A stretch of DNA of 64,000 nucleotides, taken from contig NZ_CP089468.1 in assembly GCF_021233435.1 (NCBI RefSeq), forward strand, positions 1,736,001 through 1,800,000, given 5' to 3'. The position numbers and the translations under genes are program-made. Positions 1 through 64,000 of the stretch are shown here, one piece after another (the stretch's first letter is position 1; each line of letters opens with the position of its first letter). This stretch comes from Halobacterium noricense. GTDB lineage: Archaea > Halobacteriota > Halobacteria > Halobacteriales > Halobacteriaceae. The notes beneath the pieces were generated by a model. The model did not search any database and was not told the DNA's origin. It saw only the letters and a list, made by a program, of their open reading frames with translations.

Positions 1-539
1 ATTCGAACTGGAACGATATGGTGCACTTCGAGACGGTGCTCGGACCCATCGTGACCACACTGCTGGCAGACTTCGTCGCGCTCCCGAGCAGCGTCCCGCG
101 CCACTGCCCATCTTTACCATAGCGCCGACTGTAGCCACCCCGCCAGTTTGGATTCGCTTTGCCAGCCGTAGCTTCACTCATACGTCGTCGTGTCCGTTCA
201 CTTCGGCTCGTTCCACGAATCGCCGCTGCAATCTTCGCACGTGTTTCCTCGTCAACGCTGTTCCCTTCGTGAGCGACCGACATTCTTACGCGTTCTCGCA
301 TCGAACGTCCGGCCTCGGAGCGATGTTGCAATCTGTCGCTTGGTCTCTTCGTCGCGTTCTTGCCCGTAGAGGCCGTGGTTTTCTCCTTTCACGTCTCGCG
401 TCTCGATATCGTATTCCTGCATCCACTTGCGGATGCAGCTCGGGGTAACATCGCATTCATCGGCGATTTCGGCTTGTGTGCAGCCGTCGTCGTGGTAGCG
501 GCTGCGTAGCCAGGATTCGTCGCGATACTGGCGGGCCAT
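1..539 (-). pseudogene. Frameshifted HNH endonuclease with NUMOD3-type repeats (partial)
   Basis: The intact N-terminal 95 codons (539 to 252) encode a helix-turn-helix segment (TQAEIADECDVTPSCIRKW) followed by a NUMOD3-like motif (GENHGLYGQERDEETKRQI). The reading continues in a second frame from about 255 (EGNSVDEETRAKIAAAIRG, then NPNWRGGYSRRYGKD). It moves to a third frame from about 110 with RERDEVCQQCGHDG and EVHHIVPVR, the CxxC and HH of an HNH nuclease. The window ends before the C-terminus. Both shifts are explained by one missing base each. NUMOD3 and HNH together are typical of homing-type endonucleases. No host gene or intron boundary is visible, so it appears free-standing downstream of the fatty-acid gene. 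It is inactive unless the shifts are sequencing errors. Confidence 0.75.
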
Positions 540-578
540 ACGCTGGATTTGGTTGTGCTTGTTGAACGCGCTCTTGGA

Positions 579-2546
579 TTATTCGCCTTTGAAGTCGGGG
601 TCGCGGTCGCTCGTGAACGCCGCGATGCCCTCCATGAGGTCCTGGGTGTTCATCAGTTGGCCGAACGCCTGCGCCTCGGATTCGAGGCCGGCGTCCGTGG
701 AGTCGCGGCCCGCGAGCATCGCGCGCTTCGTGTACTTCTGGGCGATTGGCGGGCCGGCGGCGAGGTCGCGGGCGAGCTCCCACGCACGGTCGTCGAGTTC
801 GTCGTTGACGACGACTTCGTTCACGAAGCCGTACGCCTCCAGTTCCGCGGCGTCGTAGCGCTCGGCGGTGAAGATGATTTCTTTCGCGCGGCCCTCGCCG
901 ACGATGTGCTTGAGGCGCTGGGTGCCGCCCCAGCCCGGCATCAGGCCGAAGTTGTGCTCGGGCTGGCCGAGTTCGCTGCGCTCGCTGGCGACGCGGAGGT
1001 CCGCACAGGTCGCCAGCTCCATCCCGCCGCCGAGACAGTAGCCGTCGATGCCGGCGACAACGGGCGTGTCCGCGGCTTCGAGCTTCCCGAACGTCTGCTG
1101 GCCCTTCCGAGAGAGTTCGACCACGTCGATTGGGTCGGCGCTGCCCGCCATCGACGTGACGTCCGCGCCCGCGGAGAACGCCTTCTTGCCGGCACCCGTG
1201 AGGAGGATAGCGCGCACCTCGTCGTCCGCGTCGAGTTTGTCGACGGCGTCCGCGAGTTCGCCGAGGAGGTCCTCGCTGATGGTGTTCATGCGGTGCGGGC
1301 GGTCGAGTTCGACGTGCCCGACGTTGTCCTCGACGGTCACAGCGAGGGTCTCGTAGGACGCGGCCTCCTCCTCGGCTTCCGCGCCGTAGAACCCCTCGCC
1401 GGATTCCGCGAGGCGTTCGAGTTCGTCGGCGGGCTCGTAGCGCGCCGCGCTGGTCTCCTCGTGGCGGTCGGCGAGCGTCTCGCAGAGGTGTTCGATGCCA
1501 GCTTCATCGGCCATCTTCGCGGGGCCCTCGGGGTAGCCCGCGCCGAGCTGGACGGCTTCGTCGATTTCTGCGGGGTCGGCGACGTCGTTGCCGACGAGCT
1601 TCGCGACCTCGTTGGCCATCACGGCGACGAGGCGGTCCGCGACGTCCTCGCGGATTTCGTCGGTCGGAACGTCCGCGCCGCCGTCCTCGTAGTCGTAGAA
1701 CCCCTGCCCGGTCTTCTTTCCGAGGTCCTCGGCTTGGACCTTCTCGACGAGCAGCGGGCACGGTTCGTAGGCCTCGCCGAGCACGCCCTGCATGTAGTCG
1801 AGGACGTCGTAGGAGACGTCGATGCCGACCTGGTCGGCGAGCTCGAACGCGCCCATCGGCAGCCCGAGGTCGTACTTCGTCGTGGAGTCGACTTCCTCGA
1901 TGGTGGCGACGTCGTCGTGGACGAGCCACGCGGCCTCGTTCAGCAGCGGGACGAGCACGCGGTTGACGATGAAGCCGGGCGAATCCTTGCGGACGCGCAC
2001 CGGCGTCTTCCCCATCTCCTCGGCGAGGTTCTCGGTGAGGTCGAGCACGTTCTCGTCAGAGTGCTCGCCGGCGATGACCTCCACGAGCTGCATCCGCACG
2101 GGCGGGTTGAAGAAGTGCATCCCGCAGAACCGCTCGGGGCGTTCAGTGACTTCCGAGAGCTCCGTAATCGAGAGACTGGACGTGTTCGTCGCGAACACTG
2201 CATGGTCGGGCGCGTGCTGTTCGAGTTCCCGATAGACGTTCTGCTTGATGTCCATCTTCTCCGGGACGGCCTCGACGACGAAGTCCGCGTCCTCGACGGC
2301 CTTCTCCAGGTCCACGATAGGGGTGACGCGGTCGAGGGCGGCCTCGGCTTCGGCCTCCCCGATTTGGTCGTTCTCCGCGAGCTTCCCCAGCGACCACTCG
2401 ATTTGCTCGTAGCCGTTCTGCACGAACTCCGCTTTGATGTCGCGGAGGTTCACGTCGAAGCCCGCCAGCGCCGCCACCTCGGCGATGCCGTGGCCCATGT
2501 TCCCAGCACCCAGCACCGCGATGGTCTCGATGTCATCAACGTCCAT
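579..2546 (-). CDS. 3-hydroxyacyl-CoA dehydrogenase / enoyl-CoA hydratase fusion
   Basis: A bifunctional beta-oxidation enzyme of 655 residues. The N-terminal half is an NAD-dependent 3-hydroxyacyl-CoA dehydrogenase: the Rossmann motif GAGNMGHGIAEVA is at residues 13-25, the GMHFFNPPVRM motif near 145, and the C-terminal 3HCDH domains extend to about 390. From about 400 it is a crotonase-fold enoyl-CoA hydratase with the oxyanion-hole segments AFSAGADVTSM and GYCLGGGMELATCADL. The catalytic glutamates are in GMEL and GQPEH. The order dehydrogenase-then-hydratase is the reverse of bacterial FadB and is common in haloarchaea. It is predicted to hydrate enoyl-CoA and oxidise the product in fatty-acid or hydroxybutyrate metabolism. 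It is a single cytosolic gene with a divergent upstream region and no co-transcribed partner seen here. Confidence 0.93.
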   Translation of the reverse strand: MDVDDIETIAVLGAGNMGHGIAEVAALAGFDVNLRDIKAEFVQNGYEQIEWSLGKLAENDQIGEAEAEAALDRVTPIVDLEKAVEDADFVVEAVPEKMDIKQNVYRELEQHAPDHAVFATNTSSLSITELSEVTERPERFCGMHFFNPPVRMQLVEVIAGEHSDENVLDLTENLAEEMGKTPVRVRKDSPGFIVNRVLVPLLNEAAWLVHDDVATIEEVDSTTKYDLGLPMGAFELADQVGIDVSYDVLDYMQGVLGEAYEPCPLLVEKVQAEDLGKKTGQGFYDYEDGGADVPTDEIREDVADRLVAVMANEVAKLVGNDVADPAEIDEAVQLGAGYPEGPAKMADEAGIEHLCETLADRHEETSAARYEPADELERLAESGEGFYGAEAEEEAASYETLAVTVEDNVGHVELDRPHRMNTISEDLLGELADAVDKLDADDEVRAILLTGAGKKAFSAGADVTSMAGSADPIDVVELSRKGQQTFGKLEAADTPVVAGIDGYCLGGGMELATCADLRVASERSELGQPEHNFGLMPGWGGTQRLKHIVGEGRAKEIIFTAERYDAAELEAYGFVNEVVVNDELDDRAWELARDLAAGPPIAQKYTKRAMLAGRDSTDAGLESEAQAFGQLMNTQDLMEGIAAFTSDRDPDFKGE

Positions 2547-2703
2547 GGTAGTACACCCTCCGGGCGGCCCGTTGAAGCTTTCCCATTTGTCGGGTGTGAA
2601 CGCCTCACGGGTTTACAGGCGTGGAAACTGGCACCTCGAGGAGGAGATACAGACCGGTGCGGAGGCACAACGCACTTGCCGGCAGTCCGAAAACCAACCA
2701 GTC

Positions 2704-3129
2704 GTGAACACGCAGCAACGCGCCGCCGCCCTCGGCCTCCTCGTCGGACTCGCCCACACCGCGATGCGGCTGTTCGTCCTCGAATCGGTCACGGTCGGCT
2801 TCACGACCGCGACCGTACAGTTGATCCTCCAGTCGCTCGTCTCCACGCTGCTGTCGCTGGCCGTAATTCCCGGCCTGGCGCTGTACGGCGCGTGGCAGAT
2901 GGACAGTCACGAATCGCCAATCCGACTCGCGACGCTCGTCGGTGCCGGCGCGGGCGTCGCCGTGGTCGTCAGCTACCCGCTGCTCACTGCCGCGAGCGTC
3001 GGTGCGCCGTTCGCGGAGGCGCTCGGGATTCGCCTGTTCGGCCCCTACCTCGTGAACGCGGTCTCGCCCGCAGTGTACAGCGGCGTCGCGGCGCTCGCGG
3101 GGTTCCTGCTCGCGCAGCGAAACCTGTAG
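2704..3129 (+). CDS. Small integral membrane protein, function unknown
   Basis: About 141 residues from a GTG start that gives NTQQRAAALGLLVG. Upstream in-frame codons are possible but lie in the promoter region of the divergent fatty-acid gene. The sequence has about four hydrophobic segments (LGLLVGLAHTAMRLFVL; LILQSLVSTLLSLAVIPGLA; LVGAGAGVAVVVSYPLL; a C-terminal SGVAALAGFLLA) joined by short loops. No catalytic motif is visible. It lies 25 bases before the glycosylase gene on the same strand and may share its transcript. No function is proposed. Confidence 0.6.
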   Translation: MNTQQRAAALGLLVGLAHTAMRLFVLESVTVGFTTATVQLILQSLVSTLLSLAVIPGLALYGAWQMDSHESPIRLATLVGAGAGVAVVVSYPLLTAASVGAPFAEALGIRLFGPYLVNAVSPAVYSGVAALAGFLLAQRNL

Positions 3130-3154
3130 ATTCCCGCAGCGACTTCCCCCCGAT

Positions 3155-3730
3155 ATGACCGACCCACACGACGCACTCCGCGACGACCCAGACCTGGGGC
3201 CGCTCGTCGACGAGCACGGGGAACTCGAACTCGACCCCGCCGACGACCCGTTCGAGCGCCTCGTCGTCTCTATCGTCCGCCAGCAGGTGTCGATGGACGC
3301 CGCGGCCGCCATCCGCGAACGGCTCTTCGAGGCCGTGGACATCACGCCCGAGAGTGTTGCCGGCGCAGACCCCGACGTGCTGCGGGATGCCGGGCTCTCC
3401 AGTCAGAAGACCGACTACGTGCGGAACGTCGCCGACGCGTTCATAGAGCGCGACTGGGGCCGCGCGTCCTTCGCGGACCACAGCGACGACGAGGTGCGTA
3501 CCGAGCTCACGTCGATTACGGGCGTCGGCGACTGGACCGCGGGGATGTTCCTCATGTTCGGACTCGGCCGCGAGGACGTCTTCCCGGTCGGCGACCTCGG
3601 CATCCGGAAGGGGATGCAGTCGCTGTACGGCGGGGACACGACGCGCGCAGAGATGTGCGACATCGCGGCGCGCTGGCAGCCCTACCGGTCGTACGCGTCG
3701 CTGTACGTCTGGCGCGCCGACGAAGGATAG
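3155..3730 (+). CDS. DNA-3-methyladenine glycosylase, AlkA/HhH-GPD family
   Basis: 191 residues matching the compact HhH-GPD glycosylase fold. The segment VVSIVRQQVSMDAAAAIRER is the usual early helix. The helix-hairpin-helix is LTSITGVGDWTAGMFLMF at about residues 111-128, and the catalytic aspartate lies in VFPVGDLGIRKG about 15 residues later. It has no Fe-S cysteine cluster, which separates it from endonuclease III and MutY. It is predicted to remove alkylated purines in base-excision repair. The stop codon is immediately followed by the convergent transporter gene. Confidence 0.88.
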   Translation: MTDPHDALRDDPDLGPLVDEHGELELDPADDPFERLVVSIVRQQVSMDAAAAIRERLFEAVDITPESVAGADPDVLRDAGLSSQKTDYVRNVADAFIERDWGRASFADHSDDEVRTELTSITGVGDWTAGMFLMFGLGREDVFPVGDLGIRKGMQSLYGGDTTRAEMCDIAARWQPYRSYASLYVWRADEG

Positions 3731-4819
3731 TCACGCGAACCGGCGATACGCGTGGTCGGCGACCAGCCCGGCGACAAACGCGACGCCGACGCCCGCAAGC
3801 AGGCCGACGACGCCGACGCCGAGCGTGAGCGCGTACTGGTCAGTATCGAGGCTGGTGTGCCCGAGTTGCGCGGCGACGGCAGCGAGGACGACGCCGAGCA
3901 TGGCGACTGGGAACGCCGCGACGACGCCAACCGCGAGGACGGCCGCGAGCAGGTAGAGCACGCCGAGCACGACGTTCGCTGCGGCGGTGCGCGCGCCGAA
4001 CGCGTACTTGCCGGCGACGCCGCCGCTCCCGTGGCACATCGGAATCGCGCCCAGCGGCACCGCGAGCAGGTTCATCGCGCCCATGCTCGTCGCGAGGTCG
4101 TCGGCCGTGGCGTCGGCGTCGAAGTACTCGTCGAGGAGGAGTGCGGTGGCGACGGCGGCGTTCCCGACGGACATCGCGAGTTGGCCGACCGCGGCCTGCG
4201 CGGTCCCGGCGTCGAAGAAGACGTCGGGTGACGGGAGCGCGAACGCGAATGCGGGTATCGCGGGGGAGATGCCACCGGTTTCGGCGAAAGCGAGTGCAGC
4301 GCCGATGACGACGACGGCGAGAGCGCTCGCGCGAACGGAGAGGACCGCGACGAGCGCGGCGACCGCAATCGCAGCGCCGGCGAGCGCGAGGTCCGTCGCA
4401 GCGAGGTCGAGGGCGGTCTCGAAGAGCACGAGCGCGACCGCGAGTTGGACACCGCGGACGACCGGTTGGCCGACGAAGCGACTGAGGCTGCCGAGCGCGC
4501 CGGTCGCGCCAGCAACGAGTAGTGTGCCGCCCGCGAGCAGGCCGGCAGCCGCGAGTCCGCTCGCCGTCAACGAGCCCGCGATTGCGAGCGCCGCCAGCGC
4601 CTTCATCGGCTCGACGGACACCGGCACGCCGTAGCGGGCACCCCACACGACCTGCGAGACGCCAAACCAGACGAGCACGGGAGCCAACGCCACCTCCGAG
4701 AGCGCCGCGAGCGCGACCACGACTGGGACGACCGTAACCGAATCTCCTACCGCCCCGGTAACGTCGCCGGGGAACTCGACGGTGGTCGTCCACGACGCGA
4801 TACGCTCCGAGAATGCCAT
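3731..4819 (-). CDS. MOT1-like sulfate/molybdate transporter
   Basis: A polytopic membrane protein of about 362 residues with 10 or more hydrophobic segments. Two conserved signatures of the plant and bacterial MOT1 family are visible: VPVSVEPMKALAALAIA near residue 75 and AIPMCHGSGGVAGKYAFGAR near residue 270. These correspond to the two half-site motifs thought to line the anion pathway. MOT1 proteins move molybdate or sulfate; which one is carried here cannot be read from sequence. The start MAFSERIASW is preferred over an ATG eight codons upstream because it begins the family-like N-terminus. It is convergent with the glycosylase gene. Confidence 0.82.
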   Translation of the reverse strand: MAFSERIASWTTTVEFPGDVTGAVGDSVTVVPVVVALAALSEVALAPVLVWFGVSQVVWGARYGVPVSVEPMKALAALAIAGSLTASGLAAAGLLAGGTLLVAGATGALGSLSRFVGQPVVRGVQLAVALVLFETALDLAATDLALAGAAIAVAALVAVLSVRASALAVVVIGAALAFAETGGISPAIPAFAFALPSPDVFFDAGTAQAAVGQLAMSVGNAAVATALLLDEYFDADATADDLATSMGAMNLLAVPLGAIPMCHGSGGVAGKYAFGARTAAANVVLGVLYLLAAVLAVGVVAAFPVAMLGVVLAAVAAQLGHTSLDTDQYALTLGVGVVGLLAGVGVAFVAGLVADHAYRRFA

Positions 4820-5194
4820 CGTGCACCGGGATGGTTGCCGCACGCAAGAAGCTGGTGCGTGTCCGAAATCGGTTTTCTGGGTTGGGTCAGGTAATTGTTT
4901 TCAGTCACTCTTTCCGAGGAGGTACCAGCTGTCCGGACCCTCCACGAGGTCCACCTCGCGGAACTCGACGCGGGGACACAGCGGGCGTACGAGCGTACGA
5001 CGTCGTCACACGTCGCCGTCGTAGCGCCCCCGAGTCGTGTTGAAGGTGTTCGACCGACGAACGACGTGTGTAAAATGCCCTAACTCTTTACAGAAATAAA
5101 CGCTATCAGTGAGCGATAAAATGTCTAAAGAGTACTAAACCCGAGTTAACTGTGTAGGGTTTTTAACTATCCACGAACTGATGTACCGAACGCG
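4820..5194. other. Intergenic region with promoter and one doubtful short ORF
   Basis: No convincing gene in 375 bases. A frame at 4895-5083 (+) could encode 62 residues of mildly acidic sequence from a GTG, but it has no recognisable domain or clear ribosome site. The last 100 bases are strikingly AT-rich compared with their surroundings, with TTTTTAACTAT about 30 bases before the ATG at 5195, a good TATA position for the downstream Tat-exported protein. Confidence 0.5.
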
Positions 5195-6157
5195 ATGTCC
5201 GACTACTCGACTCACACCCGACGTAGAATCGTCAAGGCGGTCGGTGCGACCGCGGCCGCCGGCCTGTTCACGGGCGCGGCGAGCGCGACCAGCACCGACG
5301 AACCCGAAATCGGGGTCGTGGAATCCCCCACCGCGAGCACGCTCTACGACGTCGAAGCGACGGCCGCGGGCGCGTTCGCCGTCGGCACCGGCGGCGTGGT
5401 GCTCGAACGCAGCTCGACCGGCTGGGATAAACTACTCGACGGCGGTCCGACGGGCAACGGCAACGACATCTACGGCGCGGACGTCACCGACGACGGCAAG
5501 CGCCTGTGGTTCGTGGGTGCCTCGGGCGCCATCGGCGAGTACGACGTCGAAGCCGGCGTCCTGAACGACCACTCCGCGCCGATGGACGTCACGAACAACT
5601 TCAACGACGTCTCCGTCACCGGCAAGGCCGGCGAGGCGAACGTCTACGTCGCCGGCGACTCCGGGAAGATGTACTACTCCTACGAGAACGGCGAAACCGG
5701 GTCGTGGGACTACACGACGCCCGGTTCGGGTGCCGCAATCAACGCCGTGGACTTCTTCGACGACCGCAGCGGCCACATCGTCGACGGCAACACGAGCGTC
5801 TTCTACACACGTGACGGCGCCACGTGGGACACACTCGGCATCGCGGACGCCAACCACAACTTCTACGGCGTCGACTCGGACGGCTTCGACGACGTCTGGG
5901 TGTCCGGCGGCGGCGGCACCGTCTACCACTGGAACGGCAGCGAGTGGGTGCGCTCGGACACCGGCGACGCCACGCTCCGTGACGTCGAAGTCGCCAGCGG
6001 CAGCGGCGCGACGGTCGGCGGCGGCGGGAAGTTCTACGCCTACGACGGCAGCAAGTGGGCGGCCCGCACCACGCCGACCGGCGAGAACCTGAAGGCGGTC
6101 CTGCGCGGCGACACTACCATCGCGGTCGGCGCTAGCGGCACCATCATCGAAGCCTGA
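5195..6157 (+). CDS. Tat-exported beta-propeller (YCF48/BNR-like) protein
   Basis: 320 residues. The N-terminus is a twin-arginine signal (THTRRRIVKAVGATAAAG, then a hydrophobic run ending GAASAT), so the protein is predicted to be secreted folded. The mature part is a set of repeats of about 40 residues, each with a Gly/Asp-rich turn and an aromatic core (for example AVDFFDDRSGHIVDGNTSV, YGVDSDGFDDVWVSGGGGTV, LRDVEVASGSGATVGGGGK). This resembles the YCF48/HCF136 and BNR-type propellers. No lipobox or cell-wall anchor is visible. The role is unknown; propellers of this kind usually bind proteins or sugars. It is monocistronic, with its own AT-rich promoter and a stem-loop/T-run terminator. 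Confidence 0.8.
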   Translation: MSDYSTHTRRRIVKAVGATAAAGLFTGAASATSTDEPEIGVVESPTASTLYDVEATAAGAFAVGTGGVVLERSSTGWDKLLDGGPTGNGNDIYGADVTDDGKRLWFVGASGAIGEYDVEAGVLNDHSAPMDVTNNFNDVSVTGKAGEANVYVAGDSGKMYYSYENGETGSWDYTTPGSGAAINAVDFFDDRSGHIVDGNTSVFYTRDGATWDTLGIADANHNFYGVDSDGFDDVWVSGGGGTVYHWNGSEWVRSDTGDATLRDVEVASGSGATVGGGGKFYAYDGSKWAARTTPTGENLKAVLRGDTTIAVGASGTIIEA

Positions 6158-6187
6158 CGCCCGCAGGCGTCCCCGTCGTCCCTTTTT
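6156..6187 (+). terminator. Stem-loop plus T-run after the propeller gene
   Basis: GACGCC and GGCGTC form a perfect six-pair stem over a four-base loop, overlapping the TGA stop. Five thymines follow at 6183-6187. The T-run is the part that matters for archaeal termination; the hairpin may be incidental. Confidence 0.5.
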
Positions 6188-6287
6188 CGCCGCGAGCGCG
6201 AGCGTCACGCGCCCGCCGCGTCGAAGCTCGCGCGACACGCCCGTGTAGTAACTTCTATGTGCGGAGGGACCACACGCTCCGAATGGT

Positions 6288-6680
6288 ATGAGTCAGTCGT
6301 ACGACCGAGGCCTCATCGAGGACTTCGGCCGGTGGCGGGAGTTCACGGCCGGGATGTGGGCCTGGGTATTTCACAAGTTTACGGGGTGGGTGCTCATCGG
6401 CTACCTGTTCACCCACATCGCCGTCCTGAGCACGTCGATGCAGGGCGCGGAGACGTTCAACAGCACGATTCAGGGGCTGGAGAGTCTCGCACTCGTCCGG
6501 TTGCTGGAGGTCGGCCTGCTGGCGGTCGCCGTCTTCCACATCCTGAACGGCATCCGCCTGCTGTTCGTCGACCTCGGCGTCGGCCTGGAATCGCAAGACA
6601 AGAGCTTCTACGCGTCGCTCGTGTTGACCGGCGTCATCGTCGTCGCGAGCGTGCCGACGTTCGTCTCGGGGGCATTCTAA
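6288..6680 (+). CDS. sdhC: Succinate dehydrogenase cytochrome b subunit C
   Basis: 130 residues, the first gene of a tightly packed sdhCDBA operon. Three hydrophobic helices are visible ([36 protein letters not shown] region; a C-terminal [20 protein letters not shown]). A histidine in each of the first two (FTHIA, VFHIL) suits heme or quinone-site coordination. It anchors the catalytic SdhA-SdhB dimer to the membrane and passes electrons to menaquinone. The stop codon is one base from the sdhD start. Identification rests strongly on the neighbours, since these anchors diverge quickly. Confidence 0.9.
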
Positions 6681-6681
6681 G

Positions 6682-7044
6682 ATGGCACAACGATACTCCT
6701 CGTTCAGTTCGGGTTCGACGGCGTGGCTGCTCCAGCGCATCACGGCAGCGTTCCTCGTGGTCGTGCTGGCGTTCCACTTCTTCCAGTTGCACTTCGTCAC
6801 CCACGCCTACGAAATCGAGTTCGCGGGCAGCCAAGCGCGCATGCAGAACGTCGGCTACTTCGTCACGATGGTGTTGTTCCTCGTGACCGCGACGTTCCAC
6901 GGCGTCAACGGCGTCTACAACGCGCTCGTCAACCAGGGCATCGACGGCATCCAGAAGCGCGTCGCCCAGGTCGTTCTGGGCGCTGCCGCGCTGTTGCTCG
7001 TCGTGCAAGGGATTCGCGTCGCAAACACGCTCGCGGGATTCTAA
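6682..7044 (+). CDS. sdhD: Succinate dehydrogenase membrane anchor subunit D
   Basis: 120 residues with three membrane helices (ITAAFLVVVLAFHFFQLHF; YFVTMVLFLVTATFHGVNGV; VVLGAAALLLVVQGIRVA). Histidines in FHFFQLHFVTH and FHGVNGVYNALVNQG are candidate heme or quinone ligands. The WLLQRITAAFLVVVLAFHF segment is characteristic of archaeal and bacterial SdhD-type anchors. It pairs with SdhC in complex II. One base separates it from genes on either side, so translation of the operon is probably coupled. Confidence 0.9.
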   Translation: MAQRYSSFSSGSTAWLLQRITAAFLVVVLAFHFFQLHFVTHAYEIEFAGSQARMQNVGYFVTMVLFLVTATFHGVNGVYNALVNQGIDGIQKRVAQVVLGAAALLLVVQGIRVANTLAGF

Positions 7045-7045
7045 C

Positions 7046-7915
7046 ATGAGTACGCAGACACCCGACACCGACTCGGAGACCGAACAGCCCTCGTCCACGT
7101 CGCCACAGGAGCGGCGGATGGCCGAGAAACAGGCGCGCAAGGAGCAACGCGAGGCCGACGAAGCAGCCGCCGACAACGAGATTCAGGGGGAGACGGTGGA
7201 GCTGAAGGTGTTCCGCTACGACCCCGAAATCGAGGGCAAGGAGGAGCCACGCTTCGACTCCTTTACCGTGCCCTTCGAGAAGGGGATGACCGTCCTCGAC
7301 GCGCTCATCTTCGCGCGCGACGAGTACGACTCCAGTCTCACCTTCCGGCACTCCTGCCGGCAGGCCGTCTGTGGCTCGGACGCGTTCTTCGTCAACGGCA
7401 GCCAGCGCCTCGGCTGCCAGACCCAGATTGCGGACCTCGACGGACCGGTGCGCGTCGAGCCGCTCCCGCATCAGGACGTCGTCAAGGACCTGGTCGTGGA
7501 GATGGACCACTTCTACGACCAGATGGAGTCCGTCGACCCGTTCTTCGACCCCGACGAGACGCCCGAGGACGAACTCGAAGAGCAGCGCCAGGACCGCGAG
7601 AACCGCGAGCAGGTCAAACTCTCCACGCGGTGTATCTGGTGTGGCGCGTGCATGTCCTCGTGTAACATCGCCGCGGGCGACAACAAGTATCTCGGCCCGG
7701 CGGCCATCAACAAGGCCTACCGCTTCTACATGGACGAGCGCGAGGGCGAGAACAAGCGCCAGGAGCGCCTCGAAATCATCGAGGCCGAGCACGGCGTCTG
7801 GCGGTGTCAGACCCAGTTCTCCTGTACGAACGTCTGTCCGAAGGACATCCCGCTCACCGAGCACATCCAAGAGCTGAAGCGCGAAGCCGTCAAGCAGAAC
7901 CTCAAATTCTGGTAA
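7046..7915 (+). CDS. sdhB: Succinate dehydrogenase iron-sulfur subunit
   Basis: 289 residues. After an acidic N-terminal extension of about 45 residues comes a ferredoxin-like domain with the [2Fe-2S] motif SCRQAVCGSDAFFVNG (near 101-116) and a later Cys in LGCQTQ. The third ligand is Asp rather than Cys, as is also known in E. coli SdhB. The C-terminal helical domain carries CIWCGACMSSCNIA (near 195) and CQTQFSCTNVCPKDIP (near 252), the ligands of the [4Fe-4S] and [3Fe-4S] clusters. It conducts electrons from the flavin of SdhA to the membrane quinone. Confidence 0.96.
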   Translation: MSTQTPDTDSETEQPSSTSPQERRMAEKQARKEQREADEAAADNEIQGETVELKVFRYDPEIEGKEEPRFDSFTVPFEKGMTVLDALIFARDEYDSSLTFRHSCRQAVCGSDAFFVNGSQRLGCQTQIADLDGPVRVEPLPHQDVVKDLVVEMDHFYDQMESVDPFFDPDETPEDELEEQRQDRENREQVKLSTRCIWCGACMSSCNIAAGDNKYLGPAAINKAYRFYMDEREGENKRQERLEIIEAEHGVWRCQTQFSCTNVCPKDIPLTEHIQELKREAVKQNLKFW

Positions 7916-7916
7916 C

Positions 7917-9749
7917 ATGTACGAGCACGACGTAATCGTAGTCGGCGGCGGTGGCGCGGGGCTCCGCGCCGCAATCGCCGCCCACGAGGAAGGCGCAGAC
8001 GTAGCAATAGTCACGAAACTCCACCCGGTGCGCTCGCACACGGGCGCCGCCGAAGGTGGCATCAACGCCGCCCTGCAGGAGGGCGACTCGTGGGAGGACC
8101 ACGCGTACGACACGATGAAGGGGTCGGACTACCTCGGCGACGCCCCCGCAGTCGACACGTTCGCGCAGGACGCACCCGAGGAAGTCATCCAGCTCGAACA
8201 CTGGGGGATGCCGTTCTCCCGCGAGGAGGACGGCACGGTCAGTCAGCGACCGTTCGGCGGGCTCTCCTTCCCGCGGACGACGTACGCGGGTGCCGAGACC
8301 GGCCACCACATGCTCCACACGCTGTACGAGCAGGTGGTCAAACGAGGCATCGAAGTGTACGACGAGTGGTACGTCAGCCAGGTCGCAGTCACCGACGAGG
8401 ACGACCCCAACGAGCGCGACTGTCACGGCGTCGTCGCCTGGGACGTCCAGTCCGGCGAAATCGCGGGCTTCCGCGCCCGCGACGGCGTGATTCTGGCGAC
8501 CGGCGGCCTCGGTCAGGCGTACGACCACACGACCAACGCCGTCGCCAACACCGGTGACGGCGTCGCCATCGCGTACCGCGCCGGCGTCCCGATGGAGGAC
8601 ATGGAGATGATTCAGTTCCACCCGACGACGCTCCCCTCGACTGGTGTGCTCATCAGCGAGGGCGTCCGCGGGGAGGGCGGCATCCTCTACAACTCCGAGG
8701 GCGAGCGCTTCATGTTCGAGTACGGGTACGCGACCAACGACGGCGAACTCGCGTCCCGCGACGTCGTCGCGCGTGCTGAACTCACTGAAGTGCAGGAGGG
8801 GCGTGGCGTCGAGGACGAGTACGTCTACCTCGACATGCGCCACCTCGGCGAGGAGCGCATCACCGACCGCCTGGAGAACATCCTCCACCTCGCGCGCGAC
8901 TTCGAGGGCGTCGACGGCCTCGAAGAACCGATGCCGGTCAAGCCCGGCCAGCACTACGCGATGGGCGGCATCGAGGTCGACGAGCACGGCGAGACGTGCA
9001 TCGACGGCCTCTACGCGGCCGGCGAGTGTGCGTGTGTGAGCCTCCACGGCGGCAACCGCCTCGGCGGGAACGCGCTGCCGGAACTACTCGTCTTCGGGGC
9101 GCGCGCCGGCAGCCACGCCGCGGGCGCGGACATGCCCGAGCCGAAGATTCAGACCGGCCCCGACCCGGACGCCGAGCGCGAGGAACTCGGCGTGCCCGTC
9201 GGCGAGCCCGGCGCGACGGAAGCCGCCGCGGACGGCGGCGCGGTCGAGAACCCCGACAGCGACCCCGAAGCGGTCGTCGAAGCGACCGCCGAAGAGGAGC
9301 GCGAGCGCATCGAGACACTGCTCGAACGCGAGGACGGCGTCAACCACGCCGACGTGCGCGCGGACCTCCAGGAATCGATGACGGAGAACGTCAACGTGTT
9401 CCGGGAGGAAGGGAGCCTGAAGCAGGCGCTCCGGGACATTCAGGACGCCCGCGAGCGCTACCAGGACGTCTACGTCGCGGACAAGTCCCGGACGTTCAAC
9501 ACCGACCTCCAGCACACCATCGAGACCCGGAACCTGCTGGACGTCGCGGAAGCCATCACGATGGGCGCGCTCGCCCGCGACGAGTTCCGTGGCGCACACT
9601 GGCGGAAGGAGCACCAGGAGCGCAAGGACGACGAGTACCTCAAGCACACGCTCGTCTCGTGGAACGACGGCGAGCCCGAACTCTGGTACCGGCCGGTCAT
9701 CCTCGAAGGCGACGAGCAGACCTACGAGCCGAAAATCCGGTCGTACTGA
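7917..9749 (+). CDS. sdhA: Succinate dehydrogenase flavoprotein subunit
   Basis: 610 residues. The FAD-binding Rossmann motif VVGGGGAGLRAAIAAHEEGA is at the N-terminus, and RSHTGAAEGGINAAL contains the histidine (near 42) that carries covalent FAD in the family. The active-site segments are visible: HPTTLPSTGVLISEGVRGEG, the GGNRLGGNALPELLVFGARA cap segment, and RNLLDVAEAITMGALARDEF. Between about 400 and 470 there is an acidic, low-complexity insertion (PDPDAEREELGVPVGEP onward) not found in bacterial SdhA. It oxidises succinate to fumarate in the TCA cycle. It is the last gene of sdhCDBA, one base after sdhB. Confidence 0.97.
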   Translation: MYEHDVIVVGGGGAGLRAAIAAHEEGADVAIVTKLHPVRSHTGAAEGGINAALQEGDSWEDHAYDTMKGSDYLGDAPAVDTFAQDAPEEVIQLEHWGMPFSREEDGTVSQRPFGGLSFPRTTYAGAETGHHMLHTLYEQVVKRGIEVYDEWYVSQVAVTDEDDPNERDCHGVVAWDVQSGEIAGFRARDGVILATGGLGQAYDHTTNAVANTGDGVAIAYRAGVPMEDMEMIQFHPTTLPSTGVLISEGVRGEGGILYNSEGERFMFEYGYATNDGELASRDVVARAELTEVQEGRGVEDEYVYLDMRHLGEERITDRLENILHLARDFEGVDGLEEPMPVKPGQHYAMGGIEVDEHGETCIDGLYAAGECACVSLHGGNRLGGNALPELLVFGARAGSHAAGADMPEPKIQTGPDPDAEREELGVPVGEPGATEAAADGGAVENPDSDPEAVVEATAEEERERIETLLEREDGVNHADVRADLQESMTENVNVFREEGSLKQALRDIQDARERYQDVYVADKSRTFNTDLQHTIETRNLLDVAEAITMGALARDEFRGAHWRKEHQERKDDEYLKHTLVSWNDGEPELWYRPVILEGDEQTYEPKIRSY

Positions 9750-9804
9750 CGGCGCTTCGCTTCCCAGAATCTTTCTCGGCGAGAACGCGTCCAGCCTGCC
9801 GGTT

Positions 9805-9945
9805 CTACACGCCCAGCCAGATGCCGACGATACCCATGACGCCCGTCAGCGACGGCGGCGCGGGAATCGGGATGCGGAGGGACGCGAACACCACGCCGAC
9901 GGCGATACCGGTCAGCGTCGCGGCGACGACGAAAGCGACGTTCAT
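9805..9945 (-). CDS. XapX-type small membrane protein
   Basis: A 46-residue gene. Translation gives two hydrophobic helices (FVVAATLTGIAVGVVFASL and LTGVMGIVGIWLG) around a conserved proline-rich turn, RIPIPAPP. That arrangement is the XapX (DUF1427) family, small two-helix membrane proteins of unknown function. It lies between sdhA and the ferritin-like gene, convergent with sdhA. Confidence 0.7.
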   Translation of the reverse strand: MNVAFVVAATLTGIAVGVVFASLRIPIPAPPSLTGVMGIVGIWLGV

Positions 9946-9990
9946 GGCAGTGGCTACGCGTCGGCCGCGGCAAAAGGAGCGCGAAACCCG

Positions 9991-10446
9991 TTAGTCTGAG
10001 CGGTACTCCTTGCGGTAGCCGCGGAACTCCGTGCGGTGGGCTTCCTCGTCGGCGAGAATCGTCACCGCGAGGTCCTCCGTGACGGGGTCGTCGGCGTCCT
10101 CGGCGGCGTCGATGAGGTCGCGGTACGTGTCGATGGCGTCCTCCTCGGCGTCGAGCACGCCGTCGATGACCGACAGCACGTCGGTGGTGTCCTCGGGCGG
10201 CTGGAGGGAGTGCTGGTGGGCTTCGAACTCAGCGGACGCGGGCGGCTGTTCGTCGAGCTGTTTGAGGCGTTCGCCGAGCTGTTCGGCGTGCGAGAGCTCC
10301 TCCTGGATGTCCGTCTGGAGGGACTCTTTGATTTCCTCGGCGCGCACGCCGTCGAGGACGATGGAGTTCGTCATGTAGTTCATGACCGTCTCGATTTCGT
10401 CGCCGTACGCCTTCCGCAGCAGTCGCGTGACTTCCTCGCTCGACAT
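9991..10446 (-). CDS. Ferritin-like diiron protein
   Basis: 151 residues, almost entirely helical. Two diiron-type motifs are visible, EELSHAEQ at about residues 49-56 and DEEAHRTEF near 132-140. Further acidic helix positions (GDEIETVMNYM; DAEEDAIDTYRDLI) complete a four-helix ferritin-like bundle. It resembles the archaeal bacterioferritin/Dps-like or rubrerythrin-like group without a rubredoxin domain. Likely roles are iron handling or peroxide protection, inferred from the fold. It is a single gene. Confidence 0.75.
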   Translation of the reverse strand: MSSEEVTRLLRKAYGDEIETVMNYMTNSIVLDGVRAEEIKESLQTDIQEELSHAEQLGERLKQLDEQPPASAEFEAHQHSLQPPEDTTDVLSVIDGVLDAEEDAIDTYRDLIDAAEDADDPVTEDLAVTILADEEAHRTEFRGYRKEYRSD

Positions 10447-10511
10447 ACCGGCGACTACGCAGCGGGATGTTAAAGAACCAGGTGGCGGTTCGTGGCGCGG
10501 CGCGCCGAAGG

Positions 10512-11798
10512 CTACTCGTCGTGGACGGCGTTCATGTGGTCGATGCGCTCCTGGAGGAGCTCCTTCGTGCCGATGTCGCGGCGCACGCGCAGCCCCTCTG
10601 GGAGGTCGCCGAGCGCGGCGCTGGCCTCGGCTTCGGCGTCGGGAATCGAGGAGCCGAACCCGACGACGGCGTACGACCGTGAGGTCGTCGTGTAGATACC
10701 GTCGTCGCGGGCGTCGACGCTCGCGTAGAACAGTTTGGCGTCGTCGAGGTCGTCGGCGTCGATAGTGACGCGCGTGCCACCCCCGGGGTTCGCGGGGTAG
10801 CCCTCGGGGACGACGTACTTGCAGACGGTCGCGACGTCCGCGAACTCGGGGTCCGGGAGCGGGTCGTCGTCGCGAGCCGCGGTGAGCACGTCGACGAGCG
10901 GCGTCTCCATCGTCGGGAGCGTGTTGAGCGCCTCGGGGTCGCCGAAGCGCGCGTTGAACTCCACGACCTTCGGGCCGTCGTCAGTGAGCATGAACTGGCC
11001 GTAGAGGACGCCACGGTAGGAAGGGAGCGCGTCGACGATGGCTTCCAGGGTGTCCACGCAGGCCTCGTACTCGTCGTCAGTGACGAACGGGAGCGTCCAG
11101 TCCGGACCGGTGTAGCTACCCATGCCGCCCGTGTTCGCGCCCTCGTCGCCTTCGAGCGCGCGGCCGTGGTCGTGCGCGACCGGCGTGGGGCGGACGTCGC
11201 GGTTCGCGACGAACGCCTGCACGGTGACTTCCTCGCCGACGAGACGCTCCTCGACGACCCACTCGTCGTGCTCGGAGGACCGCACGTAGTCGGCGGCCTC
11301 CTGCTTCGAGACCTGGTCGCCCGTGACGCGGACGCCCTTGCCGCCCGTGAGGCCGGCGGGCTTGACCGCGACGTCACCGTCCACGCGCTCGACGTAGTCG
11401 GCGGCCGCGTCCGGGTCGTCGAACGTCTCGAACTCCGCTTGGCCGGGGACGTCGTGTTCGGCCATGAACTCCCGCTGGAACGTCTTGTCCGTCTCGATGC
11501 GGGCGTCGGCCTGCTTCGGGCCGAACGCGTAGACGTCCTCGTCGTCGAGCGCATCCACGACGCCAGCCGCCAGCGGGCCCTCCGGACCGACGACGGCGAG
11601 CGTCGCGTCCACGTCGAGCGCGTAGTCGACGACTGCGTCGGGGTCTTCGGTGTCGAGTTCGCGGAAGCCGTCAGCCAACTCGTCGATTCCCGGGTTGCGG
11701 TTGCCCGCAGCAGCGTACAGTTCGCAGTCGTCGGCGAGTTCGTCGGCGATAGCGTGCTCCCGGCCGCCGCCACCGACCAGCAGGACTCGTTCGGTCAT
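10512..11798 (-). CDS. purD: Phosphoribosylamine-glycine ligase
   Basis: 428 residues, the usual length for PurD (GAR synthetase), the ATP-grasp enzyme joining glycine to phosphoribosylamine in purine synthesis. Visible features: the N-terminal VLLVGGGGREHAIADEL motif, VVGPEGPLAAGVVDAL, the ATP-grasp core VKPAGLTGGKGVRV, VEERLVGEEVTVQAFV, the metal-binding stretch VVEFNARFGDPEA, and the C-terminal VGFGSSIPDAEAEA domain. It is monocistronic here, divergent from the DUF255 gene. Confidence 0.96.
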   Translation of the reverse strand: MTERVLLVGGGGREHAIADELADDCELYAAAGNRNPGIDELADGFRELDTEDPDAVVDYALDVDATLAVVGPEGPLAAGVVDALDDEDVYAFGPKQADARIETDKTFQREFMAEHDVPGQAEFETFDDPDAAADYVERVDGDVAVKPAGLTGGKGVRVTGDQVSKQEAADYVRSSEHDEWVVEERLVGEEVTVQAFVANRDVRPTPVAHDHGRALEGDEGANTGGMGSYTGPDWTLPFVTDDEYEACVDTLEAIVDALPSYRGVLYGQFMLTDDGPKVVEFNARFGDPEALNTLPTMETPLVDVLTAARDDDPLPDPEFADVATVCKYVVPEGYPANPGGGTRVTIDADDLDDAKLFYASVDARDDGIYTTTSRSYAVVGFGSSIPDAEAEASAALGDLPEGLRVRRDIGTKELLQERIDHMNAVHDE

Positions 11799-11928
11799 GT
11801 GCGGGGAGAGTGAGCAAGCAAGTGTAAATCTTCCCCTACTCGACTGTCGTGTTGTACGCGTTCGTGTATTCCCGATGGGCGAGTGCCGCGAGAGTGGGTT
11901 TTACCCGCCAGCGACCTCTCCTTCTGGT

Positions 11929-14148
11929 ATGTCCGACCCCACCGCGCGGAACCGGCTCGACGAGACGGCGAGCCCGTACCTCCGCCAGCACGCCGACAAC
12001 CCCGTGAATTGGCAGCCGTGGGACGAAGCGGCGTTCGAGGCCGCCCGCGAGCGCGACGTCCCCATCTTCCTCTCTATCGGCTACTCGGCCTGTCACTGGT
12101 GTCACGTCATGGAGGAGGAGTCCTTTTCCGACCCGGAGGTCGCCGAAGTACTGAACGAGCACTTCGTCCCAATCAAGGTCGACCGCGAGGAGCGACCTGA
12201 CGTCGACTCGCTGTACATGACCGTCTGTCAGGCCGTCCGCGGTGGCGGCGGCTGGCCGTTGTCGGCGTTCCTCACACCCGAGAAGGAGCCGTTCTACGTC
12301 GGGACGTACTTCCCGAAGGAGGCCAAGCGCAACCAGCCCGGCTTCCTCCCGCTGACGAAGCGCGTCGCGCGAGAGTGGGAACAGAACCGCGAAGAACTCG
12401 AAGAGCGCGCCGACCAGTGGATGAGCACCGCCCGGGGCGAACTGGAGTCGCTGCCCGACCCCGTCGACGTCAGCGACGAGAGCCCGCTGTTGGACGCCGC
12501 CGACGAACTCGCGCGCGCCGCCGACCGCGACCACGGCGGCTTCGGGCGCGCGCCGAAGTTCCCGCAGGCCGGTCGGGTGAGCGCGCTCTTACGCGCTCAC
12601 CACTGGAAGCCAGCAGCCGACACTCGGTACGGCGACGCCGCCCAACACGCGCTCGACGCGATGGCCGACGGCGGCCTCTTCGACCACCTCGGCGGTGGCT
12701 TCCACCGCTACTGCACGGACGCCGATTGGACGGTGCCGCACTTCGAGAAGATGCTGTACGACCAGGCCGCGCTCGCCGAGTTGTACGTCGACGGCTACCG
12801 GCTGTTCGGTGACGAACGCTACGCGGAGGTCGTCGACGAAACCCTGGAATTCGTCGACCGCGAACTCGGCCACCCCGACGGCGGGTTCTACGCGACGCTC
12901 GACGCCCGTAGCGCGCCGCCGGAGAACCCCGAGGGCGTCCGCGGCGAAGCCGCGGGCTCGTCCGGTCGTGACGAACGTACTGAGGAACGACCGGACGGCG
13001 ACCACGAGGAGGGCGCGTTCTACGTGTGGACGCCCGCGGAAGTCGAAGCAGCGGTCAGCGAATACGCCGACGTTGCACCCGTCGACGAATCCGACGACTT
13101 CCTCACTGACGTCTTCTGTGCGCGCTACGGTGTGGACGTCGCGGGGAACTTCGAGGACGGGCGGACGGTGCTCACGGTGTCTGCAACGCTGTCCGAGCTC
13201 GCGGAGGACTTCGAACGCTCCGCGGACGAGGTTGCAGGCGCGCTCGACGCTGCAGAAAAGCGTCTCCGGGTCGCACGCGAGAACCGCCCGCGACCCGCGC
13301 GCGACGAGAAGGTGCTGGCGGGCTGGAACGGCCTGATGGCGCGAGCGTACGCGGAAGCCGGCCTCACGCTCGACACCGAATACGCCGAGCGCGCCGCCGA
13401 CGCAATCGAGTACGTTCGGGAGACGCTGTGGGATGGCGATAGGCTCTCGCGGCGCGTGATAGACGAGGACGTCGCAGGCGTGGGATACGCCGAGGACTAC
13501 GCGTACCTCGCTGCAGGCGCGCTCGCGACCTACGAGGCGACCGGCGACCACGCCCACCTCCAGTTCGCACTCGACCTCGCGGACGCCCTCCTCGCGGAGT
13601 GCTACGACGAGGAGACCGGCGCACTCTACGAGACACCCGAATCCGTCGAGGACGTGGGTGTGCGCTCGCAGGACGTGGCTGACGGTCCGACGCCGTCGCC
13701 GGTCGGCGTGGCCGCGGAAACGCTGTTCGCGCTGGACGCGTTCGACCCCGAGTCGGGCTACGGCGACGCCGCGGGCGCGATGCTCGAACGGTACGGCGGC
13801 CGAGCCGAGACCACGCCAACGAGCCACGCGACGCTCGCGCTCGCCGCCGACACGCACGCACACGGCCTGCTGGAGGTCACGGTCGCTGCCGACGTGCTCC
13901 CCGACGAGTGGCGCGAGACAATCGGGGAGTCCTACCTTCCGCACCGCCTGCTGACCGTTCGGCCGCCTACCGAATCCGCGCTAGAAGCGCGGCTGGACGA
14001 CCTCGAACTGGCGGCCGCGCCGCCAGTTTGGGCGCAGCGCGGCGCTGTCGACGGCAATCCCGCGGCGTACGTCTGCCGGCGCGCGTGCTCGCCGCCCGTG
14101 ACGACGACCGAAGAAATCGCGGAGTGGCTCGCGGAGTTCCGCGCCTAA
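11929..14148 (+). CDS. DUF255 (YyaL/SSP411-type) thioredoxin-domain protein
   Basis: 739 residues. The N-terminal thioredoxin-like DUF255 domain is clear: NRLDETASPYLRQHADNPV, then ACHWCHVMEEESFSDPEVAE near residue 53 and VDREERPDVDSLYM. The C-terminal part is an alpha/alpha toroid like that of N-acylglucosamine epimerases (FPQAGRVSALLR, GGFHRYCTDADWTVPHFEK, LAGWNGLMARAYAEAG). The biochemical function of the family is not firmly established. An internal acidic segment near 330-370 looks like a haloarchaeal insertion. The ATG at 11929 is chosen because the family motif starts a few residues after it. Its TAA shares bases with the stop of the convergent thioredoxin gene. Confidence 0.88.
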   Translation: MSDPTARNRLDETASPYLRQHADNPVNWQPWDEAAFEAARERDVPIFLSIGYSACHWCHVMEEESFSDPEVAEVLNEHFVPIKVDREERPDVDSLYMTVCQAVRGGGGWPLSAFLTPEKEPFYVGTYFPKEAKRNQPGFLPLTKRVAREWEQNREELEERADQWMSTARGELESLPDPVDVSDESPLLDAADELARAADRDHGGFGRAPKFPQAGRVSALLRAHHWKPAADTRYGDAAQHALDAMADGGLFDHLGGGFHRYCTDADWTVPHFEKMLYDQAALAELYVDGYRLFGDERYAEVVDETLEFVDRELGHPDGGFYATLDARSAPPENPEGVRGEAAGSSGRDERTEERPDGDHEEGAFYVWTPAEVEAAVSEYADVAPVDESDDFLTDVFCARYGVDVAGNFEDGRTVLTVSATLSELAEDFERSADEVAGALDAAEKRLRVARENRPRPARDEKVLAGWNGLMARAYAEAGLTLDTEYAERAADAIEYVRETLWDGDRLSRRVIDEDVAGVGYAEDYAYLAAGALATYEATGDHAHLQFALDLADALLAECYDEETGALYETPESVEDVGVRSQDVADGPTPSPVGVAAETLFALDAFDPESGYGDAAGAMLERYGGRAETTPTSHATLALAADTHAHGLLEVTVAADVLPDEWRETIGESYLPHRLLTVRPPTESALEARLDDLELAAAPPVWAQRGAVDGNPAAYVCRRACSPPVTTTEEIAEWLAEFRA

Positions 14149-14504
14149 AGCTGGTCCGCGAGGTAGACCGCCGGCGAGACGCGCTCCTCCTCGACGAAGC
14201 GCGCGAGCTCCTCCCCGTCGCGCTCGATGATGATAGTCGGGATGAGTTCGATGCCGTACTCCTCGACTTTCGGCCCGTGCTTCTCACCATCGTCGCGTTC
14301 GACGGGGTACTGTTCGACGTTCTCGACGCCCGCGGCATCCAACGCGGCCGCGAAGTCCGGGAGCTGGCTGCGGCAGTCACCGCACCAGTCCGCGCCCCAG
14401 ACGCGAACCGTCACGTCGTCGTCGAGGTTCTCGAACGCTGCCACGACCTCCGGGTAGGAGTCCGCGTCCCACGCCGGGTTCGGCTCCATCGTGCTCAATC
14501 TCAT
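14145..14504 (-). CDS. Thioredoxin-family protein, WCGDC active site
   Basis: About 119 residues. The motif VWGADWCGDCRSQLPDF is a thioredoxin-fold CxxC site. The cis-proline loop is ELIPTIIIERDG and the C-terminal strand-helix is ELARFVEEERVSPAVYL. WCGDC is typical of the TlpA/thioredoxin-like group rather than classical WCGPC thioredoxin, so a disulfide reductase or redox chaperone role is only inferred. A second possible start (MEPNPAWDAD) lies five codons downstream. Stop codons of this gene and the convergent DUF255 gene overlap (CTAA). Confidence 0.8.
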   Translation of the reverse strand: MRLSTMEPNPAWDADSYPEVVAAFENLDDDVTVRVWGADWCGDCRSQLPDFAAALDAAGVENVEQYPVERDDGEKHGPKVEEYGIELIPTIIIERDGEELARFVEEERVSPAVYLADQL

Positions 14505-14664
14505 ACCCAGTCGTTGGCGTGGCGCGGGCAAAAAGCTCGCGCTCGCGGCGACGGTGCCACCGGGAGACTGATTTGGATGACCGCCGAATAGCCGGGGCGT
14601 CGAAGGCGGCAGGGACTGTCACGGCCCGTCACACGTTTAGTGGGGGACTGCCTAGACACGGCTA

Positions 14665-15666
14665 ATGAAGGACAGCATCCTCGAGGCCATCGGGTCGCCG
14701 CTCGTCCGCGTCCCCGCTCCCGAGGGCGCGACCATCGCGGCGAAGCTCGAGGCGTTCAACCCCGGTGGGTCGGCGAAGGACCGACCCGCGCGAGAGATGG
14801 TGCTGGCTGCCGAGCGCGAGGGACACGTCTCGCCCGGTGACCGCCTCGTGGAGGCCACCAGCGGGAACACGGGCATCGGACTCGCCGTCGTCGCCGCAGC
14901 GCGCGGCTACGACCTCACCATCGTGATGCCAGCGTCGATGTCCGAGGAGCGGCGGCGCCTCCTCCGCGCGTACGGCGCGGATCTCGAGCTCGTCGAAGGC
15001 GACATGGAGACCGCCAACGCGCACGCCGACCGCATCGCCGCCAAAGACGGTGGATTCCGCGTCTCCCAGTTCGAGAACCCCGCGAACCCGCGGGCGCACT
15101 ACCGGACGACTGCCGAGGAAATCATCGAACAGGTAGAGGGCCGCGAAATCGACGCGTTCGTCGCCGGCGTCGGCACTGGCGGCACCATCACGGGCACCGC
15201 GACGCGCCTCAAAGAGGAGTACCCCGACATGGATGTCGTCGCGGTCGAACCCGAGGAGAACGCCGTGCTCGCGTCCGGGGAATCCGGCGACGACAACTTC
15301 CAGGGAATGGGCCCGGGGTTCGTCAGCGACCTCCTCGACGTCGACCTCGTCGACAGCGTCGAGCCCGTCGCCGTCGAAGACGCCGAAGCAACAGCGCGCG
15401 AACTCGCCCGAGAACAGGGCATCCTCGTCGGCCAGTCCAGCGGCGCCGCCTACGTCGCCGCCGAGCGCGTCGCCGAGCGCATCGCCGAACCCGGGCTGAA
15501 CTGCCCTGAGACGGCGTTCGACGCCAGCGACCTCGCGGACGCCGGCCTCGACGAGGACGCGCTCGCCGACGGCGGGACGCCGGAGTACGACGACTGCCCG
15601 CTGGTCGTTACGGTGTTCCCGGACTCCGGCGAGCGCTACCTCTCGGCGGGCGTCTTCGACACCTAA
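14665..15666 (+). CDS. cysK: Cysteine synthase-family PLP enzyme
   Basis: 333 residues of the fold-type II PLP family. The cofactor lysine is K38 in FNPGGSAKDRPA. The phosphate-binding and substrate loop is EATSGNTGIGLAVVAAARG. The glycine-rich PLP-phosphate loop is VAGVGTGGTITGTATRLKE. The C-terminal LVGQSSGAAYVAAERV matches the serine that contacts the pyridine nitrogen. It makes cysteine from O-acetylserine or O-phosphoserine plus sulfide; cystathionine beta-synthase activity is an alternative that the sequence does not exclude. An internal variable segment near residues 270-315 carries one Cys pair (NCPETAFD, DDCPLVV). Confidence 0.88.
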   Translation: MKDSILEAIGSPLVRVPAPEGATIAAKLEAFNPGGSAKDRPAREMVLAAEREGHVSPGDRLVEATSGNTGIGLAVVAAARGYDLTIVMPASMSEERRRLLRAYGADLELVEGDMETANAHADRIAAKDGGFRVSQFENPANPRAHYRTTAEEIIEQVEGREIDAFVAGVGTGGTITGTATRLKEEYPDMDVVAVEPEENAVLASGESGDDNFQGMGPGFVSDLLDVDLVDSVEPVAVEDAEATARELAREQGILVGQSSGAAYVAAERVAERIAEPGLNCPETAFDASDLADAGLDEDALADGGTPEYDDCPLVVTVFPDSGERYLSAGVFDT

Positions 15667-16119
15667 CTACGCCTCGAACTCGTTTTCCGTCACGCGCACG
15701 ACGACGGTCTCCTCGACGTCACGGAGGTCGTACTCGGGACGCTCGCCCTGTACGCGCGTGACGTACATCGGCTCGACGAGCCGTCCGTCCTCGACGCCGT
15801 AGACCTTCAGCCGCGCGTCCGTCTCGGGCGCGCGCACGTCGCCGTCCCGAACTTCCGCGGCGAGGTCGCGGGAGAGCCACTCGTCGTCGGCGACCGACGG
15901 TTCGAGGACGAACGCCTCCTCGGCGAGGCGGACCAGATACCAGTTCAGGTCGTTCAACAGCGACACCGCAGCGCCGAGGCTCACGGTGTCGACGGCGACC
16001 GTGTTCTCGTACGGCGACCCGATGTCGTAGGTTGCCAACGCCCGCCGCGCAGTCTCGTACGCGAACAGGTCCGTGCGGAGGTCGGCGTCGTCGCTCCCGA
16101 CGATGCAGACGCGCGTCAC
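15667..16119 (-). CDS. Conserved haloarchaeal protein (DUF5804-like)
   Basis: 150 residues. It begins at a GTG whose bases overlap the TGA of thiI (GTGA), so it is translationally coupled to the sulfurtransferase. The sequence VSLGAAVSLLNDLNWYLVRL and VLEPSVADDEWLSRDLA is a recognisable haloarchaeal family, recalled as DUF5804. The remainder is mixed strand and helix with no catalytic motif. Coupling to thiI suggests, but does not show, a role linked to tRNA thiolation. Confidence 0.72.
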   Translation of the reverse strand: MTRVCIVGSDDADLRTDLFAYETARRALATYDIGSPYENTVAVDTVSLGAAVSLLNDLNWYLVRLAEEAFVLEPSVADDEWLSRDLAAEVRDGDVRAPETDARLKVYGVEDGRLVEPMYVTRVQGERPEYDLRDVEETVVVRVTENEFEA

Positions 16120-17294
16120 GCCGGCATCCCTCCGGAGACTTCGATGCGGTCGGCGGCTTCACGCGCCCACTCGAAGAGGTCGTCGGGTTCGTCTTTGCGA
16201 ACGCTCTCCATCGACGCGGAGGTCAGCGGCTGGCTCGGCGCGAGCCGCTCGCAGCCGACATCGAGCGTGGAGTCTCGGTACGTACCGATGTCGCGGGCGC
16301 GAGCGATTATCTCCTGTTTATCGAGCGCGAACAGCGGCCGGTGGACCGGGAGGTCGGTAACGCGGTCGACGACTGCGAAGTTCGCGGCGGTCTGACTGGA
16401 CTTCTGGCCCAGCGATTCGCCGGTGACGATGCCGACTGCGCCGACCTGCTCGGCGAGCTGTTCGGCAACCCGGTACATGAACCGGCGGTAGGAGAGCATG
16501 CGCGTGCGCCCGACCTCGTCACCGAGGCGTTCGACGGCGTCCCCTGCGGGCGCGACGCGCAACTGGAGGTCGAAGTTCGGCGCGTACGCCGACAGCCGTC
16601 TCGCGGTCTCCTCGGCGCGAGCACGGTGGTCGGGGCCGCCGTACGGCCCGAGGTCGAGGTACAGCGGCACGACCGGCGACCCGCGCTTCATCGCTTCCCA
16701 CGCCGCGACCGGCGAGTCGATGCCGCCGGAGACGAGCGCGACCAGCGGCTTCTGGCTGCCAAGCGGCATCCCGCCGGGGCCGTCGCGTTTCTCCACGAAG
16801 ACGAACGCTTCGTCCTGACGGACTTCCACGAAGAACGTGACGTCGGGGTCGTCGAGGTCGACTTCCGGGCGGACGTCCTGTTCGACGGCGTGCCAGACGG
16901 CGTCTCCGCCTTCGCGGTTGACGTCGTGGCTGCTGAACTCGTGGTCGCCGACGCGGCGGGCGTCGACGGCGTACGCGCCGCCGTCGTAGCACTCGCGGGC
17001 GGTCAGCGCGAGCGCGCCACGAATCGAGCGCATCTCGGGCGGCACCGAGAGCGCGGGGCTCGCCGAGACGACGCCGAACGTGTCCGCAGCGGCGTCCGCG
17101 GCGGCGTCGGGGTCGGGCGTCCGAACGAGCAGTCGTCCCCACTCGCGTTCGACTTCGCCCGGGATGTCGCGGTCGTCGAGGATGGCTTCGAGGTTCTCGC
17201 GGAGCCGGCGCTCCATGTCGGACTGCACCGAGCTCGACTTCACGCCGACGTCGCCGTGCCTGACGACGACGGCGTCCGCACCGGGCGGTAACAT
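16116..17294 (-). CDS. thiI: tRNA 4-thiouridine sulfurtransferase
   Basis: 392 residues from the start MLPPGADAVVVRHGDVGVKS. Domains in order: an N-terminal ferredoxin-like region, the THUMP domain (VREWGRLLVRT area to about 165), and the adenylating PP-loop domain with SGGIDSPVAAW near residue 186 and GIVTGESLGQKSSQT near 310. The rhodanese domain found in E. coli ThiI is absent, as is usual in archaea. A conserved Cys lies in LDVGCERLAP near 360. It makes s4U in tRNA, and the family can also supply sulfur for thiamin. The in-frame upstream extension lacks homology and is not used. Confidence 0.93.
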   Translation of the reverse strand: MLPPGADAVVVRHGDVGVKSSSVQSDMERRLRENLEAILDDRDIPGEVEREWGRLLVRTPDPDAAADAAADTFGVVSASPALSVPPEMRSIRGALALTARECYDGGAYAVDARRVGDHEFSSHDVNREGGDAVWHAVEQDVRPEVDLDDPDVTFFVEVRQDEAFVFVEKRDGPGGMPLGSQKPLVALVSGGIDSPVAAWEAMKRGSPVVPLYLDLGPYGGPDHRARAEETARRLSAYAPNFDLQLRVAPAGDAVERLGDEVGRTRMLSYRRFMYRVAEQLAEQVGAVGIVTGESLGQKSSQTAANFAVVDRVTDLPVHRPLFALDKQEIIARARDIGTYRDSTLDVGCERLAPSQPLTSASMESVRKDEPDDLFEWAREAADRIEVSGGMPA

Positions 17295-17484
17295 GGTAGG
17301 AAGAAGCCGACCCGACAGTAAACACCTATCGCCTGCTGGCGGACAGAACACTCGCAGACCGGGGTGGATTCGGACAGGTGGCGCCTCGTCGCGAGCCGGC
17401 TCGCCACGCTCCCGCCTCGGCCGGACCCGCGCCAGTCGTTACGTCACCCACGAGGTTGGGCCCGTTCCCGTACTTGAATCTACG

Positions 17485-17670
17485 CAGCCGGTAGCAGCCA
17501 GCATTCGCGCGGCTTCGCCGCGCGATTCACTCCACGAGTGAGCGAAGCGAACGAGTGGAGGCCGACGACCGAACGGAGCGCGTTAGCGCGGAGTGAGGGA
17601 GGAGTGCTTTTTCCGCAAGTTTTTGCCGAGTGAGGCGCGCTTTGCGCGCCTCACGCAGCGCAAAAAGTGC
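17485..17670. repeat. Structured intergenic repeat, copy A
   Basis: This copy matches the one at 34429-34627 in block order. Constant blocks (CAGCCGGTAG, GATTCACT, AGGCCGACGAC, GGAGGAGTGCTTTTTCCGCA with its continuation CAAGTTTTTGCCGAG, and CGCAGCGCAAAAAGTGC) alternate with inverted repeats whose sequence differs between copies. Here the stems are CGCGGCTTCGCCGCG, CCACGAGTG...GAACGAGTGG, and TGAGGCGCGC/GCGCGCCTCA. It ends two bases from the surE stop codon, so it may be part of the surE 3' UTR. No ORF is convincing in it. The bases between thiI and this repeat hold nothing else recognisable. Confidence 0.85.
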
Positions 17671-17672
17671 GT

Positions 17673-18446
17673 TTAGAGCAGCCCACCGGGCGTCGCGCCG
17701 TCGGCGACGGAGTGGGGGACGGTGAGCGGGGTGACACTAATCTCGTTGTCGACGCAGGCGTGGCGGTCGGTGCCGGCGGGGTCGGGGATGTCGCGGTCGA
17801 GGAACTGGTGCCAGAAGCGGTCTTCGACGTTGATTCCGGCTTCCGTGAATTCGGCCTGGAGTTCGTACTCTTCGGTGGGACGGGTGATGCGCTTGATAGG
17901 GTTGTCGGCGTACTCGGTGGCGGGGGCGTTCACGGAGAGGTAGTCGGCGGTGGGGAGGACGTCACCGACGACGAAGTCGGGGAGGATGTCGGCGATGGCG
18001 TCGGCGGCGGTGTGGAACTGGTCGTAGGTGGGTTCCCAGTCGCCAGTGGGGTCGAACTCCCAGTCGTACATGGAGACGGCGATAGCGGGGAGGCCGAGGA
18101 AAGAGGCTTCCATGGCGGCGCCGACGGTGCCCGAGCGTGCGAGGATGTGCGCACCGAGGTTCGGACCGTCGTTACAGCCGGAGACGACGACGTCGGGCGT
18201 GAAGTCGAGCGCGGCGACGGCGACAGCGACGCAGTCGGCGGGGGTGCCGTGGACGGCGTAGCCGTCCTCGCGGTCCTCGTAGTCGAGCGTCTCGAACGTC
18301 CGGGTCTGGCCCGTGCCGGACTGTTCGGCGGCGGGCGCGACGACGGTGACGTCGTGGTCGTCGGCGAGGCGGTCGCGGAGCGCGTGGATGCCGGGGGCGT
18401 CGATGCCGTCGTCGTTGGTGAGGAGCACGGACAGCGACTCGGTCAT
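17673..18446 (-). CDS. surE: 5'/3'-nucleotidase SurE
   Basis: 257 residues. The SurE metal site is complete: TNDDGIDAPG with D12-D13, EQSGTGQTRTF, HGTPADCVAVAV, and VVSGCNDGPNLGAHILARSG with its metal-binding Asn. SurE hydrolyses nucleoside 5' and 3' monophosphates and polyphosphate with Mn2+ or Mg2+. It is a cytosolic single gene divergent from rqcH. The 3' end is abutted by structured repeat copy A. Confidence 0.95.
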   Translation of the reverse strand: MTESLSVLLTNDDGIDAPGIHALRDRLADDHDVTVVAPAAEQSGTGQTRTFETLDYEDREDGYAVHGTPADCVAVAVAALDFTPDVVVSGCNDGPNLGAHILARSGTVGAAMEASFLGLPAIAVSMYDWEFDPTGDWEPTYDQFHTAADAIADILPDFVVGDVLPTADYLSVNAPATEYADNPIKRITRPTEEYELQAEFTEAGINVEDRFWHQFLDRDIPDPAGTDRHACVDNEISVTPLTVPHSVADGATPGGLL

Positions 18447-18596
18447 TACGCGTCGCTACTTGCTCGTCGGGTGTATCGGTTCCGGTCGCGGTGGCCCACC
18501 CGACGGGGCTCTTTCCAGTCGCCGTTCGCATCTGGTGGCGCTATCGCGCCACCCAGACCGTAAGGCAGAGGGATTCCCCCCGCCAACCAGTAGAGC

Positions 18597-20717
18597 ATGG
18601 ACCAGAAGCGGGAGCTGACGAGCGTCGACCTCGTCGCCCTCACTGCGGAGCTCAACGGCTACAAGGGGGCGAAAGTCGACAAGGCCTACCTCTACGGCGA
18701 CGACCTCCTGCGGCTGAAGATGCGGGACTTCGACCGTGGCCGCGTGGAACTCCTCGTCGAAGTCGGGGACACGAAGCGCGCACACGTCGCGGCACCCGAG
18801 CACGTTCCGGCGGCTCCGGGTCGCCCGCCGAACTTCGCGAAGATGCTGCGGAACCGCCTCTCGGGCGCGGACTTCCACGAGGTGCGCCAGCACGGCTTCG
18901 ACCGGATTCTGGAGTTCGAGTTCCGCCGCGAGGACCAGGATACGACCATCGTCGCGGAGCTGTTCGGCGACGGCAACATCGCGGTCGTCGACCAGAACGG
19001 CGAGGTCGTGGACTCCCTGGACACCGTCCGCTTGCAGTCGCGGACGGTCGCGCCAGGCTCCCAGTACGGATTCCCGAGTTCGCGCGTCAACCCGCTCGAA
19101 CTCGACTACGAGGGGTTCGCGGCGAAGATGCGCGAGTCGAACACGGACCTCGTGCGAACGCTCGCCACTCAGTTGAACTTCGGTGGGCTGTACGGCGAGG
19201 AACTCTGCACACGGGCGGGCGTCGAGAAGACCAAGGACATCGACGACGCCACCGAGGAGGAGTTCCGCGCGCTCTACGAGGCCAGCGAGCGCCTGCTGGA
19301 CGCGATTCAGGCCGGTGACCTCGACCCGCGCGTCTACTTCGAACCCGGCGAAGGCGAGGACGAGGACGGAAAGGCGGCGCGCGGACAGCGCGTGGACGTG
19401 ACGCCGCTGGCGCTCGAAGAGCGCGCCGACCTCCCCTCGGACGCGTTCGACCGGTTCAACGACGCCCTCGACGACTACTTCACGAACCTCGACACCACCG
19501 AGGAGGAGGAGAGCGGGGAGGCGGTGTCGAAGCCGGACTTCGAGCAGGAGATTCAGAAGCAAAAACACATCATCAAACAGCAGGAGCAGGCCATCGAGGA
19601 CTTCGAGCGGCAGGCCGAGACCGAGCGCGAGAAGGCCGAACTGCTGTACGCGAACTACGACCTCGTCGACGACATTCTCTCGACGGTGCAGGACGCTCGC
19701 GACGCGGGCCACGGCTGGCAGGAAATCGCGCAGACGTTCGAGGAGGCTGCGGGCGACGTGTCTGGCGCTGACGCGTTCGCGGGCATCAACGAGTCCGAGG
19801 GCACCGTCCGCGTCCAGTTGGACGACTACACCATCGAGGTGGACCCCGCGTGGGGCGTCGAGAAGAACGCCGACGAGCACTACAAGGAAGCCAAGCGCAT
19901 CGAGGAGAAGCAGGAGGGCGCACGCGCGGCCATCGAGAACACGCGCGAGGACCTCGAAGCCGCCAAGCAGCGCCGAGAAGAGTGGGAGGCAGAACCCGAG
20001 GAGGCCGAGGAGGAAGAAGATCGAGAGATCGACTGGATCTCTCGCTCATCGATTCCGATTCGCAAGCAGGAGCAGTGGTACGAGCGGTTCCGCTGGTTCC
20101 GCACCTCCGACGGGTTTCTCGTCATCGGCGGCCGCGACGCCGACCAGAACGAGGAGCTCGTGAAGAAGTACATGGACCGCTACGACCGGTTCTTCCACGC
20201 ACAGGCCCACGGCGGCCCGGTCACGGTGCTGAAGACGTCCGAACCGAGCGAGCCCTCGAAGGACATCGAGGTACCCGAGTCGAGCAAGCGCGAGGCCGCC
20301 CAGTTCGCGGTGTGTTGTTCCTCGGTCTGGAAGGACGGCCGCGGCTCCGGTGACGCCTACATGGTGTCGCCGGACCAGGTGTCGAAGACGCCCGAAAGCG
20401 GCGAGTACCTGGAGAAGGGCGGGTTCGCGATTCGGGGCGACCGCACGTACTTCCGGGACCTGCCCGCGGAGTGGGCAGTCGGCATCAGTTGCGAGCCGCA
20501 CACGCGCGTGCTCGGCGGCCCCATCAACGCCATCGTCGACGACGTGGAGACGACGATTGAACTCGAACCGGGCCGGTACGCGCAGGGTGACGCCGCCAAG
20601 CGCATCTACCGGGAGTTCCGCGAGCGCTTCGCGGACGAGTCGTTCGTCCGGAAGGTCGCCAGCCCGGACGAGATTCAGAAGTACATGCCGCCCGGTGGGA
20701 GTCGGATTCGAGATTAG
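18597..20717 (+). CDS. rqcH: Ribosome rescue protein RqcH (NEMF/NFACT family)
   Basis: 706 residues with the full NFACT architecture. It has the N-terminal fibronectin-binding-like NFACT-N domain (MDQKRELTSVDLVALTAELN; VDKAYLYGDDLLRLKM; FAKMLRNRLSGADFHEVRQHGF), a middle HhH-like part, and a coiled-coil region (EQEIQKQKHIIKQQEQAIED, near 312-345). The NFACT-R domain follows at about 476-580 (DWISRSSIPIRKQEQWYERF; DGFLVIGGRDADQNEELVKK). The family binds peptidyl-tRNA-obstructed 50S subunits and recruits tRNA for C-terminal tailing. The pelota gene follows on the same strand, so two ribosome-rescue functions are adjacent. Confidence 0.93.
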   Translation: MDQKRELTSVDLVALTAELNGYKGAKVDKAYLYGDDLLRLKMRDFDRGRVELLVEVGDTKRAHVAAPEHVPAAPGRPPNFAKMLRNRLSGADFHEVRQHGFDRILEFEFRREDQDTTIVAELFGDGNIAVVDQNGEVVDSLDTVRLQSRTVAPGSQYGFPSSRVNPLELDYEGFAAKMRESNTDLVRTLATQLNFGGLYGEELCTRAGVEKTKDIDDATEEEFRALYEASERLLDAIQAGDLDPRVYFEPGEGEDEDGKAARGQRVDVTPLALEERADLPSDAFDRFNDALDDYFTNLDTTEEEESGEAVSKPDFEQEIQKQKHIIKQQEQAIEDFERQAETEREKAELLYANYDLVDDILSTVQDARDAGHGWQEIAQTFEEAAGDVSGADAFAGINESEGTVRVQLDDYTIEVDPAWGVEKNADEHYKEAKRIEEKQEGARAAIENTREDLEAAKQRREEWEAEPEEAEEEEDREIDWISRSSIPIRKQEQWYERFRWFRTSDGFLVIGGRDADQNEELVKKYMDRYDRFFHAQAHGGPVTVLKTSEPSEPSKDIEVPESSKREAAQFAVCCSSVWKDGRGSGDAYMVSPDQVSKTPESGEYLEKGGFAIRGDRTYFRDLPAEWAVGISCEPHTRVLGGPINAIVDDVETTIELEPGRYAQGDAAKRIYREFRERFADESFVRKVASPDEIQKYMPPGGSRIRD

Positions 20718-20769
20718 AATCCTCTTGCGATAGTTCTCATCCGCCTTCGACGTGAGTTATCGAGAACAC

Positions 20770-21024
20770 CCAGAAATCCCCGAGGCTGTAGACTCGGTGC
20801 GCTCGCTGCGCTCCTCGGCCTCTGGCCTGCGGTGCTTGCGTCGCGCGCCTTCGTCTACAGCCTCGCCCCTTTCAGTCCGCCCAGTTACCGGCTGTCCAAC
20901 CGGTCTGGGAGGGGCTGAAAGGGGCGGCGGGCTCGCGCTTGCTTGGTCGTCTCGCGACGCAAGCACCGCAGCGAAGCGAGGAGCGCAGCGAGCGAACGAC
21001 CGCGAGCCCGCCGGGGCTTTCTGG
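20770..21024. repeat. Long palindromic intergenic repeat between rqcH and pelA
   Basis: Nested inverted repeats fill most of the gap. Terminal arms CCAGAAATCCCCG (20770-20782) and CGGGGCTTTCTGG (21012-21024) match at 12 of 13 positions. Inside are perfect 18-bp arms at 20800-20817/20977-20994 and at 20828-20845/20953-20970. The innermost are 12-bp arms CGCCCCTTTCAG (20864-20875) and CTGAAAGGGGCG (20915-20926). The whole can fold into one extended hairpin. No ORF in it is credible. It resembles the GC-rich palindromic repeats common between haloarchaeal genes; mobile origin is an inference. Confidence 0.85.
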
Positions 21025-21121
21025 CAGACGACGGCCGTACGGGTCGCGGACGCCACGGAGTGTCTCAATCCAGGGCGCGAGAGTAGCAGGACACTTGGGC
21101 GTCCCGTGCCTCGGTTCGGGT

Positions 21122-22189
21122 ATGCAACTGAAGGAGCGCCGGCAGGTCGAAGGCGGCGGCGAGCGCATCACGCTCGTCCCCGAGTCCCTCGACGACCTCT
21201 GGCACCTCGCGTACATTCTGGAGCCCGGGGACCTCGTCGCGGGGGATACGCACCGCCGCATCCAGCGCAAGGACGAACAGATGCGGGATACGGGCGGCGA
21301 GCGCGAGCACATGCACGTCACCATCGACGTCGAGGACGTGGAGTTCCACAAGTTCTCGAACCGCCTCCGGGTCGCTGGCACCATCGCGGACTGCTCCCGG
21401 GAGGACCAACTCGGCCTCCACCACACGCTGAACGTCGAGGAGCGCGAGGAAATCGAGGTCGAGAAAATCTGGAAGCCCGACCAGCTCGAACGCCTCAACG
21501 AAGCCGTCGAAGCCACGGACCAGCCGGACGTCGCAATCGCGACCGTCGAGGAGGGCGAGGCCTACATCCACGTCGTCCAGCAGTACGGCGTCGACGAGTA
21601 CGGCTCGTTCACGGGCACGACGGGGAAAGGCGAGTACTCACGCTCACGCGAGGAGTTGTTCGAGGACGTCGCGAGCGCGCTCTCGCACCTCGACGCCGAT
21701 GCCATCATCCTCGCCGGCCCCGGGTTCACGAAGCAGGACGCCCTCGACTACATCCAGGAGGAGTACCGGAGTCTCACGGACAAGATTACGACGGTAGACA
21801 CGAGCGCGGTGGGCGGCCGCGGCGTCCACGAAGTCCTCAAGCGCGGCGCTGTCGAGGACGTCCAGGAGGAGACCCGCATCGCCGAGGAGTCCGAACTCAT
21901 CGACGAACTCACGGATCAGATAGCCACCGACGGGAAGGCTGCCTACGGCATCGAAGCGGTCGAGAAAGCCGTCGACTTCGGCGCGGTCGAGACGCTGCTG
22001 ATCCTGGACGAACGCCTGCGCAAGGAGCGCGCGGGCGAGGGCGACTGGGACGTCGACGTCAACGACCTCGTCACGCAGGTCGAACAGCAGGGCGGCGACG
22101 TCACCGTGTTCAGCCACGAGTTCGCGCCCGGGGAACAGCTCCGGAACCTCGGCGGCGTCGCGGCCATTCTGCGCTACCGGCTCGACTGA
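21122..22189 (+). CDS. pelA: mRNA surveillance protein Pelota
   Basis: 355 residues starting [20 protein letters not shown]. Domain order is eRF1-like: an N-terminal Sm-like domain (about 1-130, with [20 protein letters not shown]), the central domain ([38 protein letters not shown]) and the C-terminal domain ([39 protein letters not shown]). The GGQ motif of eRF1 is absent, as expected for Pelota/Dom34. It splits stalled ribosomes with ABCE1. It is separated from rqcH only by the palindromic repeat. Confidence 0.96.
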
Positions 22190-22924
22190 CTACTCGACGT
22201 CGACGACGAGCCCGTCCCGCGCGAACGCGACGTGCCCGTCGAAGTGCTCCTCGATTGCGGCCTGCATCTCGCGGTGTTTGCCCTCCGTGTGCGGGTAGAG
22301 GTGCGTGAGGTACAGTTCGTCGACGTTCACGCCCGCCAGGGACTCGCCGAGCTGCGTCGGCGTCGGGTGGTTGGAGACGTCGACCGCGTCGGGGAACGAG
22401 CAGTCGTGGACGAGTACGTCGCAGCCGTCCGCAAACTCGCCCATCCCCGCGAACGCCTCGGTGTCCGCGCTGAACGCGAGCTCGCCGTCGAACTTGTACG
22501 CCAGCCCCGGCATCGAGTGGCGCGTCTCGATGGCGTCCACGTCGAACCCCGCCACCTCGAAGCTCCCCACGCCGACCTCGCGTAACGTGAGGTCCACGCG
22601 GTCCTGCAAGTACTCGTGGACGTCCAGCAAGTCCGTTACGAGCCCTTTCGTCCCGGTCGGTCCGACGACGGTGAGGTGTTCTTCGCCGGCGAGCCAGCGC
22701 GCCTTTAACAACGGCAGCAGGTCGCTGACGTGGTCGAGGTGGTGGTGCGTGAGCAACACCGTGTCCACGCCCTCGTACCCCACGTCCGTCCGCGCGAGCG
22801 TGTGCAGCACGCCGCTCCCGCAGTCCACGAGCAGTCGACTATCGGGTTTTTCAAGCAGGAGTCCGGTCTGCATCCGGTCGCCCGTCGGCATCGCGCTCCC
22901 CGTCCCGAGGAACGTCAGTTGCAT
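22190..22924 (-). CDS. Metallo-beta-lactamase-fold hydrolase (RNase Z-like)
   Basis: 244 residues. The zinc motif THHHLDH is at residues 59-65, with further ligands in AIETRHSMPG, FSADTEAF and LTHLYPH. The opening MQLTFLGTGSAMPTGDRMQT is the RNase Z/phosphodiesterase style. It lacks the long exosite arm of tRNase Z, so it may instead be a phosphodiesterase of the same group. It converges on pelA, with one stop codon directly beside the other. Confidence 0.8.
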   Translation of the reverse strand: MQLTFLGTGSAMPTGDRMQTGLLLEKPDSRLLVDCGSGVLHTLARTDVGYEGVDTVLLTHHHLDHVSDLLPLLKARWLAGEEHLTVVGPTGTKGLVTDLLDVHEYLQDRVDLTLREVGVGSFEVAGFDVDAIETRHSMPGLAYKFDGELAFSADTEAFAGMGEFADGCDVLVHDCSFPDAVDVSNHPTPTQLGESLAGVNVDELYLTHLYPHTEGKHREMQAAIEEHFDGHVAFARDGLVVDVE

Positions 22925-23136
22925 ACCGGGAGCCGCGGACGGAAGGCGGTTAACCGTTCGGGGTGCGTGTTCGTGGCTTCGTTATTTCGCCGTACCTGCG
23001 AACGTTGGTAACCACCCTTTCGAGGTGTCGAAGACCACGGTCAGTCCAGAAACAGCGAGGCGGACCAGGCACGAACAGCGCGATTTGCCTAGCGGCGTCA
23101 GACACTTGCCGTACGGGAGCCAAGCACACGCGAACG

Positions 23137-25914
23137 ATGGGTCCCGAGTCGGAGGCGACGACGCGGTCGGAAGACGAAGACCACCAATCCTCGGACCGCG
23201 AGATTCTGGACGCACTCGGCCCAGCGGTCAGCGAGTGGTGGGTCGACCGATTCGGGAGTCCCGAGCAGGACGGCGGCTGTTTGACGCCGCCCCAGCGCGA
23301 GGCGATTCCGCTGATTCACGCGGGCGAGAACGCGCTCGTCGCGGCCCCGACGGGCTCCGGAAAGACACTCGCGTCGTTTACGGCCATCCTGAACGAACTG
23401 TTCGAGCGCGAGCAAGCCGAGGGCCTGGATAACGCGGTCTACTGCCTGTACGTGTCGCCGCTGAAGTCGCTCGCGAACGACATCGAGCGCAACCTCGCGG
23501 AGCCGCTGGACGGCATCAGCGAGCGGCTCGCCGAGCGCGGCGTCGAAACGGACGTGCGGCAGGCGATTCGGCACGGCGACACGTCCGACTACGAGCGCCA
23601 GCAGATGCTCGAAGAGACGCCACACATCCTCAACACGACGCCGGAGACGCTCGCGATTCTGCTGAACTCGCCGAAGTTCCGGGAGAAGCTGCGGAGTGTC
23701 GAGTACGTCGTCGTCGACGAGATTCACAGCCTCGCGGACTCCAAGCGCGGCACGCACCTGTCGGTGAGCCTCGAACGGCTCCAGCGGCTCGCCGGGGAGT
23801 TCACGCGCATCGGCTGCTCGGCGACCGTCGAGCCGCTTCCGGACATCGCGCGCTACCTCGTCGGATTTGAACGCGAGGAGCCACGCCTCTCTGACGAGCC
23901 GAGCGGGCAGCGCCCGCGAGACAGCGACGGCGACGCCCGCGAGTGCGAAATCGTGGACGCGCGGTTCGCCCGCGACTACGACCTCCAGTTGTCGTGTCCG
24001 ACGCCGGACCTCGTGAACGCCTCGAAGGGAGCCATCAACGACGCGTTCTACGCGGAACTCGGCGATCTCGTCGAAGCCAACGACAGCACGCTCGTGTTCA
24101 CGAACACGCGGTCGGGCGCCGAGCGCGTCCTCGAAAACCTCCGGGAGCGAGGCGTCGTGAGCGAGGACGAGTCCGCGTGCCACCACGGCAGCCTCTCGAA
24201 GGACCGACGCACCGAAGTCGAGCGGCAGTTGAAGGAAGGGTCGCTGTCGGTGACGACGACGTCGACGAGCCTCGAACTCGGCATCGACATGCCACACATC
24301 GACCTCGTGGTGCAGGTCGGGTCGCCGAAGTCCGTCGCCAGCCTGCTCCAGCGCGTCGGGCGCGCCGGCCACCGCCCCGGTAGAACAGTCACGGGCCGCG
24401 TCATCGCGCTGGACCGGGACGAACTCGTGGAGTGTGCGGTGATGCTCCGGCAGGCCGAGCGCGGGTTCGTCGACCGCGTCCACATCCCCGAGCGCGCCCA
24501 CGACGTCGCCGCCCAGCACGTCTACGGCATGGCCATCGAGGGCCCGCTCCCGGAGGCCGACGTGCGCGCGACGCTACGGTCGGCGTACCCCTACCGCGAG
24601 TACAGCGACGCCGACTTCGAGCGGCTGTTCCGCTACCTCACCGCGGACTACGACGGGCTCGAAGACCGGAACGTGTACGCGAAAATCTGGCGCGACGAGA
24701 ACGACCCGCCGGGCGGCGACGACGGCGACCCCGACGACCCCACGTCGGGCACGCACCACTACCCCGACTTCGCGGTGGGCGAACGACTCATCGGGAAGCG
24801 CGGACGGCTGGCGCGCCCGATTCTCCTCCAGAACCTCGGGACGATTCCGGATTCGTTCACGGTGAACGTCTACGTGCGCGGCGACGACGAGTGGGTCGGC
24901 CAACTCGACGAGAGCTACCTCGACACGCTCGAAGCCGGCGACGTGTTCGTGCTCGGCGGCGACCGGTTCGCGTACCGCTACCGCCGCGGGTCGAAGGTGT
25001 ACGTCGACCGAACGAGCGAGCGCGCGACCGTGCCGTCGTGGTTCTCCGAGCGCCTCCCGCTGTCGTACGACCTCGGCCGGGAAATCGCGCGCTTCCAGTC
25101 GGATTTGCTGGCGAAATACGACGAAGGGGGTGCGCCGGCCGTCCGGCGCTGGCTCCGGGAGTTCCCGGTGGACGCGAACGCCGTCAGGGCGCTCGCCCGG
25201 ATGTACGACGACCAGATTCAGTACGCGGGCACGAGGAGCGTCAGCACGACCGTGCGCATCGCCGTCGAGGAGGTGAAAGACCGCGACGAGTACCGGCGAC
25301 GCTACCACGTCCGGACGCCGTACGGCCGCCGGTTCAACGACGGGCTCTCGCGGCTGCTGGCGTACCGCTGTGCGAACGAGGCGAACGCGAACGTCGCCGT
25401 CTCCGTGGCGGACAACGGCTTCACGCTCGCGATGCCGCTGAACCGGAAGGTCGACGTCGCGGAACTGCTCCGCCAGACGGACCCCGACGACGCGCGTGAG
25501 ACCCTCCGGAACGCGCTGGACGGCACTGACCTCTTACAGCGGTACTTCCGCATCGACGCGACGCGCGCGCTGCTCGTGTTGAAGCGCTACAAGGGCCGCG
25601 AGAAATCTGCGAGCAAACAACAGGTCGCCAGCGAGATGCTGCTCGGGTTTGCCGAAGACTTGGCCGACTTCGCGGTGCTGGACGAGACGTACCGCGAACT
25701 CGTCGAGGACAAACTCGACCTCGTGGGCGTCCGCGAAGTGCTGTCGGCGGTTCAGTCGGGTGACGTCGAAGTCACCGAGACGACCCTGAAGTCACCGTCG
25801 CCGCTGTCGTTCGGGCTGGCGACGCTCTCCGCGAGCGACGTCGTGCTCGCCGACGACGAGGACGCGGTGCTCCGGGCGTTCCACGAGCGCGTCCGCGAAC
25901 AGGTCGACGACTGA
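23137..25914 (+). CDS. lhr: Lhr-type SF2 DNA helicase
   Basis: 925 residues. SF2 motifs: LTPPQREAIPLIHAGENALV (Q-like motif), AAPTGSGKTLASF (Walker A, near 69), VYVSPLKSLANDIERNL (Ia), VVVDEIHSLADSKRG (DEIH, near 193), GCSATVEP (III), VFTNTRSGAERVLENL (IV), TSTSLELGIDMPHIDLVVQV (V) and LLQRVGRAGHRPG (VI, near 400). The C-terminal half is the winged-helix plus beta-sheet region typical of Lhr-core. Archaeal Lhr helicases remodel replication forks and are linked to repair. The ATG at 23137 is preferred because the upstream in-frame sequence lacks family similarity. It stands alone between convergent and codirectional neighbours. Confidence 0.9.
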   Translation: MGPESEATTRSEDEDHQSSDREILDALGPAVSEWWVDRFGSPEQDGGCLTPPQREAIPLIHAGENALVAAPTGSGKTLASFTAILNELFEREQAEGLDNAVYCLYVSPLKSLANDIERNLAEPLDGISERLAERGVETDVRQAIRHGDTSDYERQQMLEETPHILNTTPETLAILLNSPKFREKLRSVEYVVVDEIHSLADSKRGTHLSVSLERLQRLAGEFTRIGCSATVEPLPDIARYLVGFEREEPRLSDEPSGQRPRDSDGDARECEIVDARFARDYDLQLSCPTPDLVNASKGAINDAFYAELGDLVEANDSTLVFTNTRSGAERVLENLRERGVVSEDESACHHGSLSKDRRTEVERQLKEGSLSVTTTSTSLELGIDMPHIDLVVQVGSPKSVASLLQRVGRAGHRPGRTVTGRVIALDRDELVECAVMLRQAERGFVDRVHIPERAHDVAAQHVYGMAIEGPLPEADVRATLRSAYPYREYSDADFERLFRYLTADYDGLEDRNVYAKIWRDENDPPGGDDGDPDDPTSGTHHYPDFAVGERLIGKRGRLARPILLQNLGTIPDSFTVNVYVRGDDEWVGQLDESYLDTLEAGDVFVLGGDRFAYRYRRGSKVYVDRTSERATVPSWFSERLPLSYDLGREIARFQSDLLAKYDEGGAPAVRRWLREFPVDANAVRALARMYDDQIQYAGTRSVSTTVRIAVEEVKDRDEYRRRYHVRTPYGRRFNDGLSRLLAYRCANEANANVAVSVADNGFTLAMPLNRKVDVAELLRQTDPDDARETLRNALDGTDLLQRYFRIDATRALLVLKRYKGREKSASKQQVASEMLLGFAEDLADFAVLDETYRELVEDKLDLVGVREVLSAVQSGDVEVTETTLKSPSPLSFGLATLSASDVVLADDEDAVLRAFHERVREQVDD

Positions 25915-25959
25915 CGGGGCCGCCGACGCGTTAACGGTCCGTGCCCCGATAGGTGAGCT

Positions 25960-27066
25960 ATGGTAGGACGGACTTGCGAGCGGCTGACAGACGCAGCTGC
26001 GCACTGGTGGTTCTACGTGTACGCTGTCGTCGGATTCGTCGCCGCCGTGGGCTACGGCTACTTCGTCGGGTGGAGCGTCGGCGTCGGGCTCGAAGTGTTC
26101 ATTCTCCTCTCGCTCGCGGCCACGCTCGTGTACTCCGGCGTCGACGCGCGTGGCTCGGAGATTAGCCAGTCGGGGCTCCGGCACGTGGCCGACCTGACCG
26201 CGCTCACGGGCGTGAGCTTCGCGCTGCTGGCGGTCGCCATCTCGCTCATCTGGCAACTGGAGGGTCACCCGGTCGTCGACACCGAGTTCATGGTGGTGTT
26301 CGCGATGTGGCTGGGGCTCGCGGTCGGCGCGCAGGCGAGCCTCTACGCGGTCGCGTCCGAGGAGAAGCGCACGCGGCTGGCGGACCTCGTGAAGCTGCTC
26401 ACGATGAACCAGCGCGTCCTCCGGCACAACCTCCGCAACGAACTGTCGGTCGTGGACGGTCACCTCCAGAACCTCGAAGGGAAGGTCGGCAGCGACGACG
26501 AGGACGTCACAGTCGCACGCCACCACGTCGACGAGCTGCTGGAGACCAGCGAGCGCACGCGCCGGATTCTGGACATCTGGGAGAGCGACAACTGCCGCGA
26601 GCAGGACGCCGGCGCCGTCCTCGTGGATGCCGTCGAACGGCTCCGGGAACGCTACCCGGACGTCGACGTCGAAATTGCGGCCAGCGAGGACGCGGTGGTG
26701 TCGGCTCACCCCGCGCTCGGGGACGCGGTCTACGAGGTGCTCGCGAACGCCGTCGAGCACAACGACGGCGGCGTGCGTATTTCGGCGTCCGTGACGAATC
26801 CGCCGGGCGACGACGTCGTCGTCGAGGTCGCGGACACGGGTGCCGGAATCCCGAAGCACGAGCGATACATCCTCGACCAGCCCGAGGAGACGACGCTCTC
26901 GCACGCCAGCGGGCTCGGCCTCTGGCTGGTCTACTGGACGGTCCGCGAGTCGGACGGCACCGTCGAATTTCCCGACGACGCGGACGGGACGACGGTCCGG
27001 CTCAGACTGCCCGACGCGACAGCACCGCCCGGGCTCTGGGGGCGGCTCGTGGGTCGTTCCGGGTGA
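25960..27066 (+). CDS. Membrane sensor histidine kinase
   Basis: 368 residues. About four hydrophobic segments fill residues 15-130 (FYVYAVVGFVAAVGYGYFVG; VFILLSLAATLVYSG; ALTGVSFALLAVAISLIW; FMVVFAMWLGLAVGAQASL). The dimerisation helix has the phospho-acceptor His in NQRVLRHNLRNELSVVDGHL, near 151. The ATPase domain shows the N box EVLANAVEHNDG, G1 VADTGAGIPKHE and G2 SHASGLGLWLVYWTV. No PAS or response-regulator domain is present and no regulator gene is adjacent, as is common in haloarchaea. The signal is unknown. Confidence 0.88.
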   Translation: MVGRTCERLTDAAAHWWFYVYAVVGFVAAVGYGYFVGWSVGVGLEVFILLSLAATLVYSGVDARGSEISQSGLRHVADLTALTGVSFALLAVAISLIWQLEGHPVVDTEFMVVFAMWLGLAVGAQASLYAVASEEKRTRLADLVKLLTMNQRVLRHNLRNELSVVDGHLQNLEGKVGSDDEDVTVARHHVDELLETSERTRRILDIWESDNCREQDAGAVLVDAVERLRERYPDVDVEIAASEDAVVSAHPALGDAVYEVLANAVEHNDGGVRISASVTNPPGDDVVVEVADTGAGIPKHERYILDQPEETTLSHASGLGLWLVYWTVRESDGTVEFPDDADGTTVRLRLPDATAPPGLWGRLVGRSG

Positions 27067-27071
27067 CCGCG

Positions 27072-27179
27072 TCAATCGACGTACGGCTGTAGCACGGCAT
27101 CGAAACCCGTGACGTCGATGGCGACCGCGAGAATGCTGCCGACGCCGGTCGCTGCGATACAGAGCCGCGAAACCCGCAT
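27072..27179 (-). CDS. Possible 35-residue small membrane peptide
   Basis: An ATG-to-TGA frame of 36 codons in the gap between the kinase and the pilin encodes MRVSRLCIAATGVGSILAVA followed by IDVTGFDAVLQPYVD. One hydrophobic helix is visible. There is no clear ribosome site or homologue I can name. It may be a chance frame. Confidence 0.3.
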   Translation of the reverse strand: MRVSRLCIAATGVGSILAVAIDVTGFDAVLQPYVD

Positions 27180-27298
27180 CAAACCACTCGTTCCGCGCCG
27201 AGAACAGCGAGCCGCGTCGTCGCGCCGAGCGCCAGCGGGCCGCAACGCGTGACGGAACGGCCGTCGTCGTTTTCTGTGTGCCGCGAATCCATCCGGTG

Positions 27299-27880
27299 AT
27301 GCGTGCTCGCCGAGCAGTCAGTCCCGTCGTCGGGGTCGCGCTCATGGTAGCCATCACCGTCGTGCTGGCGGCAACGGTGCTAATCGCCGTGCCGACCGTC
27401 GGCGACGTAGAGATGCCGTCGTTCGCGGACGGCGACGACGAACCGAACACGGGCGTACAGACGCAGGTCATCCGCGCAGCCGACGGTGACGCCGGCGCGA
27501 CGGACGACCATTACGTTCGCGTCCACATCGAGGCGGATTCGAACGCCGTCGGCAACTCCCTGAACTCCCTGACCGTGGCGTACCCGAGTTCTGCCGACGC
27601 CAGCAACGTCACCGGCTCGGACGTCGAGCGCGTCGGCATCGACAGCGACGGCGACGGCGTCCTCGACGCCGACGCGATGGTCGACATGGACGACATTTCG
27701 ACGAGCGGCGGCGGCAGCACGCTGACAGTCGACTTCGGCGGGGACCACGACATCGAGGCCGGCGATTGGATAGTTTTCGACGTCGCGGATATTGAAAACC
27801 CCGACGCCGCGGGTGAGTACGACGTCTCGGTGGGTGTCAGCGGCGACATCACCGAGGACGGTGTGCTGGACGTCGAGTAG
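27299..27880 (+). CDS. Type IV pilin-like protein with class III signal
   Basis: 193 residues. The N-terminus RARRAVSPVVGVALMVAITV followed by VLAATVLIAVPT is the haloarchaeal pilin signal (PF07790 type): a short basic leader, RAVSP, then a hydrophobic helix that becomes the pilus core after PibD cleavage. The mature part is acidic and rich in Asp, Ser and Gly. The segment DSDGDGVLDADAM looks like a calcium-binding thrombospondin type-3/EF-like loop. It is probably an adhesion or surface-fibre subunit. The ATG giving MRARRAVSPVV is preferred to one seven codons upstream because it gives the standard short leader. Confidence 0.82.
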   Translation: MRARRAVSPVVGVALMVAITVVLAATVLIAVPTVGDVEMPSFADGDDEPNTGVQTQVIRAADGDAGATDDHYVRVHIEADSNAVGNSLNSLTVAYPSSADASNVTGSDVERVGIDSDGDGVLDADAMVDMDDISTSGGGSTLTVDFGGDHDIEAGDWIVFDVADIENPDAAGEYDVSVGVSGDITEDGVLDVE

Positions 27881-30595
27881 TCAGGAGAGCGACGCCCACT
27901 CGACCATCCGGTCGTACAGCGGCTCCGAACGGAGCGCCGTCTCGTCGCCGACGAGCACGAGGCTCTTCTTCGCGCGGGTGAGCGCGACGTTCACGCGCCG
28001 GTGGTCCTCGAAGATGGGACCGTCGAGGCTCCCAGTCGCGACGAACGACACGACGATGACCTCCTTCGAGGAGCCCTGAAAGCGGTCGACCGTGTCCACG
28101 GCGACGCCGTCGGGGACGCACCGCCCGATTGCCGCGACCTGCGCGCGGAACGGCGCGATGACGCCGACGTCCTCGGGGTCGACGCCAGCGTCGACGTACT
28201 CCCGGGTGATGTCGCCGACGCGCTCGGCCTCTCTGGCGTCGACGTGCGCGTCGCTCGTGCCGGGCACGTCGTGGAACGAGACTCCATCCCGGACCGCGCC
28301 GCCCGTCTCCACGCCGAGGTCCGACAGCGTCTGCGCGGCCACTTCGGCCGTCGCGGGCCGGAGTTGGCCGCCGTAGAACTCTTCCGAGGAGAACGCCTGG
28401 ATGCGCTGGCTCATCCGGTACTGCTGGTCGAGCATCACCGACGCCTCCGGGTGGGTGTCGTGGAGGCGCTCGAACAGCGACGTCGACAGCCGGCCGCCCG
28501 AGCGCACGACGGGCGGGAGCTGTTCGTGGTCGCCGACGAGCACGAATCGATCACCGCGGTTGATTGCCGCGAGCGTGTCCGGCTCGGTGAGCTGGCTGGC
28601 CTCGTCGACGACCACCACGTCGAACTCCTGCTCGCGCATCACGCGAGAGCCACACGTCGCGGTCGTCGCGGCGACGACCTCGGCGGTCTGGAGCGCTCGC
28701 GCGCACTCCGCGGGGTCCCCGGACTGGTTCAGCCGGAGGTCCTGCATGTCCTCGCGGACGCCCGTAGAGGTCCCAACTCGGACAATATCTTCGTGGCCCT
28801 GTTCCCGCAAGGCCTCAAGAGCGTTGTCGACGGCGCGGTTCGTGAACGCCGACAGCAGCACGCGGTCGCCGCGGTCGACGAACTCCCGAATCAGGGTCGC
28901 GATGGTGTACGTCTTCCCGGTGCCGGGCGGGCCGTGGACGAGCGCGAAGTCCTCGGCGTTCAGCGCCGTGCTGACGGCGTCGTTCTGCGCGTCGTTGTTG
29001 TCGACGACGCTGTGCTCGTCGTCCGTGAATTCGGGGCTCGCACGGTCGAACAGCACGTCTTTGCGGCGCTGGTCGCCCTTCAAGAGCCCATCGTGGAGTG
29101 CGGTGAGCATCCGGTCGACGCTCAACTCGGAGGGGTAGACGTCGAGCCGTCGGAGGTCGACCGGCTCGTCGGCGGTGACGACGACACGGTCCGGTGCGAG
29201 CGTCTCCACGCGCGCCATCTCCGCGGTCCCCCGCACGGGGTCGCCGTCGGAGGCGAGCACGCGGTCGCCCTGTCGAATCTTGGACGCCGCGGCGGTCGGT
29301 CGCTTCGCGGTCAGCCGCCAGCGGCCGTCCGGCAGCTCCTCGTTGCCCGCGGATTCGAGGTCCACGACTGCGCGGTCGTCGGCCGCGCGCTCTTCGGCGG
29401 TCTGCTCCCAGAGCTTGCGGTACTCGTCGTGGACGGAGTCGCGCTCGCGCTCGATTGCGGCGTAGACGTCGTCGAAGTACGCGCGTTCGTCCTCGGGGAG
29501 CGGTTCGCCGAGTTGGCCGGCCTTCGACTCCTGGTCGAGGCGGCCCGACACCACCATGCAGGTGTCCTGCTCGAAGCAGTACTCGCACTTCGCGTCCGCC
29601 TCGAAGCCCGTCGGCGGACTCCCCTCGTACTCGATGGCCGCGAGGTGGTTGCGCTGGCGGACGACGAAGTCGAGGAAGCCCTTTCCGATGGAGAACTCCT
29701 TCGCGGGCGAGAGGTCGCCCGACTCCTCGCTGCGGTCGACGGCGGCGTTCTTCGTGTACAGCAGCGTGCCGGTGTCGGCGTTCACGCCGCGGTCGTCGAG
29801 CATCAGCGCGTAACACGCCGCCTGCACCTTGTCGTGGAAGCGGGGGTCGCGGTTCGTGTTCTTCCCCGTCTTCAGTTCGACGGGCATCCCGCGCCGGATG
29901 GCGTCACAGCGGCCCTTGATGCCGAACGTCTCCGAAATCAGGGTGTACTCCGAGCGCCAGTCGTCACCCGCGCGCCAGCCCTCTGCGGTCTCTTCGGTCG
30001 TGCCGCCGTCTCCGGAGAGGTGGCCCTGCTGGAGCCACCCCTCGATGGCGGCGGCGTTCGCGCGCACGTCGGCTTCGACTTCCTCGCGGTCGCGGCCAAG
30101 CAGGCCGAGTTCGAGGCCGGCGTCGGCCACGCGCTCCGCGACAGACTCGTCGAGGTCGCGCCCCCGGAGCAGGTCGCCGAACACCTCGTGGACGATGGTC
30201 CCCTTCGTCACCGGGTACTTCAGCGGGAGTCCGGAGAGCTTGTTCAGGTAGTAGAGGCGCGGACACTGCACGAACGACCGGATGTTCGTCACGTCCACGA
30301 GGAAGTCCGGCTCGACGACGACGTACGACTCCTTGCTCGTCGAGTACTGGACGTCGCCGTTCCACTCGTCTTCCTCGGCTTCGGTCACCAGCAGGTCCAT
30401 CCCGGGTTCGAGGTACTGGACGGCCTCCGTCCACTTCCCCCACAGCGTCACGCGCACGGACGCTCCGGAGTCGTCGGCGGCCGCGTCGCTGTCCGCATCC
30501 GGCCGGACGTGGACGTCGAGCACGTCCCGGTCGCCGTACTGCGTGTTCACGGACCGCACCTCGTCGACATCAGTCACCTCGCCCCGTACGTTCAC
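27881..30595 (-). CDS. Dna2-like nuclease-helicase (SF1B)
   Basis: 904 residues. An N-terminal OB-like part is followed by a Cas4/RecB-type PD-(D/E)XK nuclease: Cys in SFVQCPRLYYLNKL near 108, the catalytic MPVELKTGKN near 237, and three Cys in CEYCFEQDTC near 340, which with the first would hold a 4Fe-4S cluster. The C-terminal helicase has VHGPPGTGKTYTIATL (near 556), VVVDEASQLTEPDTLAAI, VLVGDHEQLPPVV, LDQQYRMSQRIQAF and VDTVDRFQGSSKEVIVVSFV. This is the domain order of eukaryotic Dna2, which processes flaps and resected ends. It is cytosolic and monocistronic, convergent with the pilin gene. Confidence 0.9.
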   Translation of the reverse strand: MNVRGEVTDVDEVRSVNTQYGDRDVLDVHVRPDADSDAAADDSGASVRVTLWGKWTEAVQYLEPGMDLLVTEAEEDEWNGDVQYSTSKESYVVVEPDFLVDVTNIRSFVQCPRLYYLNKLSGLPLKYPVTKGTIVHEVFGDLLRGRDLDESVAERVADAGLELGLLGRDREEVEADVRANAAAIEGWLQQGHLSGDGGTTEETAEGWRAGDDWRSEYTLISETFGIKGRCDAIRRGMPVELKTGKNTNRDPRFHDKVQAACYALMLDDRGVNADTGTLLYTKNAAVDRSEESGDLSPAKEFSIGKGFLDFVVRQRNHLAAIEYEGSPPTGFEADAKCEYCFEQDTCMVVSGRLDQESKAGQLGEPLPEDERAYFDDVYAAIERERDSVHDEYRKLWEQTAEERAADDRAVVDLESAGNEELPDGRWRLTAKRPTAAASKIRQGDRVLASDGDPVRGTAEMARVETLAPDRVVVTADEPVDLRRLDVYPSELSVDRMLTALHDGLLKGDQRRKDVLFDRASPEFTDDEHSVVDNNDAQNDAVSTALNAEDFALVHGPPGTGKTYTIATLIREFVDRGDRVLLSAFTNRAVDNALEALREQGHEDIVRVGTSTGVREDMQDLRLNQSGDPAECARALQTAEVVAATTATCGSRVMREQEFDVVVVDEASQLTEPDTLAAINRGDRFVLVGDHEQLPPVVRSGGRLSTSLFERLHDTHPEASVMLDQQYRMSQRIQAFSSEEFYGGQLRPATAEVAAQTLSDLGVETGGAVRDGVSFHDVPGTSDAHVDAREAERVGDITREYVDAGVDPEDVGVIAPFRAQVAAIGRCVPDGVAVDTVDRFQGSSKEVIVVSFVATGSLDGPIFEDHRRVNVALTRAKKSLVLVGDETALRSEPLYDRMVEWASLS

Positions 30596-30684
30596 GGGAG
30601 AGGTGTGGGGAGCACCGCGAAAAACCCTGTCGCTGTCCGCCCTCCGCCAGTACGTACTTTCGTCGTGAGCGCCAAATTACGAGC

Positions 30685-30972
30685 ATGAGCGACGATGAAA
30701 GCGACGAGACTGTGCAGGTGTGGCTGGTCGAGCGGACGTACTCCGACGACGAGCAGAACATCATCATCCTCACGTACGCGACGTCGGACGGCGAGCAGTA
30801 CTTCCGCAAGGAGCGCGCGCTCACCAGTTTCTCGGACGTCCGGGACACTACTGCCGCCGTCGAAGCCGAACCCGGCAACCTCGGTGACGTCTCCGACCCG
30901 GATCTGAAAGCGCAGTACGCCGCCGAAGCCCAGCGGATGCAGGAGATCCACGACCCCGACGACGTCATCTGA
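30685..30972 (+). CDS. Small acidic conserved haloarchaeal protein
   Basis: 95 residues beginning MSDDESDETVQVWLVERTYS. The central part DEQNIIILTYATSDGEQYFR looks like a small beta-sheet and the C-terminus is an acidic helix (LKAQYAAEAQRMQEIHD). No known catalytic motif. A family resemblance among haloarchaea is likely from its style, but I cannot name one. It is divergent from the Dna2-like gene, and its stop is 36 bases from the convergent symporter gene. Confidence 0.68.
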   Translation: MSDDESDETVQVWLVERTYSDDEQNIIILTYATSDGEQYFRKERALTSFSDVRDTTAAVEAEPGNLGDVSDPDLKAQYAAEAQRMQEIHDPDDVI

Positions 30973-31008
30973 TTTCTGCGACGAACTCGTCGGCGGCGAC
31001 GCGCCTAC

Positions 31009-32307
31009 TTAGTCGTCGGCTGACGCGGGTTGCTCGTCGACCACGCTGGCCCAGACGCCGCCGTCGAGGTCGAGCGCGTCGTTCCACTTTCCGACGACGG
31101 TCGAAACCGCGAGGTCGCCGGTGACGTTGTTCATCGTGGCGATGCGCCCGAGAATCGGGTCGACGCCGGCGACGAACCCGACGACCTCCAGCGGGAGGCC
31201 GACCTGATTCAGGACGACGGTCAGCATCACGAGGCCGGCTCCCGGCACGCCCGCAGTACCGATGCTGATGAGGACCGCGACCAGGAGCACGAGCACCTGC
31301 TCGGTCGGCGCGAGTGGCTGTCCGACGACGTTCGCCGCGAAGACGACGGTGATGGCCTGCCGGATTGCCGCGCCGTCCATGTTCGCGGTGGCACCGACCG
31401 GGAGCGCGAACGAGTACACGCGCTCGGAGATGCGGAGGTCTTCCTCGGCGTTGCGAATCGTCACGGGGAGCGTGCCGCTGGACGACCGGGTGGCGAACGC
31501 GGTGACCATCGCGTCCTTCGCGCCCGAGAGGAACGAGAGCGGGGAGACGCCGACGACCAGCCGCATCAGCACGAACAGGTACGTGAACGCGATGTGGACG
31601 ACCACGGCAATCGCCACCGCGAGCACGAGTTCGCCCAGCGAGGAGAACACGCCGACGCCCTCCGTCCCGATGCCCGCGGCCATCAACGCGAACACGCCGA
31701 CGACGCCGAATTCGAGGACGCCGCGGACGACGACGAACATCGCCTCCGCCCCGACCTCGAACGCCTCGAAGACGGAGTCGACGCTGTCCGCGAGGTCGTC
31801 GTTCTGGGCGCGGACGTAGGTCAGCGCGATGCCGAAGACGATGACGAAGAAGACGGTCGCGAGGAGGTTGCCCTCGGCCATCGCCGCGACGGGATTGTTC
31901 GGGACGATGCCGAGAACCACTTCCGTCAGCGACGGCGGTGCCTGCGACTGGGCTTCCCCGCCCGTGAACTCGACGCCGCGGCCCGGCTGGAGGACGTTCG
32001 CAACGGCTAGTCCGATGAGCCCAGCGATGGTCGTGGTGACGGCGTACAGTCCGACGGTCACGCCGCCAATCTTCCCGAGACGTGCGGGCGAAAGCTGGCG
32101 AACCCCTGTCAGGAGTGTGAACACGATGATGGGGATGACGAGCATGTTGAGCAGCCGCAGGAAGAGGTCGCCGAGCGGCTGTACGACGGTCATCCGCTCG
32201 CCGAACGCGATGCCCGCGGCCGACCCGAGGACGAACGCGGCGAAGATGCGCGCGATGAGCGGCACCGAGCGGTACCGCCGCCACGCGGTGCTAACTGGTC
32301 CAGTCAT
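31009..32307 (-). CDS. Dicarboxylate/amino acid:cation symporter (DAACS family)
   Basis: About 432 residues with eight or more membrane helices and the GltPh-type signatures: FLRLLNMLVIPIIVFTLLTG, the serine-rich hairpin ATRSSSGTLPVTIRNAEEDL (HP1), the TM7 motif ANMDGAAIRQAITVVFAANV, and the HP2 region GIPGAGLVMLTVVLNQVGLP-like sequence with GTAGVPGAG. The NMDG signature binds sodium and substrate. Transport of glutamate, aspartate or C4-dicarboxylates with Na+ is predicted. The start MTGPVSTAWRRYRSVPLIAR is chosen; 70 upstream in-frame residues are not membrane-protein-like. Confidence 0.9.
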   Translation of the reverse strand: MTGPVSTAWRRYRSVPLIARIFAAFVLGSAAGIAFGERMTVVQPLGDLFLRLLNMLVIPIIVFTLLTGVRQLSPARLGKIGGVTVGLYAVTTTIAGLIGLAVANVLQPGRGVEFTGGEAQSQAPPSLTEVVLGIVPNNPVAAMAEGNLLATVFFVIVFGIALTYVRAQNDDLADSVDSVFEAFEVGAEAMFVVVRGVLEFGVVGVFALMAAGIGTEGVGVFSSLGELVLAVAIAVVVHIAFTYLFVLMRLVVGVSPLSFLSGAKDAMVTAFATRSSSGTLPVTIRNAEEDLRISERVYSFALPVGATANMDGAAIRQAITVVFAANVVGQPLAPTEQVLVLLVAVLISIGTAGVPGAGLVMLTVVLNQVGLPLEVVGFVAGVDPILGRIATMNNVTGDLAVSTVVGKWNDALDLDGGVWASVVDEQPASADD

Positions 32308-32609
32308 GCCAACAGCCAGAGCCCAGACTGGCAAAAAAGCCGACTTCGCACTCATTTCTGCGGGAATCCGGGACTGCGCCCGCGACGACGGGTCTCGCGC
32401 TCGCACGTCGAAGTAGCGTTCGAGAGCGCCGGAACGGTCGGATTCCGCTGTACGGGGTGCTGTCAATCGGAATATCCGGCGTTGCTTCGCCGACTCACCG
32501 CTCACAGATAACGGCAATAAACGCTTGTTTCAGCGCTCCCGGACGCGCCGCAGAGCGCCCGGACCCCGCAACGAACAGACCTAACTCGGGGGCGGCCGAC
32601 GCTCCGAGT
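32308..32609. other. Divergent promoter region, symporter and trans-sulfuration gene
   Basis: 302 bases with no gene. AT-rich stretches at 32505-32530 (AGATAACGGCAATAAACGC) are the likely promoter for the rightward gene. No strong palindrome or small ORF was found. Confidence 0.5.
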
Positions 32610-33770
32610 ATGAGCGACGACGACGAGCACTTCGAGACGCGAGCCATCCACGCCGGGCAGGAACCCGACGAGGAGACGGGCGCGCTGATGACGCCGATTT
32701 ACGCGAACTCCACGTACAAACAGGACGCGCCCGGCGAGCACCGCGGCTACGAGTACTCCCGCACCGGGAACCCGACGCGAACCGACCTCGAAGCGAACCT
32801 CGCGAGCCTGGAGGGCGGCGACTACGGCCGGTGTTTCGCCTCGGGGATGGCCGCCATTAACACCGTGCTGAACCTCCTCGAAGCCGGCGACCACGTCGTC
32901 GCGGGCAACGACGTCTACGGCGGCACGCACCGCATCTTCACGCAGGTCTACGAGGAGTACGACCTCGAATTCGACTTCGTGGACACCACCGACCACGACG
33001 AGGTTCGGGACGCGATGCGCGAGTCGACGGAGCTCGTCTGGGTGGAGACGCCGACGAACCCGCTGATGAACGTCAACGACATCGGCGCACTCGCCGACGT
33101 GGCCCACGACTACGACGCGCTGTGCGCCGTCGACAACACGTTCGCGACGCCGTACCTCCAGCGGCCGCTCGATTTCGGCGCGGACGTCGTCTGCCACAGC
33201 CTCACGAAGTACCTCGGCGGGCACTCCGATTTGGTTGCGGGCGCACTGATTACGGACGACGAGGCCCTCGACGAGCGCCTCGCGTTCTACCAGAACTCCG
33301 TCGGCGCGACGCCGAGCGCGTTCGACTGCTTCCTCGTGCTGCGCGGGACGAAGAGCCTCGGCGTGCGCATGGACCGCCACTGCGAGAACGCGCAGGAACT
33401 CGCGGAGTGGCTGGACGCCCACGACCACGTCGAACACGTCTTCTACCCCGGACTCGAGAGCCACCCGGACCACGACCTCGCGGCCGAGCAGATGGACGGC
33501 TTCGGCGGAATGCTCTCGTTCGAACTGGACGCCAGCCTCGACGAGGCCAGCGACTTCGTCGGCGAGACCGAGGTGTTCACGCTCGCGGAGTCGCTGGGCG
33601 GCGTCGAGTCGCTCATCGAGCAGCCCGCCGCGATGACCCACGCCGCCATCCCGAAAGAAGAGCGAGAGGCCGCGGGGCTGACGGACCCGCTCATCCGCGC
33701 GAGCATCGGCATCGAGCACGTCGACGACCTGAAGTCGGACCTCCAGCAGGCGATGGACGCCGTCTTCTAA
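32610..33770 (+). CDS. Cystathionine gamma-synthase/lyase-family PLP enzyme
   Basis: 386 residues of the Cys/Met metabolism PLP family. Visible: HFETRAIHAGQEPDEETGAL, YEYSRTGNPTRTDLEANLAS, FASGMAAINTVLNLL, WVETPTNPLMNVNDI, the PLP lysine in VVCHSLTKYLGGHSDLVAG (near 200), and the C-terminal SLGGVESLIEQPAAMTHAAI and LIRASIGIEHVDDLKSDL. Substrate preference (cystathionine gamma-synthase, gamma-lyase or beta-lyase) cannot be settled from sequence. With cysK elsewhere in the window it fits trans-sulfuration between cysteine and methionine. Confidence 0.92.
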   Translation: MSDDDEHFETRAIHAGQEPDEETGALMTPIYANSTYKQDAPGEHRGYEYSRTGNPTRTDLEANLASLEGGDYGRCFASGMAAINTVLNLLEAGDHVVAGNDVYGGTHRIFTQVYEEYDLEFDFVDTTDHDEVRDAMRESTELVWVETPTNPLMNVNDIGALADVAHDYDALCAVDNTFATPYLQRPLDFGADVVCHSLTKYLGGHSDLVAGALITDDEALDERLAFYQNSVGATPSAFDCFLVLRGTKSLGVRMDRHCENAQELAEWLDAHDHVEHVFYPGLESHPDHDLAAEQMDGFGGMLSFELDASLDEASDFVGETEVFTLAESLGGVESLIEQPAAMTHAAIPKEEREAAGLTDPLIRASIGIEHVDDLKSDLQQAMDAVF

Positions 33771-33832
33771 GCGCTCAAAGGGCTCTTTGACTCCGGAGAA
33801 AGCGTTTATCCGCGCCGCTCGTGGCTCCGGGT

Positions 33833-34417
33833 ATGCACCGCCGCACCTATCTCGGGACGCTGGCGGCCGCGGCGCTCGCCGGCTGTGTCGGCTCGCCGAC
33901 CAGTGACGACCCCGCTACTGGAACGACGAGCGGGTTCCCGTACACGCTCACGAACGTCCAGACGGACGACCCGCCAGTCGAGAACGTCACTATCGACGTG
34001 ACCGTCACCACTGACTTCACGACCGACCACCCCGCGCGCCTCGAGGTCGCATTCACGAATGACGGCGACGAGACTCGAACGTTCGCGTTCGGGTCGCTCG
34101 TCCCGTGGGACGCGATTCGCGGCACGCACGAGGATAACAAGGCGTCGCTGCTGCTCTCGCCGAACGCCGGCGTCACACCGGACGAGCCCAGCGCCGACTG
34201 CTGGCAGGCGACCGACGGCGTCGCGCTCCCCGCCGTGATGTACGAGGAGATGCTCGACCCGGGCGAGACTGTCAGCCGCGAGTTCCGCGTGCTCGCCGCG
34301 CACGACAGTCAGAACTGCCATCCGACGGGAACGTACCGCTTCGAAGACAGCAACTACCTCGGGGAAGGCTGGGGATTCAGCGTGGACGTCGCGTCCGGGA
34401 CAGAGAACGAGGGCTAA
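33833..34417 (+). CDS. Tat-exported lipoprotein, BsuPI-like domain
   Basis: About 194 residues. The N-terminus MHRRTYLGTLAAAALAGCVG combines a twin-arginine motif with a lipobox (LAGC), the usual haloarchaeal Tat lipoprotein signal. An ATG four codons upstream would only lengthen the leader. The mature region is a beta-rich domain (ARLEVAFTNDGDETRTFAFG; PGETVSREFRVLAAH; GTYRFEDSN) reminiscent of the BsuPI intracellular proteinase inhibitor fold. Two Cys (ADCWQ, QNCHP) could form a disulfide. Function unknown. Confidence 0.75.
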   Translation: MHRRTYLGTLAAAALAGCVGSPTSDDPATGTTSGFPYTLTNVQTDDPPVENVTIDVTVTTDFTTDHPARLEVAFTNDGDETRTFAFGSLVPWDAIRGTHEDNKASLLLSPNAGVTPDEPSADCWQATDGVALPAVMYEEMLDPGETVSREFRVLAAHDSQNCHPTGTYRFEDSNYLGEGWGFSVDVASGTENEG

Positions 34418-34428
34418 AACCGACTCGA

Positions 34429-34627
34429 CAGCCGGTAGCCGCCAGAATTCGGACGCCGAGCGGCTCGAACGAGCCCGAGGCGTCCGATTCACTGCGCGAA
34501 GGAGCGTAGCGAGCGAGCGCAGGCCGACGACTGAGCGGAACGAAGTGAAGCGAAGGAGGAGTGCTTTTTCCGCAAGTTTTTGCCGAGTGGAGCGCGCGAA
34601 GCGCGCTCCACGCAGCGCAAAAAGTGC
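34429..34627. repeat. Structured intergenic repeat, copy B
   Basis: Second copy of the element at 17485-17670. The constant blocks are conserved, including the 20-mer GGAGGAGTGCTTTTTCCGCA and its continuation to GCCGAG. The stems differ but remain complementary: GGACGCC.../...GGCGTCC at the left, GCGC...GCGC in the middle, and TGGAGCGCGC/GCGCGCTCCA at the right. Its last base is the first base of the EF-1 beta stop codon on the minus strand, the same placement as copy A beside surE. Confidence 0.85.
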
Positions 34628-34893
34628 TATATCCGACCGACTTCTTCGACGGCGACGCTCTCGACGTCGTCGACGTTGGAGAAGGCTTCTTCGACGGCTT
34701 CCGTGCCGCCGGCGTCGTCGGGGACGATGACCGTCGTCAGGAGCGCGGTGAGGCCGAACGCGACTTCCTCGGTTTCGACGCCGTTGATTTTCGCGCCTTC
34801 GGGGAGGGATTCCGAGAGGCGGTCCTGCAGGTCGTCGAGGTCGATGTCGGGACTCTGCGGCATGACCTTGAGGACGGCGGCGACTTTCCCCAT
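34627..34893 (-). CDS. ef1b: Translation elongation factor 1 beta
   Basis: 88 residues beginning [20 protein letters not shown], the complete length of archaeal EF-1 beta. The protein is a single ferredoxin-like domain ([32 protein letters not shown]) that exchanges GDP for GTP on EF-1 alpha. It starts two bases after the stop of the upstream zinc-finger gene, so the two are almost certainly cotranscribed. Structured repeat copy B touches its stop codon. Confidence 0.94.
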
Positions 34894-34895
34894 CG

Positions 34896-35075
34896 TTACG
34901 GCCCCCGGAACCCGCAGTCGGGGCACTCGTAGAGGTTGCTCTGCTTGCGGCACTTCGCGCAGCGGTAAATCTGCTGGCCGCAGTCCGGGCATTTGAACGC
35001 GGCGGCGGTGGTGCCGGAGATGTTGATGCCACAGGAGACGCATTTGCGCGCCCGTTTGGCTTCGGTTTCGCTCAT
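34896..35075 (-). CDS. Small CPxCG zinc-finger protein (HVO_2753-like)
   Basis: 59 residues. Four Cys pairs are visible: [26 protein letters not shown] and [11 protein letters not shown], enough for two zinc sites. The sequence closely resembles the small zinc-finger protein HVO_2753 of Haloferax volcanii, whose gene also sits beside EF-1 beta. The Haloferax protein has been linked to swarming and biofilm formation; the molecular role is unknown. The stop is two bases from the EF-1 beta start. Confidence 0.9.
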
Positions 35076-35136
35076 AAGTTGTTTTGCGCCCGGACGCGTT
35101 TTAACCGTTGTCTTTCGGCATCGCCGGCCGGAACAG

Positions 35137-35706
35137 CTAGCTCCCGGGGAGGATGTCGCCGAGCGCAGCGCCGATAGCCATCGGGAGGAGCGCGACGACG
35201 ACGGTGGACGCGGCGAGCGTCGGGTCCGTCCACGAGACGCGACCCCACGCGGTCAACAGCAGTATCGCGGTGACGGTGGACGCGCCGAGCACGCCGACGA
35301 GGCGGCGCGGAATCACGCCGAGAATCGGGTCCGCGACGCGGACGTCCTGGAACTGCGCGACGTACAGCAGGCCGTAGACGATGACGACGGTGGCGGCGGC
35401 GCTACCGACGAGCAGCGGGAGGTGGCCGGCGAGGAACTCGCCGGCTTCGTTGGTGCCGCCTTCGACGGCCATCGGGATGCCGAACAGGAGGCTTCCGAGG
35501 AAGGCCTCCGCGAGGTCGTTGGCGTCGAAGCCGTAGACGACGCGGCCGAACGAACCCTCGGGCTGCATGTCGGTCGCGAGCTCCTTCACCTCCCGGAGCT
35601 GTGCGCGGGCTTCGTCGTCCTCGACGTGGTCGTCGAGGTCTTCGAGTTCGTCGAAGAGGTCCGAGAAGTCCCGCTGGCTCTCGGGCGGTCGCGGTGGCGC
35701 GCTCAT
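35137..35706 (-). CDS. DUF2391-type integral membrane protein
   Basis: 189 residues. An acidic soluble N-terminus of about 60 residues ([20 protein letters not shown]) is followed by four or five membrane helices ([77 protein letters not shown]). This layout fits the haloarchaeal DUF2391 family. Function unknown. It precedes the EF-1 beta operon on the same strand. Confidence 0.72.
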
Positions 35707-35778
35707 GGACGAGGTGAGAGCCGCCTACCACTTAAAATGGCCAGCAGTATCTTGGGGGGCGAGCGAGAGGTCTCGTGT

Positions 35779-36003
35779 ATGTCCGAACGGGAACCACCCG
35801 AGTACCCGCACCCGAACGAACTCAAGAAGGGACTGTACGTCGTCATCGACCAGGGGCACGACAAGGAGCCAATCGAGGGCGAAATCGGCGTGGTGCTCGG
35901 CGAAGCCGACCCGGAGGGTGCCCGCGTGAAACTGAAATCCGGTGCCGAGGGCGTGGTCCGCCGCATCAAGCCCAGCGAGGGCGGCGGTCCGCAACCGACG
36001 TGA
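35779..36003 (+). CDS. YwbE-family (DUF2196) protein
   Basis: 74 residues. The core LKKGLYVVIDQGHDKEPIEG followed by EIGVVLGEADPEGARVKLKSGAEGVVRRI matches the YwbE/DUF2196 family, a small SH3-like beta barrel. The function is unknown; the fold suggests nucleic-acid or protein binding. It is 64 bases upstream of nop5 on the same strand. Confidence 0.8.
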   Translation: MSEREPPEYPHPNELKKGLYVVIDQGHDKEPIEGEIGVVLGEADPEGARVKLKSGAEGVVRRIKPSEGGGPQPT

Positions 36004-36067
36004 GTAGGCGGCCGCGATTCCGAGCCACACGAGTGGGTTTAACCCCGCGCGGCCGGTACGCCTGCAC

Positions 36068-36901
36068 ATGACTGAACAGGGGTGGTTCGTCGGCGTGGAG
36101 TCCCGCGACGCCGCCGCGATGGGCGAGGCCGTCCGCGAGGGCGAAGCCGACGCGCCCGCGGACTGGCCCGAGCAGGCCGTCGACGCGGGGTTTGCCGACG
36201 ACACCGACGAGTACTACGAGCTGCTGCACGGCGCGACGCTCGCGGGGACGCGAGCTGCCGTCCGCGAGCGCGAGCGCGCCGACGACCAACAACTGATTCA
36301 CGCGGTGCGCGCGGCCGCGGACCTCGCGGACGCCGCGAACGAACTCGCCGAACGCGGCACCGAGTGGGCGGGCAGCGTCTTCGGGGACGTGGACAGCGGC
36401 ATCGAGGGCGCGCGCGACGTGGCCGAGCGCGACTCCGGGAACGCCACCGAGGAGCGCGCAGTCGCGCTCTGCGAGCGCGTCGCCGACCTCGCCGACGAGC
36501 GCGACGACGTCCGCGAGTACGTCGAGCGGCAGGCCCCGACGGTCGCGCCGAACCTCTCGAACCTCGCAGGACCGATGCTCGCCGCGCGGCTCATCGCGCT
36601 GGCGGGCGGGCTCGACGACCTCGCGAAACAACCCAGCGGCACCGTGCAAGTGCTGGGCGCGGAGGACGCGCTGTTCGCACACCTCCGTGGGCACGCGCCG
36701 TCGCCGAAGCACGGCGCAATCTACACGCACGACTACGTGCGCAACACCCACCCCGAGAACCGGGGGTCGGGAGCGCGCGCGCTCGCCGGGAAGCTCTCCA
36801 TCGCTGCGCGCATCGACCACTACTCGGGGGACCTGCGGCCCGAGTTGCGGGAGGAACTAGACGAACGCATCGAGCGCATCCGCGCTCGTGATACGGAATG
36901 A
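36068..36901 (+). CDS. nop5: Nop5 core protein of C/D box sRNPs
   Basis: 277 residues. The NOP domain is recognisable near 150-250 (VAPNLSNLAGPMLAARLIAL; LAKQPSGTVQVLGAEDALF; HGAIYTHDYVRNTHPENRGS; ARALAGKLSIAARIDHYSG). The N-terminal part binds fibrillarin and the coiled coil mediates dimerisation. Nop5 bridges L7Ae-bound guide RNA and fibrillarin in RNA 2'-O-methylation. Its TGA overlaps the fibrillarin ATG (ATGA), indicating coupled translation. Confidence 0.94.
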   Translation: MTEQGWFVGVESRDAAAMGEAVREGEADAPADWPEQAVDAGFADDTDEYYELLHGATLAGTRAAVRERERADDQQLIHAVRAAADLADAANELAERGTEWAGSVFGDVDSGIEGARDVAERDSGNATEERAVALCERVADLADERDDVREYVERQAPTVAPNLSNLAGPMLAARLIALAGGLDDLAKQPSGTVQVLGAEDALFAHLRGHAPSPKHGAIYTHDYVRNTHPENRGSGARALAGKLSIAARIDHYSGDLRPELREELDERIERIRARDTE

Positions 36902-37587
36902 GTCTCCCCGACGGCGTCCAGCGTCGCACGTTCGACATTCGGAAGACGACCGCGTCGTCTTCCGCAACCCACCAGAAAGCAACGCGTTCTGGGGACAGTG
37001 AAGACGTACTCGCGACGCGGGGCGAACCAGTGTACGGCGAACCCGTTGTCGAGGGCTGGCGGCGCTGGGACGCGTACCGCTCGAAACTCGGTGCGACGTT
37101 CGAGCACGGTCTCGACACGGGCCTGTCGGGCGGCGACAGCGTGCTCTACCTGGGCGCGGCGAACGGCACGACGGTCAGTCACGTCGCGGACTTCGCGGGG
37201 CCGACGTACGCCGTCGAGTTCGCGCCCCGGCCCGTCCGCGACCTGCTCGACGTCGCCGAGGACCGCGGGAATCTCTTCCCGCTGCTGAAGGACGCGCGCA
37301 AGCCCGAGACGTACGCCCACGTCGTCGAAGCGGAGTTGGACGCCATCGTGCAGGACGTGGCGACGCGCGGGCAGGCCGACGTCGCGCTGTCGAACCGCCA
37401 GTTCCTCGCCGAGGACGGCCGGTTCGTCGGTGCCATCAAGGCGCGCAGCGAGGACGTCACGCGCGAGCCCGAGGCCGTGTTCGAGGACGTGCTCGACCGG
37501 CTTCGCGACGGCTACGAAGTGCTCGAGACCGAACGACTGGAGCCATACCACGACGACCACCTCGCAGTCGTCGCGACGCCGAAATAG
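36898..37587 (+). CDS. flpA: Fibrillarin, rRNA/tRNA 2'-O-methyltransferase
   Basis: 229 residues. The SAM-binding motif is [18 protein letters not shown]. Other family motifs are [48 protein letters not shown] and [20 protein letters not shown], where the catalytic Lys-Asp set resides. It methylates 2' hydroxyls guided by C/D box RNAs. It overlaps nop5 by four bases, the usual archaeal pairing. Confidence 0.96.
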
Positions 37588-37688
37588 CCACAATAGGCTC
37601 GATAGGCGGACGCTGGTTCGCCGAGACACCCGGTAACTCCGCCGACTTCCAGAACTATTTACGGCCGCCGCGGGAAACTCCCGGCAGC

Positions 37689-38798
37689 ATGGACGTGGGT
37701 TCGCCGGAGGCGTTCGCGGAGCTGGGGACGCTCGGCGTCGAGGAGGAGTTCTTCGTCGTCGGTGAGGACGGCGTCCCGACAGCCGGGACCGACCAGTTAG
37801 TCTACGAGGCCGAGCCGCCGGAGCTGCTGGAGGGGCGGCTCGACCACGAGCTGTTCAAGTTCGTCGTGGAGACGCAGACGCCGAAGCTCGACGGGCCGGG
37901 CGACGCCGCCGAGGCGGTCCGTGACGTCCGGGCGGCGCTGGTCGCGCACGCCGAGGCGAACGGCTACCGCATCGCGGCCGCGGGCCTCCACCCGGGGGCG
38001 CGCTGGCGCGAACACGAGCACGCCGAGAAGCCGCGCTATCGCTCCCAGCTCGAACGCATCCAGTACCCACAGCACCGGAACACGACCGCCGGCCTGCACG
38101 TCCACGTCGGCGTGGACGACGCGGACAAAGCGGTCTGGGTGGCGAACCAGTTGCGCTGGCACGTCCCCGTGATGCTGGCGCTGTCGGCGAACTCGCCGTT
38201 CTGGAACGGCTTCGACACGGGGCTGGCGTCGGCACGCGCGAAAATCTTCGAGGCACTGCCCAACACCGGAATTCCCACCGAATTCGACTCCTACGCGGAC
38301 TTCGACCGGTTCGAGCGCCTGATGGTCGAGAACGGCGCTATCGAGGACCGCGGCGAACTCTGGTACGACGTGCGTCCGCACTCCGGTCACGGCACCGTCG
38401 AGGTGCGCGCGCCGGACGGGCAGGCCGACCCCGAGAAGGTGCAGGCGTTCACGGAGTACACGCACGCGCTCGTCGTGGACTACGCGAAGCGCTACGAGGA
38501 CGCCGCCGACCCCGCGGTCACGGACGTTTTCGGGGACGGCGACCCGAGCGGCGCGCTCCGCCGCGAAGTGCTGGACGAGAACAAGTGGCGGGCGACTCGC
38601 CACGGCCACGACGCGTCGTTCGTTCGACGGGACGCCAGCGGCGAGGTGTCGCTGGGCGAGGTCGTCGACCGCGAGTGTGAGCGGCTCGGTGTCTCGGGCA
38701 TCCGGGACGTCTACGACGCTGAGTCGGGCGCGAGCGCGCAGCGCCGGGTGCTCGACGAAGCGGGCGAAGCGGCGCTGTACGAGTCGCTGGTCCTGTAG
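37689..38798 (+). CDS. gshA: Glutamate-cysteine ligase, GCS2/YbdK family
   Basis: 369 residues. GCS2-family signatures: [20 protein letters not shown] at the N-terminus, [88 protein letters not shown]. In halobacteria this enzyme makes gamma-glutamylcysteine, the main low-molecular-weight thiol of these organisms, and no glutathione synthetase is needed. That assignment follows characterised Halobacterium GshA. It is a single cytosolic gene after flpA. Confidence 0.9.
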
Positions 38799-38873
38799 CC
38801 GAGTACCGGGTGAGACCGCGGGGGCGAAGAGTTTTTCACCCACACGTCGCTTTTGACCTGAACGAGACGACGC

Positions 38874-39374
38874 ATGTCCGAGGACACTACCGACGAGACA
38901 GCGGGGGAGAACCAGTCGCCACGGGACCGGCTCGGGGAGGAGAAAGAGCGCGCCGTCGCGGGCTTCGACCAGGGAGTCGTCGACATCCTGTCGTGGGTGC
39001 TCGACACCGAGACGCGCGCCCGCATCTTCGTCTACCTCCGCCAGCACCCGTGGAGCACGAGCGAAGAAGTCGCCGACGGCACCGGTCTCTACCCGTCGAC
39101 GGTCCGCGAAGCGCTCGCGGAACTCACCGAGGAGGATGTCGTCGAGCGCCGCAAGCGACAGAGCGAGGGCGCGGGCAACAACCCCTACGAGTACACCGCC
39201 ATCGCGCCGAGCGACCTCGTCGGCGGCGTCGTCGGTCGCGTCCAGAACGAACTCAACACCGTGTTCAACCTCGACGCGCACCTCGGCAACGAGGACGCCG
39301 AGACCACCGACGAGCCGGTCCGCATCGAAGTCGAGGCGGCCGACGACACCGACGAAGACGAACAGCGCTCCTGA
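38874..39374 (+). CDS. Winged helix-turn-helix transcriptional regulator
   Basis: 166 residues with acidic ends around a compact winged HTH at about 45-110 (LSWVLDTETRARIFVYLRQH; TSEEVADGTGLYPSTVREAL; DVVERRKRQSEGAGNNPYEY). This resembles MarR/ArsR-type archaeal regulators. The C-terminal segment SDLVGGVVGRVQNELNTVFN is a candidate dimerisation helix. It lies 39 bases before coaD on the same strand. Its targets are unknown. Confidence 0.82.
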   Translation: MSEDTTDETAGENQSPRDRLGEEKERAVAGFDQGVVDILSWVLDTETRARIFVYLRQHPWSTSEEVADGTGLYPSTVREALAELTEEDVVERRKRQSEGAGNNPYEYTAIAPSDLVGGVVGRVQNELNTVFNLDAHLGNEDAETTDEPVRIEVEAADDTDEDEQRS

Positions 39375-39413
39375 ACCCAAACTGGTAAACGCTGCGGGTG
39401 CCTCCGCCGGCGT

Positions 39414-39890
39414 ATGAACGTCGCCCTCGGTGGGACGTTCGACCCGATTCACGACGGCCACCGCAAGCTCTTCGAGCGCGCGTTCGAGCTCGGGGACGTC
39501 ACCGTCGGGTTGACCAGCGACGAACTCGCCGCACAGACGCGCAGCGTCGACCGCGAGGTCCGCCCGTTCGAGGAGCGCGAGCGCGACCTCGACGCCGAAC
39601 TCGACGCCATCGCCGACGACTACGACAGCGAGTTCGAGATCCGGAACCTCGAAGCACCGACCGGTATCGCCACCGAACCCGAGTTCGACGTGCTCGTGGT
39701 CTCCCCGGAGACGAAGGCCACGGGCGAGCGCATCAACGACATCCGCGCGGAGCGCGGGCTCGACCCGCTCGACATCGAGGTCGTCGACCACGTCCGCGCC
39801 GAGGACGGCGACATCATCTCCTCGACGCGCATCGTGCAGGGCAAAATCGACGAACACGGCAACCTCACGCCCGAACGCGACGGTCGCTAG
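39414..39890 (+). CDS. coaD: Archaeal phosphopantetheine adenylyltransferase
   Basis: 158 residues of the cytidylyltransferase-like fold. The nucleotide-binding motif is GTFDPIHDGHRKLFERAFE (T/HxGH type) at the N-terminus, and the signature ISSTRIVQGKID (a form of ISSTR) is at the C-terminus. LVVSPETKATGERINDIR is also typical. It joins 4'-phosphopantetheine and ATP to dephospho-CoA in CoA synthesis. Confidence 0.92.
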   Translation: MNVALGGTFDPIHDGHRKLFERAFELGDVTVGLTSDELAAQTRSVDREVRPFEERERDLDAELDAIADDYDSEFEIRNLEAPTGIATEPEFDVLVVSPETKATGERINDIRAERGLDPLDIEVVDHVRAEDGDIISSTRIVQGKIDEHGNLTPERDGR

Positions 39891-39894
39891 TTCG

Positions 39895-40203
39895 CTACCA
39901 GGACGGCGCGTGGAAGCCGGCTTCCTCCAGGAGTTCCTTCCAGCGCTGCTGGATGGCGAGCCGTGAGACGTCCGCGGCGTCCGCGACCGCGGTCTGTGAG
40001 CGCTGGTCGCCAGCGATGAGCGCGCCCGCGTAGACGCTGGCCGCGACGACCGCGGGCTTCGACCGTTCCTCGCCCGGTACCGCCGACAGGAAAAGGTCCT
40101 TCGCGGTCGTTTTCGCTTCCGCATCCAACTGGAGCTCGCCAGCGACGCTGTCGAGGTCGTCGAGCCACCGTTGTTGGTCGAACTCGTCGCCCGCCCGGTA
40201 CAT
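39895..40203 (-). CDS. Single cyclin-box TFB-like protein
   Basis: 102 residues. The region AKDLFLSAVPGEERSKPAVV, AASVYAGALIAGDQRSQTAV and ADAADVSRLAIQQRWKELLE closely resembles one cyclin repeat of archaeal TFB, ending in the DNA-recognition HTH. The zinc ribbon, B-finger and second cyclin repeat are absent (TFB is about 300 residues). It may be a regulator derived from TFB, or a competitor for TBP or BRE binding; both are inference. The start MYRAGDEFDQQ is chosen since upstream residues look like a frame extension. It converges on coaD. Confidence 0.7.
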   Translation of the reverse strand: MYRAGDEFDQQRWLDDLDSVAGELQLDAEAKTTAKDLFLSAVPGEERSKPAVVAASVYAGALIAGDQRSQTAVADAADVSRLAIQQRWKELLEEAGFHAPSW

Positions 40204-40322
40204 ACCCGTAGGTTCGGCGCGCCGCACGTAAATCTTCGCCGGCGAATTCGGGACAAGTCGAGTGAATCCGGGGCGACGGTGTCGACAGTTGAAGGGGTGG
40301 AGGGACGTGGTGGTGACTACAG

Positions 40323-40745
40323 ATGACGACACCACTCGCGTTCGCGGTCGCGTTCGTGGAACTGTTCGCCGGGTTGGCGACGCCCGCGCAGGCTGGCGGC
40401 CCCATCGACGACTCCGTGGTCGTGTTCGCGGGGAGCCTGCTCGTCGGCGGCGTCGCCATCCACGTCGCTGCGAGCTACGTCGCCGGCGCGGGCGAGTACG
40501 GCGACGCGGTCCTCACCGCGCTCCTCGGTGCCATCGTGTGGGCACTCCTCGACGGCGTGCCGCTGATCGGCGGTCTGCTCGCGCTGGTCGCGTGGGTCGG
40601 CGTCATCAAGTGGCGCTACCCCGTCGGCTGGACGCGTGCCGGCATCATCGGCGTCGCCGCATGGGCCGTCGCAACCGTCGTCCTCGCCGCGCTCACGCTC
40701 GTCGGCGTCGGGTCGCTGGACGCGCTCGGCGTGCCCGGGACGTAA
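40323..40745 (+). CDS. Small integral membrane protein
   Basis: 140 residues with about four hydrophobic helices (PLAFAVAFVELFAGLATPA; VVVFAGSLLVGGVAIHVAAS; AVLTALLGAIVWALLDGVPL; GIIGVAAWAVATVVLAAL). VIKWRYPVGWTRAG sits between helices three and four. No catalytic motif. It is the last chromosomal gene before the tRNA and integrated element. Function unknown. Confidence 0.7.
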   Translation: MTTPLAFAVAFVELFAGLATPAQAGGPIDDSVVVFAGSLLVGGVAIHVAASYVAGAGEYGDAVLTALLGAIVWALLDGVPLIGGLLALVAWVGVIKWRYPVGWTRAGIIGVAAWAVATVVLAALTLVGVGSLDALGVPGT

Positions 40746-40784
40746 CACAATTCTCATTTGTCTGCCTCGGATACGTCGAGGTGC

Positions 40785-40868
40785 GCGCGGGTAGCCAAGC
40801 CAGGAAAAGGCGTAGCGCTTAGGACGCTATCCCGTAGGGGTCCGCCGGTTCAAATCCGGTCCCGCGCA
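40785..40868 (+). tRNA. tRNA-Leu (anticodon UAG)
   Basis: 84 bases. Acceptor stem GCGCGGG pairs with CCCGCGC. The anticodon stem is TAGCG/CGCTA around the loop CTTAGGA, giving anticodon TAG. A long variable arm (TCCCGTAGGGG) marks a class II tRNA, and the T arm is GCCGG-TTCAAAT-CCGGT. The discriminator base is A, as required for Leu; CCA is not encoded. The 3' part from the anticodon loop to the discriminator (40818-40868) is repeated exactly at 56854-56904, so this tRNA is the integration site of the adjoining element. Confidence 0.95.
40818..40868 (+). repeat. attL: left attachment repeat, 51 bp
   Basis: The 51 bases from the tRNA anticodon loop (CTTAGGACGC...) to its discriminator base are identical to 56854-56904. 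The bases on either side differ, so these are the exact repeat limits. The tRNA stays intact because the copy at this end rebuilds its 3' half. Confidence 0.93.
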
Positions 40869-40917
40869 CTACCGTACCCCGTCGCTGTCTTGCTATTTTC
40901 GGGCTAACTGAGCAAGC

Positions 40918-42084
40918 ATGAATGACGATCTCGAAACGACGCTGAAGGACTGTTCCGTAATTTCAAATAGCCAGTTGGCTGATGATAGGCACATTCGCAT
41001 CGTTCCGGAATCGCCAGCAAGCAAGCTGACCGACCAGCAATTCGTCGACTATCACGAATATAGAAAGAGTTTCCTGTCATACCTGTTGAACGTCGGCAAG
41101 AACGAAGATAAAGCCGAAGGGTACTCGCCCTACACCGTTTACGCCGACAGCTACAGGCAAGTCCGCTTCGATGAATGGGTCTGGAATCAAGCCGATCAAT
41201 ACAAAGTACCACCCACACAGAAGGACGCGAGCGCGTACCTCGAGCATATCGCGTTCAGCGACAAGTCCCAGACGTGCAAAGGCAAAATCCAGGAAGCTCT
41301 CCTTCGATACTCCAAATGGCTCCAGCACAAGTACGGCCAGAACGCCTGGGAGTTCGAGTGGTCGTTCGACGGGAGCGGCCAGAGTAGCGCCCAACCACAA
41401 GACTTCCTGAGCGTCGACGAACGCCGGAAAATCCGTCAGGCCGCCCTCAACGAAGGGTCAATCCCCGCACGAAGCGGCCTCACCGCGAACGAACGCAAGG
41501 AGTGGGCGGGCTACATCGCCCAACTCCTCGACAAACCCATCGACGACGTCACCACGGAGGACTGGGACGACATCGACGGCTGGAAAGTCACCTCCATCGT
41601 CTGGACCAGCCTCGACGCCGGCCTCCGGCCAGTCGAGGTCGCCCGCGCCCGCACCTCCTGGGTGGACACCGCCAACGACGTCCTCCGCATCCCGAGAGAC
41701 GAGTCCAGCAAGAACGAGGGGAACTGGACAGTGAGCCTCACGGAACGCACGTCAACGGCGCTCGACCGGTGGCTGACCGAACGCGAGATGTACGACCGCT
41801 ACGACGACACCGATGCGCTCTGGCTCACGTACCGTGGGAATCCGTACAGCTCCCAGAGCCTTCGGCGACTCCTCCGTCGGCTGTGCGAGGACGCCGGCAT
41901 CGAGGTTGAGAACCGGAGCATGTCGTGGTACTCCATCCGACACAGTGTCGGGACGTACATGACGAAGGAACGCGACCTCGCGGCGACCAAGGCCCAGCTC
42001 AGGCACAAGAGCGCGAAGACGACGATGAAGTACGATCAGGTTCCCGTCGAGGACCGCCAAGACGCTCTTGACAAAATGGGGTAA
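40918..42084 (+). CDS. int: Tyrosine recombinase (integrase)
   Basis: 388 residues. The N-terminal half is a SAM-like core-binding domain (FVDYHEYRKSFLSYLLNV; VPPTQKDASAYLEHIAFSD). The catalytic half shows Arg in SLDAGLRPVEVARAR (near 237), the RH box SWYSIRHSVGTYM (near 336-345), LRHKSAKTTMKYDQV (near 360-374) with His/Lys, and the nucleophile Tyr372. All active-site positions are present, so the enzyme looks functional. It sits directly inside attL and must drive the tRNA-Leu site-specific integration and excision. Confidence 0.92.
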   Translation: MNDDLETTLKDCSVISNSQLADDRHIRIVPESPASKLTDQQFVDYHEYRKSFLSYLLNVGKNEDKAEGYSPYTVYADSYRQVRFDEWVWNQADQYKVPPTQKDASAYLEHIAFSDKSQTCKGKIQEALLRYSKWLQHKYGQNAWEFEWSFDGSGQSSAQPQDFLSVDERRKIRQAALNEGSIPARSGLTANERKEWAGYIAQLLDKPIDDVTTEDWDDIDGWKVTSIVWTSLDAGLRPVEVARARTSWVDTANDVLRIPRDESSKNEGNWTVSLTERTSTALDRWLTEREMYDRYDDTDALWLTYRGNPYSSQSLRRLLRRLCEDAGIEVENRSMSWYSIRHSVGTYMTKERDLAATKAQLRHKSAKTTMKYDQVPVEDRQDALDKMG

Positions 42085-42107
42085 ACCCCCCTTCAACAAG
42101 GCGTGAT

Positions 42108-42392
42108 TCAGCGGGGCGGAAGATTGGACTCCTCGTTCTGGGCGGTTTCCACCATATGCTCAACGAGGCGTTGTGATTCCGCCCAATTCGCCTGTTGTTC
42201 GTACACAACGGCTATTGCTTGAAGGAGGAGACGTTCATCAGCAGTAATTTCTCCAGGTGTTTTCTCCGAATAGCGTTGTCTTATTTTGATGGCCAGTTCA
42301 CGCCGTTCATTTCGGTGTCCAACATCAACAAAACGAGCTAACTCTTGAAGCGTTTGCTGAACGACCGTGTCTGAATCAGTCTTTGAACACAT
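42108..42392 (-). CDS. Small helical protein of the element, unknown
   Basis: 94 residues, mostly amphipathic helix with heptad-like patterning (VVQQTLQELARFVDVGHRNE; ERLLLQAIAVVYEQQANWAE; SQRLVEHMVETAQNEES). It has one N-terminal Cys and no enzymatic motif. It converges on the integrase gene. A 9-bp-arm palindrome (42436-42461) lies 44 bases before its start and is a likely control site. Function unknown. Confidence 0.6.
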   Translation of the reverse strand: MCSKTDSDTVVQQTLQELARFVDVGHRNERRELAIKIRQRYSEKTPGEITADERLLLQAIAVVYEQQANWAESQRLVEHMVETAQNEESNLPPR

Positions 42393-42435
42393 ATATCACC
42401 AATATCTGAGGAGTTCACACATATCTGTTTGTATC

Positions 42436-42461
42436 ACCCGTATACTACGTATTATACGGGT
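42436..42461. promoter_or_regulatory. Palindromic operator candidate
   Basis: ACCCGTATA and TATACGGGT form perfect 9-bp arms around an 8-base centre (CTACGTAT). It lies in an AT-rich gap upstream of the leftward 94-residue gene and before a possible rightward microgene. It looks like a dimeric repressor site; the binder is not known. Confidence 0.6.
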
Positions 42462-42557
42462 CACACGCCTGTCACCGTCATGAGCCGAACCAGTCTTTCG
42501 ACTATCCAAACGCAATTAGTATCAAAAATACTATATAAATAACCAGTCTATCTTCAA

Positions 42558-42650
42558 ATGGGCCTCATTAAGGGGCTCACAGAAGCCGTCTTGCGGTTCC
42601 AACCCCTCCTGACAGGGTTCCAAGATATTTGGCTGACCAGCGGAGCGTGA
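42558..42650 (+). CDS. Possible leaderless 30-residue microgene
   Basis: ATG to TGA encodes MGLIKGLTEAVLRFQPLLTG and FQDIWLTSGA. A TATA-like ACTATATAAATA ends about 16 bases before the ATG, near the spacing seen in haloarchaeal leaderless transcripts. The peptide is amphipathic. There is no homology I can cite; a chance frame is possible. Confidence 0.35.
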   Translation: MGLIKGLTEAVLRFQPLLTGFQDIWLTSGA

Positions 42651-42967
42651 ACCGGCTGTGGGGCCGGTGCTCCGTTCTTTCTTCTACTAATACTCGTCTT
42701 GAGCGGTTGATGGCATGTTCTCGCGCCGTTTTAGGAATCTCCGGAATCAGAAAGTGAGTTGCGAGCCACGCTGGCCCGGCCGGAGCCTCTGATCTCTCCC
42801 TCGGACGGCCGATCCTGGCCATCGGGAGAGACAGCCCGACTCCACCAGCCCGTTGCTGGCTCCCCTAATGTGGGGCGACAATCCCACCAAAGAGGTCGAC
42901 TAACCCGCCATGCGCCCAACCAACCACCCCGACCGTTGTTTCGGGCCGTCGTCGCCCTCGTCGTCAG
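42651..42967. other. Non-coding stretch with three successive stem-loops
   Basis: No credible ORF. Three hairpins follow one another: TCTCTCCC/GGGAGAGA (42793-42831), CCAGC/GCTGG (42845-42859) and CCCC/GGGG (42862-42875). One copy of the dispersed 12-mer (as GGTTGATGGCAT) is at 42705-42716. The stretch could encode a structured RNA of the element; there is no direct evidence of transcription. Confidence 0.4.
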
Positions 42968-44080
42968 CTACCGTCCGTTGTCTGTGAAGACCTCATGCCC
43001 GGTCTTGACGAGGTTCACAAACTCGTTTGCCACTTCCTCCAGGAACGCATTATCGCTCAGTACGTCCGTGGAATCTGTTTCCCAGTCCATCCGGACGATT
43101 CGATCCCGTGATCGCGTCTGGCTAACAGTGAAACCACGCTTCTCGAAATGGTCGGCTTGATCGCGGATAGTTGTAAGTACCTCTTTGTCCTCACCCATGT
43201 AGTCTATTGCGACGAGTACGCTCTCCCACTTGGCTGGACGAAGATACAGCGTATACTTGATCCCCGCTGGCTGGTCGAGACTGTCAGCCGCAATATGTGG
43301 ACGATAACTGTCGATCTCCTTGAACGCCTTACTGGATACGTTTATCCCAATCTCTGACTGGAGCTTCGGGATGATCCGCCCACTGAGATTGGTGGCGACT
43401 TCCGGATATGTAGGGTTGGTTGTCCCTTCGGGGCGGATACGCGAGAGCTCATAGTCAAGTACCATATTCGTGGCAAGGATCAAATGATCTATCCCAGTCT
43501 CGAACTTTTGGACTTCGACACACTGGAAGTTAAGGCCCCGCTCAAGAAGGTACCGTGCATTACTATGTGTCTGTTTAGTAATGTCTTCAGCTATGATAAC
43601 CATCCGCTGGTCAAGGTTGAACTCATCTGGCTCCAGCGGCTCTCCGAACACAGCTTCGAACGATGATTGGAGATCATTAGCGGGTACAGCGGAGTCGCTA
43701 ACAGCCCACTTCCCACTCTTGATGTCTTCTCGGTAATCCTGATAAATATCGTCCAAGCGATCGTACGTGTACGATTCAAGCGACTGAGCGTAGTTCTGTG
43801 GTTGGCTTAGGATGGTCTCCTCGCTTGCACTCCCGGAGCCACTTTGTCCGACTTTCAGTTCGATAATGAGGAGGTTGCCGTATTGGTCGAGAGCAAGAAG
43901 ATCGAGGATGCCTGTATCGACCTGTGTCTGTCGGCCGAAAATAAACACCGGCTCGTCCAGAATCGCTTGCGGGTTTGCGTGAAGAATCGATTCAAGCACG
44001 GACTCCTTTCGAATGTCCGACCTCGCCAACTCGTCAGCCACAAACTCCGAGTTGTTCTGAGCGAGGTCAAAAGTGCGCAT
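42968..44080 (-). CDS. NucS/DUF91-like PD-(D/E)XK nuclease
   Basis: 370 residues from MRTFDLAQNNSEFVADELAR. The N-terminal third has a PD-(D/E)XK-like layout: ESVLESILHANPQAI (helix Glu), VDTGILDLLALDQYGNLLII with D60, then E74-L-K76 in IIELKVGQ. This is the NucS/DUF91 pattern, but chromosomal NucS (about 250 residues) has its nuclease at the C-terminus, so this is a different branch. The C-terminal region is unassigned (KYTLYLRPAKWESVLVAIDY). DNA cleavage, perhaps in defence, is inferred. It is divergent from the PadR-type regulator. A start eight codons upstream is possible. Confidence 0.72.
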   Translation of the reverse strand: MRTFDLAQNNSEFVADELARSDIRKESVLESILHANPQAILDEPVFIFGRQTQVDTGILDLLALDQYGNLLIIELKVGQSGSGSASEETILSQPQNYAQSLESYTYDRLDDIYQDYREDIKSGKWAVSDSAVPANDLQSSFEAVFGEPLEPDEFNLDQRMVIIAEDITKQTHSNARYLLERGLNFQCVEVQKFETGIDHLILATNMVLDYELSRIRPEGTTNPTYPEVATNLSGRIIPKLQSEIGINVSSKAFKEIDSYRPHIAADSLDQPAGIKYTLYLRPAKWESVLVAIDYMGEDKEVLTTIRDQADHFEKRGFTVSQTRSRDRIVRMDWETDSTDVLSDNAFLEEVANEFVNLVKTGHEVFTDNGR

Positions 44081-44188
44081 GGAACTCTCGTCGCCAACCA
44101 CCAATATATTTCTGGTGTGTTGTATTTTCTAACCGGTTCTAATTTCTTTTATATACCTTACAAGAAACCGGACAGGATTTTCTCGGAG

Positions 44189-44431
44189 ATGAGTCTGATA
44201 GGTGAGACGAAACTCAACATTCTTCGAGAGCTAAAGAATGGTCCCGCTCACGGCTACGCAATCTCTGAGGAGATCGGCGTTTCATCGGGCGGAATCTATA
44301 CGCACCTGAATGAGTTGGAAGAGGAGGGGATGATCGCCGTCACTGAAGAGCGAGAAAGTGGGCGGCAACAGAAGTATTACGAGCTAACCGAGAATGGTGA
44401 GTTACTTCTGGAAGCTCTCGGTGAAGATTGA
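44189..44431 (+). CDS. PadR-like winged-helix regulator
   Basis: 80 residues. LNILRELKNGPAHGYAISEE, IGVSSGGIYTHLNELEEEGM and GRQQKYYELTENGELLLEAL make a complete PadR-type winged helix without the C-terminal dimerisation domain. A TATA-like TTTTATATACC and a partial palindrome (CTAACCGGTTCTAA) lie between it and the divergent nuclease gene, which it may control. Confidence 0.82.
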   Translation: MSLIGETKLNILRELKNGPAHGYAISEEIGVSSGGIYTHLNELEEEGMIAVTEERESGRQQKYYELTENGELLLEALGED

Positions 44432-44495
44432 GTTCATATCTTTTGCAATCACAGTAGAACGGACCCAATCGGAATGACTCTGTTTTCAGTTCTAA

Positions 44496-45758
44496 TCAGA
44501 GACCAAGATCTTCCCGGACGTCCGCGGCGGAAAGTATCCCACTCTCGGCGAAGAAGTCCTGAATTCCTGGTCCAGTCGCATCCCCAGGACCGAGACTAAA
44601 CATAGGGTCCCGCAAACTGTTCTCAAGTAGTGCGAGGAGTGCGTCGGCTTCGACGAGCCGAACTTCCTGTATGTCGGTCGTGATTTTGAGAGTTCGAACC
44701 GCCTCTTGGCTCTCGTCAGAAATGCCACCGGATATAACCGCGAAGTAGATGTTCCGGAACCCTTGGTTTCGGAGGGTTGGAACCTCTCTGTTGATATAAT
44801 CTTGAAACTGTCTTTCATCCCCCGTGTTTATGCTATACCCGTCACGACGGACTTTCGCATCGTAGATTATTGCGTAGTTATGCATCCGATCCTTAGCGAC
44901 ACCGTCGGGGTTTCGACCCATCCCTTGGCCCAATTCCTCAACCTCGAATCCGATCATTCGGAGGCATTTCGCGAGGCGGTTCTCAAACAGCGTCTCAACG
45001 GCGTTCCCAGTCTCATCGGCAAGTTCCTCCATCTCCTCGGTATTATCCGCAAGGTCCGGGAGAATAGACACAATCGGTGGTGTGTAGCTATCTGGGAGTG
45101 TTTGATGTGTGGTCTCCGCTGACCCATCATCGTCATCTTCGTCGAACTCGTCGCGCTGTTGCCAGTACCAAAAGGCGTGCTCAACGGTCCACAGATGCAT
45201 TTCTCGCCCAGTATAGTCAGCCAGCGATTCGCGCATCTCCTCGTTTAACTCCCAGAACTCAGCATAGCTGTCAGCCAGGTCGTCTTTCGGCTCCCAGATT
45301 GCAAGGTCGGAGAGCGCATTCACCATCGACGTGTAATAGATGGGGTATCGGTCAGGGTCGTGTACTTGCCAGAAGTACGAGAGAAAGTACGGAATTGACC
45401 CTGGACGAGGTGCTTTTCTGAGGTCCTCCGCTTCGTTGCGAAGACGTTCGACGAACCCTTCCAGGGTACGAATCCTCTCTTTGGCCGCACTCTCGTCTTC
45501 TGGTGGTTGGATGAGGTTTCGGAGGAGATCAGCAAGTTCGTCCCGCCGACCTTCGCCAGCGGAACTGTAGAGCATATTGAAAAACATCATCCCGTTCATA
45601 CCTTTGAACCCCCAGTATGGGAATCGCTTATTTTGCCCATCAATCTCCGACTTGAACTCGCCCAGCGCCATGTCTTCATCGAGGAAAGAGCCTATGAGGT
45701 CACGGAGACGGGGGAGTCTATCATGTCGGCGCTCGTCGGCCGTCTCCATGTCGACAAT
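44496..45758 (-). pseudogene. Restriction-like nuclease gene, main fragment, split by IS
   Basis: The remaining frame encodes about 420 residues. A helical N-terminal region (FKGMNGMMFFNMLYSSAGEG; PYFLSYFWQVHDPDRYPIYY) recalls the targeting part of McrB-like proteins. The C-terminal part has a PD-(D/E)XK-like core, GRNPDGVAKDRMHNYAIIYD with AKVRR, as in type II restriction enzymes of the AlwI kind. Reading upstream across the insertion sequence and one target copy continues the frame to MPLADTQQLTRVWDAFEENE at 47259. The intact protein would have been 449 residues. No methyltransferase gene is nearby. The downstream METADERR start might still give a shortened protein. Confidence 0.75.
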
Positions 45759-45769
45759 ATCACCCTGGC

Positions 45770-47172
45770 CATTCGTCTTTAGCTAAGCGAGGAACCGCGT
45801 GACAGCAGCGGCTTATCGAGGATACTTTTTGAGAGGAACGAGGAGGCGGCAAGTGTGCACCAAGACGCCTCCTCATCGAGAATCATGCGTCGTCTTACTA
45901 CACTGTTTCCTTCTGAGTTCCTCGAAGAGCACGCCGAGGAACTCGGCGTGGTCGAACGCGAGGGCAAGCTTCAGATTCCCGTCCTCGTATGGGCGCTCGT
46001 GTTCGGCTTCGCCACAGGAGAGAGCCGAACACTCGCTGGGTTCAGACGTAGCTACAACTCCACAGCCGATGAGACGATCTCTCCCGGTGGCTTCTATCAC
46101 CGGCTGACGCCGTCACTTGCAGAGTATCTCCGCGACCTCGTCGAGCGTGGTCTCGACGAGGTCGCTGTTCCCGACGCTGTTGACGCTGATATCGACCGAT
46201 TTAGAGACGTGATGATCGCTGATGGAACGGTGCTGCGGTTGCACGAGTTCCTTTCCGACGAGTTCCAAGCTCGCCACGAGGAGCAGGCTGGAGCGAAGCT
46301 CCACCTGCTCCACAATGCCACCGACCAGACGATTGAACGGATTGACGTGACCGATGAAAAAGCGCACGACAGCACGTTGTTCAAGACGGGGTCGTGGCTG
46401 CATGGACGGCTGGTTTTGTTTGACCTAGCGTACTTCAAGTACCGCCGCTTTGCGCTGATCGACGAGAACGACGGCTACTTTGTGAGCCGGTTGAAGCAGA
46501 ACGCGAATCCGGTGATAACAGAGGAGTTACGGGAATGGCGCGGGCGCGCCATTCCCTTGGAAGAGGAGAAGATCCACGACGTAGTCGGTGATCTCTCGCG
46601 GGAGTACATTGACGTAGAGGTCGAAGCGGAGTTCAAGCGGGGTCAGTACGAGGGAACACGGTCGCTAGACACGAAGCGGTTCCGCGTCGTCGGCGTCCGG
46701 GACGAGGACGCCGACGACTACCATCTGTACATCACAAATCTACCGAGAGAAGAGTTTCTCCCGGCAGATCTAGGGACGCTGTATCGGTGTCGATGGGAGG
46801 TAGAAACGCTGTTTCGTGAGTTGAAGACGCAATACGAACTAGATGAGTTCGACACGAGCAACCCTGTTGTGGTGGAGATTTTGCTGTATGCGGCGTTGCT
46901 GTCGCTGCTAGTGAGCCGTGAGTTGTTGGATCTGGTCACCGAGCAGGCTGACGACGAGATCGTGTTTCCACCGGAACGCTGGGCGGCGACCTTCCGGTCG
47001 CACGCCCAGCTCATTCTTCACGAACTCGGTGAGTTCCTCGGCTACTCACCACCGCCGCTGTTGGAGCGGCTGATCGAAGACGCACAGAAGATCCACCAGC
47101 AACGACCGATACTGCAAGAGACGCTCGCTACCGCTACGCAACCGAGGTGTGAGGCTTAGCTAAAGACGAATG
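45770..47172 (+). mobile_element. IS4-family insertion sequence (ISH8-like)
   Basis: 1403 bp. Perfect 19-bp terminal inverted repeats: CATTCGTCTTTAGCTAAGC at 45770-45788 and its complement at 47154-47172. Flanking 11-bp direct repeats ATCACCCTGGC at 45759-45769 and 47173-47183 are the target duplication. Size, repeat length and transposase type match the haloarchaeal ISH8 group of IS4; the exact name would need a database match. Ends, duplication and transposase are all intact, which suggests recent transposition. Confidence 0.93.
45885..47159 (+). CDS. IS4-family transposase
   Basis: About 424 residues from MRRLTTLFPSEFLEEHAEEL. DDE residues are visible: Asp in RDVMIADGTVLRLHEF, Asp in LVLFDLAYFKYRRFALIDEN, and Glu in the YREK-like YRCRWEVETLFRELKTQYEL. 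It fills the insertion sequence. An in-frame GTG ten codons upstream is an alternative start. The frame is uninterrupted, so the element may be active. Confidence 0.92.
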   Translation: MRRLTTLFPSEFLEEHAEELGVVEREGKLQIPVLVWALVFGFATGESRTLAGFRRSYNSTADETISPGGFYHRLTPSLAEYLRDLVERGLDEVAVPDAVDADIDRFRDVMIADGTVLRLHEFLSDEFQARHEEQAGAKLHLLHNATDQTIERIDVTDEKAHDSTLFKTGSWLHGRLVLFDLAYFKYRRFALIDENDGYFVSRLKQNANPVITEELREWRGRAIPLEEEKIHDVVGDLSREYIDVEVEAEFKRGQYEGTRSLDTKRFRVVGVRDEDADDYHLYITNLPREEFLPADLGTLYRCRWEVETLFRELKTQYELDEFDTSNPVVVEILLYAALLSLLVSRELLDLVTEQADDEIVFPPERWAATFRSHAQLILHELGEFLGYSPPPLLERLIEDAQKIHQQRPILQETLATATQPRCEA

Positions 47173-47259
47173 ATCACCCTGGCTATCTTGCATCCGGTAT
47201 TCATTTTCCTCGAATGCATCCCAGACGCGAGTTAGCTGTTGGGTATCAGCAAGCGGCAT
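47173..47259 (-). pseudogene. N-terminal fragment of the IS-split nuclease gene
   Basis: 29 codons from ATG at 47259, MPLADTQQLTRVWDAFEENE then YRMQDSQGD, run straight into the target duplication. Joined to 45758 with one target copy they read on in frame (IVD, then METADERR). This is the missing start of the gene at 44496-45758. Confidence 0.8.
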
Positions 47260-47337
47260 CTTATCTGGTTTTCAGACCACGTACTCAAGGTAGTTCCCCC
47301 TCTCTGAACTGGAAACACCAACCCTATTGTATCAGTT

Positions 47338-47351
47338 AGTAAAGGTTTACT
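47338..47351. promoter_or_regulatory. Palindrome between divergent genes
   Basis: AGTAAA and TTTACT flank GG. It sits between the leftward split nuclease gene and the rightward gene at 47386, followed at once by a TATA-like ATACTATAC. It could be a shared operator or core promoter element. Confidence 0.5.
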
Positions 47352-47385
47352 ATACTATACTTCTTATTTTTACTCGGGAACACCC

Positions 47386-48212
47386 GTGACTGACAAGTCC
47401 AGCGATCAGCTTCGCTTCGGTGAAAATGGCGAGCTCAAAGAGAGAGAAGAAGAATCACAGTCAACAGCCAATCTGAAAGACGACGGTGATCCTATGGGGA
47501 GATTCCAAACCAAAGGTGGATTCTCGATATTCCCCGTTAGTTCGTTACTCCAAAAATCGGTTAGGCGATCAGATGAAGAACTCGCGGCATGGGCGGCCTG
47601 GGAACTCGTCCGATCAGGCTACGAATCGATGTTCTGGAAACGTGTACTCACAATAGCCACCGAGGATATTAGCGTCAGAGATGACGTGACTACACAGATA
47701 CGTTCACTGTACAAGCTCGGAACCGGCCAGGAGAATGCTACGAGTGGATGGTCAGGCGATGAGGAAAGAGGACGTATCTGTGCGATCAGGGCGGCCCTCA
47801 CATGCGCCCAAGCGGAGTCCAGCCGGTTGAGTGACATCTCAACAACACCTTTGAGCGGATCGCTGACGAGCGTGTCAACGCCGCTGAGGAAGGTCGTGAC
47901 CCAGTCTACGACTTCCCCGCCGGCCAGCTCAATATTGATGGTCAATACGATGTGATTCACGATATGCATACCTCGACTGGGTCGGGGAGGAATCGCGGCT
48001 ACAAGCACTTCCTGGTAAACTCGTCAAGAACAGATTCGGTGGCTGATCAGGAAGTGCACTTCAAGCGGATTAACATGGAACTGGTTGAACGAGCTGATGA
48101 CACCGACGCTGAGTTCTCCGATACTGAGATGGACCACGCATTAAGTACAGTTGATTCAGAAAATCCGTGGCGAGAACCCGATTTTGAACAGGACACACTT
48201 GGTTCTAAGTAA
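47386..48212 (+). pseudogene. Frameshifted gene, RarA/MgsA C-terminal-like protein
   Basis: The first frame from a GTG reads FQTKGGFSIFPVSSLLQKSV, RRSDEELAAWAAWELVRSGY and RVLTIATEDISVRDDVTTQI, similar in pattern to the C-terminal domain of RarA/MgsA AAA proteins, without the ATPase part. Near 47840 the coding sense passes to another frame (NTFERIADERVNAAEEGRDP; DVIHDMHTSTGSGRNRGYKH) that runs to 48212. One missing base explains the shift. The product would be about 275 residues if repaired. Function in the element unknown. Confidence 0.6.
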
Positions 48213-48860
48213 TATTGAGCCCCAAATTTCGACGCCCCTAAACACCCCGATAGATGCCCTGACACACCCCCTCGGCTAATTTTACAGACGGCTCCGATTT
48301 CACCGGAAGGTGGTTTGGTGTCCCCGAGTCATTCGGGTGTAATCTACTGAACGGATAGAAATTCTCACCCCCCAGATTTCCTAAGTCGCCCACGTGCTTG
48401 ACACCCCCCTCATTTCCTAAGTCTTTGAGGTGAGAAAGAGACGGTGGCCTTGCGAGCTGGCCGACACGGGTGATGGCATGCCAGTTCGATTCAAGGACTG
48501 GTAACACGACGACGATCTCACGGAACTATTCTCCTTAATGTACTAAGATTTGAATCGTTTTCCTTACACAGACAACCGTATGCTGTCTATCATTTCATAG
48601 TCGTAATTGATCTGGAAATCGTTAATTTGCTCCCACGGTATATTGGGGAATGAATAGCTCGTCAAAACCGGTATTAACTCAGGGTGTCTCGTTATCTACG
48701 AGAGGTGACAAAGTAGAGACTACGCGGTTAGAACGGGATGAGGGAGGTGCCTCAGTGGAACGCCGGGTCAAACGTTCCTACTATTGTGTTGCCCTTGATG
48801 GGTTATTACTCTTACTGGGGATGATCTTGATCCCGTGATACCGTATCTCTGATATAATTA
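48213..48860. other. Non-coding region with iteron-like repeats
   Basis: About 650 bases without a convincing gene. A 62-residue frame at 48650-48838 with a hydrophobic end is doubtful. The block CACCCCCC-NN-ATTTCCTAAGTC occurs twice, 36 bases apart (ending at 48387 and 48423), with a weaker C-run relative near 48262. AATGTACTAAG at 48537-48547 matches a promoter motif found twice more in the element. The region lies directly upstream of the Cys-cluster ATPase and is a candidate origin or control region. Confidence 0.5.
48366..48423. repeat. Tandem direct repeats with C-runs
   Basis: Two copies of CACCCCCC-NN-ATTTCCTAAGTC, with ATTTCCTAAGTC at 48376-48387 and 48412-48423. On the minus strand each reads GACTTAGGAAAT followed by a run of G. 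A motif next to a G-string is also the layout of haloarchaeal origin boxes, but the core sequence is different. Confidence 0.7.
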
Positions 48861-50732
48861 ATGGATGACCATTCAGTCCCCAGTGACGACGACAAGCCTA
48901 CACAAATACCTGAAGATGTGATAATAGAGAAAGGTGATACAATCAGATCAGAAGTCTCTGGATATATCCATGATCTCCTCCGTCAGTGGTCGACTGAGAG
49001 TCCCTTTCTCGTTCATTTCAAAACGACTCAAGGAACTGGCAAAACAACCGGAGGAATGGACGCGGTCGAAATAAAAGGTCCCGCGGCGGCATTTGGCCCG
49101 CGACACGTCGATATTGACGAGGATGCGGATCGGTTCGGAGAGAGATACAGCATTAGATTTGTCGGCAAGGACAAGGCCTGTACGAACGACCGATTCAAAG
49201 ACAAGCATAGCTCTGTGAGCAAAGAAGTCAGTAAGGATTGGTGTGATGGTTGCCCAGAGAGAGACAGGTGCGAATATTTTGAGCCGTTCAACCAAATCGA
49301 AAACGAAACCCGTAGCCTAACGGCCCCTCACAATTACCTCGAAATCTTCCCAGACATTCTCGATCAGTGGGATGAAATTGAGGTTATACTGATCGACGAG
49401 ACTCCGTGGTACAATATTTTCGAAAAAGCCATTCAAATTGGAGCCCAGGACATCACCCACACACGAAGCGCACTCAGAAACCTTGATGAAGGAAATAAGA
49501 GTGACAGCGAAACCATCGAGGACTCATTATTACTCCTTGATACGATGTCCTCGGCACTGACTGACGAAGACGGCGGTGAAAAACAGTCTAACCGAGCCTA
49601 CAAGCTTGCCACCGGTATTGATTTCAGTGAATTATCTACTGAGTTGACCGAGATTCATGATGAGCGAGTGCTTGATGGAACTGATTATACTGACGCAATC
49701 GTCGCTATTGCGGATAATTTAGAAGAAGTTGAGCGAACCACTCACTGGGCGAGTGAGCAAGGTATAATCGACGAATGTGACTCTCCACCGGACGAACTCT
49801 GGGGAGTTGATAACAGCACCAAGGACAACGCAAGCTTCGAACTCCGATGGCGCAACTTCGATCTGATGGAGATCGCTCGCCAAAAGCCAGTATTTGTCCT
49901 CGCTACAGAGATGCCAACTGAAAGCGTCGAAGCAATATTTGAATTGCCTGTTGTCACGGTCGAGGATACCGTCTCTCCAGATGCGGAAGTTATCCAGTTA
50001 GATTCACGAATGGCCGGCATCACGCGACTCCGAAAGCGAAACCAAACATTCGAAAACTTGGTAGAGTTCACACGCTTAGCTCTACGCCGGGAGTGTGCCA
50101 CCGGGAGAAAGACACTAATTGGAGTGAAAAAAGCCCTCAAAGATGATGTGCGTGAGCAACTACAAGAGAGTGGATTTGTCGAAGGCGACGATTTTGAACT
50201 TGGGTATTATTACGGGATGACGGGTAGCAATCGGTTTGAGGACTGTGACGCTTTTGTTGGCTTCGGCACTCCCGGCCTGTCTAACAACGTGACGGATACC
50301 AGTAGTGTCGTCTCCGGTGTATCGGAAAAAATCTTACAACAGGAGGGTCGCGAAGGAGAACTCCGAGATGCAATCCATCGCATCCGCCCAGCCCGTATGG
50401 AAGCCACTCCTCGGGTTTACTTGTTCACCAACGCGGTTGACCTCAGCTCGGATTTCAGCGGCACATATGAGCGATTCAATACACCTGACATTCGATCTAA
50501 GCTTACTCAACAGGTTGAGACAGCTGAGCGACAAAGCCGGATTCAGAAATTCATCCGAGACTCATCGCCTGATCCGACAATTACACAGATGGTGAAAACA
50601 CTACCATATGGACATTCTACGCTTACGTCCGAACTCCGGCACCTCAACAAACAGGGCGTAACAGAATCTCATGAGGATACAACGAAGGGACGGGGAAACA
50701 ATCCCACACGATACCGGCTCATTAGTTCTTAG
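48861..50732 (+). CDS. P-loop ATPase with Cys cluster, XPD-like helicase candidate
   Basis: 623 residues. Walker A is TTQGTGKTTGG (55-65). Cysteines follow in KACTNDRFKD (near 106) and WCDGCPERDRCEYFEPF (near 128-140), placed like the Fe-S domain of XPD/Rad3 helicases. Walker B is VILIDETPW (near 178). Later segments (QKPVFVLATEMPTESVEAIF; DAFVGFGTPGLSNN) fit motifs V-VI of a helicase only loosely. The C-terminus is a winged helix (TQMVKTLPYGHSTLTSELRH). It is the largest gene of the element and a candidate replication protein. DET replaces the usual DEAH box. Confidence 0.65.
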   Translation: MDDHSVPSDDDKPTQIPEDVIIEKGDTIRSEVSGYIHDLLRQWSTESPFLVHFKTTQGTGKTTGGMDAVEIKGPAAAFGPRHVDIDEDADRFGERYSIRFVGKDKACTNDRFKDKHSSVSKEVSKDWCDGCPERDRCEYFEPFNQIENETRSLTAPHNYLEIFPDILDQWDEIEVILIDETPWYNIFEKAIQIGAQDITHTRSALRNLDEGNKSDSETIEDSLLLLDTMSSALTDEDGGEKQSNRAYKLATGIDFSELSTELTEIHDERVLDGTDYTDAIVAIADNLEEVERTTHWASEQGIIDECDSPPDELWGVDNSTKDNASFELRWRNFDLMEIARQKPVFVLATEMPTESVEAIFELPVVTVEDTVSPDAEVIQLDSRMAGITRLRKRNQTFENLVEFTRLALRRECATGRKTLIGVKKALKDDVREQLQESGFVEGDDFELGYYYGMTGSNRFEDCDAFVGFGTPGLSNNVTDTSSVVSGVSEKILQQEGREGELRDAIHRIRPARMEATPRVYLFTNAVDLSSDFSGTYERFNTPDIRSKLTQQVETAERQSRIQKFIRDSSPDPTITQMVKTLPYGHSTLTSELRHLNKQGVTESHEDTTKGRGNNPTRYRLISS

Positions 50733-51028
50733 CTCTACAGTTATTTAATTCGGCAAAGCGCAAAATACCTACAATAATAATAGTAGGGAAACATCGACTT
50801 CGCCAATTAATAAAAGTAGATCTTGCTGACATGCCATCAACCAAGATATACGAGTAAAGTAGGCCACAGTACTCCCAAGACAAAGTAACAGAAAGTAAAC
50901 ACTTAACACATCTTCCCACATATATCTAAACACGGGAAAACCCCAGAGCTACAGCTTCAAACAACTGGTTTGGAGAAGCCGGTGTGGTAGCACCGATTCT
51001 GTAGGTTGCCCGTGGAGACGAGAACCTA
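50733..51028. other. AT-rich gap with leader hairpins
   Basis: No gene seen. It contains one copy of the 12-mer ATGCCATCAACC (50831-50842). Just before the next start are two small inverted repeats, CGGTG/CACCG (50980-50995) and AGGTT/AACCT (51003-51027), the second ending one base before the ATG. They could form a structured leader on the mRNA. Confidence 0.5.
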
Positions 51029-51268
51029 ATGTCAAACACGACTTCCGGAGTGGAAACGCTGTCGGTCACCGAGACTGAGATCAGCTATATCGACGCTCAC
51101 CGCGTCGTCAACAGGGAAGAACGAGTTCCCGGTCAGCACCCTGATCCATCACTACGTTCCGATGGTCAGACGGAATACACCGAGCGATACATCGAGTGTC
51201 TGGACTGTGGAGCCGAGAGGTTGAGCAAGGATGATTTCCCAGTTGAGTGCAACGGAGGTCAGCGATGA
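51029..51268 (+). CDS. Small zinc-ribbon-like protein, operon gene 1
   Basis: 79 residues. The C-terminus YIECLDCGAERLSKDDFPVE plus CNGG gives three Cys, a partial zinc ribbon. The N-terminal half is acidic (TEISYIDAHRVVNREERVPG). Its TGA overlaps the next ATG (ATGA), so translation is coupled to the following gene. Such trios are frequent in haloarchaeal accessory DNA; the function is unknown. Confidence 0.7.
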   Translation: MSNTTSGVETLSVTETEISYIDAHRVVNREERVPGQHPDPSLRSDGQTEYTERYIECLDCGAERLSKDDFPVECNGGQR

Positions 51269-51759
51269 AGATCGTCGACGCTCAGATCGACTGGCGGGAG
51301 GACGTCGGGAATGATCCCCGACTGGAGGTCCTCGTCGACGAAACGCCAGACCGGTCCGCACTTCGTTTCGAGCACGAGAGCGGACTCTGGACAGCCATCG
51401 ACGACGGTTACGTCGAGTACTTCGCCTGGAGCGGTGACGGGAATGATGGCGGTTTCTCCGGTCGGTCGTTCGAGGTGACGACCGTCAACGGCGAACAGGT
51501 CACGCTCAGAGGCCCGTGGAGTTCGAGAGCCGGCTGTGTGAACAAGCGACGGTTCGGGCCGGTCGTCGACGTGCGACTTTCGACCGACCCCAGCGTGCTC
51601 GAAAGAGGCTACACGTTCCAAACGGGAACCTTGACGTTGTCGGCGGCGAAGCAAGCTATCGACATCGCGGACGACGAAGCGCACTTCGAGCGGGTCGAGA
51701 AATTCGACAATAACGAACCCTACTGGGTGCCCGTCCGGGACGGCGGAGGTAGTGAATAA
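51265..51759 (+). CDS. Hypothetical protein, operon gene 2
   Basis: 164 residues beginning MKIVDAQIDWREDVGNDPRL. Predominantly beta (LRFEHESGLWTAIDDGYVEY; SFEVTTVNGEQVTLRGPWSS), with a helix near the C-terminus (SAAKQAIDIADDEAHFERVE). No catalytic motif is visible. It is flanked by overlapping start and stop codons on both sides, between the zinc-ribbon and SWIM genes. It is higher in GC than its surroundings in the element. Confidence 0.7.
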   Translation: MKIVDAQIDWREDVGNDPRLEVLVDETPDRSALRFEHESGLWTAIDDGYVEYFAWSGDGNDGGFSGRSFEVTTVNGEQVTLRGPWSSRAGCVNKRRFGPVVDVRLSTDPSVLERGYTFQTGTLTLSAAKQAIDIADDEAHFERVEKFDNNEPYWVPVRDGGGSE

Positions 51760-52145
51760 TGTCGTCCCAGTCAGTCCAGTCGCCGGTCAAGCCACGCACG
51801 ATTCGGGCGGCAAGGGAACACATGACCGTCATCGAAGAAGCTCGAGCCTTATTCGAGGTGACGACGGAGTCGGGGTCAGCCTACACGGTGGACCTACGAG
51901 AACCAGCCTGTAGCTGTCCTGATTTCCAACATCGCCAGAGCGTGAAAGAGTGTAAGCATATTCGGCGGGTTCGAATTGAGGTCGGTCAGGTTGACGTCGA
52001 GACGCTTGAAATGAACATCATCGAGATGGCGGATAATCTCGAATCGAACGCCGCCGATCTCGAAGCACAGGCCCAAGACTTCACTGACACCGTTAACGAG
52101 CTCCGAGATGCTCTTGACCGAATAGAGGAGGTTTCGGGCCGATGA
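51759..52145 (+). CDS. SWIM zinc-finger protein, operon gene 3
   Basis: 128 residues. The SWIM signature CxCx(n)CxH is complete: C51 and C53 in PACSCPDFQHRQ, C65 and H67 in KECKHIRR. The C-terminal half is a coiled coil (NIIEMADNLESNAADLEAQA; QDFTDTVNELRDALDRIEEV). SWIM domains bind DNA or proteins. The start overlaps the stop of the previous gene by one base. Confidence 0.85.
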   Translation: MSSQSVQSPVKPRTIRAAREHMTVIEEARALFEVTTESGSAYTVDLREPACSCPDFQHRQSVKECKHIRRVRIEVGQVDVETLEMNIIEMADNLESNAADLEAQAQDFTDTVNELRDALDRIEEVSGR

Positions 52146-52315
52146 ACTAGGAGGGTATTCGACCCGAATCCCAGGAGTTGATTCGACGCGATCGCTCTCA
52201 ACGGACCTCGGCGGTCTATCAGGGGTACCGAGACCCAACGGCACCGGTTGGTGCGGAGTGTACGGTCAAGGCCGGCGAGGAATCGGTTTCATCGATGCCG
52301 CGACACAGCGGATGA
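52142..52315 (+). pseudogene. Short ORF with in-frame TAG at codon 3
   Basis: An ATG overlaps the SWIM stop (ATGA). The frame reads M-N-TAG, then EGIRPESQELIRRDRSQRTS and AVYQGYRDPTAPVGAECTVK to a TGA at 52313. The sequence after the TAG has coding-like composition. It is probably a small fourth operon gene inactivated by a nonsense change; a later non-ATG start is an alternative. Confidence 0.35.
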
Positions 52316-52388
52316 GTAGCGAGTAGCTCATTCTTGTGGGCTTATCGAGTCTATCAGCCAGTCGTATAATGCATCAACACTCTAACTC

Positions 52389-52470
52389 CAATACATACAC
52401 CAGAGTGGGCGCGCTGTGAGCGGCAAGTTGCTTGATTCAGATATTCGATCAAACGTGAGAATGTACTAAG
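52389..52470 (+). promoter_or_regulatory. Duplicated promoter region, copy 1
   Basis: CAATACATACACCAGAGTG at the left and GATATTCGATC...GAATGTACTAAG at the right recur, with few changes, at 53199-53286. AATGTACTAAG ends 24 bases before the ATG at 52495, a promoter-like spacing for a leaderless or short-leader transcript. Confidence 0.55.
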
Positions 52471-52494
52471 TGCGGGGAAACAAACACGAATGCG

Positions 52495-52899
52495 ATGGAA
52501 CAGTTTAGCGAGGAGTGGATTGGCGCACCTGACAGTGAGCTACCGTCGGAACTTCTTAATCGATTCGGGAAGTTCAAGCCGTGCGATGGGTGTGGTGAGG
52601 CGAAGATCGCACTGTCCGGGGAGGAACTAAACGCGGCGTACGTGTGTTACGAGTGCGGAACTCAGTATCAGATGCACGAAGTTGAGGAGGACGGCTTCCT
52701 GAGCTCACTGTTGTCTCCATCGGATGGGGACGATGGTCGGTTCGGGAAGTCAAGGGAGCAAGCCGCGAAGGACGGGACTCGGAACGCCGGTAAGAGCCTT
52801 CAGATGGTGGGTCTCCTGTGTTGCCTGACCATCGTTGGGGCCATCATCGGTATCCCGCTTCTGATTGTCGGGATACACTTGGAGAACAAGCATGAGTGA
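52495..52899 (+). CDS. Zinc-ribbon membrane protein of the element
   Basis: 134 residues. The N-terminal soluble part holds a four-Cys ribbon (FKPCDGCGEAKIALSG; YVCYECGTQYQMHEV). One strong membrane helix follows near the C-terminus (MVGLLCCLTIVGAIIGIPLL). The zinc ribbon would face the cytosol or surface depending on topology. The last four codons overlap the next small zinc-finger frame. It has a promoter nearly identical to that of the gene at 53312. Confidence 0.7.
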   Translation: MEQFSEEWIGAPDSELPSELLNRFGKFKPCDGCGEAKIALSGEELNAAYVCYECGTQYQMHEVEEDGFLSSLLSPSDGDDGRFGKSREQAAKDGTRNAGKSLQMVGLLCCLTIVGAIIGIPLLIVGIHLENKHE

Positions 52900-53066
52900 A
52901 TCTCACTGTGAAGCGTGCGGGAAGGAACAAACGAAGGAAGAATACGTTTCTGTGGGTCGTCGGCGCCAGCGGCCAATAAATTCGATCTCGGCGTACCGAC
53001 ACGCGACCACCAGTCGTTTGTGACGACTGTTACGAGGACGCGGTCGAACGAATCATGGCTGGATAA
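52892..53066 (+). pseudogene. Frameshifted small zinc-finger gene
   Basis: MSESHCEACGKEQTKEEYVS starts inside the previous gene's end and runs to TGA at 53021. In a neighbouring frame the sequence goes on as CDDCYEDAVERIMAG and ends at 53066. Restoring one base gives a 58-residue protein with two CxxC pairs, a normal small zinc finger, so the gene is probably broken. Confidence 0.55.
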
Positions 53067-53198
53067 GCTACTTTGGGTTCGGATTTTCGATATGCTCCCC
53101 TATGCCATCAATCCCAGCGAGCTGTGGGAGAGGGAGGATTGGACTGTTTGGTGATTCTGGTGTATTATGTGCGCATAATCACGTACCTACTGTAGTGA

Positions 53199-53286
53199 CA
53201 ATACATCCGCCAGAGTGAGTAGATGGAGAATGGAGAATTACCTGATACAGAGACGGATATTTGAGAAAGCGTGGGAATGTACTAAG
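53199..53286 (+). promoter_or_regulatory. Duplicated promoter region, copy 2
   Basis: Counterpart of 52389-52470: CAATACATCCGCCAGAGTG, then GATATTTGAG...GAATGTACTAAG. The shared motif AATGTACTAAG ends 25 bases before the ATG at 53312, matching copy 1. Confidence 0.55.
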
Positions 53287-53311
53287 GTGAACCCGAGCGG
53301 AGGTGGTAGGT

Positions 53312-53503
53312 ATGGTAGAACATAAGGTACTCAAAGTTGAGGGGATGCGGAACGCCCTCGGTCGCGGCGACATCATGGGCGACCTTGAGGACGATCTCCA
53401 GCGCCTCGAAAAGAAGGGATGGGAAGTGGCTGAGGAGCTATCCGAAAAGAAAGGCGCAACGTGTGGTCTGATACTCAAGCGGGACGAAGACTATGAACCT
53501 TAG
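53312..53503 (+). CDS. Small DUF4177-like protein
   Basis: 63 residues: MVEHKVLKVEGMRNALGRGD then LEDDLQRLEKKGWEVAEELS and TCGLILKRDEDYEP. The pattern of a strand, a helix with KKGWE, and a closing strand is that of DUF4177 proteins. A good ribosome site (GGAGG) lies 10 bases before the ATG. Function unknown. Confidence 0.65.
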   Translation: MVEHKVLKVEGMRNALGRGDIMGDLEDDLQRLEKKGWEVAEELSEKKGATCGLILKRDEDYEP

Positions 53504-53525
53504 AGAACATTCGGTTGACCGTTGC

Positions 53526-53537
53526 ATGCCATCAACC
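53526..53537. repeat. Dispersed 12-mer ATGCCATCAACC (one of four)
   Basis: Exact copies are at 42705-42716 (minus), 50831-50842, 53526-53537 and 56034-56045. All are in non-coding gaps of the integrated element. The bases around them are not similar. Confidence 0.6.
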
Positions 53538-53630
53538 TCTATTTGATCCTGAAGATGAGAGGGATGTAGGTTAGTTCCGACACTAAGACCACTTCGAAGT
53601 TTGATGTTTTACCACTTGGCCTTAGAGATA

Positions 53631-54608
53631 CTACCACTTTTGTCTTTCATCGTAACAGAAGAAGTGAATTGCAAGCATTGAGTCCAATACGGTCACAAAT
53701 CCGTCCAAGAGTTCAGAAACATCGATGTCAGCAACAGAGTCTCCTGGGTCAACATGGATTATTTGGTTGTCTCTCACCTTTTTCAAGTTGTGGAGATTCT
53801 CATATAAATCGGGCTTTTCAGTCGGAAAGTGTTTTCCTGTGATCGTCTCTATACCAGATTTACACCGATCCTTCCACGTCCAGTGGTTGTTGAGAAAGTC
53901 TTCAATAGGGGTATCTGTCCAGCCGGTTGCGCGGAGTGTGCGAGATATTTCTCGACTCAGAAGGTTCTCAAACGACGAAAACAGTAATGAATACATCGCC
54001 AAACCGTGGCCTCGGTGATAGCTCGCCAAGGCTTCGTTAAGCAAGGTTACCCATGGTGGCTGGGGAACACCGTCTGAATGGGCGTGATAGTGATATGCGA
54101 TAGTCACTGTGGATGAATAGCTTTGGCGTTCAGATGTTACAAATCCAATTTTCGTGTCACTGGCTTGTACCAAGTCGACTACTACCGCGTCATCAACAAG
54201 TATCGGTCCAGGAAACCATTCAATCTCCTGTCCATCTAAATCAGAGATACCCAATCCAGCTTTCTGGTCGGTCTCACTGAGCAATTTCAAATCTATTTCC
54301 AAGTTTCCTCCCCCCAGCAATCCGACCTCTTCCGTTTTTCCAACATCCAACGATTTCGTTCCGACACTCGCAAATCCACCAATTTTCGATGGGCGTCCCG
54401 GGAGTTCATCCGTTGATGATTCGTTGAAATATTTTAGAAGTGCATCTTCGGGATGGATTTCATTACCGCAATTCGAACAGTAAAAATCCGACGCAAAAGA
54501 GGGATAATCGCTCTTATCGATTGCGTCTAAATCTCCTTTCCTGAATTGAGTATCACAATATGTACAAATGAGATTTGGCCAATCCATGGCCGGCACTGAG
54601 GTGCTCAT
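53631..54608 (-). CDS. Zinc-ribbon protein with HEPN-like C-terminal motif
   Basis: 325 residues, AT-rich coding. The N-terminus has a four-Cys ribbon (LICTYCDTQFRKGD; DFYCSNCGNEIHPEDA). A beta-rich middle follows. The C-terminal 130 residues are helical (LAMYSLLFSSFENLLSREIS; KPDLYENLHNLKKV), and R279-DNQII-H285 fits the Rx4-6H motif of HEPN ribonucleases. HEPN proteins often act as toxins or in antiviral defence; assignment here rests on motif and helical context only. It is the second gene of a minus-strand pair, 71 bases after the gene at 54680-55468. Confidence 0.6.
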   Translation of the reverse strand: MSTSVPAMDWPNLICTYCDTQFRKGDLDAIDKSDYPSFASDFYCSNCGNEIHPEDALLKYFNESSTDELPGRPSKIGGFASVGTKSLDVGKTEEVGLLGGGNLEIDLKLLSETDQKAGLGISDLDGQEIEWFPGPILVDDAVVVDLVQASDTKIGFVTSERQSYSSTVTIAYHYHAHSDGVPQPPWVTLLNEALASYHRGHGLAMYSLLFSSFENLLSREISRTLRATGWTDTPIEDFLNNHWTWKDRCKSGIETITGKHFPTEKPDLYENLHNLKKVRDNQIIHVDPGDSVADIDVSELLDGFVTVLDSMLAIHFFCYDERQKW

Positions 54609-54679
54609 AAAGGTTCCACTCGATGCACTTGTTTAATTCCCCTGTAGAAATCATATTAGCTGAGGTTTGTAAAAGATAG

Positions 54680-55468
54680 TTATAATATCATAGTAGTTGA
54701 TGTTCCAAAAATTTCATATCCTCCCTTCTCAAGTATGAAGAAGACCGCAATACCAAAATTCTCAAAGAAGAACTGTTGTTGCTCACGGATCCATCTCACG
54801 GGATTTTCTATAAAATTTTGCTCATTAGTCACTTGGGGCGTCTCAAGATCAGATTTTGTCTCACGGAAATTTCCTCTTAGAGTTTTAAATTCCTCAAACA
54901 ATACTGATTCTTCTTGAATATTTTCAACAAGTGTGAATATATTTTCTATAGGAGATATTTTGTTAGATTCTGATCTAAACGCACCACGTAAGGGCTCAAG
55001 AGCATAAATTACGACATGGTCTGAGTCTGAGACCTTTTTCATTTCGCTACAATCAAAACAGATTGAATTTTTCGCCAACTTCTGGTTTTGGTGGTATTCT
55101 GAATAATCATCGACGGTATGAAACCCAGGTGCTACATAGATGGACTTTCCTAAACCTTCCCCAAGGTCAACAAGTGTATTATGTTGGTTTTTTGAGTGAA
55201 TGTCAAATCGATAATACCCTTCATTAAACTCGTCCCATTCTTTCGCACGCCTGGTAGTCAACCACTCTGACCGTTTGTATTGCATAAATAATGGGATGAA
55301 TCGTATATCACCTTGGTTGAGGCCGATTACAACATCTGAGCCGATTTTAGCTTCATAATTTTGGGTAGGGTAATATGGAGTACCCACAATTTCTCGCCCC
55401 CAGCGGTTCTCGATTTCCCTCGTCAAGCCGTAAGTATACTGAAACTCACTGAACTCAGGATCCACCAT
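54680..55468 (-). CDS. Putative QxK nuclease-like protein
   Basis: 262 residues, very AT-rich. YYPTQNYEAKIGSDVVIGLN and FIPLFMQYKRSEWLTT give D45 and Q63-Y-K65, the D-(E/Q)xK core of PD-(D/E)XK nucleases in the QxK variant, preceded by an acidic helix (TREIENRW). Proteins with PTQ..E..GxD and lFxQyK segments occur as uncharacterised genes in accessory regions; this is from memory of the pattern. A Cys pair occurs in SICFDCSEMKK. It is the first gene of the pair with the HEPN-like gene. Codon use is unlike the host, so recent transfer is likely. Confidence 0.5.
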   Translation of the reverse strand: MVDPEFSEFQYTYGLTREIENRWGREIVGTPYYPTQNYEAKIGSDVVIGLNQGDIRFIPLFMQYKRSEWLTTRRAKEWDEFNEGYYRFDIHSKNQHNTLVDLGEGLGKSIYVAPGFHTVDDYSEYHQNQKLAKNSICFDCSEMKKVSDSDHVVIYALEPLRGAFRSESNKISPIENIFTLVENIQEESVLFEEFKTLRGNFRETKSDLETPQVTNEQNFIENPVRWIREQQQFFFENFGIAVFFILEKGGYEIFGTSTTMIL

Positions 55469-55529
55469 TTAGTCAGTGGATATACCCAACGAGATATAAA
55501 CTATATCCAATTATTCTAAACAGGGGGAT

Positions 55530-55970
55530 ATCGTTTGGGCCAGTTGCGTGGGTTGAGACGGATAGTGACGAGGGGATAGAGAAAGTATTTGATGAAACGA
55601 GCGACGAGAATATCTCACTGGCGGCGGATACTGATTCCGTCGAGCTTCAGGCTGACCTTGAGAACGACATCGAGATGCTGGAACGGTGGCGTGACGGAGC
55701 CCAGGCGTCAGTCGCGATGATGAGAAGCCCCATGCGCTCCGTGATACGCTTGAGGACATCGTTGAGACAGCATGGGAGGACGCTGAGGCGCGGCAAATAT
55801 CTGACGAGGATATCGAGGTGGCCTTCCGTCAAAACCGGAAGATGCTGTTGTTCTCCTACTACGAGGACACCGATGATTGGATTTACGAGTATCTGGAATC
55901 CATCGTCAGCCAGGACGAAGACTTGTCATGCTATGAGGGTCGTATTGCCCGGGGAATGGTTCCGGGCTAA
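55530..55970 (+). pseudogene. Truncated, frameshifted gene remnant
   Basis: Coding-like sequence without a start reads SFGPVAWVETDSDEGIEKVF, ADTDSVELQADLENDIEMLE and RWRDGAQASVA. Near 55718 it moves to another frame, DEKPHALRDTLEDIVETAWE then VAFRQNRKMLLFSYYEDTDD, and stops at 55970. It is acidic and higher in GC than the neighbouring genes. One lost base and a missing 5' end are needed to explain it. The original function is not recognised. The next 260 bases hold nothing but one 12-mer copy. Confidence 0.55.
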
Positions 55971-56232
55971 TGTCACAGGTGACGTTTGACACTTCGTCGT
56001 CTGGCTATTGATGTGGTTCAGAATAGGTTCGAAATGCCATCAACCGTTCCGTAGCGCCAAATGGTCATGCCGGAATTTCGGAGTTTCCGGTAGGACAACT
56101 GAGGGTATATTTGAACAGCTTAGATTGGGGGTTCTATTCTCGTGTGCGTACATAGGGGCTTGTGTATATGTACATACAGAATATAGCGTTACCTCAGATA
56201 TTTATGCGGTGACCTGATTTTTCCACTCCTGA

Positions 56233-56739
56233 ATGTCTACGTCTGTGAAGGTTCCTCCTCGTTTAGTTAGAACTGTGCACCGGATGGCCAGCGGTCGAAA
56301 CGAATCTTTTGAGGCACATGAAGGGTGGGATAATGACGCCAACAGGTGGGGTGTAGACCCGGAGGACCGCAATATAGTTGGACTCATGGGGGAGATGGCG
56401 TTCGCTATCTACGCTGATCTTGAGGTTGATACTGAGCTCGTTAAGTGGACGGATGAAGGCGTAGACTTCGAGGTCACGATTGAAGGCGATGAGCGGACAG
56501 TCGACGTGAAGACCAGTCAGAAGGACCCGTACGCACTATTTGTGAAGGAGTGGCGGGTAGACTCCGATTACTACGTGCTGGCTCATTTGGAGGATGAACG
56601 GACAGTCACCTTCCTGGGCGTAGCGACGAAAGAGATGGTGCTTGACGCGAACCGGAAGGAGTCGAAGTACGGGCACATGAATTATGAGTTGCCCGTATGG
56701 GCGATGAACTCTCTCCCAGAGAGTGACGATATTCTGTAG
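56233..56739 (+). CDS. PD-(D/E)XK-like small nuclease candidate
   Basis: 168 residues. NIVGLMGEMAFAIYADLEVD has E54, DEGVDFEVTIEGDE has D78, and RTVDVKTSQKDPYALFV has D91-V-K93. This matches a compact PD-(D/E)XK core (helix Glu, Asp, then DxK in place of ExK). Similar small proteins occur in phages and plasmids. It is the last gene before attR. DNA cleavage is inferred from motif order alone. Confidence 0.6.
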   Translation: MSTSVKVPPRLVRTVHRMASGRNESFEAHEGWDNDANRWGVDPEDRNIVGLMGEMAFAIYADLEVDTELVKWTDEGVDFEVTIEGDERTVDVKTSQKDPYALFVKEWRVDSDYYVLAHLEDERTVTFLGVATKEMVLDANRKESKYGHMNYELPVWAMNSLPESDDIL

Positions 56740-56811
56740 GCCTGTGACGTAGGTGATTATTTATACTATCCCCCTGAAATCGGGATGTTAGCACCGATAA
56801 AGTGGCAAGAA

Positions 56812-56850
56812 CCCCCGCTACATCGCTCTAACGATGGTTGAGTGGGGGTC
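56812..56850. terminator. Hairpin beside the right end of the element
   Basis: ACCCCC...GGGGGT with an inner CATCG/CGATG stem lies a few bases before attR. It could end transcription leaving the element or mark the recombination region; no T-run follows. Confidence 0.35.
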
Positions 56851-56853
56851 GGC

Positions 56854-56904
56854 CTTAGGACGCTATCCCGTAGGGGTCCGCCGGTTCAAATCCGGTCCCG
56901 CGCA
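56854..56904 (+). repeat. attR: right attachment repeat, 51 bp
   Basis: Identical to 40818-40868 over 51 bases, from the anticodon loop to the discriminator of tRNA-Leu(UAG). There is no 5' half before it, so it is not a working tRNA gene. Confidence 0.93.
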
Positions 56905-56974
56905 TGAGCGAACGAAGTGAGCGAAGAGCAGGACCGATTTGAACCCTGGAAGACGAGCGTAGCGAGTCTTCCTT

Positions 56975-57000
56975 CGGTTCAAATCCGGTCCCGCGCACCA
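56975..57000 (+). repeat. Third partial copy of the tRNA-Leu 3' end
   Basis: 23 bases CGGTTCAAATCCGGTCCCGC plus GCA repeat the T arm and acceptor end, here followed by CCA. Between attR and this copy, GGACCGATTTGAACCCTGG at 56931-56949 looks like an inverted T arm of another tRNA. The layout suggests earlier integrations at the same site. Confidence 0.7.
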
Positions 57001-57073
57001 ACGTTCCACTTTCACTACGGTTGGGTCGCCTTTTTGCAATAGCGAGTTCTGTATTCCGATAGAGCCTGAATCC

Positions 57074-57223
57074 ATGTCCACGGAATCTCAGTCCCTCGGT
57101 GTGTGCCCGGAGTGTGGTGCGGCCATCCCGTCGGGCGCGGTGCTCGTCGAGTACGAGCGGAACGGCCACCGGGTGGTGTACGCGGAGTGTCCGGACTGCG
57201 TGGAGCCAATCCACCCGAGTTAG
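57074..57223 (+). CDS. Small CPxCG-type zinc protein (DUF7837-like)
   Basis: 49 residues: LGVCPECGAAIPSGAVLVEY then AECPDCVEPIHPS. Two CPxC motifs form one zinc site. It resembles a widespread family of haloarchaeal proteins under 60 residues; the family number is from memory. Function unknown. It is the first host gene after the element. Confidence 0.72.
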   Translation: MSTESQSLGVCPECGAAIPSGAVLVEYERNGHRVVYAECPDCVEPIHPS

Positions 57224-57276
57224 TCGTTCTCACCCGCGGATAGCGGCACACGGCTTCTCCCTTCCGAACGCTTTTG

Positions 57277-57290
57277 ACTGAATAGTCAGT
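57277..57290. promoter_or_regulatory. Palindromic TetR operator candidate
   Basis: ACTGA and TCAGT flank ATAG in TTGACTGAATAGTCAGTAAG, 20 bases before the TetR start. Its position and symmetry suit autorepression of the TetR-MATE operon. Confidence 0.65.
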
Positions 57291-57309
57291 AAGGACTAGC
57301 AACACCAGT

Positions 57310-57906
57310 ATGGCGGCGCAACCGACCGACGAAATTCTGGACGCGACGTATCGCGCGCTCTGCGAGCACGGGTTCGCCGACCTCACCGTGCAGGACATCG
57401 CGGACAACTCCGAGAAGAGCAAGGCGACGATTCACTACCACTACGACAGCAAACAGGACCTCTTCGAAGCGTTCCTCGAGTATCTCTACGACGACTACAT
57501 CGACCACGTCGACGACGTGTCCGGCGAGACCCACCGGGAGCACCTGCTCGCGCTCGTGGAGTTCTCGCTGGCGGAGGGCGGCGACGTCCCCGGCATCGAC
57601 TTCCGGACGGCGATGCTCGAAATCAAGGCCCAAGCGCCCTACGACGGGGGGTTCCGGAAGCGCCTCACTGACTTCGACCAATACCTCACCGACCGCATCG
57701 AGACAGTCGTCGAAGCGGGCGTCGAGGCTGGCGAGTTCCGCGCTGACGTCGACCCCGAGACGACCGCGGAGTTCCTCGTGACGACCATCAAGGGCGCACA
57801 CACGCGCCGCGTCTCCGTGAACCACCCGCTCGACCGAATCCGGGAGACGCTCGCCGAGTACGTCGAGACCCGCCTCGTCGCCGACGGCGCAGAGGTGAGC
57901 GCCTGA
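57310..57906 (+). CDS. TetR-family transcriptional regulator
   Basis: 198 residues. The N-terminal HTH is ILDATYRALCEHGFADLTVQ, DIADNSEKSKATIHYHYDSK (recognition helix KATIHYHY). The helical C-terminal ligand domain ends with EFLVTTIKGAHTRRVSVNHP. It very likely represses the overlapping MATE exporter gene: its TGA shares a base with the MATE ATG, and a palindrome lies just upstream. Confidence 0.93.
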   Translation: MAAQPTDEILDATYRALCEHGFADLTVQDIADNSEKSKATIHYHYDSKQDLFEAFLEYLYDDYIDHVDDVSGETHREHLLALVEFSLAEGGDVPGIDFRTAMLEIKAQAPYDGGFRKRLTDFDQYLTDRIETVVEAGVEAGEFRADVDPETTAEFLVTTIKGAHTRRVSVNHPLDRIRETLAEYVETRLVADGAEVSA

Positions 57907-59330
57907 TGGGGCTCCGAAGCCGGCTCAACTCCGTTTTCAAGGGCCAGGAGGAGTTCGACCTGACCTCCGGGGACGTCGGGAAGCCGCTGTTCTTCCTCGC
58001 GCTCCCCATCGTCGTGACGAACCTCTTCCAGACGGCGTACAACCTCGCGGACACGTTCTGGCTGGGCCAGTACAGCACGGACGCGCTCGCCGCTATCAGC
58101 TTCGGGTTTCCGATGGTGTTCCTGCTCATCTCGCTGGGCATGGGGCTCTCCGTCGCGGGCAGCGTACTGGTCGCCCAGCACACGGGCGCTGGCGAGGACC
58201 GCGAGGCCGAGTACGCTGCCGGACAGACGGTGACATTCGCAGCTATCGCGTCCGCCGTGCTCGGCGGCATCGGCTACTTCTTCGTCGAGGACTTCCTGCG
58301 GCTGCTCGGCGCGTCCCAGGACGTGCTCCCGCTGGCGACCAGCTACATGGAGGTTATCGCACTCGGGCTGGCGTTCATGTTCGGCTTCTTCGTGTTCATC
58401 GCGCTGATGCGCGGGTACGGCGACACCATCACGCCGATGCTGGTGATGTTTGGGTCGGTCGTCCTCAACATCGTCATCGACCCGTTCCTCATCTTCGGCT
58501 GGTGGGTGTTCCCCGAGATGGGCATCCAGGGTGCCGCCATCGCGACGGTGTTCTCGCGCGCGCTGGCGATGGTCGTGGGCCTCGCCATCATGTTCGAAGG
58601 CTCGCGCGGCATCGAAATTCACCTCCGTGACATGGCACCGGACTTCGGCTACCTGCGCCGCCTGCTCCGCATCGGGCTGCCCGCCACTATCGAGGGGACG
58701 GGACGCGCGCTCTCGATGAACCTGCTGTTGGTCGTCGTCGCGCTGTTCTCCGACACCATCGTCGCGGCGTACGGCATCGGGACGCGCGTGTTCTCGGTCA
58801 TTTTCCTGCCCGCCATCGCGGTCGCGCGCGGCGTCGAGACGATGACCGGACAGAACATCGGTGCCGACAAACCCGACCGCGCAGAGGCGGCCGCCGGCAT
58901 CGCCGCGAAAATCCTATTCGGCGTGCTCACCGCGGCCGGCATCGTCACGTGGTTCACCGCGTCCGCAATCGCGGACGTGTTCACCACCGACCCCGCAGTC
59001 GTCTCGGTCACCACCGAGTTTCTGCGGTACGTCGCGCTGACGTTCGGGTGCATCGGCATCATGCGGGCGTACACCGGGAGCTTCCGCGGGGCCGGCAAGA
59101 CGCTCACCGCCGCCGCCATCTCCGTGCTGATGCTCGGCGTCATCCGGCTGCCGGTGGCGTGGTTCTCCGCGCAGTCCATCGGCGAAACCGGCATCTGGCT
59201 GGCGTTCGCCGTCTCGAACGTCATCGGCGCCACCATCGCCTACCTGTGGTATCGGCGCGGCACGTGGCGCGACGCCGACCTCACGGAGTCCGAGGCCGCG
59301 AGCCCGGACGCCGCCGCGACCGACGACTGA
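57906..59330 (+). CDS. MATE-family multidrug efflux transporter
   Basis: 474 residues with 12 predicted helices. MATE signatures: GKPLFFLALPIVVTNLFQTA, LADTFWLGQYSTDALAAISF, SLGMGLSVAGSVLVAQHTGA in the first half and RIGLPATIEGTGRALSMNLL, VARGVETMTGQNIGADKPDR in the second. MATE pumps expel cationic drugs in exchange for Na+ or H+. It is translationally coupled to the TetR gene. The charged C-terminal tail is haloarchaeal. Confidence 0.94.
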   Translation: MGLRSRLNSVFKGQEEFDLTSGDVGKPLFFLALPIVVTNLFQTAYNLADTFWLGQYSTDALAAISFGFPMVFLLISLGMGLSVAGSVLVAQHTGAGEDREAEYAAGQTVTFAAIASAVLGGIGYFFVEDFLRLLGASQDVLPLATSYMEVIALGLAFMFGFFVFIALMRGYGDTITPMLVMFGSVVLNIVIDPFLIFGWWVFPEMGIQGAAIATVFSRALAMVVGLAIMFEGSRGIEIHLRDMAPDFGYLRRLLRIGLPATIEGTGRALSMNLLLVVVALFSDTIVAAYGIGTRVFSVIFLPAIAVARGVETMTGQNIGADKPDRAEAAAGIAAKILFGVLTAAGIVTWFTASAIADVFTTDPAVVSVTTEFLRYVALTFGCIGIMRAYTGSFRGAGKTLTAAAISVLMLGVIRLPVAWFSAQSIGETGIWLAFAVSNVIGATIAYLWYRRGTWRDADLTESEAASPDAAATDD

Positions 59331-59336
59331 CCGCTG

Positions 59337-59702
59337 TCACGTCTCGACGAGCAGGCGGTCGTACTCCGGCGGGAATTGGGAGGTGATGCCGCGGAACTCT
59401 ACCTCCGGGAGGACGTCGCTGAGACCGCCGAGGACGGCTTCCACGTAGTCCCAGGCGTCGTCCTCGTCGGCGTTGGCTTCTTCGGCGACGAACGCGACGA
59501 ACGCGACGAACTCGTCGACCGACAGCGACGTCGGGCCGTCAGCCTCCGTGCGGAGTATCCAGTTGGCGGGGTCGCCGGCGAGGTGGTCGGCGATGTCTTC
59601 GGCTTCGCCGCGGGCGATGCGCGCGTGGCGGCGAAGCCGCCACGTTTTGCGGCGGTCGGTGCAGCCGACCGCCCACTCGACGAACCCCGGTAACGCAAGC
59701 AC
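59337..59702 (-). CDS. DUF2267-like protein
   Basis: About 121 residues from a GTG giving LALPGFVEWAVGCTDRRKTW. RGEAEDIADHLAGDPANWIL and DAWDYVEAVLGGLSDVLPEV with FRGITSQFPPEYDRLLVE match the style of DUF2267, helical proteins of unknown function. A longer in-frame start runs into GC-rich repeat-like sequence and is not used. It converges on the MATE gene. Confidence 0.6.
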   Translation of the reverse strand: MLALPGFVEWAVGCTDRRKTWRLRRHARIARGEAEDIADHLAGDPANWILRTEADGPTSLSVDEFVAFVAFVAEEANADEDDAWDYVEAVLGGLSDVLPEVEFRGITSQFPPEYDRLLVET

Positions 59703-59923
59703 GTGAGCGACCACCGGGAGCGAACGCGCGCAGCGAGCCGCGGGAGTGTCGTGAGTGCAACGAACGAGACCACGGGAGACGAGCACTGCGAGTCTCCCGA
59801 CGGTCGAGACTGCCGAGGGCTTTCAAAACGCAACGTCGTCTCCGCTACTTTCGTCTGCTTATCTGAACACTGCCGGCCGGTGGGCGCTAACCTTTTTGCG
59901 CGTGGGGCAGCTTCCTCCAGTAA
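59703..59923. other. GC-rich palindromic intergenic sequence and promoter
   Basis: It holds short inverted repeats (GGGAGACGAG...CTCGT-like and GGGAGAC/GTCTCCC at 59777-59800) resembling the haloarchaeal palindromic repeat style, then CTAACCTTTTTGCG near 59888, a likely promoter or T-run for dacZ. No gene was found. Confidence 0.45.
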
Positions 59924-60736
59924 ATGGCCAGGCCACCGGAACTCCTCGAGGACGTGCTCGACGGCATCGACGCGTTGCTCGTGTTCTCGCCGAGCGGTGC
60001 GTACTACGACCGCGTGAAGGACGTCGAGGGAGCGGACGTGGTGGTCGTCGCCACGGAGAACTCCGTCAGCGCGGAGACGTTCGTGGAGTTGCCGCTGGCG
60101 TTCGACGACGTCAAAGAGCGCATCCGGTTCGGCATCGAAGGCGCGCTGTCGGAGGGGGCCGTCGCGGACGGCGACGAACTCGGCTGTGCAGCGCCGCTGT
60201 TCGGCGACGACATCGACATGATCGCGCGCACGAAAGTCGACGAGTCCCGCCACTCCGGCATCTACGACCTGTTCGCGAACTCGCGGGCCGAACCCGGCGT
60301 CATCCGGGACGTCTTCGAGGTCGCCATCGAACTCGGGCAGAAGGGCCAGAAGGGCAAGCCCGTCGGCGCGCTGTTCGTCGTTGGGGACGCCGGGAAGGTG
60401 ATGAACAATTCCCGGCCGCTCTCGTACAACCCCTTCGAGAAGAGCCACGTCCACGTCGGCGACCCCATCGTGAACGTGATGCTCAAGGAGTTCTCCCGGC
60501 TGGACGGCGCGTTCGTCATCAGCGACTCGGGGAAGATCGTCTCCGCGTACCGCTACCTCGAACCCAGCGCGGAGGGCACGGACATCCCGAAGGGCCTGGG
60601 TGCGCGCCACATGGCCGCGGGCGCAATCACGCGGGACACGACTGCCGTCGCCATCGTGCTCTCGGAGTCCGACGGCCTCGTGCGGGCGTTCAAGAGCGGC
60701 GAACTTGTCCTCGAACTCGACCCCGAGGAGTACTGA
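59924..60736 (+). CDS. dacZ: Diadenylate cyclase DacZ (c-di-AMP synthase)
   Basis: 270 residues. The N-terminal half is the archaeal DacZ-specific domain. The DAC domain shows VGALFVVGDAGKVMNNSRPL, KEFSRLDGAFVISDSGKIVS (DGA motif near 196) and GLGARHMAAGAITRDTTAVA (RHM in place of the bacterial RHR, near 226), then IVLSESDGLVRAF. DacZ makes c-di-AMP, essential in Haloferax and tied to osmotic control. The mechanosensitive channel gene starts two bases after its stop, which fits that role. Confidence 0.93.
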   Translation: MARPPELLEDVLDGIDALLVFSPSGAYYDRVKDVEGADVVVVATENSVSAETFVELPLAFDDVKERIRFGIEGALSEGAVADGDELGCAAPLFGDDIDMIARTKVDESRHSGIYDLFANSRAEPGVIRDVFEVAIELGQKGQKGKPVGALFVVGDAGKVMNNSRPLSYNPFEKSHVHVGDPIVNVMLKEFSRLDGAFVISDSGKIVSAYRYLEPSAEGTDIPKGLGARHMAAGAITRDTTAVAIVLSESDGLVRAFKSGELVLELDPEEY

Positions 60737-60737
60737 C

Positions 60738-61514
60738 ATGCAAGTCGATTTCAGTCCGGTACTGGACCCCGACTTCCGGTACGTGCTCGCCGTCGCGGTG
60801 CTGTTCGCGGGGCTCGCGCTCGGCTACCTCGTCGGCCGCGTGAACCAGCGGTTGCTGCTGGCGCTGGGCGTCGACGACGCCGTCGAGGGGACGAGCGTCG
60901 AGCGGATGGCCCGCGACGTCGGGTCGTCGACGGTGCGGCTGGTGGCGCGGTTGACGTCGTGGATAATTTACGCATTTGCGGTGCTGGTCGCGCTCGAAGT
61001 CGCGCGGCTCACCGTCCAGGACGCGGTCTGGTACCCCATCGTCGGCTTCCTCCCGTCGGTCGTGATTGCGGTCGCGGTGCTGTTCTTCGGCGTGCTCGCG
61101 GGCGACAAGGCCGAGCTGTTCGTCAGCGAGCGACTGCGGAGCGTGAAGGTGCCGGAGATGTCGGTCGTTCCGAAGGTCGTGAAGTACAGCGTGCTGTTCG
61201 TCGCGGCGCTGGTCGCGCTCTCGCAGGTCGGCGTCGCAATCGACGCGCTGCTCGTGTTGCTGGCGGCGTACATCGGGGCGCTCATCCTGTTCACGGCGGT
61301 CGCCACCCACCAACTGTTGACGTCCGCAGCGTCCGGCGTCTACCTCCTGTTGCGACAGCCGTACGGCATCGGCGACCGCGTCGCCATCGGCGAGCACGAG
61401 GGCATCGTCCAGGAGGTAAACGTGTTCGTGACGCGCGTCGAGGACGACGGGCGGGAGTACGTGCTCCCGAATCACCTCGTGTTCGAGCGCGGCGTCGTCG
61501 TGGTGCGCGAATGA
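60738..61514 (+). CDS. MscS-like mechanosensitive channel
   Basis: 258 residues. Four or five N-terminal helices (YVLAVAVLFAGLALGYLVG; WIIYAFAVLVALEVARL; VIAVAVLFFGVLAGDKAEL; VVKYSVLFVAALVALSQVGV; AAYIGALILFTAVATH) precede the MscS beta domain (LRQPYGIGDRVAIGEHEGIV; VTRVEDDGREYVLPNHLVFE). The cytoplasmic cage domain is missing, so it is a short MscS form. It is cotranscribed with dacZ and overlaps the next gene by ATGA, suggesting a c-di-AMP/osmotic stress operon. Confidence 0.86.
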   Translation: MQVDFSPVLDPDFRYVLAVAVLFAGLALGYLVGRVNQRLLLALGVDDAVEGTSVERMARDVGSSTVRLVARLTSWIIYAFAVLVALEVARLTVQDAVWYPIVGFLPSVVIAVAVLFFGVLAGDKAELFVSERLRSVKVPEMSVVPKVVKYSVLFVAALVALSQVGVAIDALLVLLAAYIGALILFTAVATHQLLTSAASGVYLLLRQPYGIGDRVAIGEHEGIVQEVNVFVTRVEDDGREYVLPNHLVFERGVVVVRE

Positions 61515-62071
61515 GTCCGGTCGCCTCCGGCTTGGCGGTCGTGGGCTGGGCGGTGCTCACCGTCGGTGGCTACGCGACGATCGCCAGCAGCGACCGACGG
61601 TGGGTACGCGAGCACGGGCCGCGGTGGACGCTGTGGCTCGGCGCGCTCGCGGGCGTGCTGATAGCCGTCGCTGCGGGGTCGTTCTCCGTGTGGGAGCAGG
61701 CGGGCGTCTATTTGCTCGCAGTCGCCGGCGTGCTCGGCTACACCGCGGGTGCCACGGCGGCAGCCGGCGCAGCCGGGCTCGCGGACGCGGCGACGAACGA
61801 CGGTGCACCGTTCGCACGCCGCGTGCGAGCGTTCTGGTACGCGTCGGCGGTCTACTTCCGTGGGACGCGGGCAGCGTTCGCGCTGGCCTTCCTGGCGTTC
61901 GCGCTGGCCGCCATCGTCGCGGGCGTCTCCGTCGACCCCCTGCTACGCACAGTCGGCTCGTTCTCGGTCGGCGGCGCGTTCGCGTGTCTCACCGCGCTCG
62001 CCGCCACTGGCGTGTTCATCCCGGGCGGTTACGACGAGGACGCCGCGGAGCGCGTTCGCGCGACGCACTAG
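61511..62071 (+). CDS. Membrane protein of the dacZ-mscS operon
   Basis: 186 residues with five or six hydrophobic helices (ASGLAVVGWAVLTVGGYATI; WTLWLGALAGVLIAVAAGSF; GVYLLAVAGVLGYTAGATAA; AFALAFLAFALAAIVAGVSV; SVGGAFACLTALAATGVFI). No known motif. The ATG overlaps the channel stop by four bases, so it probably acts with the channel; this is inference from context. Confidence 0.72.
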   Translation: MSPVASGLAVVGWAVLTVGGYATIASSDRRWVREHGPRWTLWLGALAGVLIAVAAGSFSVWEQAGVYLLAVAGVLGYTAGATAAAGAAGLADAATNDGAPFARRVRAFWYASAVYFRGTRAAFALAFLAFALAAIVAGVSVDPLLRTVGSFSVGGAFACLTALAATGVFIPGGYDEDAAERVRATH

Positions 62072-62592
62072 CGCTCGTCGTAGTCGAGCGGTTCGGCGGG
62101 GACGCCGGCGACTGTCTCGCCGGGCGGTACGTCGTCGGTGACCAGCGAGTTCGCGGCGATCTGCGCGTCTTCGCCGATGCGGACGCCGGGGAGGACGATT
62201 GCGCCCGCGCCGACCATCGCGCGGTCGCCGACGACGACCGCGCCGGTGCGGTACTCGTCCTGAAGGAACTCGTGACAGAGCAGCGTGGCGTCGTAGCCGA
62301 CGACGGCGTCCTCGCCGACGGTGACGAGTTCCGGCCAGAAGACGTCGGGCGTGGACTCCAGCCCCCAGGCCGCGCCCGCGCCGAGCGTAACGCCGAGCCG
62401 GCGCAGCAGCCAGTTCTTCGCGCGGAGGCTCGGACAGATGCGCGCGAGCACGACGACGACGTAGTTGAGCGCGACCCGTAGCGGGTGTTTGGCGTCCGGC
62501 CAGTGCCACAGGGAGTTGCGGCGGCCGGGCGTCGGATTCCGGTCGAGGCGGTCGTGGCGCGACACGCTCGCGGGTTCGCGGGCGGCCGCCAT
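62068..62592 (-). CDS. Hexapeptide-repeat acyltransferase
   Basis: 174 residues. The C-terminal half is a left-handed beta helix: ELVTVGEDAVVGYDATLLCH, AVVVGDRAMVGAGAIVLPGV, RIGEDAQIAANSLVTDDVPP and GETVAGVPAEPLDYDE. The conserved active-site His may be in LLCHEF. Such enzymes acetylate sugars or small metabolites with acetyl-CoA; the substrate is unknown. It converges on the membrane gene, sharing stop bases (CTAG). Confidence 0.82.
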   Translation of the reverse strand: MAAAREPASVSRHDRLDRNPTPGRRNSLWHWPDAKHPLRVALNYVVVVLARICPSLRAKNWLLRRLGVTLGAGAAWGLESTPDVFWPELVTVGEDAVVGYDATLLCHEFLQDEYRTGAVVVGDRAMVGAGAIVLPGVRIGEDAQIAANSLVTDDVPPGETVAGVPAEPLDYDER

Positions 62593-62653
62593 GAACCTAC
62601 GTGTTCCCGGCCGTTCCCGGGGTTACGACTACTGTCGAAGGTAGGATTTATTA

Positions 62654-62681
62654 TCGTCGAACTATAGTCGGCAAACGACGA
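62654..62681. promoter_or_regulatory. Inverted repeat over the start of the HTH gene
   Basis: TCGTCG and CGACGA flank a 16-base centre that holds ACTATAG; the right arm ends directly at the ATG. A TATA-like TTTATTAT lies just upstream. It suits autoregulation by the encoded winged-helix protein. Confidence 0.45.
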
Positions 62682-62894
62682 ATGTCTACTCGACAGCTGC
62701 CGACTGGGGTGGAGTCGCCGCGCGGGAAGCTGGTCTACCTCTACCTCTCCACGAACGAGAGCGCGACGCTTGACGACCTCCACGGCGAACTCGACGTCCC
62801 ACGCATCACGCTGTACAGCGTGCTGAAGACGCTGCGCAACCGCGGGCTCGTCGAGCAGGACGGCGACAGCTACGTCGCTGCGCGCCCGCTCTAG
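62682..62894 (+). CDS. Small winged-helix DNA-binding protein
   Basis: 70 residues, essentially one winged HTH: SPRGKLVYLYLSTNESATLD, DLHGELDVPRITLYSVLKTL and RNRGLVEQDGDSYVAARPL. It resembles the TrmB/MarR-type HTH common in haloarchaea. An inverted repeat overlaps the promoter and start, suggesting self-control. Targets unknown. Confidence 0.82.
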   Translation: MSTRQLPTGVESPRGKLVYLYLSTNESATLDDLHGELDVPRITLYSVLKTLRNRGLVEQDGDSYVAARPL

Positions 62895-63058
62895 GACTCC
62901 TCCACGGGGGTGAACGACCCCGTGACGTCCCACGAGTGGACGCAGTAGACGTCACCGACCTCGTCGTCGACCCGCCAGTTCCCCGTCTCGTCGTCCCAGC
63001 GCTCCGAGCGCCCACACTGCGTGCACGTGCGCTCCTTCGGGGCTCGAATTTCGGCCAT
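62891..63058 (-). CDS. HEWD-family small zinc protein
   Basis: 55 residues from MAEIRAPKERTCTQCGRSER. CTQCGRSE and the C-terminal YCVHSWDVTGSFTPV match the haloarchaeal HEWD family (here HSWD). The CxxC plus later Cys-x-His suggests one zinc site. Function unknown. It converges on the HTH gene with overlapping stop codons. Confidence 0.75.
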   Translation of the reverse strand: MAEIRAPKERTCTQCGRSERWDDETGNWRVDDEVGDVYCVHSWDVTGSFTPVEES

Positions 63059-63165
63059 CACGCGTACGCAGTCGGCCCGCCGGCTTGAGTGTTCTGTCCA
63101 CGACACCGCGAGTTCGACAGCCGTCGGTCCAAACAGTTACGGCGTCGGCGCATCCGGGTTCGGGC

Positions 63166-64000
63166 ATGCAGTTCGGAATTCTCTCCACGGCGAACATCGG
63201 CGACGAGTCAGTCGCCCCCGCGATTCGGTCGACCGACCACGAGGTCCGCGCGATTGCCTCCCGGAGCGCGGACGCCGCGGCCGCGTACGCTGACCGCCAC
63301 GACATCCCCGAGACGTACGATTCCTACGACGCCCTGCTGGACGCGGACATCGACGCCGTCTACGTCCCGCTCCCGAACGGCCTCCACGCCGAGTGGACGA
63401 AGCGCGCCGCCGACGCCGGCCTCCACGTGCTCTGCGAGAAACCGCTCGCCGCGGACGCCGACGAAGCTGTCGGCGTCGTCGAGCACTGCGCGGACGCCGG
63501 TATCACGCTCATGGAGGCATTCATGTACCGATACCACCCCCGAACAGTCCGTGCAGTCGATATTGCCCGCGAGGAACTCGGCGACCTCCGCCACGTCCAC
63601 GCGGACTTCAGTTTCCGGCTCGGAGACGGGCCGGACGTCCGCCTCGACCCCGACCTCGCCGGCGGCGCGCTCATGGACGTCGGCTGCTACCCCGTCAACG
63701 CGGCCCGCACGTTCCTCGGTGAACCCGCACTCGTCTCCGGGCACACGCACGACCGCCGCGATGCGGGCGTCGACACGGAAGTCGCGGCCACGTTCGAGTT
63801 CGACGACGGCGCGACCGCCACGATTGAGGCGAGTTTCGAGTCGACGCACCATCAGACGTACCGCGTCGAGGGCACCGACGGCTGGTTGGAGGCCGACACC
63901 GCGTTCAACCCCGGTGGCTCGGAGACGACGCTCCGCTGGGGGACCGACGAGAAGACCGTCGAGGAGACGTTCGACCCGGTGGACTCCTACCGCCTCGAAA
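63166..64000 (+). CDS. Gfo/Idh/MocA-family oxidoreductase (partial)
   Basis: The first 278 codons are present; the window ends before the stop. MQFGILSTANIGDESVAPAI is the N-terminal NAD(P)-binding start, GLHVLCEKPLAADADEAVG holds the EKP motif (near 92), and MEAFMYRYHPRTVRAVDIAR and GGALMDVGCYPVNAARTFLG carry the conserved catalytic-region residues. It is close in style to haloarchaeal D-xylose or glucose-type sugar dehydrogenases, but the substrate cannot be decided. The ATG at 63166 is the first plausible start after an AT-containing upstream region. Confidence 0.88.
   Translation, partial: MQFGILSTANIGDESVAPAIRSTDHEVRAIASRSADAAAAYADRHDIPETYDSYDALLDADIDAVYVPLPNGLHAEWTKRAADAGLHVLCEKPLAADADEAVGVVEHCADAGITLMEAFMYRYHPRTVRAVDIAREELGDLRHVHADFSFRLGDGPDVRLDPDLAGGALMDVGCYPVNAARTFLGEPALVSGHTHDRRDAGVDTEVAATFEFDDGATATIEASFESTHHQTYRVEGTDGWLEADTAFNPGGSETTLRWGTDEKTVEETFDPVDSYRLE

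Follow-up and report, generated by a model that had tools for sequence, protein, structure and literature searches.

A divergent helicase gene in a tRNA-integrated element of Halobacterium noricense, with primase-linked relatives and a probable tie to the Rad3/XPD/DinG helicases

XPD/Rad3-like helicases have Fe-S and arch domains built into helicase domain 1; they travel 5' to 3' and depend on the cluster for unwinding (PMC9826845). In DinG, the Fe-S and arch insertions together create a pore for single-stranded DNA (PMC10450177). Structures have been solved for E. coli DinG (6fws) and Thermoplasma XPD (9p55, 2vsf), and this family is the closest known system to the gene described here. XPD/DinG-type Fe-S helicases are so far known from repair, transcription and CRISPR. 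The CRISPR example, CasDinG of type IV systems, is a DinG-type helicase that lacks three of the four cluster cysteines and keeps the domain without a cluster (PMC10450177), so loss of the cysteines need not end function. For primases, fusions with helicases of many types have been described (Kazlauskas et al., 2018; PMC5862659), and the PrimPol-PV1 replication proteins combine a primase, a P-loop helicase and a winged helix in integrated elements; the helicases named there include the RepA, DnaB, MCM, VirE, DUF927 and DUF3987 types, the figure legends of that paper give SF2 without an XPD/DinG label, and the word beginnings "haloarchae" and "halobacteria" are absent from its main text. Among the short title lists through which the open literature was searched, we found no report of an XPD/DinG-type helicase paired with a primase.

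The window analyzed here is a stretch of 64,000 nt of the H. noricense genome (contig NZ_CP089468.1), and it contains an integrated element of about 16 kb and low GC (0.39-0.61 in 1-kb windows, against 0.63-0.73 in the flanks shown), which lies between a tRNA-Leu gene and an exact 51-nt copy of the 3' part of that tRNA. The borders and the recognizable neighbors of the helicase gene are as follows.

40785..40869, + strand: tRNA-Leu, the integration target (exact 51-nt att core at 40818-40868)
40918..42084, + strand: tyrosine integrase, after the tRNA-Leu (Pfam Phage_integrase, E 5.9e-18)
42968..44104, - strand: NucS-like nuclease (Pfam NucS_C, E 2e-4, slightly short of the cut-off)
45770-47172: transposase gene between 19-bp inverted repeats (Pfam and repeat search)
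47386..48212, + strand: phrog_16866-like gene, in two frames
51247..51759, + strand: conserved neighbor of 170 aa
51759..52145, + strand: SWIM zinc-finger neighbor
56854..56904, + strand: attR, the exact 51-nt copy of the tRNA-Leu 3' part (repeat comparison)

The phrog_16866-like gene presumably resembles the C-terminus of RarA. The element also encodes a PadR-like regulator, a FokI-like gene (just under the Pfam cut-off) and several genes of no assigned kind.

The gene under study, which we call P0001, encodes a protein of 623 aa, and the following features were placed on it.

48861..50732, + strand: P0001, a divergent SF2 helicase by homology, ATG start
49023..49049, + strand: Walker A (motif I) TTQGTGKTT, residues 55-63, nearly invariant in the relative P0002
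49179..49271, + strand: C107, C128, C131 and C137 (C-x20-C-x2-C-x5-C), in register with three bacterial relatives
49329..49340, + strand: HNYL, residues 157-160, equivalent to NHALV / NYxHL, which precedes Walker B in DinG/XPD
49395..49403, + strand: Walker B (motif II) DET, residues 179-181, from the sequence
49404..49889, + strand: insertion separating motif II from motif III, about 160 residues long, placed by sequence at the position of the XPD/DinG arch
49902..49916, + strand: motif III-like ATEMP, residues 348-352, aligned with LDATATP of the haloarchaeal/viral fusion family
50376..50390, + strand: motif VI-like HRIRP, residues 506-510, from alignments (bacterial equivalent GR[VLA]RP in five of eight rows)
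50568..50720, + strand: probable C-terminal winged helix (alignment, fusion-family Pfam matches and a low-confidence model)

The first-pass annotation had described a Walker A motif followed by four cysteines, with their spacing given as approximate, and a DET Walker B; the motifs are there and the spacing is exact. The protein has seven cysteines in all, and when seven were distributed at random over 623 positions (200,000 trials), a group of four within 31 residues arose between the Walker motifs in 0.17% of trials; when such a group was allowed at any place in the protein, the figure was 1.1%. The order of Walker A, four cysteines, HxYL-like segment, Walker B, insertion, motif III and second RecA domain is that of Rad3/XPD/DinG, as is the C-x5-C closing the cluster. 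Unlike in those helicases, there is no DEAD_2 match in P0001, a probable winged helix is added at the C-terminus, and the gene lies on a mobile element. The E. coli DinG sequence has C120, C156 and C194-x4-C199-x5-C205, followed by NHALV. We take its cluster ligands to be C120, C194, C199 and C205, which would make the gap from the first to the second cysteine 73 residues (C120 to C194), compared with 20 in P0001. In YoaA, C108, C168, C173 and C179 are described as the expected ligands (PMC9826845).

Direct look-ups with P0001 gave little. Pfam had no match at E ≤ 1, and DEAD_2, which is an aid for detecting Rad3/XPD/DinG proteins and not a defining property of them, was absent from the locus in a search of the host genome; NCBIfam and the PDB sequences contained no relative, PHROGs returned only two families of unknown function at E 0.04-0.05 and no relative, and none was found among phages, plasmids and viral contigs, or with profile A1 among viral contigs and genome contigs (a collection evidently without the genome G334 discussed below). 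Among 391 genomes of the class, the protein search found P0001 in its own genome and, as P0002, in G334, the two sharing about 35-38% identity depending on the comparison (35% by BLASTP). A profile of the pair matched one of 26 genomes in the host's family (the host itself) and two of 170 in the family of G334, namely G334 and a weak stretch in G290. The neighbors of P0002 include counterparts (BLASTP identities) of the integrase (36%), the phrog_16866-like gene (46%, a single ORF there), the NucS-like gene (46%), the 170-aa protein (81%) and the SWIM protein (59%). The gene order is common to both loci except that the NucS-like and phrog_16866-like genes have exchanged positions; the NucS-like gene is on the opposite strand in both genomes, and the G334 integrase adjoins a tRNA-Thr. 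The stretch examined around the G334 locus contains no direct repeat of at least 22 nt that would mark borders of the element there. Given the neighbors shared by the two loci, the P0001-type gene travels with the same partner genes in two haloarchaeal families.

More distant relatives came from profiles. In 392 genomes of the order, four weak matches were found besides the gene itself: a protein of 845 aa (L004/L007) is a true relative, and one of 521 aa (L003/L008) is a probable one, judged from its motifs by eye and from its likeness to L063/L082, which matches P0001 with 33% identity over 127 aa (E 2e-8). L005 and L006 were dropped as chance matches, their genes looking like another kind of protein, presumably a regulator of the HTH/phosphoribosyltransferase type. 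Residues 1-108 of the 845-aa protein match the end of Halorubrum tailed-virus primases (60%), and searching with it brought up P0003, a Halococcus plasmid protein (1157 aa). A profile made from the helicase parts of these two (A4) matches 12 of the 391 class genomes, where 10 of 14 genes (our own grouping of 17 rows) lie in open frames of 1194-1520 aa; it found nothing among viral contigs. With a 14-row alignment of this fusion family as profile (A5), matches were found in 12 viral contigs and 13 genome loci, every genome locus being haloarchaeal by name, and no helicase was found among the PDB sequences.

For the comparisons below, the fusion family is represented by 28 distinct helicase rows, with identical duplicates removed, the Halococcus protein left out, and L060 and L070 (no Walker A in frame) and L061 (missed by the motif script) dropped. 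Of 36 rows, with duplicates counted, 23 have a crude primase-like motif before Walker A; among the 13 that lack it, 4 begin at the edge of the stretch. Six N-termini chosen from the fusion-family rows all match primase PHROGs, and one of them matches Pfam Prim-Pol. This haloarchaeal/viral primase-helicase family is without a name in the records examined. Its members share with P0001 a homologous helicase and a cysteine cluster, and many have a C-terminal winged-helix-like segment; unlike P0001, many also have an N-terminal primase, and the family differs further in its additional Zn-ribbon-like cysteines of the insertion and its cysteine spacing. Only 54 residues precede the Walker A of P0001, which lacks the N-terminal primase domain.

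The 845-aa protein also matched Acetobacter and Rhizobium plasmids by tblastn (E 3e-4 and 4e-4). The Rhizobium protein consists of a Prim-Pol domain (E 3e-8) followed by the helicase, and its helicase part as query found 18 plasmid records, nine of which were examined (one of them, from Methylorubrum, without annotation), with eight rows used in alignments. A primase (annotated or by Pfam) lies in or directly before the helicase in six of the nine bacterial regions opened: Rhizobium, Bosea, Acetobacter pasteurianus, Acetobacter persici (where the Walker A half sits within a gene annotated as primase/polymerase), Acidiphilium and Bradyrhizobium (where a toprim protein comes just before the helicase). 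Komagataeibacter and Methylobacterium have no annotated primase in the stretch examined, and the Rhizobium and Komagataeibacter queries had no match among phage records. Compared with P0001, these alphaproteobacterial plasmid helicases are longer, often primase-fused or primase-adjacent, and bacterial, but they have the cysteine spacing nearest to that of P0001 (C-x19/20-C ... C-x5-C), and three of them can be aligned with it over 447 columns.

Profile comparison (hhalign) ties these groups together. The P0001 and P0002 pair against the Bradyrhizobium, Komagataeibacter and Methylobacterium trio scored 97.8% (E 7.6e-13) in an alignment of 447 columns that starts at Walker A, reaches motif VI and keeps H157, Walker B and all four cysteines in register, and against all eight bacterial rows it scored 96.2% (E 2e-9); against the five Prim-Pol-type bacterial proteins alone it reached 2.3%. 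Against 14 fusion-family rows the pair scored 98.4% (E 4e-15), from the second RecA domain to the C-terminus, and against 28 rows again 98.4% (E 4e-15), with the alignment ending before the C-terminus. Pair and trio combined against the 28 rows gave 99.8% (E 8e-28, 526 columns). With columns shuffled (20 shuffles each), the maxima were 0.8% for pair against trio, 0.7% for pair against the 28 rows and 0.2% for pair plus trio against the 28 rows. These sequence comparisons show P0001 to be homologous to the haloarchaeal/viral primase-linked helicases and link it to the bacterial plasmid helicases, with no evolutionary direction implied.

Evidence for the tie to Rad3/XPD/DinG comes mostly from the wider family. 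Only one model was confident, that of the helicase part of the relative L064 (866 aa, primase left out; mean pLDDT 81.7, pTM 0.77). Foldseek against the PDB returned 22 matches at E ≤ 0.001 (best E 3e-9). XPD, DinG or CasDinG stands in the title of 15 among the top 21, and the remaining six belong to TFIIH, transcription or repair complexes, the matching chain presumably being XPD/Rad3; the 22nd is DdmDE. The TM-scores of the top 21 are modest (0.29-0.36 by query) and the rmsd large. In VIA-align the best match is E. coli DinG (Z 20.8, rmsd 5.1, 465 aligned), followed by CasDinG at Z 18.1 and DEAD-box proteins from 17.1, so that DinG alone stands out clearly for L064. In BFVD there were 15 matches at E ≤ 0.001, including one phage protein named DinG/Rad3-related. 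The model of P0001 itself is poor (pLDDT 48, pTM 0.31), and VIA-align matches it to chromatin remodellers, Brr2 and other proteins, the highest Z being 13.4; these matches were set aside as evidence for XPD, because Xpd4 (11.9) and DinG (11.6) are tied with the remodellers and Brr2. This model supports a two-RecA SF2 motor and no more.

Sequence profiles gave a mixed picture. Fusion-family rows against haloarchaeal XPD/DinG matched in the P-loop region only (65 columns, 85.8%), and P0001 and P0002 alone had no match to that profile (0.4%). Mixed profiles against Rad3/DinG scored 94%, with 20 column shuffles reaching at most 0.1%; the P-loop match was nevertheless dropped as evidence of family, because the DEAD-box protein RhlE scores 94.8%. 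For the bacterial trio against the Rad3/DinG set, the best-matching stretch (94.1%, E 1.3e-7, 44 columns) lies between the fourth cysteine and Walker B and is the only profile match to Rad3/DinG that we keep as evidence of family, and in Bradyrhizobium this stretch matches Pfam DEAD_2 at E 0.0095, below the cut-off; against XPD-like rows alone the best match of the trio is the P-loop (76.4%), and the five Prim-Pol-type bacterial rows do not match the Rad3/DinG set (6.1%). As in Rad3/XPD/DinG, motifs I, II, III and VI occur with two RecA-like SF2 domains (taken from the motifs of P0001, the L064 model over both domains and the low-confidence two-RecA model of P0001), and helicase domain 1 has an insertion with four cysteines that separates motif I from motif II. 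For the wider family the link to Rad3/XPD/DinG is thus good, and we infer the same fold for P0001. The first-pass annotation had named a non-helicase fold as the outcome that would speak against it; the relative L064 is modelled as an XPD/DinG-like helicase, whereas for P0001 the fold comes from homology and a generic SF2 match.

The C-terminal winged helix, which had also been claimed at the outset, is likely. Residues 542-620 of P0001 form helix-helix-helix-strand-strand in the low-confidence model, and with 14 fusion-family rows the P0001 C-terminus aligns with that of the fusion family, where Pfam finds HTH_29 in 3 of 14 members (best E 0.0018) and Cdc6_C in 2 of 14 (best E 0.0064). With 28 rows, however, the alignment ends ahead of the P0001 C-terminus (profile column 553), and the C-terminus itself had no meaningful match in Pfam or the PDB sequences; a winged helix is nonetheless probable from model and alignment.

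Within the 648 bp before the gene there is a speculative candidate for an origin.

48366..48423, + strand: two 22-nt direct repeats (48366-48387 and 48402-48423) inside an imperfect inverted repeat

Searched for with up to 2 mismatches, the repeat core (17 specified bases) occurs genome-wide only at these two sites, with the caveat that two-copy repeats often arise by chance. A shorter form of the pattern has 2 matches in the 64-kb window against a shuffle mean of 0.93, and 25 of 100 shuffles reach 2, so this form is not rarer than chance allows. The stretches upstream of P0001 and P0002 have no 11-mer in common. We take the repeats to resemble half of a haloarchaeal origin box, and the box pattern has one site, elsewhere in the host genome. 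As an origin they are speculative and carry little weight.

Taken together, we lean towards P0001 being a divergent helicase of the Rad3/XPD/DinG kind that probably has an Fe-S domain and is used to replicate its element, and consider this rather probable. The proposal that it is an Fe-S helicase and the initiator of the element has thus been borne out in part: the four cysteines and the helicase homology stand, and an initiator-helicase role is plausible in view of the probable winged helix, the conservation of the element and the link to primases. A part in replication, our reasoned guess, is supported by the primase linkage of the relatives and by the retention of the gene, with the same neighbors, in an element with integrase and att sites. 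Our confidence is slightly lowered because the pair did not match the five Prim-Pol-type rows and because, by one test, the repeats are not rarer than chance allows.

For P0001 we infer not only the fold but also bound iron, 5' to 3' polarity, origin binding and replication, which might work together as follows. In the first RecA domain, the cysteine-rich segment inserted between Walker A and B would probably hold a [4Fe-4S] cluster, and the second insertion, between Walker B and motif III, would be arch-like. The integrase would excise the element; P0001 would then attach to element DNA by its winged helix and unwind the duplex in the 5' to 3' direction, threading the strand between its Fe-S and arch domains in the manner of DinG/XPD. 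Priming would be supplied by the host, since no primase was recognized among the scanned genes of the element. The Prim-Pol profile of Pfam matches nothing in the host genome; it also misses five of the six primase-like N-termini of the fusion family, so its silence in the host is weak evidence.

Conservation of the cysteines in homologues had been set as the test of the Fe-S proposal. All four and their spacing (20, 2, 5) are kept in both window-type members, P0001 and P0002. In the bacterial rows C-x19/20-C is found in nine of nine and C-x5-C in seven of nine (absent in Rhizobium and Methylorubrum), and the single proteins of 521 and 659 aa also carry C-x5-C. At least four cysteines lie between the Walker motifs in 26 of the 28 fusion-family rows. 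For at least L019, L021, L050 and L058 the automatic search for Walker B ended too soon, so their counts can err only on the low side. The usual spacing in this family (x9-11, x7-9, x3; found in 23 rows) differs from that of P0001, and because the other five (L013, L023, L024, L059 and L072) depart from it, the cluster is not strictly needed. These five rows also favor a reading that otherwise overlaps with ours, in which a helicase of the same family holds zinc at the P0001 cysteines, or keeps them as a decayed structural knuckle, in place of an Fe-S cluster. C-x2-C plus C-x5-C would suit zinc as well, and CasDinG manages without its cluster (PMC10450177); we still find this reading doubtful, as the cysteines lie between Walker A and HxYL-DE, the first after a GK/GR stretch and the last pair as C-x5-C, just as in DinG.

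The company of the NucS-like nuclease suggests another role, in repair, excision or defence and not in replication. The nuclease gene is near the helicase in both genomes and matches candidate defence families (PADLOC, E 3.4e-27); with a candidate defence nuclease and no recognized primase in the element, a repair or defence role is possible. In Thermus ICETh2, a primase-polymerase mutant replicates the element normally, the enzyme being linked to defence, and in a helicase mutant the induction of the circular form after UV is much limited (PMC7693054). Such a role for P0001 is nevertheless unlikely in our view: PADLOC gave 0 families at E ≤ 0.01 for P0001 and P0002, with no match to CasDinG or a known defence helicase, and the relatives are fused to or beside primases. 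That P0001 is a generic P-loop/SF2 protein with a coincidental cysteine cluster and no special tie to Rad3/XPD/DinG is very improbable, for although its own model and profile do not single out XPD/DinG and the RhlE control scores well, the cysteines are in register across archaea and bacteria, and XPD/DinG head the structure search with L064.

Beyond the single gene, the replication reading of P0001 can be extended, tentatively and with much less assurance, to a separate Rad3/XPD/DinG-type Fe-S lineage whose members, often fused or adjacent to a primase, would act as replicative or initiator helicases for the plasmids, viruses and integrated elements of archaea and bacteria, with P0001 lacking a primase of its own and its winged helix reading the upstream repeats. 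If this is true, the primase partners of mobile elements would gain a new class of helicase, the XPD/DinG-type Fe-S helicases, and a set of unannotated haloarchaeal and alphaproteobacterial proteins would gain a testable role, for which P0001, as a small primase-less form, would be convenient to assay.

Further features of the window, and distant relatives of the helicase in other haloarchaea, are these:

42968-44104, reverse strand, NucS-like protein
44496-45749, reverse strand, FokI-like gene
47386-48212, forward strand, phrog_16866-like gene, in two frames
51247-51759, 170-aa neighbour of the helicase
about 56975-56998, additional partial tRNA-Leu copy (3′ end, ~23 nt), past attR
L008, 4349-5914, second single-protein type, 521 aa, P-loop AMGKS, C-x5-C
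L063, 355-2334, second single-protein type, 659 aa, P-loop ATGKS, C-x5-C

The NucS-like protein matches the PADLOC candidate-defence families PDC-S11 (best E-value 3.4e-27) and has a counterpart (46% identity) beside P0002, the close relative of the window helicase; its gene is possibly defence cargo. The FokI cleavage domain resembles the C-terminus of the FokI-like product with an E-value of 4.3e-5, slightly under the Pfam cut-off. The phrog_16866-like gene is a single ORF beside P0002, whereas in the window it is split between two frames, and judging by its reading frames it is probably frameshifted here.

The L008 and L063 proteins, from other haloarchaea, show a distant likeness to the window helicase. 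The fusion-family proteins (L013-L026, alignment A5) have an additional zinc-ribbon-like element, CPxC...C...C, within the insertion that separates motif II from motif III. Relatives of the 170-aa neighbour occur in other haloarchaea (L080, L081, and L083), with no helicase match within the surrounding 10-18 kb. The tRNA-Leu copy past attR is perhaps the scar of a different integration at the same site.
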